From: Macrolepiota albuminosa
Lineage: Eukaryota; Basidiomycota; Agaricomycetes; Agaricales; Agaricaceae
Assembly (NCBI GenBank): GCA_027475525.1
Contig: JAMWFC010000010.1
Location: 62,001 to 126,000 of the forward strand
DNA: 64,000 bases
Direction of reading: 5' to 3'
Numbering within the stretch: the first letter of the stretch is position 1; each line of letters begins with the position of its first letter. This document shows, piece by piece, positions 1-64,000 of the stretch. The notes beneath the pieces are model-generated. The model did no database searches, was not told the DNA's origin, and saw only the letters and a list, made by a program, of their open reading frames with translations. The position numbers were made by a program, and so were the translations under genes.

Positions 1-3000
1 TGCCAGGTTTTAAAAGCCGTTGAGTCAGAATCCGTTTCATCATAACAATATCTTGTAATCTTGCAAATAACTTTATAGGCAGGTAAGTGATTCCAATACG
101 GTGCCTCGTAACCAACTTCCTTGTATTCCAGTTCAACGGATAATGAGGCAGGAGCGTGAGTCGACAAGAATAACCAAGAAGCCATGGTAGAAAAATAGTT
201 GCTTCGATTGGGATTGCCAGTGCGAGTATATTGACTAGTCATCCAAGAACTTGTCGTTTTGTGAAAAGCTCGAGTAAGAAGCTTGCGGCTTGTGGGAACA
301 CAGTCTTCTCCGCCTTGTAATGCTTTCCATTGCTGGTCGGTGACGCTGGTTAAACCATGTGCAGAATAAGTTTTAGCAATAGATGAAATGACCTCTATAG
401 CACGAGTAATGCGAGGGTCCTTGTGCTTGCCTTTGATTATAGAGGCGATATATGATGGTGGCTTTTCAGGTGTCATGCTATCACCTCCGTTAAGAATGCG
501 CATAGACTCGAAGCCAGAATGACGATGTTCAATCAAAACACCAATGAAATAACAAGCAGCACGACGAAGTTCCAAAGCAGTGGGCTCACTGTGACGAGTT
601 CTTAGATGAACTCCTTCAATAATGTCCAAATAAGTAAGATTGGAAGTGCTGTGATGACGATCGGAACGTAGTTCGTAAATTGCCATAGAATCAAATTGTC
701 CAATAACCTAGAATAAATATAAGTAAAAAATCTCGAAATATTTATATTGGCGCACCATTATGAGACTCTCTTCTATATTTGTTAGTGTATCCATTAATCG
801 CACCAGTTGTAAAGGCACAAGTATGCCAGTTTTTGATGGAAGTGTGGGAAGACGAAAGCCTGAAACTACTTGTGCTTTAAGAATCCAGCGGAGACGGTCA
901 GGCATGAGGTCTAAAATGCGTTCAAGAGATTGATCGCCTTCAATTTGGACACGACGTTTGCGAATCCATTTAAAGATATTTTGAAATAGATCATCTTCAT
1001 ATTTTTTCCACGTGTAACGGCAGCGAATCCCAACGTTTTCAGCCTGTTGACTGAGGTCAACCCCATACCAGTAATCGACATTGCATAAAGTTTGATCCCA
1101 AACATTGAAGAGAATGTGAAAGAACTCAGCGTCGTAAACATCAATGCAGACATCCCGTAACGCAAATGGAAGAAGATCAAAGAGTTCAAGCTTAGCGTTA
1201 ATGCGAAGCTTCCATGCATTGTCGATGGTTGACTCGTCAGCAGGGTATGGATCCGTAAGAGCCAGATCATGGATTGAGGCAAGAATATTGAATAAAAGAG
1301 CCATCCACTCAATAAAAGGCGTCATAATAGATAGAGCGACACGCTGCCACTTGTAAATTTGGTTGATATTCCAGATAGCTGCAGGGCGAGTACGGAAGAA
1401 ATCGATGCGCATGAGATTGGCCAGAGCAAATGTTATGCGTTGATTGCTGAGAGCGCCTCGAATTCGAGCATTCATTGAATCAGTAGGATTAAGCTGATAT
1501 TTTAGATAGTAATTGAGTGCTTGTGATGGATTTATGTGTGGATTATTGAGAATGTCGGAAATCATCAAGATATGAGTAGTTTCGGAGTCGGAGATGCGAT
1601 GCATAGGAGTATTGGCACACAAAAGAAGAAGTAGCTGTGGCCTGAACTTGCTTTTTGAAATCATTTCTGATGAGAAAGAATTAGTTTAAATAAAAGTTTA
1701 AAAAAGATCAATATATACTTACTCATATTATAAACTCGAGCAAGCCAAGTTCCTTCTTTTGCTATAGCTAGCGCTGCATCATATCGTGCCTTCCATTTCT
1801 TAACATGGTGGCTCTGAGAAGAGGAATTGCCTTTATTATGTGCCTCGAGATGTAACTTGGCTTGATTAAGTTCGATCAAGGCATCACGATAAACACGCTT
1901 CTGCATTAAATCAAAACGGTGCGCTCCATCAAGCAAAATGGGAATGTGATGAGTAAACCGACTGTGAATAAGCTTTTCTTGTTCATAAGATATTCCATGA
2001 AGTCTGGAGCGGTAGAGAATCATCGAGGCTTTGCAAGGGTCCTTGGCCAGTGAGCATGAGAGTGAACGTGGATGAACACCAATAGCAACCGAATGTTGAA
2101 CATTCATGGTATCTAGACTTGCACCCTGATGAGTAGCACGATAAAACAAATCAAGTCCTTTTTCCTCAGCAATACGAGGATTGACAACGTTCCGGCGAAT
2201 GCGTGGCCCACTTCCAAATTGATCATCGCTAGTTGCATAGACAAGACAATAGCCCAAGAATGCCTTTTGAAGCTCTTCTCTGACTTTTTTGAGCAGTTTT
2301 GCACCTTCTTTAGAGCTTGGATCATATTGAGCCATGTGTTCAATAGCGTTGTTCTGATGTTGAAGCTAAATTAGCAAACTACGAACATTGTATAACATTT
2401 GATACAATAACTCACGTAAACATCTATATGTTCCATCTCTTCTTCTTCATGTTCCGAAGGGAGATACTGATTAAAAAAGATGTTAACTGGTGATCATATA
2501 AAAGTCAAAATATTGCACTAACTTCATCATCGCTTTTATCTTCGTCTTCATCATTTTCATAGTGATGCTTGATTATACTTTCAGTAAACTATTCTCCATC
2601 AATAAAACTTAACTTGCCTGCTTTTCAACAGATATTAATTGACCTTTGAGCTGTCCATTGGCGTCTTCATCAAGTAGTCCCTCCTATAAGTTAATATAAC
2701 TAGAATATTCTGATTAGATTATGCATAGACGTACATCGACACTGGTGTTAGCATTCTTTGTAATCTGTATTGTATGTTAGTATAAATCAATGTCAATTTT
2801 TAAAACATACATGATCCAATGAAGAATTAGTATTGTTGACAATGGGCATAGTCTCCTGGAACAACACGATTAAAACAGGTCAACTTTATCAGAAAATAAA
2901 TTTACCTGGCAGCCGTTTTGGTCTAAAGAGTCTCTTGAATTGCATTCTGGACTATGCACAGGATCCTATAGCAATATGAATAAAAGAATTTGAATAATAT

Positions 3001-3141
3001 ACTAGTTGATTACTTACTCTGATAGAGAGAGACAAATCATCAGATTGAGAGACGTCAGGTCGAGCAGTCGCAGAGTTTTCCTTGTCAACATATGAAAAGA
3101 AAGAATTTCAATGAAAAAATAGGCCATACGTTGTCAGACAT
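1..3141 (-). CDS. Unknown multi-exon gene, 3' end beyond the left edge
   Basis: I do not recognise this protein. A consistent model has exons 3141-3130, 3080-3018, 2965-2906, 2855-2811, 2764-2735, 2683-2618, 2567-2523, 2466-2416, 2365-1723, 1666-756 and 707 to the edge; all join in frame without a stop, giving at least 877 residues. The start ATG (reads MSDN) opens an acidic, Ser/Asp/Glu-rich N-terminus of about 124 residues encoded by eight tiny phase-0 exons. The next 750 residues look globular, rich in aromatic and basic residues, with no catalytic motif I can name. Introns are 47-56 nt; all are GT-AG except 2617-2568, which reads GC-AG. Base composition is clearly AT-richer than the DNA at 3.5-8 kb and resembles the recombinase/RecQ gene at 8.3-13.8 kb, so it may be a companion gene of the same element. 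The intact frame suggests recent selection or recent arrival. Confidence 0.7.
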
Positions 3142-3539
3142 GAGGATAATCAAAGCTGGCAAGTTTTTACTTGGAAATTCAAGAGCAAAGAGGGTAATTA
3201 AGAACAGGAAGACACAGTATTTAAAGGAAATTATTGGGATGACGTCTGAATCACGGCATCTCAAAATGTGCATAAAACATACAATTTCCAATTACTTTTT
3301 TTACAATCGTGCAGCGGCGGTGTTTCTTTGTTGTCAATTAAGCAAATGTGAAAAAGATGAAGTATATACCATATTGAGCATGTTATATTCAAGAAAACAA
3401 TCTGAAAGTTCCAAAGATAAGTTCCGAACTCATTGAAATCAGAAACACGCAAGATTTATTGGTTAGCGTGTGGCTCGGAATAATTGTATTGGAAATTGGC
3501 ATAAAGCACGATCATTGTTCGTAGGAATGTTATGCGGAT
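3142..3539. other. AT-rich upstream region of the unknown gene
   Basis: This 400-bp stretch lies 5' of the minus-strand gene starting at 3141 and probably holds its promoter. Short ORFs run on both strands but show no recognisable motif, and composition changes to GC-rich near 3540. No repeat was seen here. Confidence 0.3.
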
Positions 3540-5340
3540 GTGGCGCTGGCCAATGCAAAAGAAAAAGCAAAAAAAAAAAAAAATTGTGAAACATTCATTA
3601 CATGGAACTATCTAGCTCGTCATTCATCCGCTGCATCTTGCCGCATTCCTTCGAAAGTCTCGATAACAAGTGCCCCTTTACCCTTTCCCAGGCTTGCAAG
3701 TTATCACTGCACCCGTACCAAATTGCACATCAGCGCCAGCATCCACCCGCCCATCTCCACCTTCCTCCCAGCTGCCAAACGGTCCTCCAGCGTTCCTAGT
3801 CCTCCTCCTCCCTCTTTCCCCCTCCTCCACAAAACCCTCCATTCCTTGTCTCCTTTCCAACACTCCCCTCCTGGCTCCACAGCGCCCATGCCTGTCCCAA
3901 TCCCAACCCCAGTCCCAGCGCCGAACCCATTACTCGCAGCCGCAGCCACATGCATAGACGTAAACCATTGTCGAACACAACCCTGGCGACTGCATCAGGG
4001 ACGCGGCGGGTGTAGCTGCGTTCGTACCCATTGATTGATTGATTGGTTTCGGGCGGGGTAGATGGACGTGTCGATGCCGTTTATGGGTGGTATGGACGCG
4101 ACAGAACTTGTACGTTTGTATGAGATGCATCGTGGGCTTACGCCTACTCCGATTATCGCTCTTACGGCTCTTACGGCCCATGCTAGCAAGTCCCCAATCT
4201 TTTCGCCAGATGTTTTCTAATCCTTGATGTTTGATAGTGATTGGCGATCGCGAGCGCTGCATTCAGGCTGGTATGGACTACCATATCACTAGTGCGTGGA
4301 CCGTTTTGTTCCTTGCTTTTCTTCACTTTTGATGTGCTGCAGAACCTCTACGTCGTGCTGATCTCCTCAAGCTGTGCATGCGGAAATCGTACATTGGTAA
4401 TGGTACTGGGGGTTGGTCTTGTGAGAGCATTTTGTTATCCGAGGCATAAGTGCAAAAAAAAACTGTTCAGTTTTTCATCGCAACTTTGTTCTTTGAGTGA
4501 GAGAATGGCTTTTGGGCAGACGCCCCGTGAGGATGATTTGTCTATGTCAGGAGGAAACAACAAAGGGTCAGGTGCATACTATGATCTATTATCGTGAGTA
4601 CAGTGATCTCTCGACGCTCGGAAAACCGCATCGATAGTCTACATGCATCTCAAGAAGAAAAAAGGAACACGTTAAAAGTTAATTGTCTAATATCGGAAAG
4701 GGAGTCGCAATAGTAAGAAACCTCTCACCCTCACACGCAGCGCACATGTACGGACCCACTCCTCCGCACCTTGGAAGGACCCCTCATCCTCTTTCCTCCC
4801 TTCGTGGTTGGATCTCCACAACTACCGACCTCTTTCCCTCTCTACCTACATGTTCTCTCCCCATCCCCACCTTCCTCCCAACCGTCAAACGGTCCTCCAG
4901 CGTTCCTAGTCCTCCTCCACCCTCTTTCCATCCCCCCCTCCGCAAAACCCTCATTCCCGCCCTCAAGCTCCGGCGATTCAGACTCAACACTCCCGGTCTC
5001 CTCTCCACCACTCCCATTCCCTCCTGGCTCCTCAGTGCCCATGCCCGTTCCTATGCCCATTCCCGTCCCAGCCCCAGTTACAGCACCGAGCCCATTACCC
5101 ACAGCAGCTGCAGCCTCAGCCTCAAGCATAGACGCCAACATCATTGAATACAACCCTTGTGACGACTGCATCGGGACGCAGGGTACTCACCTGGCAGGGC
5201 ATAAAACAACGACGGGTCCGTGGAACGGCATTGTCGGTGAGGGCAGGATCGTGTTGAGGAGCATCTGTGCCTGCGCTGATGGGATGTGCAGATGCAGGTG
5301 TTGAGGCAGGGGTGGAGGTGGGGAGTATGGGTTTGAGGTC
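3540..5340. other. Pro/Ser-rich low-complexity debris with a diverged duplication
   Basis: Both strands give long but uninformative ORFs because the DNA is a C-rich low-complexity sequence. Two blocks, about 3740-4000 and 4850-5160, are diverged copies of each other: both carry the same string of CTTCCTCCCA, then CGGTCCTCCAGCGTTCCTAGTCCTCC-type sequence followed by repeated CCAGTCCC/CCCATTCC units, spaced about 1.1 kb apart. The plus strand can be read as a Pro/Ser-rich tail of a decayed protein, but no frame stays open across the block. I assign no function. Confidence 0.4.
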
Positions 5341-5376
5341 GGCGGCGAAAAGGTCGCGTATCCGTTCAACGAGACT

Positions 5377-5425
5377 TGATCACTTTTGGTGAGGGCTTTG
5401 ATGGAGCCCTCACCAAAAGTGATCA
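5377..5425. repeat. Perfect 21-bp-stem hairpin within a repeated element
   Basis: The 21-bp arms TGATCACTTTTGGTGAGGGCT (5377-5397) and its exact complement (5405-5425) flank a 7-nt loop. It is followed by CACGCTAACTAAT, an ATAAATAAATAAAT tract and GGTGCACCGG (5468-5477). The same order of parts recurs at 6645-6807, so this is a mobile or formerly mobile repeat, probably read on the minus strand. Confidence 0.75.
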
Positions 5426-5559
5426 CTTTCACACGCTAACTAATAAAATAAATAAATAAATATTTTTGGTGCACCGGAAAGTCTCTATAGTAGGGGTTGA
5501 GGATACAACGTCGCTCCAGAGGTAGGATCTACTCTCCGTTTTCATGCTGACTACTACTC

Positions 5560-6320
5560 TCATGCACTACAGCGAACCGTACAACGCTGACGTATGGGGC
5601 ATCGACTTGTACGAAGTCTTCCCCTCTCTCCACAACCCAATCCGATCCAGACACGCACTGAACCCACGACGCACAGTCCAAATACGCATGATACATCTCC
5701 GGCGCAATCTTCGACAATCCCCTTAAGTACTCCTGGACACGTACCTGCCGCCTTGCAGCTCGAAGCTCTCAAGAAGCTCAAACTTGTGCAACTCATCACC
5801 ACAGGAAAAGTTTGTCTGCTCCTTCCGTCGTCGAGCTTCTTCTGACTCCATAGATCACTCAGTCCGGTCCCCTGCCCAAGTACACCCACCCACCTCCTGC
5901 GCTTCTTCCAGAACAACCCCTACCACCTTTGTCAATGCTTACCCTCACAACACCGACCTCCTCAATGATTGCGTGCAGTGCAAGGCAGCCACCTTTGCTG
6001 CTGTATGTTTTCTCCACTTTCCTTGCTCCTCAAACTCACATTCTAGCTCGCAGGAGAAGAACGCTGGTCTGATACAACAAGCCCTCGCACGTGCATTCTG
6101 CTGGACACACCTGGACATACGTCACTCTCAGCGTCTCGGATATTGCCAAAGCCATCAAGATCGAATCCGAGGACGACGTGCGTGCTTGGCTCCTTGGCAT
6201 GCGGTGGTTCTTCCCATCTGAAGCTGTGAATCAACCGTCCTTACGAGTAATACCTCTTCTAACCTCAGAACAAAAGGCTCCTCCAAGAAAGTTAAGCAGA
6301 CATCTGGCACTATGACGTTG
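5560..6320 (+). pseudogene. csn3: COP9 signalosome subunit 3 (CSN3) pseudogene
   Basis: Pieces of a CSN3-like PCI-domain protein appear in order but in different frames. Around 5735-5810 the reading contains PAALQLEALKKLKLVQLI; around 5928-6002 it contains FVNAYPHNTDLLNDC; a retained intron with GT-AG ends (about 6003-6050) is followed by EKNAGLIQQALARA; then, after a frameshift near 6100, TWTYVTLSVSDIAKAIKI and ESEDDVRAWLLGM. The last segment matches the winged-helix part of the PCI domain, which in CSN3 helps assemble the complex that removes Nedd8 from cullins. At least two frameshifts and the missing N-terminus make it non-functional. The retained intron shows it arose by DNA duplication and not by retrocopying. 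Family assignment is from memory of the conserved motifs. Confidence 0.65.
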
Positions 6321-6597
6321 CTTGATGTTCCATAGTTCAGTATTGTTTCTGGTATATCGTGATCTTGTTTGAGCAGTGCTTTGATGAATACATGGGGATG
6401 AAGCAGCCTGAACAAAGGAATAGCCCACGGCAATACACTGTGAGGCCTCATGAGGTCTGTGCCATTTTGAAAACACGTCGGGTCAAAACTTTCTGTGAGC
6501 CGAAAGCGATTTTCACTTTGAGAACAAGGTGCCGAGTCCATGAAAGCAGAGCAACGTCAAGGCCGCTGGAGTTGTGTAACGCAGGCAACATTGATTA

Positions 6598-6807
6598 AGG
6601 TCCACAGAAGGAGTCGAACCTTCCGTGGGGCAGCGGTCACGTTACTTGATCACTTTTGACGAGGGCTCTTTGAGAGCCCTCGTCAAAAGTGATCAAGTTG
6701 CCCACGCTAACTAATTTGCTTAAAATAAATAAATATATATTTGAATGTAAGGTTGTAAGATCTAATCTTATCTCAATAGATATCAGAATGAAGTGTCGGT
6801 GCACCGG
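6598..6807 (-). repeat. tRNA-like (SINE-type) repeat carrying a 25-bp-stem hairpin
   Basis: Read on the minus strand, this contains an A-box-like TAGTTAGCGTGG (6713-6702), a perfect hairpin with 25-bp arms and a 3-nt loop (6697-6645), and a perfect pol III B box GGTTCGACTCC (6620-6610) inside a TΨC-like stem GAAGG/CCTTC. An A+T-rich stretch and GGTGCACCGG (6798-6807) lie at the other end. The T-arm and A box match the copy at 31.3 kb; the hairpin and the GGTGCACCGG end match the copy at 5.4 kb. It looks like a tRNA-derived short element in which the anticodon-side region is replaced by an inverted repeat. Confidence 0.6.
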
Positions 6808-8040
6808 TAAGTCACGTGCTTTAACGCTTGCAAGTTTGTAAAATAGATATATAATGGATACGTCGACCACCACGTACTACTCATCCTGCAAGATCATCTA
6901 TAACATACTGCGCGTCGATGGTGAGTTCCTCGAGAGCTGGACGATGGATGAGGCTGAAGAAACACGTCACGAATCCGCAAACGTACGAGTTTGGTGCGAA
7001 GAATACAGACATGGTTCGGAGGTTGAGTTATGCAGCTGGTCCCGGCCTGAGTCCTCGCACGTTCGACTCGTGCAGGAACTCGTTTCCTCTTCCCTAGTCC
7101 CATTTGTACCTCACTTTCACTTCCACGTTAGACGACGCCCTCGATAACAGGCTCACAGTAGGCCGGCTCAAGACTGACGCAGGTGCGTGGACGTGCACCA
7201 ATGCTGTGATCTCACCAGCATCAACACTCGTGCGTCTGCCTGTGTGCTCACGGCAGTCCGAGCTGCTGAGGACACTGATAGTGTACTCTTACGGAGGCTT
7301 CCTTGTCGACGTCTGTCGTGTTGGTGGAGAGCTCTGAGCTTCCAGATACCTGCGTTCAATCTCCATGCCCGCAAACAATCCTGTACCCGCCACCTCTGTC
7401 CCTCTCTACATCCCTCAAATTCCTCTCTGTCCTTGTCGTCCACTACTTCTTTTTCCTCCCACTGCTCGTCTCAGCGCCTCGTAAAACGCAGGACTCGACT
7501 CCACGACCGAAGCAAGCCACCACCACCACCAAACAGCCCCTTTATACAATCAAACAATCGTGTCCCACTCGTGCTTGACCTCCGGCATCCCAACAATCCT
7601 GTATTACTCCTGCCACGTTCTGGCGTCTTGGGCTCATCCGCGACATACCGTGGGTTATTAATTGTGCGTACCCATGTCTCAAACTCGTTGACGCTCGAGC
7701 CTCTCTTGTTGGACGACTGCCGCCGGAGTATCTCGTCTGTGACACGGGCTGGGCAGGGAAGGGGTGTGAATCTGAGATGGCGTGTGCAGGGGGTATATAA
7801 TATGTCTGCGGAGCGTCAGGGAGCGGTTTCACTGCATTATTCGTTTGCACATTCGGTACTCCATGTCCATAATCTAAGTTAGTTGTCAATAAACCTCGTT
7901 ACAAAACCAAAACAGACACTCGCCGTCGTCATGCAACACCTGCAGTGCGGATTTATCCCAAAGAAGTCCATTGCTTGTTACTGCATGAGAGCAATTCAGG
8001 GTCAGAGCTCTGCCCACTTCAGGCTACCTGACTGTGCATT
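6808..8040. other. GC-rich stretch without a recognisable gene
   Basis: Several ORFs of 60-230 codons overlap on both strands here, but none shows a domain, an initiator context followed by splice-compatible structure, or similarity to anything I recognise. Pyrimidine-rich tracts dominate. It may be decayed coding DNA of the same origin as the CSN3 relic next to it. Confidence 0.3.
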
Positions 8041-8337
8041 GTAGATAGGCTTACAACGTCATTGATGAATACATATACCTGAGTAGCTAGCCAACAATAT
8101 GTAATGACTTGCTAATACTACTGTATTTTCTCTTGAGTACAGATAGCACTTACTTTGTGACAAGTGAGTGAGAGTAAAAAGGACATATTAGAAACCTCAA
8201 GACATATATGAGCCTGTTAGCATTATTCAGCAAAAATAATAATATAACTTGAATTGTCAACATCTATTACTAGTTTAATAGCTGAGTTTTTAAACAGTAG
8301 AGTATATCAATTGTGACTAGTTTACTATTAATGCATT
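8041..8337. other. AT-rich 3' flank of the recombinase/RecQ gene
   Basis: Composition falls sharply to AT-rich near 8040, about 300 bp before the stop codon of the minus-strand gene. No coding signal is seen. The change may mark the end of the inserted element. Confidence 0.35.
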
Positions 8338-11300
8338 TCACAAGTTAAAAACTCCCTGTTCATCAATCTTCTCTGCATACCACATAAATACAGCAACCAT
8401 ATTAGTTGCATGACCTGGGACACTTCTGTTTGTTAACCAATTACCATATACCTTGAGTGTTTCCCAGTCTAGTCCAAAGTTGTTGCTTGCTGCTTGTCTA
8501 AGCTCTGGTTGATAGTAGACTCCAAATGCAACAGGCAATATGACATCCTTATGCGTACAGCTAGCTCCTCCTCTTTTGATTTCTGCATGCACTGTATCAT
8601 CCAGCTGAGGAACGTGACAGAAGAAACAGATAGCTGGTTTAGATCTGGGTGGATAACGAAGAGTGTTTTGCCATTGAAGATATTTGGTGATGTTCATATC
8701 TTGAAGTTCTTGTTCTAAAAATTGACAAGCAATAATGTAATGCTTGTCGCACTCTTTGCCAAATATAAAGCAGAGTGCACAAACAGAAGAGAACTTGTCC
8801 AGCATTTGAAGGAAATGTTGAATATAGACAATTTGATCAGCAGTGCGATTGACTCTGCTTTTTTTTGCTGAAATTGCTTGCTGGGCAAATTGTGAAAAGA
8901 CATCATCACTTTTACGTTTCAATAATCTGCAAAAATCAGCAAAACATATACTAGCAATGATGATGATAAAACTTACCCAGCTGAAGCATTATTAATTGTT
9001 TGAGAATAAATAGAAGGTGGAGTTTGTACTGGAGAATGATTTTCTTTTGACTGGCACCGTGAGCAACAAAGTGTGTTGCGATTTTTAGTGCAATAAATGC
9101 CATGGCCATCCATAAAAGAAGTGATAGAATATCTAACACATTCTTTGGAATCAAAGATCATGGTCCACATAGCGAGTTCTCCTTTAGGATCGAAGTTTGC
9201 AGTAGCTTGAGGAGGCAATCCACGTGTGCGAGGAAAGAGAAGACACTTTGTTGGTTGACCATCTCTACCACCACGACCAACTTCTTGAACATATGTAACC
9301 ATATGATGAGGTGTACCAGCATGGACAACTAGACGAACATGTGGATAGTCATTGCCAGCACTAAAAGCATTGGTGCAAACCATGACTTGATGAACACCTT
9401 CTATCCAATGTTTATATGCAGTTTGGCGATCTGAATCATTGAGGTCTCCATGATAAAAGTCACAGCCTAGTGCCTGAGCAATAGGCCATCCTTCAACATC
9501 TTTGAGTGATATAAAAACCAATGCACGCTCTTGTTGTTTGAAAGTTGTCATTTCTTGTTTTATATATTGGACAACTTGATTGCAACGCTCGTCATGATTT
9601 TTGATTGGCTTTTGAAAGAGGTATTGCAGCTCTGGACGGTCTGTAGCCATTGAAATAATCTTGTGTGATGATATAAATCCAAATTGGCTGCATAGCATAT
9701 CACGACATTGAGGTGGGACAGTTGCAGACAGTAGAACAAGCTGGAATGGAAGAGTGCGAATTTCATGAATGTAGTTGAGCGATGATCGAAAGTGATTGTC
9801 GATTAACGGATAATGTGCTTCATCAAAAATTAAGCGCTGAACTGTTTGTTTAGAGTTGATAATTTCTAGTGTTTGGCGCCAAGAATCCTGGCGCACTCGA
9901 TCTGCAGATACTAGAATCAAGTTGTGCTTTCCAGTAATTTCATGTTGGTTGTGGCCATTATAAAGTTCATATGGAACTTTCATAGCAGTAAGTTTTCGAG
10001 TATAGTCGTTGATCAAGGACTTGAGTGGCAAGACAACAATAGTGATTTTGTTCTTCTCTAGCAATGCAGGAATAATGGCAAGCATTGTTTTTCCTGCTCC
10101 AGTGCGCAAAATTGCACAAACATCTTCTTTACAGCGAAGAACTGCAATGACTGCAAGCTTTTGAGCTGTGCATAACCAGGTTGCATTTGGCTTGTTTAAA
10201 GCTTTTTGCAATCCTTTTAAAGCAAGGTTTTCCAGATCTATAAAGTATTTAATATAAGTAGAACATTCTAAAGTTATTTGCATACCAGAATCCAATATGT
10301 CAGCATCTTGAGAAGAAGTAATATCTAGATCTATTATAATATAAAAAGATTAATGCTAATAATAAATTGCTGGATAATTAACATACTGAAATCCATCAAA
10401 GGTTCTTGCTGAGAAGAAAGCATAGCATTTTTATTCAGAGATGATGCTTAATTTATTGTTAATATATATTTGATATTTTAAAATTATAAGCTCACCAGAT
10501 TCCAAAGATAAAACTTGTTGAGAAGAAGAAGTTGTAGGCTCTGCAAAAAAACTTTAATACTGCTTGAATATTCTATATATATTACATACCAGCCACAAAA
10601 GATTGAATCATATGTTTTTTAAAATAAGAAGATAAAATCTCTTTGACAGAAGAATCTATAGTTATAAATTAATATAAAAGGAACTTTCAGATATTATTTA
10701 TTGCTCACCAATAGCAGCATTAATTGCAGGCTCCAAAGATTCCATTAGCTTTGGTACAAGGGCAGATATAACTTTATCTGCTATCAGTTCTGGTGTTTTG
10801 TGCAGAGGTGTGTTTAACTTGATCAACTCTTGTTTAACAAGGTCATCAAAATGAACTGATTTGGCTTGGAAATATGGAAGACCAAGGCCTCCTGGAACAG
10901 CTCTAGTTGCTATTTGCCATTGAGTGCTAGCATGAAGATAGAGAGGCAACACATCTTCTCCAACTCCTGATAGTGCATCAGCACTAAGACCATAAACACA
11001 ATTTTCTGTGCGCCGACTATGTGTAGCTTGTAATGCTTCCACAGTTTCTTCTTCATCAGTTTCAATAAGGCTTTCCAAAGTTGAACATGTTTTACGCCGG
11101 AATGCAATGCTGATTTGTCGCCATGATTGAATAGTAAGATCGGCATGAAGTGATTGTGCAGTTCGAATGCGCATGAGATTAGAGATGTCTGTTGTTTCAA
11201 AGAGTTGGCCATTATTAATGAATAGATGATCGCGATACAAGTCCCAAATTTTTGGTTGCTTGTGATAGCAAATAAATGCTGCGAGTTGTGCAAATGGACG

Positions 11301-13824
11301 TGCAATAGCAAGATCTTGAATAATAAGATCAGATGTGATAGCATCCAAAGAATGAGGGATAAGCTTTTCAATGCCAGTCATAGCAGTTCCTTTATGATAT
11401 GTAACAAGCATAGCAATATGCTTTCCAAAGGCCACAAGATTTCGATGAGAGCTGGTTGGGATGTTTTTGTATGTCATTGCTGTAAGCTCAGTACCACGTG
11501 CAGGAGATCCTCCAAGCATCTCTGCACGCAAGAGCAACAATCCATGAAACTATGCATAGTCATAAAGCCAATTGCGAAATGCAATAGTATTCCAGAGAGG
11601 TTGACCATCAAGGCCATAAGAAGCAATAAATCGAGCATTGAGTTCTTTGTTACTAAGAACAGCATGCATAAGCTGATCTTGATTGGCAGAGAAAGGATTT
11701 CGAGGATCTGTGATAAAAGAGTAGCCCACAGTGCCATTGCTAAGATCATCTGCAATAGCATCATATAAGAAATGCAAATGCTGTCCACAAAGAATCTTTT
11801 CTTCAAAGATCTGAATAATATCCACTTCTAGTTTGACAAACATAGCTTTGATGTTATCAAATTCAATGCGATTTCCTTTGTATGCCATGGTTTGAAAATG
11901 AATTTGATCTAGCCACCAAATAGCAGGCAAAGCCATTGTAGATTGAGCGACAGTACTGGCACGATGCTGAAGAGATCGAAGAGAGTTGAATGTGGAGTCA
12001 TGTTTTTCTGTAAACCATGAACATAGTTGTTCACAATGCTGTTCATAGGTGGAATTGGATTTGAGTGTTTTGAGACGATGCATTTCTATCATGAAGGTGA
12101 ACCGCATGCAATATTCATAATGTGCGATTGGTCCTGTGATATATTTTGGCTCTTTGAAAGAACCATCATTTTGCAGCATCATAAGTGCCAAACAATTGAT
12201 TGTTGGATCGGAAGATGGTGAAGTATTGGACCAGTACCAGGTATGAGTCCAAAGAGATGTAAGAAGATGGAGTATGCGCATTGATATTTGTTTGATGGGC
12301 TCTTTATTAAGGCTATTTTGCAGTTTAAGCAAGCGATTGTTTTGATGATCTGTAAAATCATAGACCAACAAGCTGCTTTGCCGAAGAAGCATAGCAAGAA
12401 GTCGAATGATACATGATGCATAAGCTCTGATTTGAACTTTATGATCTTGAAACTGTTTAAAGGGCTTGTTGCTTATTCCACTAGATTATTAAATTAATAT
12501 AGATAGAATGTTCAAATATTATTAACATACTGTTTAGCTGGATCAGGTGAAACTAATCTTTGAAGAACTAATTCTGGAACTTTGGCAAAAAGCTGTTCAC
12601 CATCATCATATAGTTGGTATACTGCTTCTGCCAAGCCAGGAAATTCATTTTTTTGAGGCATAGATGCAAGTCCAATAAGAGAAATTATAGAATTTCCCTT
12701 TAAAAGTTGGAGCCAGCCAGTTGATTGAAGAAATGGGCTGATAAGACGTGGATCAAGTCGTTGACCAAGAGGATTTGGATAGACTAGCTGCTGTCTATTA
12801 TGCAAATCTTTGATGATAAAATCTGGTGTAACGGTAGCAGGTGCAGGTGGAAGGTCGATGCGAAAAAAGGATTTATGATCACTGTGATTAAGCTGTTGAG
12901 CTTTGACAGATTGCCAATTTTTTGGCATTAACAAATCAGAGTGTATTTGAGAATGATGTTGTTTCATAGAAGCCAATGATAGATAGATTTTGTCACATTG
13001 AGAACAGAGCAAGGCATCATAGATAGTAAGGCCTTGATAAAAAGGCTTGAGTCCAGGATCCAAATTAGGCAGATCATCCAGTAAGCCATCAATTTCTAGA
13101 AAGACTTCTAGAAGGTTTTCCCAGCAATAATTGGACTTTAAAAGAGGATGTTGATTATAGATGTGGGTTTTGATGTGGATGGGTCGAATGGCAATATGAC
13201 ATTCTAGACATATCAGGCAGCATAATTGTTTGTTATAAACAATGCCAAGAGAGCGAAGATGATTGTATTCCACAAGCTGATCCCAAGTATGACGTTCATT
13301 TTCAGTCTAAAGAAATCAATTAGCTAGTATATAGTAAAGAATAAAAGCTTACTCCTGGATCAATAATGCTACTAGTATCAGAAGAAGATAATAAAACTGG
13401 AGCTGGCAAGTTATATTTCTTTTCAGGATAAAGACCAATTAGCTATAGTATAATAAAATGAGTAAAAGCTTACTAAGTCGGAATTAATGACATTGCTATT
13501 TTCAGATGAATTTAATAAAGCTGGAGCTGGCAAGCTATATTTCTTTTGATTTTGATTTTCAAGATTGTCTACAATCCATGCACATTTAGAATCATGAGCA
13601 TGTTTTTGCAATCCAGTAATGGTTCTGAAAGTATGCCCAGCTGGAACTGTTGAGCATTTGCATAGAAAGTTATTAGTTGTTGGATTTCGAGTTAGTGTAA
13701 CCTTCATATTAGAATATTGAATATCACAAGTTGGTTTACAACTTTGAATATGAATGTCACGTTGAGATTTAGTTTGGAATGTTGCTGAGCAATAGCGACA
13801 AGTAAAGAGAGATTTTGTAGCCAT
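8338..13824 (-). CDS. C2H2/OrsD zinc finger - tyrosine-recombinase-like - RecQ helicase protein
   Basis: Ten exons (13824-13474, 13418-13353, 13306-12531, 12480-10709, 10655-10590, 10540-10496, 10446-10387, 10330-10286, 10237-8977, 8926-8338) join in one frame of 1677 codons. Domains in order: two C2H2-like fingers (residues about 8-100); an OrsD/DUF3505-type zinc finger region (about 150-210, with CCLICLEC and a second finger CSQCDKIYLSLASMKQHHSQ); a helical region to about 705; a domain with R726, K761, R852, H885 and Y894 in tyrosine-recombinase order; a linker made of tiny exons; a RecQ-type helicase (TGAGKT with K1110, DEAH at 1199, a GRGGRDG motif VI) and a Cys/His-rich tail. OrsD plus RecQ is a known arrangement in Agaricomycetes, related in concept to telomere-linked helicases. 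An in-frame TAG at 11552-11550 (codon 708) interrupts it. A start at 13890 would add 22 residues. Confidence 0.85.
11550..11552 (-). other. In-frame TAG codon inside the recombinase/RecQ gene
   Basis: The frame runs WLYDYA, then TAG, then FHGLLLLRAEML, so the reading continues unchanged after the stop. No GT...AG intron removes it. It falls 18 codons before the first recombinase-like arginine (R726), separating the zinc-finger half from the recombinase/helicase half. It is the only lesion over 5 kb of exons. It could be a recent nonsense mutation, a readthrough site or a sequencing error. Confidence 0.85.
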
Positions 13825-14080
13825 GATGCTTATGTAAGCACTGCAAGGATTGCTAAATGTGGAAGGTAGTGGTTTAGAGTCAAGATGCAATTATAGCTAA
13901 AACAGATTTTTATACTTATTTCAATAACAAATATATATAAATAGTTATATATACAAATAGTTATATACAATAAACAAGACTTGATTAAAAGCTTAGTTCA
14001 TATGAGCTGAAAGAAAAAAAGTTGCAAGCAGCTTGATCAAGTTAAAAGAACAGAGTTAATTTTAATTTGCAAATAGTTTT
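13825..14080. promoter_or_regulatory. Presumed promoter/5' region of the recombinase/RecQ gene
   Basis: This AT-rich stretch lies between the gene start (13824 or 13890, minus strand) and the palindrome array. It contains repeats of ATATATAAATAGTTATATA (13930-13970) that could serve as TATA-like elements. The assignment rests on position only. Confidence 0.3.
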
Positions 14081-14990
14081 ATTTAAGCTTATTTAATCTA
14101 GCTAGCAAAATTAAAAAACAAGAATGTGATTCAATCTTGCAGACAGCTTGGTCATAGCTTTAATCAAGCTAAGCTCACAAAGAAATTAAATCAAGCTTGC
14201 AAATAGTTTAGCTAAAATGATAGAGTTGAAATTTTCATTGTAGCTTTGCCACAAACTTGGCATAGCCCAGCTGAACCACTTGAATATTTAAGCAGCTTGG
14301 CTAAAAGCTTGGCTTAGCTAAGGTGCAATATTTGAATTTCTAAATAGCTTTGATAAAAAGTTGGCCAAGCTGAAATATTTGATTTTTAAATAGCTTTGCC
14401 AACAATAATAACAGTAGCTATATTCTAGCTACTTTTTAGATATAGCTTCATTAAAAGCTTGGTCTGGCCAAGCTGAAATACTTAATTTTTAAACAGCTTG
14501 GCCAACAATAATAAGATTGAATGTATTCTAGCTATATTTTGAATATAGCTTGGCTAAAAGCTTGGCCTGGCCAAGCTGAAACACTTGAATGTCTAAATAG
14601 CTTGGCTATAAGCTTGGCTGAAATAATAAATTTGGATGTATTCAAGTTATATTTTGAATATAGCTTGGCTAAAAGCTTGGCCTGGCCAAGCTACAATCTT
14701 TCAATGTCTAAGCAGCTTGGCCAAAAGCTTGGCCTGACCAAGCTAAAATACTTGAATATCTAAATAGCTTGGCCAAAAGCTTGGCCTGGCCAAGCTAAAA
14801 TACTTGAATTTCTAAGCAGCTTGGCTATAAGCTTGGCTGAAATAATAAAATTGGGTGTATTCTAGCTATATTTTGAATATAGCTTGGCTAAAAGCTTGGC
14901 CTGGCAAAGCTGAAAGACTTAAATTTCTCAATAGCTTGGCCAAAAGCTTGGCCAAATGGAAGAAAAATCAAATAAGCAGCTTGGCCAGCT
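14080..14990. repeat. Array of AGCTTGGCC palindromes upstream of the recombinase/RecQ gene
   Basis: The core AGCTTGGCCTGGCCAAGCT is a 9-bp inverted repeat around one base. Clear copies lie at 14559-14577, 14674-14692, 14727-14743 (one change), 14778-14796 and 14893-14911 (one change), each preceded by AGCTTGGC(C/T)AAA. Longer units of roughly 50-115 bp also share a TATTCTAGCTATATTTTGAATATAGCTTGG-type segment, itself partly palindromic. Copies become more diverged toward 14080. The array sits directly 5' of the gene and ends where the gypsy LTR remnant begins. It resembles a subterminal binding-site array; no spacer pattern suggests CRISPR. Confidence 0.8.
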
Positions 14991-15030
14991 TTGCCAAATA
15001 TGACCCATATTTGACTCAAGTATTACACTA

Positions 15031-15087
15031 GGATCTCCCTCTGCCAGCTGTGTGACTGAGCCACAGCCTCTAGAGGTCGCCCTTACA
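15031..15087 (+). repeat. Remnant of the 5' LTR of a Ty3/gypsy element
   Basis: The 57 bp from GGATCTCCCTCTGCC to CCCTTACA are identical or nearly so to the last part of the 3' LTR (ending 21159). The first 320 bp or more of the LTR are missing, so the element is truncated at its 5' end and lacks the promoter on that side. Confidence 0.8.
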
Positions 15088-15088
15088 G

Positions 15089-15242
15089 CAGAACAAGTCT
15101 CTACATTTCGGTCTGGGAGCCCCCTTCAGCCTGCTTGAGCCCTCTCTTGCCCCTTTAGGTCCCTCCAGAACAAGTCTCTACATTTCGGTCTGGGAGCCCC
15201 CTTCAGCCTGCTTGAGCCCTCTCTTGCCCCTTTAGGTCCCTC
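15089..15242 (+). repeat. 77-bp exact tandem duplication (two units)
   Basis: Unit 15089-15165 is followed by an identical unit 15166-15242, both starting CAGAACAAGTCTCTAC. It lies in the leader between the LTR remnant and gag. It is one of five exact 77-bp duplications in the window and is probably an assembly artefact. Confidence 0.9.
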
Positions 15243-15277
15243 CCCACTGGATTACTCCCTGCCCCTCTGTTGCTTCT

Positions 15278-16411
15278 ATGACCCAACCAGCCCCCTCAGA
15301 CACTCCCCTGGACGCTTCTGCCCCTCAGGATGATGCCTGGGGTCGCTTGCTTGCTCTGGAGACTCAGGTGCAGACCACTCAAGCTTCCCTCACCCTCCAC
15401 ACCACCGAACTTGCTGGATTACATCAGGCCACAGACACTATCTCCCATTCCCTTCAGGCCCTCTTAGAGCGCCTCCCCCTCACTCCTACCCCTCTCCAGG
15501 CACCTCCAGTTAGGGCTGGCACACCCCCAGTCCCTCGCTTTGGGGCTTCCCCCCCAGTTCATGCCAATATTCCTCGCCCAGCACTCCCAGATGCATTCAA
15601 TGGTGACCGAGTGATAGGCGAGCGTTTCCTGCAGTCCTGCATCACCTATATTCAGCTCAGTGGTGAGGCTTTCCCCTCTGACGCTCTCAAAATCGCTTGG
15701 GTTCTCTCTTACATGAAGTCTGGGCGAGCTTTGACATACGTGCTACGAGTCTTTTGACGCCCTGGAGGAGTAGAGAGTTTTGGAAGTTGGGATCAGTTTG
15801 AGAAGGAGTTTCGGACAGAGTTCTTCCCCTTGGACCCTGCTAAAGTGGCAGCCCTCACTCTCCGAGATCCTCATCGATATGGGCAGGGGAAGCGGACCCT
15901 AGATGAGTACATCGACTCCTTCAGAGCTCTTGCTGAACAGGCCTGTTATCCGGATGGTCTTCAGCTCTGTCTTACCTTCTGAGATGGCCTCCTTCCCTCT
16001 CTCATGGATCGGATCAACAGCATGGCTGAGGGACGACCTGATGACACGAGTATCAAGACCTGGTATCAGGTAGCACGTGATCAGTGGCAGCTCATGGAGT
16101 TACGACGTGAGCTCCACCGTGGAACCGCCCCTCGCTCCACCCCACAGGCATCTTTTTCTGCTCGTCATCCCATCCAGCCCTCCCTTCCATTTCATGCTCC
16201 ACCCCCAGCTCAGGTATCTGCAGCACGTCCTCTTCCTTTTGGAGTACCTATGGATGTTGATGCCTCTCGTCAATGTTCCTCCCTTCCTCTTCTCTGCTGT
16301 CGCTGTGGAAAGCCTGGTCACTTCGCTCGGTATTGTCCCCAGGGGTTAGAGGTGCACTATCTCTCAGCTTTAGAGCAGGAGGAGCTCCTTCTCCAGCTCC
16401 TTGCTGCCTGA
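15278..16411 (+). pseudogene. gag: Ty3/gypsy gag, decayed
   Basis: The frame opens with MTQPAPSDTPLDASAP and passes through a capsid-like region containing WVLSYMKSGRALTYVLRVF, LDEYIDSFRALAEQA and ARDQWQLMELRREL, then ends with a CCHC zinc knuckle CRCGKPGHFARYC near 16300-16340 that binds RNA in retroelement nucleocapsids. TGA stops interrupt it at 15755-15757 and 15979-15981, without change of frame, and the 3' end is another TGA at 16409-16411. In related elements these positions usually carry Arg, so CGA to TGA change is likely. A poorly conserved Gag-Pol junction follows before the protease region at 16552. Confidence 0.85.
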
Positions 16412-17302
16412 GACGTTTGAGGAAACCCCTCCCCAGATGTACAGACTGAAGCAGAACCCTTGGAGGAGTCCTCGGGTCCTGTGGAAGCTGTAGCAGAACC
16501 ATCAGATGGGTCCTTTGGTTCTGCAGGGGAGGGTTTTCAATAGAGCGATGGATGAGTTGTACGCCTCCGCCGCCTGGTGCTAATCAGTTTACATGTCAAT
16601 CAGTAGAGTCTTCTAATGTATTGCTCCCTGTTCCTGATTCTCTGACTGAAACTGTAAGCACCCCCTCCGACATACAAAATACCCCCTTGGTCCAAGCCTC
16701 AGCTAAGACTTCTTCTCCTCCTTCTCCTGTCCGACGACCACGTGTCCCAGCTTGGGAACGACGCCTTCCCCGTTGCTATGTTGTTGCTTCTACTCCCTCT
16801 CCCAACTCTCTGCGTCTGAATGTGGAGATTGAGACAACTGACACTCAGCAGACTCGAAGCGTCATAGCTCTCTTGGACAGTGGCGCTACTGGACTCTTCC
16901 TAGACACCCATTATGTGGAACAACACCGGCTCACTACCCGTCCCCTCTCTCACCCTATTCTAGTCTATAACATTGATGGTACGCTCAATGAAGCTGGATC
17001 CATCCGCTCAGTGGTGGATTTAGTCCTTCATTATCAGACTCATTCTGAGCGTGCAGTCTTTGCAGTTACCAGCCTAGGAAAGCAGGACATGATACTTGGG
17101 TTCTCCTGGCTGCGTGATCACAATCCTGAGATTGACTGGGCCAAGGGTAAGGTGAGCATGAGCCGCTGCCCTCGACAGTGTTCCACATGTGCCAAGGAAG
17201 TTAGAGAGGAGCGCAGAGAGTCAGTCCGTGAGCGTGCTGCTATCCGGGCTTGCTGAGTTGGACACCTCCCCTTTGCAGACCTCGACCTACTGGATCCTCC
17301 TC

Positions 17303-17456
17303 CCTTGGTGTTCCCTTATAGAGAGGCCCTCTATGAGGACGTTCGAGGTGTAGTGAGTGAAGCCCAGATGGAAGATGGACCTTGGTGTTCCCTTATAGAG
17401 AGGCCCTCTATGAGGACGTTCGAGGTGTAGTGAGTGAAGCCCAGATGGAAGATGGA
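17303..17456 (+). repeat. 77-bp exact tandem duplication (two units)
   Basis: Units 17303-17379 and 17380-17456 are identical, each starting CCTTGGTGTTCCC. The duplication lies between protease and reverse transcriptase and shifts the frame by two bases. Confidence 0.9.
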
Positions 17457-18344
17457 CATGAGGGTGAATTTGGATGCGCTCCTGACCCAGAGTCTCCAGA
17501 TGAGGCTATCAAGACAGGTGATAGGATTTATGCCACTACGTTACGACCTCCACCAACTGTAGCAGAGATCAGAGCTAGCCAAACGACCTCCCAGCGGCTA
17601 GCTCAGGCATTTGCTGCCAACTCTGCTCCTAAGTCGTTCTGAGATGCAGTTCCTCATCACCTGCAAGACTTTGAGGATGTTTTCTCTAAGGCATCATTTG
17701 ACTCCCTGCCAGAGCGTAAGCAGTGGGACCATGCAATTGAGCTTACACCCAATGCTGAGCCCTCTAGCTGCAAGGTCTACCCACTCTCTCCCAGAGAACA
17801 GGATGAGCTTGATGCCTTTTTGCAGGAGAATTTAGACTCTGGTCGCATCCGTCCCTCAAAGTCTCCGATGGCCTCTCCAGTCTTCTTCATTAAGAAGAAG
17901 GATGGATCTCTACGTCTGGTTCAGGACTACCGAGTCTTGAATGCGATGACTGTGAAGAATCGCTACCCCTTACCACTCATTTCAGAGCTTGTCAACAACC
18001 TCCGAGGTGCGTGCTACTTTACCAAGTTGGATGTCCACTGAGGCTACAACAATGTGCGCATCAAAGAAGGAGATGAGTGGAAGGGAGCATTCCAAACAAA
18101 TCGTGGACTCTTTGAACCTCTGGTAATGTTCTTTGGCCTCACTAATAGCCCTGCCACCTTCCAGACCATGATGAATGACATTTTCCGAGACCTCATAGCG
18201 GAAGGTGTTGTGTGCGTATACCTTGACGATATTCTCATCTATACCAAGACTCTAGAGGAGCATCGTCGGATTACGCGCATCGTACTGGAACGTCTTCGCC
18301 AGCACCAGCTCTATCTTAAGCCAGAGAAGTGCGAGTTTGAGCAG

Positions 18345-18498
18345 ACTAAGGTTGAATATCTTGGACTGATCATCTCTCATGGAATGGCTGAGATGGACCC
18401 AGTCAAGGTGGCTGGTGTAGCACTAAGGTTGAATATCTTGGACTGATCATCTCTCATGGAATGGCTGAGATGGACCCAGTCAAGGTGGCTGGTGTAGC
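18345..18498 (+). repeat. 77-bp exact tandem duplication (two units)
   Basis: Units 18345-18421 and 18422-18498 are identical, each starting ACTAAGGTTGAATATC. It falls just after the reverse transcriptase core and is the direct cause of the frame change there; the downstream RNase H frame matches what would follow a single copy. Confidence 0.9.
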
Positions 18499-20775
18499 AG
18501 AGTGGCCAGAGCCTAAGAACAAGAAGGAGGTTCAGGCCTTCCTGGGTTTTACCAACTTCTACCGGAGGTTTATTCAGGATTTCTCACACCATGCCCGGCC
18601 CCTCTTCGATCTCACCACTAAGGACACTCCTTGGCACTGGGATGCAGCACAGCAGACAGCCTTTGATGCCCTCAAGCAGGCAGTCACTTCAAAGCCTGTC
18701 CTCCTATTCCCAGATGACAACTCTCCCTTCCGTGTCAAAGCCAATAGCTCAGATTTTGTTACTGGAGCCGTTCTCTCTCAGCAGTCAAGAGAGGATGGTA
18801 AGTGGCATCCTGTGGCCTTCTACTCCAAGAGTCTCAATGCTGTGGAGCAAAATTATGAGATCCATGACAAGGAGATGCTGGCTATCATTTGGTCATTTGA
18901 GGAGTGGCAACATTTCCTTGAGGGTGCCAGGCATAAATTCGAGGTGTGGACTGATCACAAGAACTTAGAATACTTTTGGACGGCCAAGAAACTTAACCAC
19001 TGACAGGCTTGATGGTCCTTGTATTTGGCCAACTTTGACTTCTCTCTGCATCACAAACCCAGACGGAGCATGGGCAAGCCAGATGCACTTTCTAGGCGAG
19101 CAGATCATGGTTCAGGAGCTAGTGACAATGACAATATTGTACTCCTAAAGCCAGAACTATTTGCTATCTGTGCTCTGGAAGATGTGGTTGGCCAGGGAGA
19201 AGAAGTGAGCATCCTTTGAGACATCTGACGAGGTAACTGGGAGGGTGCTCAAGAAGATCTGGTGGCTAAGGCTGCCATGGCCTTGCATGCTCAAGAGAAA
19301 ACTGGAGTGAAGTCTGTCTGCATTGACAAGTGGTCTTTGGAGAATGGTCTTCTCACCTTCCAGGGACGCATTTATGTCCCCAACCTGCCAGACCTCTGGA
19401 GACGGATTGTGGAGCAGCATCATGACTCTTGAGTTGCAGGATATCCTGGCAGATGGAAGACACTGGAGCTGGTCTTACGGAATTACTGGTGGCCTCAAAT
19501 GTCATGGTATATTGGCTCTTATACCTCCACCTGTGACCTTTGCCTTTGGACTAAGCCTCGTCATCAGCCTCCTATGGGACAGCTTCATCCATTGCCTATC
19601 CCAGCTGAGCGTTGGAGTGTGGCCTCAGTAGACTTTGTTGTTGAGTTACCAGACTCTCATGGATATGACGTGATCATGGTGGTAGTGGATCTCTGTGGCA
19701 AGCATGCTCATTTTATTCCAACCCACACTACCTGCTCAGCCATGGGCACCACCAATCTGTACCGGAAGCATGTCTGGAAACTCCATGGGTTGTTAGATGC
19801 TTACGTTTCCGACCATGGACCTCAGTTTGTGGCAGAGTTTACTAGAGAACTGTATCGCCTCCTCCATGTCAAACTCCACACTTCCACAGCCTACCACCCC
19901 CAATCTGATGGCCAGACTGAGCGTGTCAACCAGGAGCTAGAACAGTATCTCTGGCTCTTCTGCAATGAACGACAGGATGACTGGGATGACCTATTACCAG
20001 AGGCAGAGTTTCAATACAACAACCGTGTACACGCTGCCACCCAGATGTCTCCTTTCCTTCTAGATACTGGTCGACATCCTTGGATGGGACTTGAGCCTTG
20101 TGGACGACCCTCAGAGAATAAAGCTGTCAACAAGTTCATAGATCGGATGAAGGCAGCCCAGGAGGAAGCCAAGGCAGCTTTAGCTAAGGCAAAGGATGAC
20201 ATGGCCCACTACTATGATCGTGGACGAACTCTAGCCCCCAAGTATAAGCCTGGAGATTGAGTCTACCTGGATGCCTCTGACATTGCTACCACCCGACCTT
20301 CTCAGAAGCTCTCTCACCATCGTCTAGGACCCTTTCCTATAGTAAGGCAGGTAGGCCCACTAGCCTATTGACTCAAGCTGCCTAGTGGAATGAGTCGACT
20401 CCATCCAGTCTTCGATGTGGTGAAGCTCTCTCCAGCTCCAGAGGATCCAATCTCAAGTCGATGTCCACAGCCACCTCTATCTCCAGTTCTGGTAGACAAC
20501 TAAGAAGAGTACGAAGTGGAACGAATCCTAGACAGCCGACTCTTTAGGAACAAGCTTTAGTTCAAGGTCAAGTGGAAGGGCTATGGAATTGAGTACATCT
20601 CATAGGAGCCACAAGAGAATGTCCATGCCCCTGCCTTGATCCAGGAATTCTATCAACAGCATCCCAACGCTCCCCGGGCAATCAGAGGCCTCTATTCTCT
20701 TTCCAAGATAGACCAGGCTATCCAGAACTACTTCTATCCAGCACGTTGAGACACCACGCTCTAGAGGGGGGGTGA

Positions 20776-21159
20776 TGTCAAGGGACTCCTCATTTCTTCC
20801 TTTTCTCACTCCTTATCTCTTCACTCTCCCTTCATTCATTCTCTTATTTCTTCTGACATTATTTCATTTTACTGTTTCTATTCTTTCAACACTATCTGTT
20901 AGTACTTGTTTGCACAGTTGTTTGGTTAGTCAATTTTCGAGTTTTTAAGGTTCTGTTGTACTGTACAGTTGTTTCCCACACTTCAGAAGCCCCAGAAGCA
21001 TCCAACCTGACATAGGGAATCCCTAGACTTGTTCTTTTTGGATCTTCCTCTGCCAGGTGAGTAGTTATTATGATATTGTCAGTACGTACTCTAATACACT
21101 TTGGATCTCCCTCTGCCAGCTGTGTGACTGAGCCACAGCCTCTAGAGGTCGCCCTTACA
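20776..21159 (+). repeat. 3' LTR of the Ty3/gypsy element (internally deleted)
   Basis: The LTR begins TGTCAAGGGACTCC directly after a polypurine tract (AGAGGGGGGG, 20764-20773) and ends CCCTTACA. At 384 bp it is 144 bp shorter than the related solo LTR at 59193-59720. The missing part includes the TATA-bearing CTTATATAAGC segment that all three other long copies have, so this LTR has probably lost its promoter. Confidence 0.85.
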
Positions 21160-22900
21160 GCTACTCTTTAAGTATGTGCAGGAGTCACTCTGGGTTCCTG
21201 AGAGGTTCCAGGATGTCTGGGATGGTTCCATAAATTAATGGATAGCAGTGGATATAAGGAGAACTGTATATCAGAGATCACACATGGGGTGCGTGATCAA
21301 TAGGCATGGAGGGGAGGCTGTGATACATGATGCATGATAGCCAGGGTGATTGGCATGATCTGATTATTAGTGGTCATGCTGGGATCCATAATGCAGAACT
21401 GTCGGGGGGTGCTGTGTGATGGTGTGGTCTAATGTGTGTGATGGCAGGGTCAGCAGTCATGATGGTGGGAGTTGTGTCATAGGAACAGCAAGGAGGTCTC
21501 AGAGGGGGTTCTGGAGGTGTCCTGGAGTGGTTCTGGATAGGAGGGTCATGACAGTTTGTCTATCCAGATGCTTGTATAAGCAGCAGCCTGTGTGCAGATG
21601 CTTATATAAGCAGTAGACTATATTAGTGTGGAACAATGTCAACAGATAGATCTCAGACATGCTGTGCTAGCAACAGCTCATACAAGCAAGTAAGTTCCTC
21701 AGTCTATATCTGACATTTCAGACATATTCTCTGGAATTGTCTCAATATAGGCTGAAAACCCTGTCCTATGCCCTCTAGATGATAAACCAGCCTGCAATAA
21801 AGCTAGATTCTCACAATAAAGTTCTTTACTAGAGCCTTCCATACTTGTATAGATGTGACAAGACATATCAGCTCCATCTTCTAAGCTCGCAGTAAGCTCA
21901 GACTGACTCATTCTTTGGCTGGTACTGGGAAATCCTCCAGCCAGACCACTACTCTATCCTGATGGTCAACCATCAAGCAGTGGTCTGACTAGTATAGTCA
22001 CAAACAGCCCTTCTGGCATTATTCCAACTTCCACACCTATGCTCTTTCATGATGTGGCATTCTTCATTACTCCTCTTATATTCTAGCTGCTGCATCTTCC
22101 ATAGACATTGCTATGTCTGTGAAATTTTTATAATATTATACTAATAACATTGTGATTCAATTACTAATAATAGAACTTCTTAGTCAAAGTTTGTCTACTT
22201 TGCTAAAGGCTAGAGTCAGTGCAAGTCGATTTAAAAAACTGTAATGTATTGTTATAGAGCCTCTCATGCACTGAACCACAAGTCAGAACCTGTCTATTGG
22301 GTCTAGCCACAGTATCTGGAAGAAAGCTGTTGAGGATAACTTCTTGTATATACTCTAAAATATAAATATATATAAATAGTGAAAAAATACTGTAGAGTAT
22401 AGTGTAATGCATAGTCGTATGTACTTCAAGATGTAAATATATATAAATAGTAAAAGAATACTGTAGAGAAGTATAATGTAATGCATGCTCTTGTTACAAT
22501 TATAAAGAGGTACACTATTACCTTTTATCTGGATCATTTATATGTGTTTCAATATATTCAGTTTTAAGTAGTACTCTTTACAATAAGCAAATACTTATTC
22601 TATACTATAGCAAGCTGCACTTGCAAGGTGATATCTAATTGTCCACCTTCTTCATCATCAGAAGTCTTAGTATATTTTTCTATATCTTATTGTTCAATTG
22701 CAAAAACCAAATATACATTAGTTTTCTGAGTATTTTCAGAATTATTAAGAGAGTTTTATAGTACAAAAAGCATATAAATGAAAGATGAAACCTTAAAATA
22801 ATTTTTTAAAATTTTAAAAAAATAGTATAACTAAAAATAGCTCAAATTTCCCAGGCAAACCTTAAATCTGTGACAAGTTCCTCTTGTCCTTGTCCTTTTG
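21160..22900. other. Non-coding, AT-rich region after the gypsy element
   Basis: The first 500 bp contain two near-identical units around GCTT(G/A)TATAAGCAG (21569-21583 and 21600-21612), which look like a TATA region of another LTR. Part of an LTR of a second retroelement family is possible but no ends were found. At 22360-22480 two diverged copies of ATAAATATATATAAATAGT plus ATACTGTAGAG occur about 70 bp apart. No gene is supported. Confidence 0.35.
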
Positions 22901-22902
22901 AC

Positions 22903-22990
22903 CCTTAGTCAGCATCGTCCTTTTATCCTCGTCCCTTAGTCAGCATTGTCCTTTCATCTTTTAGTCAGCATCGTCCTTGTTTCTTACTCA
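22903..22990 (+). repeat. Short minisatellite, CTTAGTCAGCATCGTCC units
   Basis: Four imperfect units of about 28-30 bp share the core TTAGTCAGCATCGTCCTT (copies start near 22906, 22936, 22961 and 22986, the last one degenerate). This is a simple tandem repeat in non-coding DNA. Confidence 0.6.
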
Positions 22991-23369
22991 GCAGTGCCTG
23001 TGTCGCTCTCTGAGTGCCAGTGACGTGCGTGGTTGTTTTCGTCCTTTCGTCCCTGAAGGACGAAAATCAACAGTTGATTTTCTATGTCATACTAATAGGA
23101 CGGATACGCGGATAAGACGCGTCAGCAGACTGCAGGAGAGACATAGTAGTGAGATGATAAGTAGAACTTGTTGCGTTATTTTTACGAAAAAAGGCAACAG
23201 AAAGAACAAGGGGACCTCAGCTGTTGCGCGAGAATAGGATCAACTGGTGATGATTGATCGATCGGGGAGTAGGTCCTGAAGTGTGATAGACGTGATATGT
23301 GGGTGCAAAAAAAAAAAGTTCGTCGTGTGGTGTTTCAAGGAGCACCACAATGGCCCATAACCTGTTAGA

Positions 23370-23560
23370 ACTTAGCACCTAATATCCGACTGTAAGTATA
23401 CGATTCCTCAGTCCAGTATGAGTGACTATATTGCGTCGTACCTAATATCCGACTGTAAGTATACGATTCTAGAGGTACGACTTTAGTATAATTAATCTGT
23501 GTGTAGAAATATGTCGACGTACCCTCAGTCCAGTATGAGTGACTGAGGGTTCGTCCATGT
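23370..23560 (+). repeat. Patchwork of two short direct repeats
   Basis: ACCTAATATCCGACTGTAAG plus TATACGATTC occurs at 23377 and again at 23440 (63 bp apart). CAGTCCAGTATGAGTGACT occurs near 23411 and again near 23527. The interleaved order suggests small duplications or a nested insertion scar. Confidence 0.65.
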
Positions 23561-23699
23561 ACGTAGCGGTATATATATAAGTATGTAACAAAGGAATGAA
23601 ATAAACAAAGGGGAGGCGTACAAAGATGACGGTGTGATATGTGTGATAAGACAAAGTGACGGTGGCCATGTGGCCATGTGGCCCAACATTATTTTCTCA

Positions 23700-23910
23700 C
23701 CTGACTTAAGGGTATCGCTACTAAATTCTCTGATGCTGAGGCTCAGGACCTCTATGGCCACCTCCGGTCTCTGGAACCCAACTTTTTAAAGTCCCTGTCA
23801 GGCATAGCCGCAAGAAAGCCAGCCATTGGCTTAATTCCAGATGTTCCGGTGCTTACTAAACAGGACCTTGCAACCATGAAGACGTGCGCCGACAAATTTA
23901 TGGATGCGGA
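23700..23910 (+). pseudogene. HsbA-like gene fragment (copy 1)
   Basis: This is a truncated copy of exon 3 of the intact HsbA-type gene at 39770-40489, including the end of the preceding intron (ACTTAAG). It reads GIATKFSDAEAQDLYGHLRS and continues to the residues before the exon end, with substitutions such as Pro for Leu and Thr for Ile. It stops abruptly at GGATGCGGA, where unrelated sequence begins, so the 3' exon is missing. Confidence 0.85.
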
Positions 23911-23946
23911 ACACACGACATCTTTTTCTACTTCTGTACAAAAGAG

Positions 23947-24123
23947 TCAGAAGCTGCGCAGTGGGAAAAATGCTCTATAATCGTCAGCAGTCATAGGGAT
24001 ACGGTAGTGGTCACCAGGTCCCTCAACTGTGTCGACGGCTATGTCAACAACGTTGTTGGCAGCAATCGGACTTGCGAGGGTGGCAAGGCTGCAGGAAAGG
24101 ATGACTAGGGTCTTGAAATGCAT
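23947..24123 (-). CDS. Small putative secreted protein (58 aa)
   Basis: The ORF begins MHFKTLVILSCSLATLASPI, a good secretory signal sequence with a basic start, hydrophobic core and small residues before a likely cleavage site. The mature part, about 38 residues, includes DHYRIPMTADDYRAFF and has no cysteines. It lies tail-to-tail with the HsbA fragment. The signal resembles those of HsbA-family proteins, so it could be the N-terminus of another broken family member. I do not recognise the mature part. Confidence 0.35.
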   Translation of the reverse strand: MHFKTLVILSCSLATLASPIAANNVVDIAVDTVEGPGDHYRIPMTADDYRAFFPLRSF

Positions 24124-24920
24124 GCTGAGGAATCTGAGAATAATGAATTCACAATGTTAAACGCAGTGTACTCAGTCGGTGTGTTAATGACTGATATTCA
24201 TCTATTTGCCTGTTAAACACAATGTACTAGTATACGTGAGTGTTTGTATGAATAGATATCTGGTATATGCTCATCTCAGTCGGTGTGTTGACAACTGTTA
24301 GAACTGGAGCAGCATGCCAGATCGAAATCAAACGAGGTTTGCACAAAGTGACGCCTATTGATAGCTCCGAGCCCGACGCCACAGTGTCTCGTTTGTCTAT
24401 TGTGGCGCGTATCGTCATCGGAAGATATCAAGGCAGAATGATGGTCCGGAATCTTAACAAAGTGCGCTCCGAATCTATGGATTCTGTTCTGTGGTGATCG
24501 TCCAGACATACATGTCGACCCATTGCGAGACGATGATGAGTGACTCAGGAGAGGCAGCGGGGGAATTGAGGCTTATAAGCAGTTGTTGCTTCCATCATAA
24601 TTGACGGGTGTGACAAACTTCCTTGAATCCTACAAGGCGTTGGCGTGTTATGCGGACGCAGTGAATGAGTGCAGGGGGCACCTTGCGAGGACCAAGGACC
24701 TTGAGGATGATTTGAGTGTTGTCGTGCGTGATCGGGAGATCCTGTGGGTGCATCCGCGCCTGGGACTGTCAAGATACTAACGAATTACTACAGACATCGT
24801 TGGTGGTAGGCTAACACGGGCTACGTAGACTATGCACGCGGGGCACCAGACAGACATGGGCCACACGGTAAGTGTAATCTCTGTCTGACGCTGACTATGT
24901 AAACATATCCATGACTCTCA
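24124..24920. other. Intergenic debris
   Basis: A short direct repeat CTCAGTCGGTGTGTT occurs near 24172 and 24275, each followed by TGAC(A)AC-like sequence. ORFs here are short and unrecognised. The right end grades into the aspartic protease copy. Confidence 0.3.
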
Positions 24921-24924
24921 CCTT

Positions 24925-25757
24925 TCGAATGCCACCACGACCCGATCCTCGCAGACCTCGCACCAGTCCCTTCGATCCTCCAGGCCCACCACTATCCTCT
25001 GCCCTACCCACGACAAGCGTATCATCTGCATCCCCCCATGCATCGTCCTTCCCCCTTCCCCCTGTCACGGGCGCACCCCCATCTCCCGCTCTGACTCCGG
25101 CTCAGGCTCCCCAAGTCTCAAATCCACCAGCCCGTGACTGGAATTCTTGTAGTACCTTGGTGGGGTCTGTGATTCCCACGAGCCCGAGACGGGGCTTGAT
25201 GTTGCCTGTGCCGGAGGAATTGGTTGTGGTGCTGGCGGTGTCAAAGACACCTGGTTCATTGGTTGGCTCGTAGCCTATGACTGTGTAAACGTTGTGGAGC
25301 AACGGGACGCCGAAAATAATATCGGCAGGCGCGCCATGGAATCGAAGGATTAATTACGCCGGTAGAAAAGCTGGCGGTGTTGTGGTTTGAGGGTGGCGTA
25401 GTGAGGTCGAGAGGGTGCGATCATCAAGGATTATCGTCAAATTGAGTGGGGTCATGCATGTTAACGTAGTCTACCTCAAAATCAACAAAGTCGGTAAATC
25501 ACGAAGACGATGTACAGTGCCCACCGTTTGCAGGACCCATGCCAATTGCTCCATAAATTGCGTTGGCCATGGCGCTGGTCGTCAAAATTAGCAGCACCCC
25601 ACTATCGAGCGCAGCGTTCGGGAATGCTGCACCGGTAATGCTGCTCCCAATCTGGACCGGACATGCCTGCCCATTCACCCACACAGTGATCGCGCGCACG
25701 GTGACCTTCCAAAGCAATGTGCCTTCCCTCTCGCTCTACAAAGGTGCGTATTGGACT
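24925..25757 (-). pseudogene. Aspartic protease (A1) pseudogene, internally deleted copy
   Basis: On the minus strand this matches the aspartic protease at 28.5-30.4 kb. From 25757 down it holds the segment with the second active-site motif (ALDSGVLLILTT; the parent reads VLDSGVPLILTT), then about 25300-25130 the KPRLGLVGITDPTKVLQEFQ segment. There it jumps directly to the distal tail (HGLVDLRLGEPEPE), losing the region that encodes the membrane anchor. Its 5' side is joined head-to-head to the HsbA fragment at 25758. The catalytic N-terminal part is absent. Confidence 0.85.
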
Positions 25758-26088
25758 GTGGACACCTCTATGGCCATCTCCGGTCTCTGGAACCCGACTT
25801 TTTAAAGTCCCTGTCGGGCATAGCCGCAAGGAAACCAGCCATCGGCCTAATTCCAGACGTTCTGGTGCTTATTAAACAGGACCTCGCAACCATGAAGACA
25901 CGCGCCGACAAATTTATGGATGCGTTTACTGGCCATGTCCCGGTAAGTCCTTCATTGGCACCGGATTAATCGGCGCGGAAATTAATTTGACTTTCTCCAA
26001 TTAGTTGACCGCTGTCGCGGAAGCTCGGATCATGAAATCGAGTGTTGATGCTATGTTTGCCTCACTCCACCTGCTCTTCAATATTTAA
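25758..26088 (+). pseudogene. HsbA-like gene fragment (copy 2), 3' half
   Basis: It carries most of exon 3 and the whole of exon 4 of the HsbA-type gene, with the intron between them (GTAAGT...CCAATTAG), ending at TAA 26086-26088. The first 80 codons, with the signal peptide, are missing. It is part of an inverted repeat of about 0.8 kb with the intact locus at 39.3-40.1 kb, which extends into the 3' flank. Confidence 0.9.
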
Positions 26089-26360
26089 GAATGTAAGAAG
26101 TAGAAATATGTACTAAATCTGTTCCTTGTTTGTTTGTTAGATGTATGTTTGAAATGTTATTAGCATTAGAAAGATGTCGAACAGTCAAGTCCATTCATCG
26201 CCAACCATACTCGCCAAGAGGCATAGCTGCTGAGTAAGAGAATAACAATGGAGACATAGGAATAATGGGGACGATAATGGGAAGGTTGATGGTGGCGTTA
26301 CTTTGTTATGGTCGCATCACAACGTGCCTTTACTTATTACCTTTTTTTTATATAGGCTCA

Positions 26361-26790
26361 GAGTCTGTAGCGGCTGTGTGTGTGCATCAGGGCAGTCAAT
26401 GAAGAACTGAACACACGCACAGAGAGCGTGAGCATCGAGGCTGTCGAATTTGTCCCAGACTATGGGGCCAGAGAAGTTGCCTTACAAATATTGGATGCTG
26501 AAATCTTTTCCAGTCTGCGCCGAGGTCGACGGATCATAGGAATGGTCGCTGGTCTGTACACGATCGATGCTCCGCCGGTCCTTCCGGCCAGAGACTGTCG
26601 CTGCAGGTTGACACTGGATCATCTGATCTCATCAGTTCGTCATCATCATCTTCATGTGCAATCACCAGCTCACGTTTTCTCCAGTGGAAGCTTCAAAATC
26701 GTGCTTGTCGTTGTCGTGCAGCTCTGCAATAAGGCAGAACAACGGCTCATACATGCCGTACACGCTAGGACTCAAAGGATGACGCTGTCT
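26361..26790. pseudogene. Rearranged aspartic protease exons
   Basis: 26361-26545 is the reverse complement of a protease exon (compare 39330-39510), while 26555-26710 holds the DTGSS-encoding exon in plus orientation (compare 39125-39290). The two exons therefore face each other, which no functional gene would do. The block extends the inverted repeat with 39.3-40.1 kb. Confidence 0.8.
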
Positions 26791-26799
26791 TGAGTGCCG

Positions 26800-28440
26800 C
26801 TGCCCTCGACCGCAGGGTGATGAGAAGAATATTCATGGCGACTAGCAAACGACCAATTCTCATGGTAGTCGTCATGGCTGACATCATTCCAAGTGACAAG
26901 CGCCCATACAACATTCGCATTGTGATACAGGAGTCCGACAAGTTCTTTGGCCATTGATGCCGATTTATTTATGGATATCAATGACTGCAAAGCCAACGTC
27001 GAGCTTGTGCGTAATCCTACAGTACAGACCTTTCTTAAATATTGCCTCTTGCCCTGCAATTGGCGAACATCTGTATTCGAGCTCCCCATGGGGTACTCAT
27101 CCTCTGACCTATATACCCGAGAAACTTGCTTCGAATCGGCGACAAGACAACGTTCCTACTTTTCCTGTGCTTCGTATTCCTCTGAAATTATTTTGGCATA
27201 TAGTAACTCCCGTTGAAACCTTGAGACGTCGCAGATCGAGCTAGTAGCGTGTTTGAAATCCTGCACCTTCGTCATCTTGCCCTCCTACCGAAAGCGGTTG
27301 GTGGCGACAATATCCGAGCTGCATTACCTTACTCAACATCAGACATGAACTTTTTCTTACGGATCAGTTCACCGAAAGTGTATTTTATCCAGAGTTTGGA
27401 ACTCGTGAATCCATACGCTTTTTGTTCCTGTCCAAGGTACCAGCGTTCTAACAAATTCATCTCATCTGTGCGGCGGTTTTGTGAAAACTCTATTGTCTCA
27501 AACGTAGAAGCTTCAGCCGCCTTTGCACTATGAATGTGCGTAGCATTCAAACGACACAGAAAGCGGGACCTGCTATGTCCTCCCTATCCTTGTCACTGTA
27601 GCTACCTTTCGTGCGTTTGACTCGGTCAAAAAAACTAACTGACACGATTTTACGCATTAATATACCAGCATGGAGTGGGAGCATATATGCTTCGTTGACG
27701 TAATTAACAACCTCCAGACAGATATAATCCACATAACTCTGTTTTCAGGCGAAGTAATTTCGAGTCACTCTCTATACTCCTTATCGCAGTTGTACCACAG
27801 AAATCATGCAAATGCTCCAGTGGTAGATTGATCAAGTGTGAGGCTTTCCGAAGGAGTTAGGCTAATTCAGTTGGATGAAGTGGCCAGGGCGCTTCACTCC
27901 GAGGGAGACCGACGTGGTACCGTGGATATATTAGGGCTGACTTACAACCTTTCAAACGAAGTAAAACTAGCCTTTTCGTAACTGACTTCAGTTACCTGGA
28001 GTTTTATCGGTTGGGTACTGTATTGTCGACACAACTCGATAGCATGGTGTACACTAGATGGTCAGACAATGGGAGATAAACCGTGATTTGGAATATAGCG
28101 AAATGTGGAGAGCATCGAAAGGCTGAAAGTCAGTGAGCGAGAGCCCTTCAAGGATAATTAATAATTCCTCACTATAGGACAATAGATTTCTCTGTTCCGA
28201 TGTATTCACAGCTTTGAGGGTCGTTCAAGACCAGTTCGGTACCTTTCTTAATTGACGGTACGCGCGTGTGCAGGAGCTGCTAAATTGAGGCAATGACTTT
28301 CGACTTATTTCAATTTCACGTGTACAAATGGTGATAATGGAAACGGGGGTAGGTTAGGACCACGGAACATACTGCAATCAACGTTCGCTCACTAAATGCG
28401 GAAGGTATCGTCATCCTCGCATCATCAGTCTGCTTCGGTT
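26800..28440. other. Debris containing one copy of a duplicated unknown relic
   Basis: About 27000-27530 is a diverged relative of 45660-46250: both contain TGTGCTTCGTATTCCTCTGAAA, later a CGTC(A/T)TCTTGCCCTCCT(A/G)-like segment, GAGCTGCATTA and TCATCGAAAG/TCACCGAAAG. Plus-strand readings such as HLRHLALLPKAVGGDN look like a decayed protein, but frames break often. I do not recognise the family. The remaining DNA to 28440 shows no gene. Confidence 0.45.
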
Positions 28441-28471
28441 CATCCCCTATGGGTCTCCGAATCAACACCTT

Positions 28472-30394
28472 CTATTCAATAAGATTTTCATGTCCTGTAA
28501 CAGTGAGTGAGCGCGTTGAATGTATTCGGTGCGTAACTGTCTTGTCAGAAGTGTAACCAGCCCTTTGACCTCTAACCACCTCTGGCCTACCCACGACAAG
28601 CGTATCATCTACATCCCCCCACGCATCGTCCTCCCCCTGCCCCTGTCGCGGGTGCACCTCCATCTCCCGATCCGGCTCATGCTCAGGCTCAGGCTCCCCA
28701 AGTCTCAAATCCACCAGCCCATGATCCTGCATGTACGGCTCCCACCGCACACTACGCATCGTCTCCTCATCCACATAAAGTTCTTTCCCCGGCATAACCT
28801 TGCCCCCCTCTCCAGACCCAATTGTCGACGCACGCGCACGCGCATACCCACCTTCCTTCTCCGTCTCCCTCCCGACACCCGCAAGAACAGCCGCAGAACG
28901 TGTCGCTCGCTCATTGGAACCTCCGACGGGGAAGCTACCAGCGCACACCAAACCAAGACACAGCGCAAAGAACTCGACAAGCGCAACGAGCACGATCACA
29001 CCTACCGAGAGATGCCTGCCGACGGTGACGCCTCCTCCGTTGTTCGCGGGTTCAGACCCAGGGCTCGGATTCGAAGAAGACGAAAGTGGTTTGTTGAACA
29101 CGCGGACGGTTTGGAATTCTTGTAGTGCCTTGGTGGGGTCTGTGATTCCTACGAGGCCGAGACGGGGCTTGATGTCGCCTGCGCCGGAGGAGTTGGTTGT
29201 TGTGATGGTGGTGTCAAAGGTGCCTGATTCGTTCGGTGGCTCGTAGGCCATCACTGTGTATGCGTTGCGTAGGAACTGGACACCGAGGATATTGGCAGAT
29301 GTGTCGGGTTTGGTGAGTACAGAGTCATAGGATTGAATTACGCCGGTGCAAAAGCTGGTGGTGTTATCGTTTGAGGGTGGCATAGTGAGGTCGAGTGGGT
29401 GCAAGAGTATGGGAGTTCGATCGTCAAGGGTTATCGTCAAGTTTAGCAGCGTTGTGCAGGGTACGTAGTCTATTTCAAAATCAGCAAAAATCAGTAAATC
29501 ACAAAGACACGTACAATGCCCGTCGTTTGCAGGACCTACGCCAATTGCTCCATAGATACCATTGGCCGCGGCGCTCGTCGTCAAAATGAGCGGCACTCCA
29601 CTATCGAGCACAGCGCTTGGGAACGTGGCACCGGTACTGCTGCTCCCAAGCTGGACCGGACGTGCCTCCCCATTCACCCAGACAGTGATCGCACGCACGT
29701 CGACCTTCCAAAACAATGTGCCTTCCCTCTCGCTCTCCAAAGCTGCGTATTGGACTGTGGACGGGTTAGTAACGAAGCTAGGATGTCGACCAATTCCGAG
29801 CTGCGCAGGGACTGTCTCTGAGCTTGGGCATGAGAGAAGGAGGGAAAGGAAGCGGGCAGAAGGTGCTGACAACACTAGTGTTATTGAATAGAGATTAGAA
29901 GCCAATGCAGCGCCATCGGGGGAGTTGGAGGTGATGGGTAGGATGTGTTGATCGAGTGAGAGGCAGGGCGAGGCCGAGGATGCCACTAAAGTTTAAGTCC
30001 AGAGACTCAGAGTTGATGTCATTTGCGGCGGCTGTGTGTGTGCATTAGAGTAGTCGATGAAGAGCTAAGTCACATACCGAGAGCCTGCGAATCAAGGCTG
30101 TAACCGCCAATGTCGAACTTGTCCCAGACGATGGGGCCAGCGACGTTTCCTTGCAGATACTGGATGCTGCAATCCTTTCCAGTCTACGTCGAGCTCGACG
30201 GGTCGTAGAGATGACCGCTGGTCTTGCTGTACGACAACGACAAACACGATTTTGAAGCAATCCACTGGAGAAACCGTGAGCTGGTGATCGCACATGATGA
30301 TGACGACAGACTCACAAGATCAGACGAACCAGTGTCGACTTGAAGCGACAGTCTCTGGCCAGCAGCACTGACAGTAGCATCGATCGTGTACGCT
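28472..30394 (-). pseudogene. A1 (pepsin-like) aspartic protease with C-terminal membrane anchor, nonsense mutation
   Basis: Exons 30394-30316, 30264-30078, 29985-29515 and 29469-28472 join in frame. The first active-site motif DTGSSDL is near 30330; the second, VLDSGVPLILTT, near 29600. A hydrophobic segment HLSVGVIVLVALVEFF (about 29010-28960) is a membrane anchor, followed by a charged cytosolic-type tail. The combination fits fungal membrane-bound aspartic proteases that act outside the cell. A further upstream exon ending SSAYD, before 30447, is likely; the N-terminus is unresolved. A TAG at 30186-30184 stands where the related copy at 39.3 kb has CAG. At the start of exon 29985 the alternative frame reads GILGLALPL, the usual family motif, which hints at compensating frameshifts. 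Confidence 0.75.
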
Positions 30395-30446
30395 CTGCTC
30401 CACGAATCAGTAAAGCAGAACAACAACTAGCAAGACCACATACATG

Positions 30447-31280
30447 TCGTACGCGCTGGACCCGACGACGTAGAGAGGCAGGACTACCACCAGCCCGGCT
30501 GTTATCTCGATCTTGTGAAAGATGGGGGTTGTTCCTTTTATAACGAGACCCAAGCAGAGTTGTTTATCGAAAGGAAAGAGGTGAGCACGGCGACAATCAC
30601 GATTGTAACACCGGAAGGCCTCGATAGCTTGGGCAAACAGCTGTGCCTCAGCAGAGCACTCGGAGCCAGGCTCAGGTAAAGGTGTTTCCTTGATAATCAG
30701 AACGACTGTGTATCCGTTGTGTGTTTCCGTGCAGGGTAAAAGGAGACATGCATCAGCGGTAGTGTGAACAGTGTGACCGCACATGAAAAGGGTAGGTCGC
30801 GATCCATGCAAAATACACGCCGATAGCTCTCTTCATACTCGGGGCGCTCGTGCCTCTTGTTATGGATGGTTTGGTCAGTGGAGAGGTGCTAGGCAGAGTT
30901 GGCTGGGCTTGGAGTGGCTTGCAAGGGCTGGAGAGTTCGAACCGGGCGGACGTTGCCGAATGCGGACAGCTTTCTGGGTTCATCCATCTCCAGTGCGCGT
31001 TTTTTCTATAGGACAATAAAAGGGTTAGCGAGAGCATGACGATAAGAGAATAAATTCATCCGAACCTGCTGCTCACGAATAAATGACGACCGTAAGAGGA
31101 TGAAGATCGGTAGGCGGGGATGCGTGAGATCACAGATAAGATTGCAGATTTCATTTAAACAGTAGATACAAACAAGAACTCATGGGGTGTCCACCGTGAC
31201 TTTTGGCTGCACATTCCTGCATCTCGCATTTCCCATGGAACGTGATAAGAAGATCAGGTTAGTTTAACCCTAATATTTAT
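30447..31280 (-). other. Upstream region of the aspartic protease gene
   Basis: A minus-strand ORF at 30811-30407 could carry N-terminal protease exons: it ends in LPLYVVGSSAYD before a GT donor that splices in frame to the AYTIDATV exon. Whether the upstream residues (Cys-rich, no clear propeptide) are real is uncertain. The rest of the block is presumed promoter. Confidence 0.35.
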
Positions 31281-31292
31281 TCATTTCAAGGA

Positions 31293-31375
31293 TTAGTTAG
31301 CGTGGAGGGACTGAAGACCCCTAACCTCTCCCTGCCCTATGGAAGGTTCGACTCCTTCCGAGGACATTTCAATGC
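31293..31375 (+). repeat. tRNA-like sequence (SINE-type copy or tRNA pseudogene)
   Basis: A-box-like TAGTTAGCGTGG (31294-31305), an anticodon-like AGGGACTGAAGACCCCT and a perfect B box GGTTCGACTCC (31345-31355) in a GAAGG/CCTTC stem follow in order. The loop CTGAAGA equals that of a Phe tRNA. The 5' and 3' acceptor strands do not pair, so it is not a functional tRNA gene. The A box and T-arm match the minus-strand repeat at 6.6 kb, which has a hairpin where this copy has the anticodon-like part. Confidence 0.5.
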
Positions 31376-32690
31376 GCAGTCAGTTTTCTTCTCTGCTGAC
31401 TGACCAAGTCGTCGAGGCGAGTTTTTTTTTATACATCTTTTCCATCATCTTTATCTAGTAGGTAAATGGACCCATCGATACTGTCAAAGCCCACCTTGCC
31501 CTGCTCTCGCACCATCTCGGACAATGTGACGAAGAGTTGATTCTTTTCACCTCCTGCTTTGTTTTCCTTTTTTTGTCTTTCTTGTCATATTCATTTCTAC
31601 TTACACTCGTTCTAGGTACATTATGCCGCCGCTGCCTGCCATGGGACGTTGCCCCGCCTCCCACTCTTGTCGTGGTCAGAACTAGCAGTCCGTGACATCC
31701 ATATCCACTCGTCTGCCGTCGAAATCACGTTGCACAACTGGCTCCAAACGCAGTAGGAGCCCCCGAGTCAATCTCTGTCGAAAACTCTGAGTAACCTCCC
31801 TAATTGCTCTTCTTCGGATAGCTGGCCGTTCTCGATGGCTCTTTCTTCCTTTTTGCCCCTGGTCTTTCTTCGATTCAGACCAGTCGCCAAGCACTGAGAG
31901 ACTTTGCAAGTTCCTCATCACGGATAGGCGGTTCGTCTCGTTTTTGAATAACAAGGTGCTTGACACGACGGTGCTCCTCCTTGGTCGGCAGTCCGTTGAC
32001 GGAAAATACGAGCCATCTTCCGTCGTGTCCAGGTGTTCAGCGTACATTTATGTATAGATGGTAGCACTACACAGACAGTGATTATATTCAACTTGGGACC
32101 CAGCAGTGCGTCCGCAGTCAGCTCACGTCATATTTGAAAGAAAGATGCCTAGAAGAACGGCTGTGAAGCCTGGAATACAAGGAAACCGTGGCCATCATGA
32201 GTACACCCAATCACACGACCCGTGACAAGCCCAAAATCACAATGCCTCAACGACATCGACGCCCACGCTGCGGCCTACTCATCCACCACCTCTTCAGCAA
32301 CCCCCAGCTGACTCACAAAGCCGCACGCCCGTAACACCCGCCGTTATTCGTTCCATCCTCGCCTCCTCTCGTACTCCACGCGAGGAGCGTTCTTTATCCT
32401 GCCTTGCCTTTTTTAGGTGTGGACCACTTTGTCCTGTCTAGCATGTCCGCTGGAAAAAAGAAAAATTTCTGATTTTTTGGGTTCACGGGGTTTAAACTCA
32501 GTTGTGGCGGAATCAGCCTGGCGGCGGGGAATGGACGCGGGATCCTTCTTGGGGTAGCCAAGTGACTCGGGTCAATGATGATCTCGTGCTTCATTTGTGG
32601 AGCAGGAAAATATCGCGTCCAACGAAATGTATACGGAAACAGAGTTTACAAACTTTTGTCATGATACATGGAGGGAAATCTATGGTCCAT
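31376..32690. other. No supported gene
   Basis: Only short ORFs of 60-120 codons occur on both strands. None shows a domain or a splice-compatible chain. A pyrimidine-rich tract (31420-31450) and scattered A/T runs are present. Confidence 0.35.
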
Positions 32691-32693
32691 AAT

Positions 32694-33960
32694 TTATGCA
32701 GTATTTGAATTGACCTGGGACTCGGTGTTTGAATTCGCAGTTTCATGGATCCCTAGCATGACAGAAGGTCCCCGAATCATCATTGCAACAAGAATAGGAT
32801 ACATGGTCTTTGAAAATTGTGAGCGAAATCTTGTCATATCTCCAGATAAACTACTTACGGAAAACATGGTATATATCATGAGAAGTACATCCATGAAAAT
32901 CTGAGACGATGTCCATTCAATGGCTGGTAAAGAAGGATCCGGAATATGGATGTCAAAATTCAACGCGATGACCTTTGAGTGATGTTTAGCAGGAGGACGG
33001 TATTGATACGAGTTGTAACATACCTGGAGCATACAATACACAAATCCAGTCTCGAAAAGCAAGAACAAGACATTCCAGACTTTGCTGCGACCTCGAAATT
33101 GAGACTTGAGGTTTTTGTAAAGTCTCCGGTGACCCCTGGTGCTAATGAGCGAAGACAACACAAACTGATGGAACAAATCACCAGAGTACATATCCGATGA
33201 AGGAGGTTGCCATGGCGTTGGTCCCCAATGACAGGCCTAAGCCGATATATTGTAGATAGTTGGAGACAGTTCCGAGATAGAAGGTTGCCGAGGCACCAAT
33301 TATTGTTCCTGTGATTAAAACATATTAGATTAAAGAGACGGGGAAGAGCACACAGTGCACCAGCTGTCATCAGCCAAAGCACGATTAATATATACAGAGC
33401 CCAACGTGTTTTTGCAAAATGACCCAAGCTCGCCATATAATCAGGCCGTCATTAGCAAGAAGCTGTTTAGTAGTTAAGACAGATATTAATCTTAGAGGAG
33501 AGAACATACTGGGATCGTCTCGAAAGCATTACTTGCAACATTCCAGGAGTGAATCCGGTTGTTCGTTGATATACGCTTCTCTGAAAGGGGTGTACCAATA
33601 TTGTCAATCATGCCAAGGCGCATATACAGAGCCAGTTCTCCGGTTTCAACAATCACAAGACAAGTAGCAGATAGAAGCCCAAAAAGGATTATACTCGCTG
33701 TAATTCTGTTTGCTTGTTTGCTGTAGGAAGTATCAATAGCTCATTAAACATTCGATGCAATACTTCGAGACTGACTAAAGAAAGTACTGCACACTCAGTA
33801 CTCCTAAAGGGATAAGGATTGCTGTAACAGCGTTTAATACAAAACAAGAGCACTGATAATGGGACACACCATACAAGAAAACAACAGGAACTTGTTCACA
33901 AAATGTCTTCATGATAACACTTCCAAGTGCGCTGAGGATTTCTCGTTCATCGGGCGTCAT
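32694..33960 (-). pseudogene. Seven-helix membrane protein of an Agaricomycete-specific family, probably frameshifted
   Basis: The start MTPDEREILSALGSVIMK leads into repeated hydrophobic segments across about eight short exons: ILIPLGVLS, TASIILFGLLSATCLVI, WALYILIVLWLMTAGAL, TIIGASATFYLG, YLQYIGLGLSLGTNAM, VWNVLFLLFETGFVYCML, and TMYPILVAMMI, ending ETANSNTESQVNSNTA. The family has a conserved D...WRAW motif (here NDGLIIWRAW) and an ETG/ESG helix; its role is unknown, though a receptor-like topology is likely. Introns of about 45-60 nt are clear. The WRAW segment and the next helix are in different frames, so one base has been lost near 33420, or an unusual splice repairs it. Confidence 0.6.
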
Positions 33961-35840
33961 GGTGGGGTGGTACGGTCAGGCCGCAATGAGGTTGCAGAGT
34001 GATTCAATGTCCACACCCCTCCATTATATCCATTGTCGTAAATAAGGAACATGTGAACATCTTATAATTTGCGCTCATCGTGATTATGATATGGATGTAT
34101 GGGTCAGGAGATCCTTTAAAGTTACGACTAGTATTCCCTTGTATAGTTGTACTTTCACTAACTTGACACTGGTTCCTTCAGACGCATCAGCGCACTGTTC
34201 AACATGAAACGTGATAGCGCAAGATTGTAATATAATTGTGCAAGTGAGATTTGACCTGTTGGTATGAAAACATTCAGCATGTATTTACACACGTGTTTAG
34301 CATGAACATATTAGACATTCCCACCCCTATCCAGAATTGTATAGCGCGGGCTATCTGTATATCTGTATAGATATCGAGATGTTCAACTTCAGCGTGCATG
34401 AAGTATTTGTGTGTACTCACTATACCTCTATGGGGTTCCTGTAAGCATAGTCCATTTCATTTTGATTAGTACCTACAAATCTGACTAACAGGCGCCCATC
34501 GTTTGCTTCATACAAAAACTCTTGACCAGATACCCCTTGTTCCATGATACATCACATATACATTTGGGTGATCTCTTCCACACCGTTCTCCATTTATCAT
34601 CCCATATCTTATTTTGCCCTTGCTTGCACCAAGTATCTCTGATCATGAAGGTGTTCGTAATGGACAGGCAATGCAAAACAAGACGGAACTGCTCCCCACC
34701 GTAGGATTTCTCAGGTGCAACCATCAAGCCAATACGCGTGAAACAGTTTATTTCTCGTTCAATACACATTCGTATTTGTAATTATTGCCCTATATGACGA
34801 AGTCAGCTTTGCCTTTTGAGGTTTGAGGATGTAAAAAAGAAGAGCACTTACTTGTCACGACACCACTCATCGCCGACACAAGACCAGCAATGTGTCTCAT
34901 CTTCTCACCGGTCCAAACATCGGTGACCTTCCGAACACTCAGTGTCGGAGGAGAGCGTCGGTTGTGAAGAAGTTACGTCCAGTGCAAGATCTTCAATACT
35001 TGGCCTCTAGGATGTCAAGCGACTCTGCGAGGAAAGAAGAGGGAGTAGATACAATACATACTGCAGCCACTGACGACTCTACACCAATGTTCCTAGATTC
35101 ATCACGCGCGGGTTGGGCTGGGCAGAAAAGTAACAAGATGATTGCGGCGAGAAGAGCTCCGGCCGGGTTTGGTAGTGTCAGAACAGACTTCAGAGAAAGA
35201 TTGAGATGTAGCTATGGTGAAAGCCAACATGGGATTAAAAGCATTTATTTTTTAACGAAGAGGGAGGTAAGACGTACGATGGGTGTTGAATCATGTTTTG
35301 ACTGACAGTGGCTTTGGCTTTGTGTTGCGATGTTGGCGTAGCGTTCAGAAAGCTTCTGGAGTCCCACAAGACAATGTAAATCGTTTAACGCAGCAGCTGA
35401 TGGCTACTTGTGTAGAGAAGGGCTGTGGAATCTGTATACTGAAATCAAACAAAAAGTCCTCAGCAACCACGTTCGAACCAGTCAGCAGTAAATGGATCGA
35501 CACTACGCAATGCTTCGCTTCTATGGAGTTACCTTTGTCGAGACAAATAACCGTGCCAAGTACGTATTCCTTGAACGCATGATACAACAGGCGTCGCACA
35601 TTACTTCTCTGACTACTTCATCACAGCGTATGTCAAATCACCGTTCGCAATGTGCGAAGACGCATAAGGTAGGGCGTTTTGTCATTGTCACTGTTTGGCT
35701 AGCTGACAGGTGTCTTCAAGCCTATCCTAATAAAGTGTGCCAGCGCGCTGTCCTTCGGACATATCTTCGATCCTATTTCTATCTGTCCTTACTAAAATAT
35801 CCTCAGTACCTCATTGTTCCTTTACATAATTCGGACAATT
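33961..35840. other. Unresolved region with weak minus-strand coding signal
   Basis: On the minus strand a hydrophobic stretch GALLAAIILLLFCPAQPARD (near 35170-35110) and short ORFs at 34769-34485 and 35599-35345 could be exons of a decayed membrane protein, perhaps another member of the seven-helix family next door. No continuous model was found. The 5' 300 bp contain the presumed promoter of the membrane protein gene. Confidence 0.25.
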
Positions 35841-35843
35841 TGC

Positions 35844-35997
35844 GCGTCTCCCGCCCATCATCTCCGAGAGAAAAACACACCTGGACGCCGCGTGCCCAAC
35901 CTTTACGGCACTTTTACTCTGCGTCTCCCGCCCATCATCTCCGAGAGAAAAACACACCTGGACGCCGCGTGCCCAACCTTTACGGCACTTTTACTCT
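35844..35997 (+). repeat. 77-bp exact tandem duplication (two units)
   Basis: Units 35844-35920 and 35921-35997 are identical, starting GCGTCTCCCGCCC. The sequence is outside any gene I can identify. Confidence 0.9.
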
Positions 35998-36219
35998 GCC
36001 ACCAATCCTTGAAGCTGCCGGTCTTTATCCTAGTCCTGCGCCTGGTACACCACACAACATAGTTTTGGAGCTTAAAGGCAACATTCATGTCTTCTGTAGC
36101 GTCTGACCTGTGTTGCCTTCCAGTTCCGATGAGGTGGCAAATATGACATTCCCAGATAGATGCAAGAGTAAAGAGATCGTCCTTGAATTGTCTAGTGAAA
36201 GCGCGATGGGCCAAGAAAG

Positions 36220-36512
36220 TGTTGGGAGACATTCCACTAAGCCACTGTGGCTTAGTGGAATGTCTCCCAACATAAAGTAAACCCGACCGACCCAGAAGGC
36301 GGCGGATCGATCCCTGATAGGGGCAATATCCTGGCATGAAGCCTTTGAGCCCGAATTTGATAAGGGTTGGGAGAAACATCACTAGCACGTGGCTACCGAG
36401 CCTGGCATTCCTAGGACAGAGGGGGGTATCCACCGACCGGATGGGTCGGGTTTACTTTATGTTGGGAGACATTCCACTAAGCCACAGTGGCTTAGTGGAA
36501 TGTCTCCCAACA
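36220..36512. mobile_element. Foldback (MITE-like) element with 5-bp target duplication
   Basis: The 293-bp element starts TGTTGGGAGACATTCC and ends with the complement GGAATGTCTCCCAACA. Each end is itself a perfect hairpin with 24-bp arms (36221-36271 and 36461-36511), and the inverted similarity continues inward through ATAAAGTAAACCCGACC. It is flanked by GAAAG on both sides (36215-36219 and 36513-36517). No ORF fits inside, so it would be non-autonomous. Confidence 0.75.
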
Positions 36513-36569
36513 GAAAGGAGGGAAGTTAATTTGCATTCGACAAAGTCAGTTTTTTTTTCTTCCTCGTCG

Positions 36570-37756
36570 GGCTTTCTTCCAATCAGAGCAGGTCTTTGAG
36601 CCCTCAGCGACACAAGCAGTTGTATTTGAAGAAATCTCGATGTTTGCCCAGAGTTGTACATACGGATACAACGTTTGTATTTTTGCTTACGGACAGACTG
36701 GATCTGGAAAGTCATACATGATGGAAGGCGGATCTGTATGTCATTTACCTCCGCGTCTTCTCTTTTATAATGCCCTTTTTTCCAGAAAGAAGAAACTGCC
36801 AGAATGATTCCACGCGCCGTCAAAAAAGTCTTCTGTACGACAGAAGACATGAAATCCAAAGGATGGGCATACAGCCTCGAAGGACATTTCCTCAAAATTG
36901 TTTGTTTTCCCCTACACACACGTACACCCTCGGTCACATTCTTACTCATAGTTTAATGAAGCAATCAATGACCTCGTTGGCTCGCATGATTTTGACAAAA
37001 AAAAACACGATCCCAAGATGGGCACGACAGATATCACAGTTCTCGCACCCATTTCGCCCGCAGAAGTGCGCACACTCCTCTCTCAGGCACAATGACGGCG
37101 CAGCGTCGCCGCGACACTCGTCAACTGAGCGCTCATCCTACTCGCACTCGTGTTCACGCTGCGCATCAAGGGCGTCAGCACTGCCGGCGAAATGTGTGAG
37201 GGGTGTCTGAATCTTGTCGATCTGGCTGGGAGGGAGACTTAATGTTAGTTTTGGCCCCAGGTATGTCGGTGCAGGCGCCGGACAGGTGGTGAAGGAGACA
37301 GAGTATCAATAAGAGTTTGAGCCCGCTTGGGGAGAAGGGCACGGATGGTGCGGGTGCCGAGGGGAAGCATGTCCCATATAGAAATTCAAAGGTTTGTCGG
37401 GTACTTTTTGTGTCCCCTTGGATATTATCTCTCTTGTCAGTTGACGTATGTACTGCAGAACTTTTTGAGTGGGAACTCAAAGACGCTTGTGTGTATTTTC
37501 TTTTCTTTTCTTGTTGCTTTTTGTACTATAACTGTTTGTAAGATGTTCTTGAACCTCTCGCTGCTCGGTGCACATGTAAACAAACTTTTTACTTCTCTCC
37601 GCTTCGCTACAAAGGTATGTATTGCGTGGTTTGTCTCTAATAATGGAGAGTTGCGTACTTGTGTAACAATGGCAGGTAGAATATTATTGGTACGGCCAAA
37701 AAGCAGCCAAGGACGTTTGCATGATGTATGCGAGGACATTTGTACGCGCCATTAGG
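36570..37756 (+). pseudogene. Kinesin-14 (Kar3/Ncd-type) motor domain pseudogene
   Basis: Motor-domain pieces follow in the correct order: [17 protein letters not shown], the P-loop [14 protein letters not shown] (about 36695), then after an intron [12 protein letters not shown] and MKSKGWAYSLEGHFLKI, INDLVGSHDFDKKKHD, DITVLAPISPAEVRTLLSQ, a damaged switch I region (ERSSYSHS), switch II NLVDLAGRE (normally NLVDLAGSE) and C-terminal LRFATKV plus NIIGTAKKQ. These belong to the minus-end-directed kinesin-14 family, which moves along microtubules in the spindle. Several frameshifts and stops break it; the switch II Ser is lost and the stalk region that precedes the motor is absent. Introns are retained, so it is a DNA-level duplicate. 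Confidence 0.85.
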
Positions 37757-39050
37757 AGGAGGAGTGGAACCCTAACTACTTTCTTATTAGACCCAGCTTT
37801 GTAGATATAGTCAAAATTGCACTAGTCTTCTCGTCGGGGCAAGGAACGTACAACAGGAAATGGCCATATGTGGCGGTGTAAAGATCTTTGCCCACTCTGA
37901 AAGTAAAAGCCAATTGTTCCCTCGCTATTGTGCGTCGTCCAAGCATTAGCCATGGGATCGATAGCTACCTCAAGAGATTGAGATCCGAGACGGGTGCGAA
38001 CAGTTAAGGACTATTAGAAGCTCATGGTCACTGACTCATGTACGCAACACCGGCATTTGAAATGCCGTGATCCTGGAGGGGATTGAGGATGTTGATGAAA
38101 GAGTGTGAAATGTAGCATTGCTTCTGGTGGAAGAAGAGATCAACATTGACCGCACTGAAATATAGACAGCCACCGACCAATCAAAAACCTCGACAACGGT
38201 GTTTGCTTCGGGAACAAAAAATAGATTCCCAATAACGTAAGATTGCTTAGACTGAAGTGAGAAGCAGACAAGGGCATGAAGGTTATTCGAAGATTGAAAG
38301 CAGAATGAGTTCAAAACATTGTGCTGCTATGTTGAGCACCTGGCGTAAGGGAAAAAAGATACGAGGTTGGACGTTGAATGAACGATAAGCGTGACTCAGG
38401 AGAGTAGCATGATCGACAACAGGAAACTGACGCTGGAATCAAGTGGGAATAGTAAGCAGTGAACGATAGACGTTCATGGGTTGGGGATATTAATGTGAGA
38501 TTGTTGACCAGGAGTCAAAGGTTGTTACAGACACGAGGTAGAATCTAGACCTGACTCGAAATAACCGAGGTATTCATTTAAATAATTTAATTTGAACAAG
38601 AGTAGTCAGTGTCTCTTTGTTACCATCAAGTTCAGAGCATGCCCGACGTACGTCGAGTTCTAGTCTTTTTGCTGCTGTTTCTGACCATCTAACAAAGTAT
38701 CATTAGTCTCCCCAGCGAACTGAGCCTTCCCAGCCTCCCAAAAGAGATTCCGGACGAGCTGAAGAAGGACATAAAGATTGCGGATATTTTAAGCGAAAGC
38801 CAACGAGTTACAAAAGGGATCCACGACCTTCTTTTGTACCTCAAACGCATTGATGAAGCTATATTAATTTTACGTTATTATCCCACTCTTGTAAATTGTT
38901 TTTTGTCTTGTTCTCGATGTCGTGTTAATGTCATTTTCTCTCGCAGCCTAAAGTGCATGACAACCCATACTTGTAATGGACATTTTGTCAAATGCAACAT
39001 AGATAACAATTGCATTTGAAGATGAAGACATTGAATGTATTTATGTACCA
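37757..39050. other. Unresolved, possibly decayed coding DNA
   Basis: A plus-strand stretch at 38699-38868 stays open and reads LPSELSLPSLPKEIPDELKK with a helical continuation (DILSESQRVTKGIHDLLLYL), but has no start or recognisable family. A minus-strand ORF at 38314-38036 is unrecognised. No other feature is supported. Confidence 0.3.
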
Positions 39051-39510
39051 TTAGTCCCAGCGTGTACGACATGTATGTTGTCTTGCTAGCCATTGTTCTG
39101 CCTTATTGATCCACCCGAGGCAGAGCGTACACGATCGATGCTACCGTCGGTCCTGCCGGCCAGAGACTGTCCCTGCAGGTTGACACTGGATCATCTGATC
39201 TCTTCAGTTCGCGTCATCATCGTCGTGTGCGATCACCAGCTCACGTTTTCTCCAGTGGATTGCTTCAAACTCATGTTTGTCGTTGTCGTGCAGCAAGACC
39301 AGCGGCCATCTCTACGATCCGTCGACCTCGGCGCAGACTGGAAAAGATTTCAGCATCCAATATTTGCAAGGCAACTTCTCTGGCCCCATCGTCTGGGACA
39401 AATTCGACAGCCTCGATGCTCACGCTCTCGGTGCGTGTCCTCAGTTCTTCATTGACTGCCCTAATGCACACACAGCCGCTACAGATGACATCGACTCTGA
39501 GCCTATATAA
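39050..39510 (+). pseudogene. Aspartic protease fragment (second copy of the DTGSS exons)
   Basis: The end of an upstream exon (TACGACAT before GTATGT), the exon encoding YTIDATVGPAGQRLSLQVDT (about 39127-39215), an intron, and most of the next exon (SKTSGHLYDPSTSAQTGKDF, about 39290-39440) are present. The copy has CAG where the 30.2-kb copy has the TAG stop. Sequence similarity ends near 39510 and merges with the 3' flank of the HsbA gene, so the catalytic second half is missing. Confidence 0.85.
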
Positions 39511-39769
39511 AAAAAAGGTAATAAGTAAAGGCACATTGTGATGCGACCATAACAAAGTAACGCCACCATCAACCTTCCCATTATCGTCCCCATTATTCCT
39601 ATGTCTCCATTGTTATTCTCTTACTCAGCAGCTATGCCTCTTGGCGAGTATGGTTGGCGATGAATGGACTTGACTGTTCGACATCTTTCTAATGCTAATA
39701 ATATTTCAAACATACATCTAACAAACAAACAAGGAAGAGATTTAGTACATATTTCTACTTCTTACATTC

Positions 39770-40489
39770 TTAAATATTGAAAAGCAGGTGGAGTGAGGCA
39801 AACATAGCATCAACACTCGATTTCATGATCCGAGCTTCCGCAACAGCGGTCAACTAATTGGAGAAAGTCAAATTAATTTCCCCGCCGATTAACTCAGTGC
39901 CAATGAAGGACTTACCGGGACATGGCCAATAAACGCATCCATAAATTTGTCGGCGCGTGTCTTCATGGTTGCGAGGTCCTGTTTAATAAGCACCAGAACG
40001 TCTGGAATGAGGCCGATGGCTGGCTTCCTTGCGGCTATGCCCGACAGGGACTTTAAAAAGTCGGGTTCCAGAGACCGGAGATGGCCATAGAGGTCCTGAG
40101 CCTCAGCATCAGAGAATTTGGTAGCGATACCCTTAAGTCAGGTAAGGAAATGATCAGGATGGGGGAAAGTGAGACTAGAAGGTGAGAAACTAACGTTGAT
40201 GTCACTTGTAGTATTCGCGATAACACTATTGAGAACTTTGGCAGAGTTGTGTATGGCCTGTAGGGGGACTTAGAACATGATCAAATTTGTGTGGTCTCGC
40301 CAGGTTACATACCATACCCTGACGATGTGTGCCAAGAATCAAGGGGAACGCATTTACTGCGACATTAAAATCCATCACAGCAGATGACATTTTATTATGT
40401 ATGTCGTTCTGAACCCGAGCAAAGGAGGAGGCCTCAGCAAGAGAGAAAACGGCAAGGGGAGCAAGGACAAAGAGGTTCTTGATTTGCAT
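39770..40489 (-). CDS. HsbA-type hydrophobic surface-binding secreted protein (179 aa)
   Basis: Exons 40489-40313, 40257-40195, 40131-39916 and 39853-39770 join in frame (59, 21, 72 and 28 codons including stop). The N-terminus MQIKNLFVLAPLAVFSLAEA is a secretory signal. The mature protein is helical and without cysteines, with the HsbA pattern (MSSAVMDFNVAVNAFPLILG, LKSLSGIAARKPAIGLIPDV). HsbA of Aspergillus binds hydrophobic surfaces and recruits secreted hydrolases. This is the only complete copy; fragments lie at 23700 and 25758. All splice sites are GT-AG. Confidence 0.85.
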
Positions 40490-42020
40490 AATGAAAAATA
40501 TGGTGTGGTGATGGTCTGCAACTAGAATCGTACGTACATTTTATAAGGCGTCAGACTAATTCAGTTGCCCCTCTCAGATCATCGATTGACACATTGAAAA
40601 AAGTCGAAGGTGAGACAGTCAGGAGCCGCCGAAGTATATCCTTGCCACCGGATCAGGTAGTCTACATATCAAAGGTTAAGGAAAAATAGACTTCCAACGA
40701 TCATCAACCGAGCAGGATTGAATGACGTTCCTGCCAAGCGAAGGAATGTTGTAAAATACATAACCGCCGCATGTGAGACATGGGCAGTATTTCCCACTCT
40801 GAGTCCCGAAGATGTAGGGCAAATAATACATGAATTTATGCGGAACATGTAAAATGTAACCCGAAAGCAGGATATGAGAGACATTAGGTATTAAATCGTT
40901 CTACAGAGGGAGTAGGCATGGGTTACAAGTTAGTTAGGTCGCTCATACCGAATAAACGAGGTGGCACAAGCATTTTTACCAACGTCATTCAATTGGAGAG
41001 GTTAGGTATATTACACAAAGAAGAGGAAATACCGCAAACTAAACTGGCAGAATCCAACAAAATACCTTCGCTCATTGGCCATCCTCGGTGCCGTCAACGT
41101 GGATATTGTCGACCTGCTCCCGCAGATCTCGGTATGCACTGAGTTTTGTTCCGTGCGTGATTCGGAAGATACTATCGCTCAGATGCAGCCATCGGTGTAA
41201 ATTCCTCGTGAATTCAGAGGACGGGACTTAAATAGACTTGAAAAGACCTTAGAGAGTTTCTGGCCCGCAATGCACTGACCGCATAATTTCGCAGTTCTGC
41301 TTTTACACTAGCAGCTCTGCCGGGGATGACAGGGATGACGAGAGAGGGTGAGGGAATATGACAAGGAGGGTATGGTCAGATGGGATAATCCCAGGAACGG
41401 TGGTCAGTACTTGTGGAAAACATATGGTCTGATATTGGCTCGATGTGTTGTTCAAGATCGCAGTTAAGAACATAGTCCAATACGATGTGGATTAAGATCT
41501 ATTCAATATTTCTCCCTGATGAAGAAAAGGATTCAAGTTCGCATTAAGCTTCTGTCCTGGTAAACCTCAACTCAAACTCACGATATGGCTTTAATTGGTC
41601 ATTCATCGCGTCAATTCTACTACACTCGAAAATATAGACCACATCGAAGATATGCGTCGGTTGTAAACAAATGATGGGGGGAATTCGAGGGTGAGACGAT
41701 GTTGTGTTGAACAACTGAAGAACAATTGAGTCAAGTCTGGCAGCTTTCCACTCGATATGTTGGAAGAGCTGGGAAGAGGCCGGAAAAACTACATTTCTCC
41801 TGAAACTCTTCCTCGACGTCTTGAGTGGGAGACAGCGTCATTCTCTCAGAATCCCTGACTGAATGGGAAGAGGTCGAGGTTCACCCCAGGACATCTATAG
41901 TTGTTGCGTAAATGAGAAGTATATTGAAGTTACAAATGCATGCTTAGCAAGTGGAATAGATAGCAATATATATGTATAAGCTGGTCGAGTGTCACAAGTC
42001 AAAGAGTCAAAGAGACGGTA
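40490..42020. other. Presumed HsbA promoter and a gene-free region
   Basis: The first few hundred bases lie upstream of the minus-strand HsbA gene and should hold its promoter; a TATAAG-like sequence occurs near 40540. The rest shows only short ORFs and no repeat. Confidence 0.3.
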
Positions 42021-42023
42021 CAT

Positions 42024-42722
42024 CTATCGCACGATTTTGTAGTACAGAATGACGATGACGATGCAGATGATGAGCACCGTCATGGCGCCGAGTATGAACC
42101 GTTGCTTATACATTCCACAAGATATCGACCAGCCGTGCACAGAGGGACGAACGCGAACTCACTGTCTGATCATCTTCTTGATCGTTCCAGATGCACGCTC
42201 GATATTAGAATCCGCACCTCGTAGCTGTGCAAACCAGAATAAACCTGGAACCACGCGTTTATCCAAAACTCACAGTATCTCTCGCAGTCTCCTCTCAGTG
42301 TCTTCAGTATATCCGCGCCCTGATCCTCCGCTTCCAACGCAATCCTTTGCGTAGCTCTCAGCCGTCTACTGCTCTCTTCCAATGTCTGCGTCCCAACAAG
42401 CAGTCGCGCACGATCGCCCTGTTCGTCATACGGGTTGTCCGAACTCTGCATGCCCCCACTCCGCAAAAGCAGGTCTGACCGCGCTTGCTGCGCAAGCCCG
42501 TCCTTTGCGAGTCCTTTATACTGCGCGAGTTCCCCCTTGACCTCTTTCATCCGCGTAGAATACTGCCCCTTCATCGACTGTGTATGCCTTGAATCTCAAC
42601 CTCGAGCGCACACACCTATCGAGTCGTGGGCCCAAATCATTTTCCTTTTTTCTATCGACGTTGAATCGGCTGGGAGCTTACGATGTCATCTGCCTCGTCG
42701 AGTTCTAGCGCGCATGCCATTA
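42024..42722 (-). pseudogene. vti1: Vti1-like v-SNARE, N-terminally truncated and frameshifted
   Basis: Minus-strand pieces match Vti1, a SNARE for Golgi-to-endosome/vacuole fusion: ALELDEADDIV, VEIQGI, then in another frame MKGQYSTRMKEVKGELAQYK, RARLLVGTQTLEESSRRL, RIALEAEDQGADILKTLRG (SNARE helix with the central Gln), LRGADSNIERASGTIKKMIR and a C-terminal anchor FILGAMTVLIICIVIVILYY ending at TAG 42026-42024. Introns are retained. The first 50 or so residues are missing, one base is lost near 42575, and the frame shifts again before the LRGAD exon. It is probably a decayed duplicate. Confidence 0.75.
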
Positions 42723-44640
42723 CTTAGTGTGTTTTAATCATGTAGCAGGGACCTTGTCTACCCCATGAATGAGAGTCGGAGGTATTCCTCAATTTATACC
42801 GGTTTTCATCAATTCGGGCGATAACTTTCCGTGATCATTACACAAACGTTGGTAGATCTTGACTCATCTTCCCTTCGACATACTGCATAAGCATACATTA
42901 CGAGACAATTTCAATGACTATGTACCTTCGTAGGTTCAACCGGAGAAAGTGGTTAATATACGTATTGGGTAAGTAAGTTGCGTACACACATCGGTCTTTT
43001 GATTCTAATCATATTCCTGGGTTAACCAAAGTTAGATTCCCTCCGAGAGCGTAAGCTTTACCTCTGTGTCTTCTCGTACTACTCATCTCACAGTTAGCTT
43101 TCAGATCGACCGGAGACACTGAAATTGTGTCAGAGAACTGTAGGTCCATCGCTGGTGGGGATGGCGTTTTAGAATGAGAAGAAAGCGTTCCGAGGAGGTT
43201 ATAAAGACCTATTCTTGTAAGTACCATACTAAATCAGCTAAGTAAGCACGCGTAACATCAAGTGCTTGACGAGGAAAAGATGTAGTGAACTCCTCGGCAA
43301 CACGTGTCTATAAGTTTCGTGTCCATAAGTTTCGTGTCCTGCTGCCATTCGAGAATAACGAGACCTGATTGACATATATTCTGAGGTGGATGGTATGAAG
43401 CAACCTTGGAGAACAAGGATCCGTCATGGTCGTAGTATTTGGAAAGTCCGAGCCCTTGATTCTCATTATCGGACCGGTTGCGTTCCGGCTTCCGCGACAC
43501 CATCATCATCGTTCAACCAACAAACACAATTACTTCCACAATGAATTCGGCGCGGCGACTGTGTTCTAGTAATCCACAGAAACCTCAAGCAGGATGATTC
43601 TACTGGAGTGATCCTCGCATCGACAACACTCCAATTATGAGATCACTTAGTTATCCTGTCCGTTCCATTGGATGTGTCAGGTATTGATTAGGACTGGTTC
43701 TGGTACATTCACAATCAGTTTTCTAGTCTCATCGTCAAAATTGAAGACAGTCATGTTTTCTGGAGGTCTACATTCGACACAAACAACGCTCACAAAAGTC
43801 GCGCGAACTCTACCACGGTTTCCCGATACATGGCTGCTATTACGAAGCCCAGTTCTGACAATGATTCCGAAATTTTCTCCACAAGAACGGCCTATAAAGT
43901 TATTTTTTCCCCATCTCGTTGAATATTCAAAAGAGTATCGCTCAATGACGTAAATTACTGTCGACGCCAGTAACATGGAAGGATGTGCAGCCGTGCGACT
44001 TCCAGAGATTACAATCGCAGGAGCCTCATCGTACATCCAGTTTTTATGGACACATTGTTTCATGTGGCTGGTTTTGTGGCCAACCTCCAGGCGGTGCTGA
44101 TGATGCGCTCATTTGCAACGAGGTTGATAGTGCGCTTTGAGCTTGAGTGGAAGAGAGCAAGAAATATGATCACTCACTGCCTAAGCGCACGATTGGCATA
44201 GATCGCCCACAATCCGATTGTACTCCACAAAGGCCTAGTAAATATCTCCAGGGTGTTAGTGACGTGTAGTTATCAAGGATCCAATTGCAGTAGATGGCAT
44301 CGCCGGGGCAATTGCGCCATATCGCGGCCAACCAAGTAAACGAACGAACATCTTGTGAGCCTATAAGTGGTTTATTAGGCATCAGGTAACACTCACAAGT
44401 TAAAAGATCGTTGTCAACCATCTTTAAATATTTACGAAAGTTCTGTACTGGAATATCACCAACATGGTCGATTGGGGCGTTGACCTCGGTTATGTCCATG
44501 AATAACTTGGAATTAACATTCAAGTTGTTGTTTGCAAGTATCCGGCCAAATAACACCTCGGGCGGCTCTCCACAATGCGATTATCGTATGCAAGCAAATC
44601 GTTTTCAGTCCACTCGCTATCGGACTTGGCAATTCGGTTG
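42723..44640. other. Unrecognised region with two minus-strand ORFs
   Basis: ORFs of 128 codons at 44063-43677 (contains PENMTVFNFDDETRKLIVNV) and at 44556-44170 (contains FTWLAAIWRNCPGDAIY) stay open on the minus strand. I recognise neither and see no convincing splice links between them. A 15-bp repeat AAGTTTCGTGTCC occurs twice near 43313-43337. Confidence 0.25.
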
Positions 44641-44643
44641 ATA

Positions 44644-45104
44644 TTAGCCATGTCGACTTTGTGGAAAGTGAGGCCTAGTATATAAAGCAAATCGGCAAAT
44701 CCGTTCCTCTCTTCCCATATTTAAAATATCGTCATTGCCTATGCCATCCTGAATTTACAAACTACAGTATATACAGCGTGAACAAGAACTCGTCTCAAGC
44801 GCTCAAATCTTCGAAATCAGCAATCGAGCTCAGCAAATGGGTCAAGTTAACAACCTACCTTTTGATCAACTTTTGTTACAGCGCTGTGTGCCTTCATCGT
44901 ATGGGTATTCAGATTACTATCAGCATTGACCTGCTGCAATAAATAACATTTATATTCAAAAGAAGAATACAATGTGTGAAATTGGACGCTTACTTCTCCG
45001 TCGTCTCTCTTATCTCCCTTTGTCGAGATCATTTGGCGGATATGCTCGAGCACACGCGAGTTGCTCGCCACAAGAAGGAGACGACGAAGGGAGAACATAG
45101 TCAA
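44644..45104 (-). CDS. Small hypothetical protein, three-exon model (about 96 aa)
   Basis: MTMFSLRRLLLVASNSRVLE starts exon 45104-44994; a GTAAGC...GCAG intron joins it in phase 0 to exon 44933-44859, and a longer intron (about 110 nt) could join a third exon ending at TAA 44646-44644. The basic, hydrophobic N-terminus could be a mitochondrial targeting signal. I recognise no family, and the third exon is uncertain. Confidence 0.3.
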
Positions 45105-47440
45105 GGTGCGCTCTGTGAGTTAAAGAATACCGCCACCCATGTCCAACGCCTTTAAGTATTCTGCTCATCGGGCTTTTCCGTTTGGAGGAAAGAAGCAAGG
45201 ATATTTTTCAACTTCTTCCATTAGAAAGACATGACCGCATAACGAGATCGCCGTCGGGAACGTGATTTGGTGGACTGTGGACGTGGCAAAGTATAAGTGA
45301 GAGATGAAATTCGAATAGGCGATAACTCGCGGGAAATTAAAGAATTTAGAGATCGCCATGACATCACAAGATCGGCAAAAGCTTATTATCTCCACGACAA
45401 CAAGGCGCACGCGCTTGGAATTTGCGTTTGTCAGTCAATTCCAGTAAGAAAACAGCTTAAAAAACAACAACAGTATAACACTCGACACAGCATGTCTTAA
45501 ATTGACGTCCGTCTAGATATCGTTTGGTCGGAAAATAGTTGCGCCAATGTTCCGGAGACACGGGATCACGCCATCCTTATTTAAGAAAGAAAGCACATTG
45601 ATATCTTGTTTTAGACAGATTGTAGCTCGGCTCCAGTCAGTCAACAAGCCGAAGCAACTGCAAAAAAGGGGACCAACCACTTGCCTCTTACCCCGCAATC
45701 GGCAAGCATCGATTTTCACAGACGACATTCTTGCGATACAATCCATAACAGTGGTTGGTCGACGATAGCGGACACCTCATATCAGCGGTGGAATGCCCCG
45801 CTACCCATCCTTTGGCCCGTGAACCTGAGAAAATTGTGTCAAGGCGACCATAAGAGCACGGTTCTACTTTGCCTGCGCTTCGTATTCCTCTGAAAATGAT
45901 TTACGTCGGCTTTGGCACATAGTATTTCGTTGAAGACGTCGCAGACCACGCTCTTGATATATCTAAAATTCCACGCCTTATTCGTCTTGCCCTCCTGGCA
46001 AGCGTGGTCGACGACGACAATCTCTGAGCTGCATTATGCACCATCAGACCCTAACTAGTTCATCGAAAGCGTACTTTTTCCAGCCCGATCCTATAATCCT
46101 CGTGTATCCATACATAATTGCCGCTTGTTGTTCCCTATCCAAGGTAATATGCTTATTTTTAATGACACGCCGTCTGATGATTAGTCCAGGGGCGAACAAA
46201 CGTGATACCTCTACCACTTTTCCAAGGCGCAAGAGGTCGAGCGGGACACCATTATCTGTACCGTGAGCTACTATTACCGATGAGAATTATGACTTGACTA
46301 ATGAAATTTCGATGTTGCTTCATCCCATTAAGTACACGTCTCTGTCTCTTTTTGTTTCCGAAGACTGTCCATTGAAATTTCTTCAGTATCCGAGGGTTTA
46401 CGACGATGATGTCCTTGACCTCGCATAGATCATCATCCGTTTTAAGTGACACAGACAGCGGGATCTGCTATGTCCTCCGTTCGAACTATCCCTGTCACTG
46501 CAAATACCTTGTATGCATCTGAGCTCGTCAAAAAATTGATACGCAGGAATGATAAAAGACTTGTAAGACTACTCTTCGCTACTTGTCGTTTCTATTACTA
46601 TCAATAACCTATTGTAATAACAGAGAGATGGTTTCGTCCCTAACACGAACCGTGATGATAACTTCAAGGAGGCACAACAGGCAAAAATCGCATCAGAAGG
46701 TACGTGTACTGAACTTCTCCCTTTCACCAACTCTCTAATGCCAGTACGAAAATGAGCGTGAAGTCCTTCGTGGAATCTATATAATCATACCATCTCACCC
46801 TCAACACAAATTACAAGCGACTGAATTTATGGTCGAAGTTGAAACAGTCATAGATTACTGAAGTCGTCAGGACAAACTTGTTCGACAAAATCCACGTAGA
46901 CCACAGAAAATCCAGCAAAAATATCCTTAGTACTCGTTATAACGCATAGGCAGATAAAACAATTCCTTGCCAGAATGACAAGAAAAGGCACAGTTAGTGC
47001 AGAAAGTATTATTAAATCAGAGATAGTCGGGAGTAAGGCCACGGAAGAAGTCAAGAAGCTAAAGAGTTATTATAAAGTGTTGGCGTCATGACAAATCAAA
47101 CTTAGACATCTACCACGTAATTAAAACCAAGGTGACCTGGGAGAGTTTCTTAAGAAAAAGACAAATGAGAGGACGAAGAGTGTTGGAACGTAGCAATAAC
47201 ACCTTATTAAACAAGTAGAGAGTCCAAGGAGCGATTTGACTAGAAAACCAGTAATGTTCCAGGGTCGCGTGGGTGTTGTACCGGCAGAAAATCACCCTCC
47301 CTCAATAATATCAGACTGAGAGTCAGTTACTTACAAAAGCTCTGAACTGATTTTCATCCTGAAGTGACAGTCTGGAAGTCGAACAGGGGATCAGCTCATG
47401 GAGAAACGTTCTTTGTCTCTGTATACGCGCTGACGCAAAC
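45105..47440. other. Debris with the second copy of the duplicated unknown relic
   Basis: 45660-46250 is the diverged partner of 27000-27530. A separate plus-strand fragment at about 46620-46860 reads RDGFVPNTNRDDNFKEAQQA, an intron (GTACGT...CCAG), then YENEREVLRGIYIII with a stop; it may be an exon pair of a lost gene. Nothing else is supported up to the gene at 47512. Confidence 0.35.
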
Positions 47441-47511
47441 ACGTGTTAACTCCACGTCAGAGACAAATCCCACCACTCTGCTTGAATACCGTTCATCTAA
47501 TTGTGCTTTTC

Positions 47512-48954
47512 ATGGGTTCTTCTCAAAGTATTATCTCTCAGGAAGCTGTTATTACTGTAGCTGTCGTTGCCGCAGTTGGCTTTGGCTACAGCAAATTCGG
47601 ACCATCGGCTACGACATCGAACACACCAACGGGCGCAGAAACAAGTGGGAAGAAAGGAAAGAAGAATAAAAAGGCTTCTGTACCGTCACCTGCATCTGAA
47701 GCTTCCGGTTTGTCACCGCCAACGCCGATAGTGGTGCCGTTCCCAGTGGTTATTCCAGGCGGCTTTGATGGTACTATCACGCCAGAGCCCGAAATTCCTT
47801 TGTCAGATGCTCCTAGATCAGGCAAATCCAAAAAAAAGAAGAAGACCAGGGTTACAAGCTCTGCGACGTTGAAGCAGCCCCATAATGCGAGACTACCTCA
47901 AACAGAATCCAAAGTCCAGGCATCTGGTTCGACCCCTTCCACGGACAAGGACATATCAAACAGCATAGAGAAACGCATGGTTACAGTTCCACCCAGTACA
48001 CGTACTACATCGTCTCCAAAGGCTGCTACTACTCGCCAGTTGAACAAAGTCCAGTCGTCCGTTTCTATCGATACAGACGGTTCCTGGACCCGCGTAGAAT
48101 CGCACCGCACCAAATCCGGGCGCTCTGTGGACAATACCACCACTAGTGCAAGCGAGGCAGATCCTGCAACTGGGACTTCATCTCCAGTCGTAGAACGTAT
48201 GGAAATAGAGGGGGAGGCCGACATCGATGACGACGATCGCTTCTTTACCCGGTCGTTAAACCCCGAGGAGCGACGCCCGCTTGCAGAGAGAATGCTTCCT
48301 AGGCCTAGGAAGACCGGTGTTGAGAGGTACGCTCATTATCCGTTTTACTGACCTGGTATGTTGAATGACCGACGGTCGACTTGCTTTCAACAAGTATGCT
48401 CGAAGCACCAGATCACCCAACCCTCTCACGCGTGATGCGTGTATCGTCTCATGCTGTTGAGCAGCCTGCGTTAGGCTTTTCGTGGGGCGATTACGAGGAT
48501 GCTCATGACGCTGATGTTGATGGGGAGGACGACAACGGGGGATGGGATGTCGTCAAGAGCCGGCGAACTCGTATGTACCTTACCTTACCTTCTCCTCTCG
48601 CTACCTCTTGAGCATTTCTCATTTGTCTTTTGTTTTGCATACGATTGCTGTTCTCACTCTGCATCCTTAGGCACAATACACCCCTCGACTTCTGAACCAT
48701 CTCCTTCGCAAACAAAGCAGAACAAAATTCCAGAAACGCTTACTAAACGTCAACGACAGAATGCCGCACGGCGAGAGACCCAGAAAGCGTTGAAAGAAGA
48801 GGCGGAGCACCAAAGGCGCGCGACTCTTGCAAGGCATCAACGGGAGTTGGAAAACGAGAGGATGAAGGAGCAGACAAGAGGAAGGGCAGGAAAGAAAGTT
48901 AGTGGGGGGATGAAGGCTGTTGTATCGGACACTGGGAAGTTTGTTTGGGAGTAG
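47512..48954 (+). CDS. Conserved basidiomycete protein with N-terminal membrane segment (424 aa)
   Basis: Exons 47512-48326, 48395-48570 and 48671-48954 join in frame with GT-AG introns. The start MGSSQSIISQEAVITVAVVA gives a single N-terminal hydrophobic segment (residues about 11-27); an upstream in-frame ATG at 47443 is less likely because the short form places the membrane segment right at the N-terminus. The middle is long, disordered and rich in Ser, Thr and Lys (a KSKKKKKTR patch near residue 105). A WTRVESHR motif and a similar WDVVKSRRT motif follow, then an acidic region and a C-terminal coiled coil rich in Arg, Glu and Gln (LTKRQRQNAARRETQKALKE). Molecular function is unknown; the tail is suggestive of RNA or ribosome association. 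Confidence 0.8.
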
Positions 48955-50330
48955 TGCAAAGCGCAACGGCCGAAAGAAAAAGAAGTATGTCATCTCCAGC
49001 ATTCATATCATCAAAGTGAAATGAACAAAGATCTTTTCAGATTGTCTGGATTTAGGAACCTTGGTTGATTGATATCTTTCGTCACCTATAACAACCGACG
49101 AAAGCTCAGCCTGGATTAGGCTTGTTATGGTTAACTATTCGCAGTACGCAAGTGAGACATTCATTACATCAGTTTACAAAAGGTGCGGATCCGGTACAAC
49201 TTCCATTACATTGTTTCTTGTCGTGAAGCTGGGTTTGTACCAGAACCATGATGAAACCCTTCACCAAGACCGGTTTTGTTCTGTCTTATACGGAGACTCG
49301 ATGGTCACATGTCCCGAAGCTCCTGTAAGTCGATTGTCGACATCCGATTGTTATCGATTGTTATCAGCAGTTATTTCAACAGCTTGTATACAGCTGTATA
49401 AGCATGGAATACATTATGACTCAGGATAGAATAGAAAGCTGGGGAACGAAGTAAGTCTGGAGAGAAGTGATACAGGGCCTATCGAAGATCAAGCCATGAC
49501 CTGACTGACGATCAAGGATGAAAAACACGGCGGCAAAAGGAGGATGAAGCTGCTTAAATGCGTCCATGGCTTATTGATGGGCAGTCGTTACCTGGATTGC
49601 CGCATTAGAGGCGTGCAGTTGTCCACCCACAAGAACTTAGTTCTAGAGCGGAATCGGGAGCCTGCAAACGATGTCGGTAGTAATGAAGTATGTATGTATT
49701 TTTGTTGTCCGACACCATGTACAGTACGAAGTACAATTCATAAAGAAGATAAATCAAAAGAATGAACGTTGTGGTGAGTGCATCCAGGTGGGAGGAAAAG
49801 AGAGAGTACGTGCCATGGAATCGTGCTCTTGTGAATTCTTAACATATGGAAGAGTGTGAGAAGCATAAGATGGTGTGTCAAACCATCTCAATTAGGCTCC
49901 CTCGGTCTTCTTCCATTTGTGTTCAATCTTCAGATTTCTGTACATACGACAAAAATCAGGGTTTTCGATCCGACGTTTGCGCCGGCACTGCCCTTGCTAC
50001 CGGTTTTCACCTTCAGCTTCTGTTTCGTGAATGAACCGACGATAGGTTGGTCAGTGTGCTGTCCGATTAACGTCGGCCGAAAATAGTCTATCTGGTCTCA
50101 TGGTACCAGATGCCGTTATTGCTCAACCGGCAAGGACCGAATGGATCTTGATCCAAATAACCCTCATGGGGAGGACTTCGGCATTTGCCGACATTGGTTG
50201 CCAATTGCTGTCCGTGGACACCGGCACCAGGTACTCGAGACCTCGCCCCCCGGACTGTAGAGGTGCTCTTCCTTCGTATCCTGTTTCATTACCATGCTGA
50301 AATTATTGAACAAAGGCTCTATCAGTACAT
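48955..50330. other. Intergenic region, nothing recognised
   Basis: Short overlapping ORFs occur on the plus strand. None has a start context, domain or splice chain that supports a gene. It lies between two plus-strand genes and should contain the terminator of the first and the promoter of the second. Confidence 0.3.
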
Positions 50331-51839
50331 ATGAACGGTTACTTGAATCCAGTTAACGGGTCATCCGTCATATCTGCCCACAGTGTTCCCAACTCTTTGC
50401 AGTGCGCGCTTAAGAGCGCCCCCGAGCCGCTGAAGCGGACTCCATCGACGTCAAAGAGTCCTACTATCTCGTCAGAGACCATCTTATCCGATGGGAAGGC
50501 CAAGGTTCCGAACGCGAACGGAATCAGCTCGTCTTTTGATCTGGACATGCAGCGCCAACTTGAGGACTATAATCGATCTATCACAATCGTGGTCTGGTAT
50601 AGGGCCGGGACAGAGCCGATACGTTTGCACTACATGAATCCCACCTTCCCCTACTTCCAACTACTGCAGCTGGAAATGCTTGTTAAAGATTTAGCCTTGA
50701 TGGCTGGGTCATTTATTGATACCTATAATCCACATTCTGGGACTTGGGAGCAACACACGATGGCATCGGTGCGTCGAGTGACTACACAACAACGTATTCT
50801 GTATAAAACACGGAGGAGCCTTCTCGATGGTTTGAGCGAGCACGATTGCCCTGGACTTCCTCAAGAAGTAGCAGCACAAGCGCCAGCCCAGTTCCAAGCT
50901 CCTTCAGTACCACCAAATGAACAATCTACTGCGGCCGCAGTACCGTTACTGCGAAAGCGCGCCGCGCCGGATGACTCTTCATTGGAGCCACAGAAGGTTC
51001 ATGTACCAAATTACTACTACCCGGCCCACCTTGCTACCCCGTCTGCAAACGGTCAGGTCCCTTCATCGATTACCGAGCCTCCCAGTGTAATTTATGTAAA
51101 CAGCTCATACTCTTCATACCCTTCCCAGATGTTTTATCCTACTCCGACTTCGGCTCCGGCTCCAGCGCCGGCTACAACTGCTGCACAAACCCCCGCACCT
51201 GCCCATACTCCTTTAGCCTCATCTCCATCTCCAGCTCCCATTCCGGCCTCTTCACCAACACCTGATCCCGCATTATCTCCAAGCATATCGAACCAGGCTG
51301 AACCGTCGACCCCGTCGACATCTGGATCCCTGCCCCCCATCCCATACCATCCTCATCCTCCTCTCAAGCGCTGGCCAAACGATTATACTGTGTCCGAGTT
51401 GACCAATGGTTTCCGTATGATGGAAGCTCTTGTACGTGACGGAGGTGGCCGTGGGTCAGGTACTGTAGGCATGACTCAACGCGCGGCGTTTGAACGCGTT
51501 TTCGGAAGCCGATATGTTAAGAGCACGGTTTGTCGCCACCGTGGTGTGTGGCGTAAAGCTGCCGGTCCGTTGAGAGAACAATTTGAGAGGATGGGAACAG
51601 ATGAACGAGCTTGCTGGGGAGAGTTTGTCAGGCGCGTCGAGGGTAGACCGCCGGGTAAGGCGGCTCAAGTTCAGATGCAGATGCAGAACGTAGGTGTTTA
51701 TCAGCCCCATGCGGGTAGCGAGATTGCGGTTGTCACGGAACCTCGACCACAACCTGAGGTGGCACAACCTCCTGCGGACGAGCCTGCTATGGCTTCGTTG
51801 CAGTGCCCTGACGGACAGGGGTCCGCAGCGTTTGGATAA
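50331..51839 (+). CDS. Conserved Agaricomycete protein, Pro-rich linker and C-terminal domain (502 aa)
   Basis: One uninterrupted ORF from MNGYLNPVNGSS to a TAA at 51837-51839. Residues about 68-165 form a globular part (SITIVVWYRAGTEPIRLHYM). Residues about 235-340 are Pro/Ala/Ser-rich, with repeated APAPA-type units. A C-terminal domain follows (about 345-430) with YTVSELTNGFRMMEAL, FERVFGSRYVKSTVCRHRGV and GTDERACWGEFVRR. Such domains occur in basidiomycete proteins annotated as hypothetical or as transcription regulators. The basic, His-containing C-terminal domain would fit nucleic-acid binding, but this is inference. There is no intron and no sign of decay. Confidence 0.75.
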   Translation: MNGYLNPVNGSSVISAHSVPNSLQCALKSAPEPLKRTPSTSKSPTISSETILSDGKAKVPNANGISSSFDLDMQRQLEDYNRSITIVVWYRAGTEPIRLHYMNPTFPYFQLLQLEMLVKDLALMAGSFIDTYNPHSGTWEQHTMASVRRVTTQQRILYKTRRSLLDGLSEHDCPGLPQEVAAQAPAQFQAPSVPPNEQSTAAAVPLLRKRAAPDDSSLEPQKVHVPNYYYPAHLATPSANGQVPSSITEPPSVIYVNSSYSSYPSQMFYPTPTSAPAPAPATTAAQTPAPAHTPLASSPSPAPIPASSPTPDPALSPSISNQAEPSTPSTSGSLPPIPYHPHPPLKRWPNDYTVSELTNGFRMMEALVRDGGGRGSGTVGMTQRAAFERVFGSRYVKSTVCRHRGVWRKAAGPLREQFERMGTDERACWGEFVRRVEGRPPGKAAQVQMQMQNVGVYQPHAGSEIAVVTEPRPQPEVAQPPADEPAMASLQCPDGQGSAAFG

Positions 51840-52600
51840 CTGTGGTCGCCTCGGTAAACCCGACCCTGGGTAGACGTTTCATCTGGATACATACTACATA
51901 TCATCATTTGCCCCACTCTATATCCGTATCATTTCCATGTCGTCATTCTCATATACCATTGTACATGTATTGCTTATCTCTGTGATAATATGTAAGCCCT
52001 GGAGGGAGTAGTTGAGCTGAAGCCTGAAGAATGTACTCGAACTGAAATGAGAGTCTATTGCAAGTCCGGACTCTAAGTTACTAATAATTTGCCTTGTTTT
52101 TGATCTGGGTACCCCACGTTTGACAATGATAGTGTAATATCACAATCATAAATCACGGCTTTGCTCTTGGCCACCACTGTCGGCAATTCCATGGATTCCG
52201 CTCACAACTCGGACTTGCTTTCAAGGTTCAATAAGTCGGAGTTCTACACACATATTCGTTGTTTCCTTTCCATCCCTTTCCATCCCTTGCACTTCCGTTA
52301 ATCTCTATGACCGTGATATGGGGTTTTGACTTGTCGAAAATGCATTGGGGGGCGTTCCGGCGCTCTGAGATGTACAATAAGAAGTGGTATATGAGACGGC
52401 TACGATTCAGTGAGTCTCGAAAATTCTTTTGTTGAAACTCTCGCGTGCTCAAGAAACGTAGTTTTTTATCAGGTATGTCAGCCGTATGGATGTAAAACCC
52501 CGATCTCAGCTTTACCGTACAGCTAGCAATGAACGTGTGTCTCGCTGCAGAGGTGCGAGGTGTACAGTGTTTCGCATTCATGTACTATTCTGAACTCGCA
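51840..52600. other. Intergenic region
   Basis: The 3' flank of the 502-aa protein gene and the 5' flank of the membrane protein gene. A minus-strand ORF at 52581-52228 has no recognisable feature. A short repeat CCATCCCTTTCCATCCCTT is present at 52267-52287. Confidence 0.3.
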
Positions 52601-52619
52601 AACAGTGTACCGCGACATA

Positions 52620-53237
52620 TTCGCTATCCAAATACGAAGATCTGCAGCGCCATATTGCAGATTATACTCATAACGCTGCTAAGGTCCACAATAACGACAT
52701 AATCGCCGCAGAATGTCTTACGATAGTATTCTGCGTACTCGTTGCTACTCTATTCGGCGCGGATTTCTTTTTCCTCGTCTTCTGGCCCGAACGCAAGTAT
52801 CCCAAATGGTATAATATTGTACGGTTAGGATGCGGGCTCTTCATAGTTATGGGCCTATGGGCTTCAGCGTTAGCCAGCACGGCATGTCACTTGATCTCTC
52901 ATCTATCATATGATGATAATTGAAGCCTCGGTCACAGGTATCAGCGTTAGCCAGCACGGCATGTCACTTGATCTCTCATCTATCATATGATGATAATTGA
53001 AGCCTCGGTCACAGGTATTGTGGCAGCACACGTAGCTGATTTCACGGGCGTCGATGAACAGACTAAGCATAGCATACTAGACATATACTACAGGCCACCA
53101 CTAGGTAATTTTCATTAGTTTTTGATGAGTACTTCGATGACAATGTCTGGTGATAGCGTACCGCCATTGGCCGACGAATATTGCCTACGTTGTTCTCCTC
53201 TGGCTGGGCCTAGTGTTTACAGGTTGCGCGTAAGAAC
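52620..53237 (+). CDS. Four-helix membrane protein (Agaricomycete family), disturbed by a 77-bp duplication
   Basis: The first exon reads KYEDLQRHIADYTHNAAKVH, then two membrane segments (AAECLTIVFCVLVATLFGAD and VRLGCGLFIVMGLWASALAS). Later exons read GIVAAHVADFTGVDEQTK with YYRPPL, then WPTNIAYVVLLWLGLVFTGC before a TGA at 53234-53236. The order matches a widespread mushroom family of small four-helix membrane proteins of unknown function. The exact 77-bp duplication (52864-53017) repeats the exon end and the following intron; with a single copy the intron would run from GCATGT or a nearby donor to CACAG. The start codon is unresolved because the upstream ATG (52582) is out of frame. Confidence 0.65.
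52864..53017 (+). repeat. 77-bp exact tandem duplication (two units)
   Basis: Units 52864-52940 and 52941-53017 are identical, starting TCAGCGTTAGCCAGC. The copy spans an exon end and most of an intron of the membrane protein gene. Confidence 0.9.
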
Positions 53238-53239
53238 AA

Positions 53240-55900
53240 AAAATTCCATATGGGTCTTCTCCTGACGATTACTCTGCCACAGACTAATTACAATGTGGCT
53301 GGGTGTGATACACGAAGGAAATAGCGGAACTGGATCGAGAACCGTGCAGCCCCTTTCGGAATACGATGATGCACCGCTACAAAGGGATAAGGACACCCGT
53401 GCGAGTTCGTCCGAAATACGTAGGACGCCCAATAGCATCGATAATGTCTGATCCTCTCACGCATATATTTTCCCCTCTCTTCAAAATTCTGGTCCCTCTC
53501 CATTTTAGAAAGCGAGACTGCGTGTATCATTCCTATATACCATAAACGTGACACCACCATCGGGCTATTCGTCCGTACGATGGCCAATTATGTTCTTGTT
53601 CTTAACCTTTGATGTCGCCGAAGAATCATTATGCAGCGTGATAATCAAAATGATGATAAAACAGTACGAGAAATGTGGCGAATCCTTCCAGCAGACTTGC
53701 TATTTGAGGATCGTTGAAACAAACGCTCATCACCAGATGGAACATGAACTCTTTGTCTTATCATCTTCTTTGATAGTAGATAGCTTCAGCAAGGTAGACG
53801 AAGACTATAGCCACCAGCGACACGCGTACCAAGGACAATACGTATCCAGTCATTCCATGCGGGGCAATATCATAAGAACCATGCATGATCATCATGCCCA
53901 GTAGAAGGAACATGTTCTTCCGATCTTCATGTTGGAAGGATTTGTTTTCTCCTTCCTGATTGGACCCGAAGTCAATCCAACCTTTCATCGGCTATGGAGG
54001 TAGCCGAAGGCCACCGCACTCAACTGCAAAACTAAGACAAAGCGCTTCTATGATCGAGAAGTATTCACAGCTGTGTTAATTGTTCAATGAAAATTGCAAA
54101 CCATATTTCAATGTGACATGGATATCATAGTCATTGTATTGCATGTATGCAGCATTTCTAAACCACCCAAGAACAAAGCGAGGTAGTTTAAGATGTCTGC
54201 ACTGCGGTAAGTGTCTTCCCTCAAATGAGATATGGAGTCCTGCTCCTCTCGTTTGTCTTGCCTGAGCCTGTGGCTAAGACGGACAATATCCGACTTCATT
54301 TTACTGTCAGAACCTCACACCAACTACAAGGGCAAAACACAAACAATTTATTGCGCCCAAAAGATCTCGGAAGATTCTAGTATATGGGAAAGGAAGACTC
54401 AGTCACTCAAAATGGTGTTGAACAATATCAATGCCGGAAGTGAACTCATAATCATGCTGACCAATGGGGAGTATGCACTTTTTGCCGCTGGTCACACAAG
54501 TTCTAAAGAAGGAAAATGGCTGTTGTTCGTTCTCCGGACATGCCGCATGCATTATCCATCCCAATATAGAGCTAAAGCGTTAAGCTAATAATAATACTCA
54601 ACGTTAGGCGTGTGGAAAATCATGAAGTTTCTCTGCGTAGCATTGATTTGTCAGGGGCTGCGACACAGATTCAAGCATTTTCATCGCCGGATCTTAGGAA
54701 AATGGATGAGATTTCAACGAGCATACATGTCTTCAATATAAAGGTTTCCGGAGGTATAAAGCGACTAAAAACAAAAGGACAAGCTTATCCATCAGAAGTC
54801 CGCAAATTAACACATCAGGCTAGAGGGTAGGGGCAAGTTTCATCACCTCCGATTGCTATCTCTTCAAGAGGCCATAAAGGACAGAGATTGATAACTGTAA
54901 GAGTACGACATACCGGTGAATGCACACAAAAGGTTCCTAGTTGAGAAAGCGAAGAGATTAGGCCCTAATTATTAGGGCCGAAGGAATGGGTCCGCGCCTT
55001 CGTCCTCGATTGGAATTTTTAACGGAAACAGAATTTTTGGTGCACTTGGTTTCTGACGGGATTGAAGGGGAGCAGCAGGTATTAGCCAGCATGTTCCTTA
55101 TTACCCAAATAGTATACTTGAAATTCGGAAGCCACAAGCGAAAAATTATTACCAAGGTATGATCGTAACTTATTTCAGCGTCAACCACATAACATGAATG
55201 TAAACATCTTCTTCCTTCTAAGACAGAGGACAATGGAGACCAAAAGACTCTGAACATATGCTAGTAGGCAAGAAACATCCGTAACCATCTAGATTTTGTA
55301 GCCAGTGAGGCGCAAAGTCTGTAATGGTAAATTGCGACTCGCCAGCGATGGATTTTAAACCCATATAGAATGACTGTTCTCGCACGAGTAGACATCGTCG
55401 TTATGTACAGCTGAGTGCTGCCAAATGATATCAGATGAGGTCTTATCGTCTGGGAAGAACCGAAGTGTCCGGATTGATGATCCTCGAGAACTTGCCCTCG
55501 GCTCGGAAGACGCCGTTGACGGGTTTCATGTTCCAGCCCTAAGCCTTGTGCGAGATGGTCAGCGTTAGGTCGACCACGAAGTCGCAGAATCTCTCAGGCA
55601 GCCAAGAAGACCAAGAGAAGACGGGCGTGAGGAAAGCTAATGGAGTGGGAAATACCGAGATGAGACGGTTCCCCGAAACTGGATCTCGACAGATCAGATA
55701 GGTACAGCTTGAGAGAAATTGTCCACGTTCGGTTGGTGTTAGGACGACAGCCAAGAGATGCTGATCCAATCCGGCGCCCTTTGGCCTTGTTATTGCCATC
55801 GGCAATACCATGCCGCGACGTTGGTTGGAAAGCAAAAAGACCGGACTTGGTAGAATCCTTCAAACACAGAATCAGCCATCTTTCGCGCGCTCACTCGCAC
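53240..55900. other. Long stretch with only weak coding signals
   Basis: Candidates that I could not turn into genes: a minus-strand hydrophobic ORF at 53988-53761 (MTGYVLSLVRVSLVAIVFVY); a minus-strand ORF at 54299-54108; a plus-strand ORF at 54232-54588 (contains LNNINAGSELIIMLTNGEYA); and a minus-strand reading near 55560-55450 (KPVNGVFRAEGKFSRIINPD, preceded by a stop). They may be remains of membrane protein genes. No repeats were seen. Confidence 0.25.
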
Positions 55901-55920
55901 TACTTCTCTCTAGCTATACT

Positions 55921-57660
55921 ATGGGCAGGAGAAAGATAGAAATTCAACCGATCACGGTGAGTGTTTCTCGTTTGATGCTTAGAAGACAATCGGGATTATC
56001 CCTTTTTGAACTCCCTAATTAACCTCAACCTTCCTTGCGCCTGGTGTACTTGACTAATACCTTCATATATAGCATGAAAGAAACCGCTCTGTAACTTTCC
56101 TCAAGGTAAATTATCATCTCATTCGGCCGCAATTGTTTGCTATTTTTGACCGAAATCTTGATCTTCGCACCAATTGTATTCCTGTTGGATCTTTTTTTGC
56201 GATAATCATTCTCAGCGAAAAAATGGTCTCTTCAAGAAGGCCTACGAGCTTGGGGTTCTATGCTCTGTCGACGTTGCCGTCATTGTGTTCGGTGGGTTGC
56301 CTTGTATCAATGACAGTAGGAGAGCCTTTTTGACCCTCAGAAAACATAGAGGAACGCCCAGGCCACCATGTGAAGCTCTTCCAGTACTGTTCAACGGATG
56401 TCCAAAACATCATTCAACGCCATATTCGTGTATGTTCTTCCTCTCGTTGGGACTGGAGCTTGATATTTGTTACATTAGCACGATGGGGAGAAGGATACAC
56501 GCGGTCCTGCTGACTTCACATCAGGAGCGGCAACTAAATTAGAAGAGGCAGACGTTGATATGGCCGAAGATGAGGATGATGACGAAGAAGTAGTCTCATC
56601 TCTCTCCGGAAGAGGATCAACAAAGCGGAGGGGTGATGGCCTACATCTCGACGTAAATAATTTTCACCTACGCCACCGATTCTTCCGACATTGACTTGGC
56701 CTCGTGCAGACCGACTATATGCCCCAACGCTCATTAAGTAGTCCTCACTCTTTCCCGCCAAACCCAGCGGCATCAATGATTCAGAGGCAAGGTTTTTCTC
56801 AGCGAAGCAACATGCCACAACGCCACTATGAACCGGAGAGCCATCATCCTCACATACCCACAGAAAGACATCAGATATCCCCTGTTCAATCAAAACGACC
56901 GCGAATAGGTATGGAATCACCACATACACCTACTTTGGGGATGTACAGCAACCAGCCGTTCCGGGTCCCTGGACAATCTTCGTCGCTGACACAAGCCTCG
57001 TCCCACAGTCATATGCAGACACAGCAGTCGCCTTATACCGATTACCCATCTTTTGCACCGCCTTCAAATTCACAGACATTTGGGTCTTTGCATCCAGGTA
57101 CATCGCGCGACAGATCCACGAGTGCCAGTGATCGAGCAATCGGCGGGCTGACAGGAGCACGTACCGTCTATGGAAATATTGCACCAGCTAGCACTAGTTC
57201 CAGTGGAAGAGGACCGGATTTTGGTTTCATTGGTGGCGCAGATGATGGGCGAAGGCGTTCTGCGACAACATCCAGTGCTGGGTCAAGTCTAGGTTTGGAT
57301 TGGCCATCTTCAAAAACTGGTCATATAGCACAGCCTATGGAGCGTGACCGCAGATCTGAACCGGAGAAAGAACGCCCTGTCGAGCGTACAGCATCCGGAT
57401 CCTCAGGAGGAGCGAATCCAGCGGCTGGTTCCAGTGCAGGAGGATCTGGCTGGTTGGACTTTCTATCTGGAAACGGTACTACCAGTTCTGGAGTAGCTAA
57501 TACAGGAGTACCAAGTGCTACCTCCCCAGGAGGACTCAGTTGGGAAAGAGGGTCGTCCAATCGTATACGCGCCGGTGGACCGGAGGAAGGTGCTGGGGAG
57601 ATGGATGCACTTTCGTTGTTTGGCATGAACTCTAGCGAAACGAAAAAAGACGTTGGATGA
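55921..57660 (+). CDS. MADS-box transcription factor, SRF/Rlm1-like (452 aa)
   Basis: Exons 55921-55956, 56073-56105, 56216-56291, 56341-56429, 56479-56652 and 56710-57660 join in frame. The first 60 residues are a MADS box: [43 protein letters not shown] and AVIVF, followed by the fungal extension [20 protein letters not shown]. Basic residues of the box contact CArG-type DNA and the rest forms the dimer interface. An acidic stretch ([13 protein letters not shown], about residue 130) and a Ser/Gly/Pro-rich disordered tail follow, as in other basidiomycete Rlm1/Umc1-type regulators, which act in cell-wall stress and sexual development. Several introns split the box itself. No lesion is visible. 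Confidence 0.92.
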
Positions 57661-58222
57661 CGATTGCTGAGATAAGTCGTATGCACGGGAAAATCGAGGT
57701 ACAAGGGGGTTGCCAGAACTAAATCTATGCGAGATCTTGTCATGTTTACGTAGTACAAAAACTTTGCTGATCGACGAGTCACTAATTATATTTGATTTCT
57801 CTATGAAAGTGATTATGCGTCCTGAACAACATCCTTGTTTCATCAATGGCTCTCCTATTCGCTTGGTATTTGTGAATGCTAACAACCTGTAGAGACCTAG
57901 TGTGATCAGTCTGAGTTCTGGAAACAATTCAACCCAAAAAAAATCAGTATGAGGGATGCCCAGTATTGCCAGGTGATCTCTGGATGTGTGCACTACTTTT
58001 CGCCTCCAATGCAGGCTTCAAACCGGCACGACTTCAGACATCTGATGGGCCGTTCCAATCGGACGGAATGTCGAGATCCTATCTCTTAGGTGGTTGCAGA
58101 TAACGTTTAACGCGGAGGAATTCCGGTAATTTATATAATCAATTTGGTAGACTTATACATTGAAGAACATGGTTTTAAATTTGGCCGCAAGGACTGACTT
58201 AGCTAGTTACCTTGCATCAACA
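57661..58222. other. 3' flank of the MADS-box gene; gene-free
   Basis: No ORF with support. Composition turns AT-rich after about 58100 and stays so to 61600. Confidence 0.3.
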
Positions 58223-58621
58223 TCAGACTGCACATATACAATAGCTGCCATCTATAGCAAATAGATTTATTACATTTGCTGGGATGTCTTTGGGTATTGG
58301 TTGTCCACCAAACAGCAGTCCATCATATTTCCAACATTCACCTGCTTTGCTCAAAAATCTGCAGGTAAAATAGTGATCAGAGTTGTAAATAATGTCAAAG
58401 GCTGCATGTTTGTGTGTACTACTTCTGAGTTGAATGTTTACTATTAATGAAATATCTATATTTATGGAAGGTACATCAAATACTGATAAAGGGGGCCCAG
58501 GTACATAGTGAAAGATTCTATGAACATCTGCCTGGAATCCAGAGCACAAAGAAGATATATAAATATAGTTGTTGATGATGTGAACTTGTATATTTTTTTG
58601 CCCATTATTTAACAAAATCAT
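58223..58621 (-). pseudogene. Fragment resembling the C-terminus of a UCH/Ulp-like cysteine protease
   Basis: A 132-codon ORF contains HYFTCRFLSKAGECWKYDGL, similar in pattern to the catalytic His segment (H-F-T-A-R...W..YDG) in ubiquitin-hydrolase-like domains of fungal repeat-associated proteins. The upstream catalytic Cys part is absent, so it is a fragment at most. It lies in AT-rich DNA like that of the recombinase/RecQ unit. The assignment is tentative. Confidence 0.35.
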
Positions 58622-59192
58622 CTGACAAGATTAGCTACCAAGAAACAGTTAATATACAAAGTGACTATTTATGCAAATAGGTTGTGTACAAAATACATTG
58701 AAAGATGTATGTAAAATAAAATCAATTCAATTGTAGAGGTCAATCCTTTCCCTGGAAAAAAGAGATTTATATGCTTCATTCAACAATGAATGCAGCTAGT
58801 CTCTATCTATTTGCATAATATGTGTATTGCTAGTGGGAGTACTGTTGAAAAACTTAAGTAATGTATTCAAGTATTCATTGTCCCAAGTTTTGAGCTCAGT
58901 ACTGCATTTTGCAGGAACCTTTGCATATGTACTATATTATGGTCACAAATAAGTTGCAAGTACAGCTGTCAGGATTCCAGAATATACTTAGTAAGAATAT
59001 AGTTTTAGTTATCAAATTTATGCTATTTGGAAACTAGTACTGTATTGGTATTGTTTAGTTGTCTTTTATTCAAATTTTATTTTTCTTTGTTTTTATATAT
59101 TGTAGGTGCAAAAGCACTCTTTTCTAGAATGAACATACTATTTGAGCACAATGTTGGATATACTGTCTTAGCCAGAGGCCTTGGATAGAAGT
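58622..59192. other. AT-rich non-coding stretch
   Basis: No ORF or repeat with support. It precedes the solo LTR. Confidence 0.3.
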
Positions 59193-59720
59193 TGTAAGGA
59201 CGACCTCTAGAGGCTGTGGCTCAGTCACACAGCTGACAGAGGGAGATCCAAAGTGTATTAGAGTATGTACTGACAATATCATAATAACTACTCACCTGGC
59301 AGAGGGAGATCCAAAGCGAACAAGTCTAGGGATTCCCTATGCCAGGTTGGACGCTTCTGGAGCTTCTGAAGCATGGGAAACAACTGTACAGTACGACAAA
59401 ACCTTAAAAACTCAAAAAGTGACTAACCAAACAACTGTGCAAACAAGGCAAACAAGGCAGTAAAACTCCGGACTTTGGAAGTCAGAAAGGCAAACTCTGG
59501 CTTATATAAGCAGTCTGGAAGCGGTGCTGAAGGGCCCACACTTGTCTGAATGATAGCTAAAGAACCAGAGCACCTCAAAGGCTGAGAATAGTACTAACAA
59601 ATAGTGTTGAGAGAATAGAAACAGCAAAATGAGAGAATGATAGAAGAAATAAGAAAATGAATGAAAGAAGAGTGAAGGAATAAGGAGTGAAAGAAGGAAG
59701 AAATGAGGAGTCCCCTGACA
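59193..59720 (-). repeat. Solo LTR of the gypsy family, full length (528 bp)
   Basis: In minus orientation it begins TGTCAGGGGACTCC and ends GTCGTCCTTACA, matching the 3' LTR at 20776-21159. It is flanked by GAAGT on both sides (59188-59192 and 59721-59725), a 5-bp target duplication. It keeps the TATA region CTTATATAAGC (about 59500), which the copy at 21 kb lacks. No internal sequence remains. Confidence 0.9.
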
Positions 59721-59986
59721 GAAGTAGGCCTACAATTGCCTTTAAAATTCATGTTCAAGTGAAGAGCAGGGCATTTAGCAGTAGTTCAGAATAAACAAAT
59801 AAAGGAATAGGAGAAAAAGAAGTCAGCTAAGATGTTGGTTTTCTTGATATTGGTTGTAGCTAGCTTGAAAAAGCCATTGACCTCAATCTTGAGAACTGAA
59901 ACCTTGTTGCAGGAGAAGTATATTCATAAACAATATACTTGTTAGCAAAGTAGGTTCATTTAGCATTGATGCATCACTGTACTAGC

Positions 59987-60385
59987 TGTAAAAATGACTT
60001 ATAAAGGCTATAGCTCTGTCACACTGCTAGCAGAGAGAGATCCAAACAAAGTATACAAGTTTAGAGATTTTCTGTGCCAGGACCAATGCTTCTGGGACTC
60101 CAAAAGCATAAGAAACAACTGTACAGAACAACAAAGCTTTAAAAAACTCAAAATTGCCTAAATCAAAAATTGCACAAACAAAGCAGAAAAAATCCAGACT
60201 TTGAAAGCCAAAAAGAAAAATTCTGGCTTATATAAGCTGTCTGTGTGCAGTGTTCAAGGGCCACACTTGTCTGAACAATGACTAGAGAACCTCAGAGGCT
60301 GAAATTAGTTCTGATAAATAGAGTTGAAAGAATAGAAGCAGGAAAGTAAAAGAATGACAGAAGAAATAAAGAGTCCTCTGACATT
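59987..60385 (-). repeat. Older, diverged solo LTR of the same family
   Basis: Starts (minus) TGTCAGAGGACTC and ends near GTCATTTTTACA at 59987. It shares the order of blocks, including CTTATATAAGC near 60228, but with many substitutions. Flanks CTAGC (left) and TTAGC (right) could be a decayed 5-bp target duplication. Confidence 0.75.
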
Positions 60386-60872
60386 AGCCTTTACTAAAAC
60401 AGGATAATAAAGCACTTTGCAATATTAGCAAGAGCTTTAGGATGCTAGATGGCCTATTCATATTATAAGTCTAAAACCAGGAGAGAAACATGCAGCATCT
60501 GATCATTGCTGTCAGAGAGTCAACTACTTTTATTACTCTATTCAGTATTATTATAAATTATAAAGTGCTAGAAATGCTTTTTGATTTTTTACTCCCATCA
60601 TCTCTCCTGGGATCTTAGATCTTAAAAACATAGTTAGTATATCTACATCTGCTTTACAATCTTTAAGCTCCTCTATCTCTTTATCTAGCATTCTTGCTTT
60701 CTTCTTCCTCTTTATTTCTTGGTAGACATCAAGATGCTCTCACTCTTAACTCCTGCTGCTCCTGATCCACACTGACTACAAAACACTTCTTGCAGACCAT
60801 GGCCCATTCAAATCTGTGTTAGATGCATATAAATGGCTAGAGACAAAAGATTAGATTTCTGCAACCTTCTTT
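60386..60872. other. AT-rich spacer between LTR copies
   Basis: No ORF with support. Short T-rich tracts only. Confidence 0.3.
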
Positions 60873-61360
60873 CACTCTCTATTCTTTTACTCTCCTTTCA
60901 TTCATTTTTTTATTTCTTCTGTCATTCTTTCATTTTGCTATTTCTATTCTTTTAACACTACCTGTTAGTACTATTCTTAGCCTTTGAGGTGCTCTGGTTC
61001 TTTAGCTATCATTCAGACAAGTGTGGGCCCTTCATCACTGCTTCCAGACTGCTTATATAAGCTGGAGGTTGCCTCTCTGACTTCCAAAGTCTGGAGTTTT
61101 CCTGCCTTGTTTGCACAGTTGTTTATTTAGGCAATTTTCAAGTTTTTAAGGTTTTGTTGTACTGTACAGTTGTTTCCCACACCTCAGAGGCCCCAGAAGC
61201 ATTCAACCTGACATAGGAAATCTCCAGACTTGTTCTTTTTGGATCTTCCTCTGCCAGATGAGTAGTTTTTATGATGTTGTCTGTATATACTCTACTACAC
61301 TTTGGATCTTCCTCTGCCAGCTGTGTGACTGAGCCACAGCCTCCAAAGGTTGCTCTTATA
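60873..61360 (+). repeat. Third LTR copy of the gypsy family (plus orientation)
   Basis: Blocks follow the LTR order: pyrimidine-rich start, TTAGTACTATTCTTAGCC, CTTATATAAGC (about 61053), TTTGCACAGTTG, GTACTGTACAGTTGTTTCCC and CTGTGTGACTGAGCCACAGCC, ending GCTCTTATA at 61360. The first bases are too diverged to fix the exact start. It abuts a LINE fragment. Confidence 0.8.
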
Positions 61361-61617
61361 CTGCTATCAACAACTTTCTGCCCCACAAAGCCCTGGGCCT
61401 CAACAGCATCTCTAATGTAGTCTTCAAACAATGTGTTGATGTTCTGACTGACCACTTTTATTTTATTTTCAAGGCTGTGTTTGACTTAGATGTCTACCAC
61501 TACAGCTGGCTAGAGTCTACAATGTTAATCCTCTGCAAACTGGATAAGCCTGCATACAATGTAGTGAAGGCATATAGACCAATAGGCCTTATTAACACTA
61601 TAGAAAAACTCCTCTCT

Positions 61618-61618
<1 letters not shown>
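61361..61618 (+). pseudogene. LINE reverse transcriptase fragment (older element)
   Basis: The frame reads KALGLNSISNVVFKQCVDVL, then WLESTMLILCKLDKPAYNVV and KAYRPIGLINTIEKLLS, the N-terminal blocks of a non-LTR reverse transcriptase (the K-P-Y...RPI.L segment). It stops at the poly(T) tract at 61619, so the downstream catalytic FADD-type block is missing. It was cut by the insertion of the LINE on the other strand. Confidence 0.8.

Positions 61619-61659
<41 letters not shown>
61619..61659 (-). other. 41-nt poly(T): poly(A) tail of the minus-strand LINE
   Basis: An uninterrupted run of 41 T lies between the older LINE fragment and the 3' untranslated part of the minus-strand LINE. Read on the minus strand it is a poly(A) tail, as expected from target-primed reverse transcription. 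Its purity suggests a young insertion. Confidence 0.85.
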
Positions 61660-61660
<1 letters not shown>

Positions 61661-61825
61661 TGGTTCTATAGGTCACCAGACGTATCTACATGTTGATAGC
61701 TTCTAGTTACCAGAAAAAATTTTGATGTCGTATTTGTCTGTCTTTTGAGTAATTTTATGTCGTCATCGGCCCACCTGAGGGAAATGCAAGTTACGCACGG
61801 CGTGTGGGGCTCAGGTCGTCTCTAA

Positions 61826-64000
61826 TTATCTGTTACGCCCTGGTGGGTGATCGACCCCCATACCCACTAAAACCCTCGTTGCCGACCTCCAGGCTCTCTG
61901 GGGCCTGATGTGTTCCTGTATTATGTTCGTCCATGTTCTCGCAACCAGCATTTCATTTAAAGCTCTCTTTCCGTACCTCTCTGTGTTCGTCGCGAGGCAG
62001 TCCAGTTTTATTCTTCCCCCGAGGGCTTTTTGCCACTTCCTTTCCACTTCCTCTTTCGTGGGCGCTCTTTCGGGGTCCGACCCCTTCTGTATCTGCCAGT
62101 TGCACCTAATCTTCCATATTAGTCTGGCCGATTCCGTTATGGCGATTCAATACATCCTGCTCCCAGGCTCTGTCGTCTTGCCATTATCATGCTTGGGTTT
62201 CGCTAGGCCGCAGCCCAGAATCAGTTCCAGGCTGGGGTTCATCCATTGGATGCCTCTTTTCTCGCACAGTAATCTTGTGAGTTTCCATACAGTCTCTTGG
62301 CCCGTTGCCTTGCATTCTGTTAGGATGTGGTCCATGTCCTCCGTGACACCGCATGTATGGCACATACTTCTGGTTTCATAGTTCGGTATTTTTTCCCAGT
62401 ACTCACATATTTTGTAGGCACTATGCATTGCCTTCCACATGAAGGCTCTGGACTCCTTCGTTATTGCCTTGTCCTTCAGGGACCTCCATAGATTCCTGTC
62501 CGTAGGTAATTCACCATTTACGTCTTTCAGTGCCCACCTGGCCTTGTCTAGGTTTATTAAGGTCACTCTCCTAGTAGGGCGGGTTTTTCTTTCTATTATG
62601 CCTTTGTAAAGGAGTGCCTGTGAGGCGGTGCACAGTTTTGCTCCTGATATGTAGAGTCCTTCTATCGGAGCCGTGTCTATGTGGGGGCCGCCTTGTGATT
62701 GGGCGCCCCTTTTAGCTAGCTCGTCTGCCTTTTCATTACCTTCAATGCCACTATGGCCTTTGACTTTTGTTAGGACGGTCGGTCCCGTTCTCTTCCTGAG
62801 GTATGACGCAGTGGCCTGCAGTATCTTCCTATTTTCCACCCCAATCCAACCTATATCTTTGTAGTGCGTCAGAGACTTAGTGAGTCCATCAATGGTTATC
62901 TTAGAGTCACTCAGGATTTCCAGGTGGTCAGATGGGTCTGTATTTTTCGCTGCTATTAGCATGGCTAGGGCTTCGCCAGCGTTATTTGATTGGCGCAGGT
63001 GTTTTGGCACTCTCCTTGCTATATTTCTGGTGTCTCCGTCCCCGTACCATGCTCCAGCCCCCACTTGGGCATTTTTGTAGCCGTTGTTCAGGCATGATCC
63101 GTCCATGTAGACTTGTGTCCATTGGGGGGCTCCTGTCCCCTGTGTTTCATTAGCCTGTCTGGGGTCTTCAGTGTGAGTCATATTATCTGTTTCGGGGTTC
63201 TTTTCATCCACAAAGATCCGGAAGTACTCCCCTAGGGATGACCCTGTCGGTATGTCTTGACTGAATAGGGTGGAGTTTTCGTTCCTTAGTTTGTCCCTAA
63301 TCCTTTCATCGATTTGTGTCTTACTGAGTTCGACCAGGTTCAGGGGGTCCCAGATCTTGTTCAGTCTTTTCAAGAGCTTTCTCACGCCAATGCCACATTT
63401 GTGAGGGTTTCTACATCCATTTTCCCTCAGCTCCTTACAACTTGTGCATTTGCAGTTTTTTCTTGGCCTATGGCTTGTGTTGAGGACACTGTTTGTTTGT
63501 TTGATCAGGTCTAGTAGTTCACCCACTGTCTTGATGTTATGGTTTCTTCAATGGCACTTTGCGGCTATTGTATTGTATCCTGGGTTCTTCAGGTCTGCCA
63601 TGCCTGCATGATACCATATGGGCATGTCCAATTTCGGCTTGGGCTTTATATTAACCGGTGAGACGGACAGCTTGTGTTTTTTTGCAGTGTTCAGCATCGA
63701 TCTGAGCGAATGTGGGAGGCCTCTTTCGCCCTCCCTGGTACTCGCGGTCAGGGTTTGAAGGAAGATGTTGTGGTATGTCCCATCGTCTTGGAGCTTCCAC
63801 TTCTTCTTTAGGCTTATATGTATCAAGGAGTCTGCTATTTTCGCCCAGGTGGGCCTTGTCTCAGACAGGTCCAGGAATCTTTTGGCCTTCATCAGCTCTA
63901 TAGCCTCATTTCTTGTTTTGATGTCTAGGAGTTTCTTTCCTCCCTCCTCGATGGGTCTTATCAGGGTTTCCATACCCACCGTTGGGTGTGTTATTTCTCC
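61826..64000 (-). pseudogene. LINE ORF2 C-terminal part: RNase H and RT-type zinc finger, two in-frame TGA codons
   Basis: The frame enters from the right edge (reads THPTVGMETLIRPIEEGGKK) and continues to TAA or TAG near 61826. It includes LLDIKTRNEAIELMKAKRFL, typical of the region after the reverse transcriptase; an RNase H domain with YMDGSCLNNG, NAGEALAMLIA, LEILSDSKITIDG and KVKGHSGIEGNEKADELAKR; and a Cys/His finger CHTCGVTEDMDHILTEC. The enzyme would copy element RNA and remove it from the hybrid. TGA codons at 63548-63550 (after AAKCH) and at 62147-62149 (after SRMY) interrupt an otherwise open frame. The reverse transcriptase core lies beyond 64000. A 3' untranslated stretch of about 165 bp and the poly(A) tail follow. 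Confidence 0.88.

Follow-up and report, generated by a model that had tools for sequence, protein, structure and literature searches.

A gene for an OrsD and RecQ-like helicase protein of Macrolepiota albuminosa encodes a predicted tyrosine-recombinase domain and may drive a one-gene mobile element

Fungal RecQ-like genes in subtelomeric positions have been reported since 1998 (via PMC7473861). The available excerpts of the respective papers place such genes near the chromosome ends of A. bisporus (PMC7473861), Ganoderma (PMC10817607), U. maydis (PMC7593156), Fusarium (PMC12857005) and Mycosphaerella (PMC4522978), and tie them to telomere upkeep, with no mechanism of spread given in these excerpts. 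According to similarly partial texts, OrsD (DUF3505) occurs together with a RecQ-like helicase at Colletotrichum chromosome ends (PMC5576322), and Ustilago UTASb has an OrsD domain (PMC10532341). Among mobile elements, the fungal Cryptons of the excerpted PMC3212892 carry a GCR1_C domain and end in short direct repeats, and Starships have been reported from the basidiomycete Tremella (PMC13066641). The excerpts of PMC10799480 offer nothing relevant. None of the open-licence full-text matches listed recognizably describes, as far as their excerpted text extends, a single fungal protein that joins a tyrosine recombinase to RecQ or OrsD.

The locus described here lies in a 64,000-nucleotide stretch of M. 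albuminosa DNA (the window; contig JAMWFC010000010.1, positions 62,001 to 126,000). An earlier note on this DNA had proposed a recombinase fused to a helicase. The gene occupies 8338..13824 on the minus strand, and was modelled by hand on short GT-AG introns as ten exons with 1684 codons, including one internal stop; P0001 and other close relatives can be aligned along this model. The OrsD zinc-finger domain (PF12013, 12941..13240, minus strand) is recognized by Pfam with E 3.1e-7, its 31.3 bits exceeding the cut-off of 26.6. The RecQ-like helicase core (9258..10163, minus strand) contains both expected Pfam domains, DEAD (9702..10163, E 1e-17) and Helicase_C (9258..9569, E 9.2e-15), and P0001 matches the recQ_fam model with E 1.5e-43, under the cut-off of that model. 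The pairing of OrsD with a RecQ-like helicase is the same as that described near chromosome ends for the telomere-linked helicases of Colletotrichum and Ustilago, whereas the excerpted descriptions of these helicases, which are the basis of this comparison, mention no recombinase domain. No Pfam or PHROGs model passed in the region between OrsD and the helicase of the window gene, and the middle region of the family members L010 and L016 had no match in NCBIfam and none in Pfam even at E 10. In this region we place a tyrosine-recombinase-like catalytic domain (10847..11609, minus strand), with approximate limits transferred from the L010 model and on the basis of conservation and the predicted fold of relatives. 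An in-frame stop at codon 716 (11550..11552, minus strand), which the earlier note does not mention, breaks the window copy and splits its N-terminal half from the catalytic half; L010 is open at the same place.

With residues 400-1000 as query, at least 101 related proteins were found among the 7982 candidates with the most words in common. The three best, with 69-74% identity, are from Termitomyces, and the named organisms are presumably all Agaricomycetes; the source of the window is probably a Termitomyces-like fungus. A helicase domain is present in 80 of the 101 listed relatives, a share biased by the length filter of the search (0.55-1.75 times the query). A query with L016, a distant paralog from the same genome, returned 20 further proteins, designated subfamily B. 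The resulting alignment of 21 rows, including the 245-residue L016 stretch, has DEAD in 17 and OrsD in 14. Subfamilies A and B can be aligned end to end by profile comparison (E 6e-126), with subfamily A proteins 16-24% identical to the L016 stretch in the catalytic part. For subfamily C (L019 and L020) the search gave one relative.

All motifs quoted in the earlier note lie in the minus-strand frame 10698-11549, in the order R...K...R...H...Y and with the spacings given there; its residue numbers are 8 lower than those of the ten-exon splice model. The catalytic-type residues, all on the minus strand, are Arg-734 in ARGTEL (11496..11498), Lys-769 in TYHKG (11391..11393), Arg-860 in SWRQ (11118..11120), His-893 in THSRR (11019..11021) and Tyr-902 in CVYG (10992..10994). 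The main alignment comprises L010 and P0001-P0099 (100 rows, with the distant P0100 and P0101 excluded), and the five columns, counted over rows with a letter, have Arg in 92/96, Lys in 100/100, Arg in 89/96, His in 97/99 and Tyr in 100/100. They are thus 93-100% conserved, and 73 of the 594 columns are at least as conserved as the weakest of the five. His-482 and Tyr-491 in L010 numbering form the sole H-9-Y pair of the 100-row alignment with both columns above 90%. In P0100 and P0101, which are 22-23% identical to L010, all five residues fall into register as well. An intact member with the full set of five is P0074 of the laboratory strain Coprinopsis cinerea AmutBmut. The spacing of 9 from His to Tyr in the window protein is the same in the E. 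coli XerD sequence, as had been claimed, and the distance from the second Arg to His is 33 residues against 23 in E. coli XerD, in agreement with the stated excess of about 10. The box II His is indeed replaced by Gln in the window protein (Gln-857 of the splice model, 11127..11129, minus strand); in the family this column is mostly Asn (57/95 rows), and the second Arg is followed by His in 85/96. The consensus boxes of the family are RGTEL, Y-x-K, WRHI and AGHSRxTENRxYG, to which RVSEL, GKG, LRHA and LGHSDLSTTQIY correspond in XerD. The family thereby presents, in order, the Arg, Lys, Arg, His or Trp, and Tyr in the place of the nucleophile that mark the superfamily.

Two AlphaFold models, taken from relatives in different subfamilies, were compared with known structures. 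Tyrosine recombinases and type IB topoisomerases fill the top 17 rows for one model and the top 40 for the other, with Ndc10, SroF and YopR counted as tyrosine-recombinase-fold rows. The best Foldseek E values, 0.2 and 1.3, are not significant. The top twenty matches of the 40-row model are 9-14% identical, most alignments of this model end ahead of the His-Tyr stretch, and this stretch has a pLDDT of about 40-60 in both models. PF00589 gave no match in the 21 subfamily B rows (E 1), in L010 and L016 (E 10) or in the window exons (E 1); since PF00589 is not the definition of the superfamily, the proposal that the protein works like a tyrosine recombinase stands. A phmmer search against PDB sequences returned unrelated chains only (best E 0.28), and hhalign reached no significance with 81 XerD sequences (best P 0.095), although its alignment is in register at RGTEL and the Lys. 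By predicted fold together with conservation, the assignment of the middle region as a tyrosine-recombinase domain is well supported, and the predicted fold of the relatives fits the recombinase catalytic domain of the fusion first suggested from this sequence. Like XerH, XerA, XerD and Cre, the family combines the predicted catalytic fold with an RxxEL box I, a Lys after a strand and the R...H-9-Y order; unlike in these, the domain is embedded in some 1700 residues that also comprise zinc fingers and a helicase.

On the upstream side of the gene, palindromes of the form AGCTTGGCC-T-GGCCAAGCT make up a tandem array at 14231..14953, and these palindromes are possible binding sites. When one mismatch at most is allowed, occurrences of the array's 19-mer fall into five clusters across the assembly of 100 Mb: beside the window gene, at gene copy L013, and at L115, L113 and L114. 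The L115 array directly abuts a fragment of the gene family, and comparison with six family proteins detected no family gene within the 6 kb read at L113 and L114. The array is followed by the element's putative right end (14990..15032), with an inverted repeat AAATATG-ACC-CATATTT; this end is identical at L013 and L115, and the window gene lies 1.2 kb inside it. The array-side sequence has a common last base, TATTACACTAGG, in the window, L013 and L115, and a different one in L113; L126 ends about 7 bases earlier, and L114 is truncated before the right end. Beyond this end the sequence differs among the sites, with unrelated flanks at three further sites. In the window the flank is a retrotransposon, other copies of which (L121 and L125) have AATACACTTTGG before the same flank. 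The element end is missing from L121 and L125, yet AATACACTTTGG and the window junction are similar, as would be expected if joining uses short similarity. The left flank of the window element does not supply the second half of this retrotransposon, which requires the assumption that a rearrangement took place later.

The left end falls in a zone (8011..8204) bounded by matches to C92 and L114. Positions 7954-8010 match C92 outside the element, and a loose alignment extends this likeness to 8043. On the other side, 97 bases matching 8204-8300, just past the 3' end of the gene, precede the L114 array, and because of this match beside the array L114 looks like a gene-less version of the window element. 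The best inverted match of the left zone to the right end is 15/20 at 8269, as a raw count. At L013 the array is part of a 1.7 kb unit common to L115, and this unit and the gene may be two parts that do not form one element. The window copy is most likely, on this comparison of sequences, part of a one-gene candidate element of about 7 kb, with its left end in 8011-8204 and its right end at 15032.

Other candidate ends were rejected. The 5' boundary common to L012 and L013 falls approximately where the OrsD exon begins, and the L012 tandem junction looks like a rearrangement. For subfamily B, the ends of an approximately 7.1 kb block in L015 and L021 are contradicted by the right 'end' of L021 running on in L132 and L133, by a near copy in L134, and by additional shared left sequence in copies on C94 and C24; searches with the joined L015/L021 flanks gave no uninterrupted empty site. 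The right end comprises an inverted repeat, then 15 bases and CTAG, an arrangement that recalls the 3' end of a Helitron. For the window element this assignment was rejected, as the next base is G at 3/4 sites, no Rep domain was found in the gene exons and the helicase is RecQ-like; the gene-less copies could still be Helitrons. The element resembles a Crypton, as described in excerpts of PMC3212892, in being a DNA element of a fungus that has a single recombinase gene, with no long terminal repeats found, and differs in its OrsD and RecQ-like parts, 'helicase' being absent from the text of that paper. No direct repeats have been established for the window element, of which the right end is the one defined to the base. 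Within the sensitivity of HMMER, the Pfam scans of the window exons, the subfamily B rows, L010 and L016 found no GCR1_C beside the recombinase. With Starships, as partially available sources present them, it would share movement of a fungal element by a tyrosine recombinase. Starships, however, are giant and carry cargo, whereas the window unit has one gene in about 7 kb and does not bear out the 'large' element of the earlier note. Pfam scans of the window exons, L010 and L016 gave no match to the DUF3435 captain; Pfam missed the recombinase fold too.

We consider it probable that the family represents a new group of one-gene tyrosine-recombinase elements of about 7 kb, whose protein fuses the recombinase to a RecQ-like helicase. 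The earlier suggestion that this protein powers a mobile element, or one associated with telomeres, is the best reading and has partial support, from the one sharp recurrent end, the one gene-less relative and the genomic distribution. The 100 Mb assembly (129 contigs) has 24 matches to the domain. Of the loci into which we group these, 15 belong to subfamilies A and B and 2 to subfamily C. Those of A and B are closer to contig ends than expected by chance (Fisher p 3e-4; 10/15 within 75 kb), also with one locus per contig (p 0.001). As a control, the 21 of 44 conventional recombinase matches that lie on contigs of known length show no such bias (p 0.80; 2/21 within 75 kb), a control that only partly meets the general accumulation of repeats at contig ends of assemblies. 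Since exact four-fold TTAGGG is absent from the assembly, the loci are at contig ends and not at proven telomeres, and a link of the gene family to telomeres is what we infer. An alternative is a telomere-linked family of host type, whose recombinase-helicase would rearrange chromosome ends or maintain them, with copies spreading by subtelomere exchange rather than transposition. We regard this as unlikely, given that several copies are internal to contigs (C6, C86 and C85), that many copies in the assembly have stops or frameshifts, and that the same array end is met at unrelated sites, once against a fragment of the gene family.

As a further alternative, a type IB topoisomerase joined to the RecQ-like helicase would act on supercoils or four-way junctions without site-specific recombination, serving a purpose like that of the RecQ-topoisomerase III pair; we consider this quite improbable. 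A recombinase-derived domain that binds DNA without catalysis is more improbable still, as the complete set of five residues is kept in 83 of 93 gap-free rows (7 of 100 excluded for gaps at these columns; one or two residues missing in the other 10) and in 17/17 complete rows of subfamily B (4/21 excluded), whereas Crypton-derived animal genes have lost the Tyr and the second Arg according to the excerpted PMC3212892. Loss of these residues in most members, the outcome that the earlier note had set against a recombinase, is not seen.

In the mobile-element reading, the protein would drive the element that encodes it, much as Crypton or Starship recombinases do. The OrsD zinc fingers, presumed to bind DNA, and the helical part ahead of the catalytic domain would hold the element ends, and the Tyr would cut one strand at a time via a covalent link. 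The element would exit, probably as a circle, and reinsert into new DNA at short stretches resembling its end, with the helicase opening the ends or moving the four-way junction. Catalysis, the circle, the roles of helicase and array, and the union of array, end and gene in one element are steps that we infer.

It is possible, if rather doubtful, that fungal telomere-linked RecQ-like helicases in general, among them Ustilago UTAS, the Colletotrichum DUF3505-helicase and the TLH of Fusarium and Magnaporthe, all belong to one mobile superfamily of OrsD, tyrosine recombinase and RecQ and act as transposon engines, some members perhaps serving chromosome-end upkeep. Standard domain models do not detect the recombinase, and annotation therefore lists such proteins as helicases or as hypothetical. 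A recombinase in the same protein could explain the multiplication of these genes near chromosome ends, and the mechanism of spread that it offers is testable by changing a single tyrosine. If true, the joining of a tyrosine recombinase to a RecQ-like helicase would be a new architecture for eukaryotic mobile elements.

The divergent third subfamily of genes with the recombinase-like domain (subfamily C) is located on contig C111 at two loci (L019 1692-5488 and L020 3833-4831, each numbered within its own stretch of the assembly), and its N-terminus is zinc-finger-like. The tyrosine-recombinase-type order R, K, R, H-9-Y of the other subfamilies recurs here, its His and Tyr nine residues apart. 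No helicase was noticed at L019 or L020 in the 10 kb read. A protein search returned one relative of this subfamily, in a record named Salix suchowensis that is possibly a fungal contaminant. Elsewhere in the same genome, three matches (G000 C67:64263, C53:203421, and C66:412507) exceed the PF00589 cut-off and represent conventional tyrosine recombinases. A further copy of the gene family, in stretch L009 (contig C11, from base 1), extends into the block of N with which the contig opens.

Near-perfect palindromes of the form AGCTTGGCC-T-GGCCAAGCT are arranged in a tandem array at window positions 14231-14953, and a search allowing at most one mismatch located only five clusters of them in the genome. 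On the left side, window positions 7750-7954 match nine further places in the genome, all of these matches stopping exactly at position 7954, which is the border of another repeat adjoining the element. Immediately to the right of the element lies a region with retrotransposon-like gag and protease-like sequences (15021-17256), the leader of which has more than 30 near-identical copies in the genome. The right end of the window element is shared by a 1.7 kb unit present at two sites on the single contig C86 (L013 7661-9350 and L115 2545-4307, 85% identity), which is perhaps a gene-less element.
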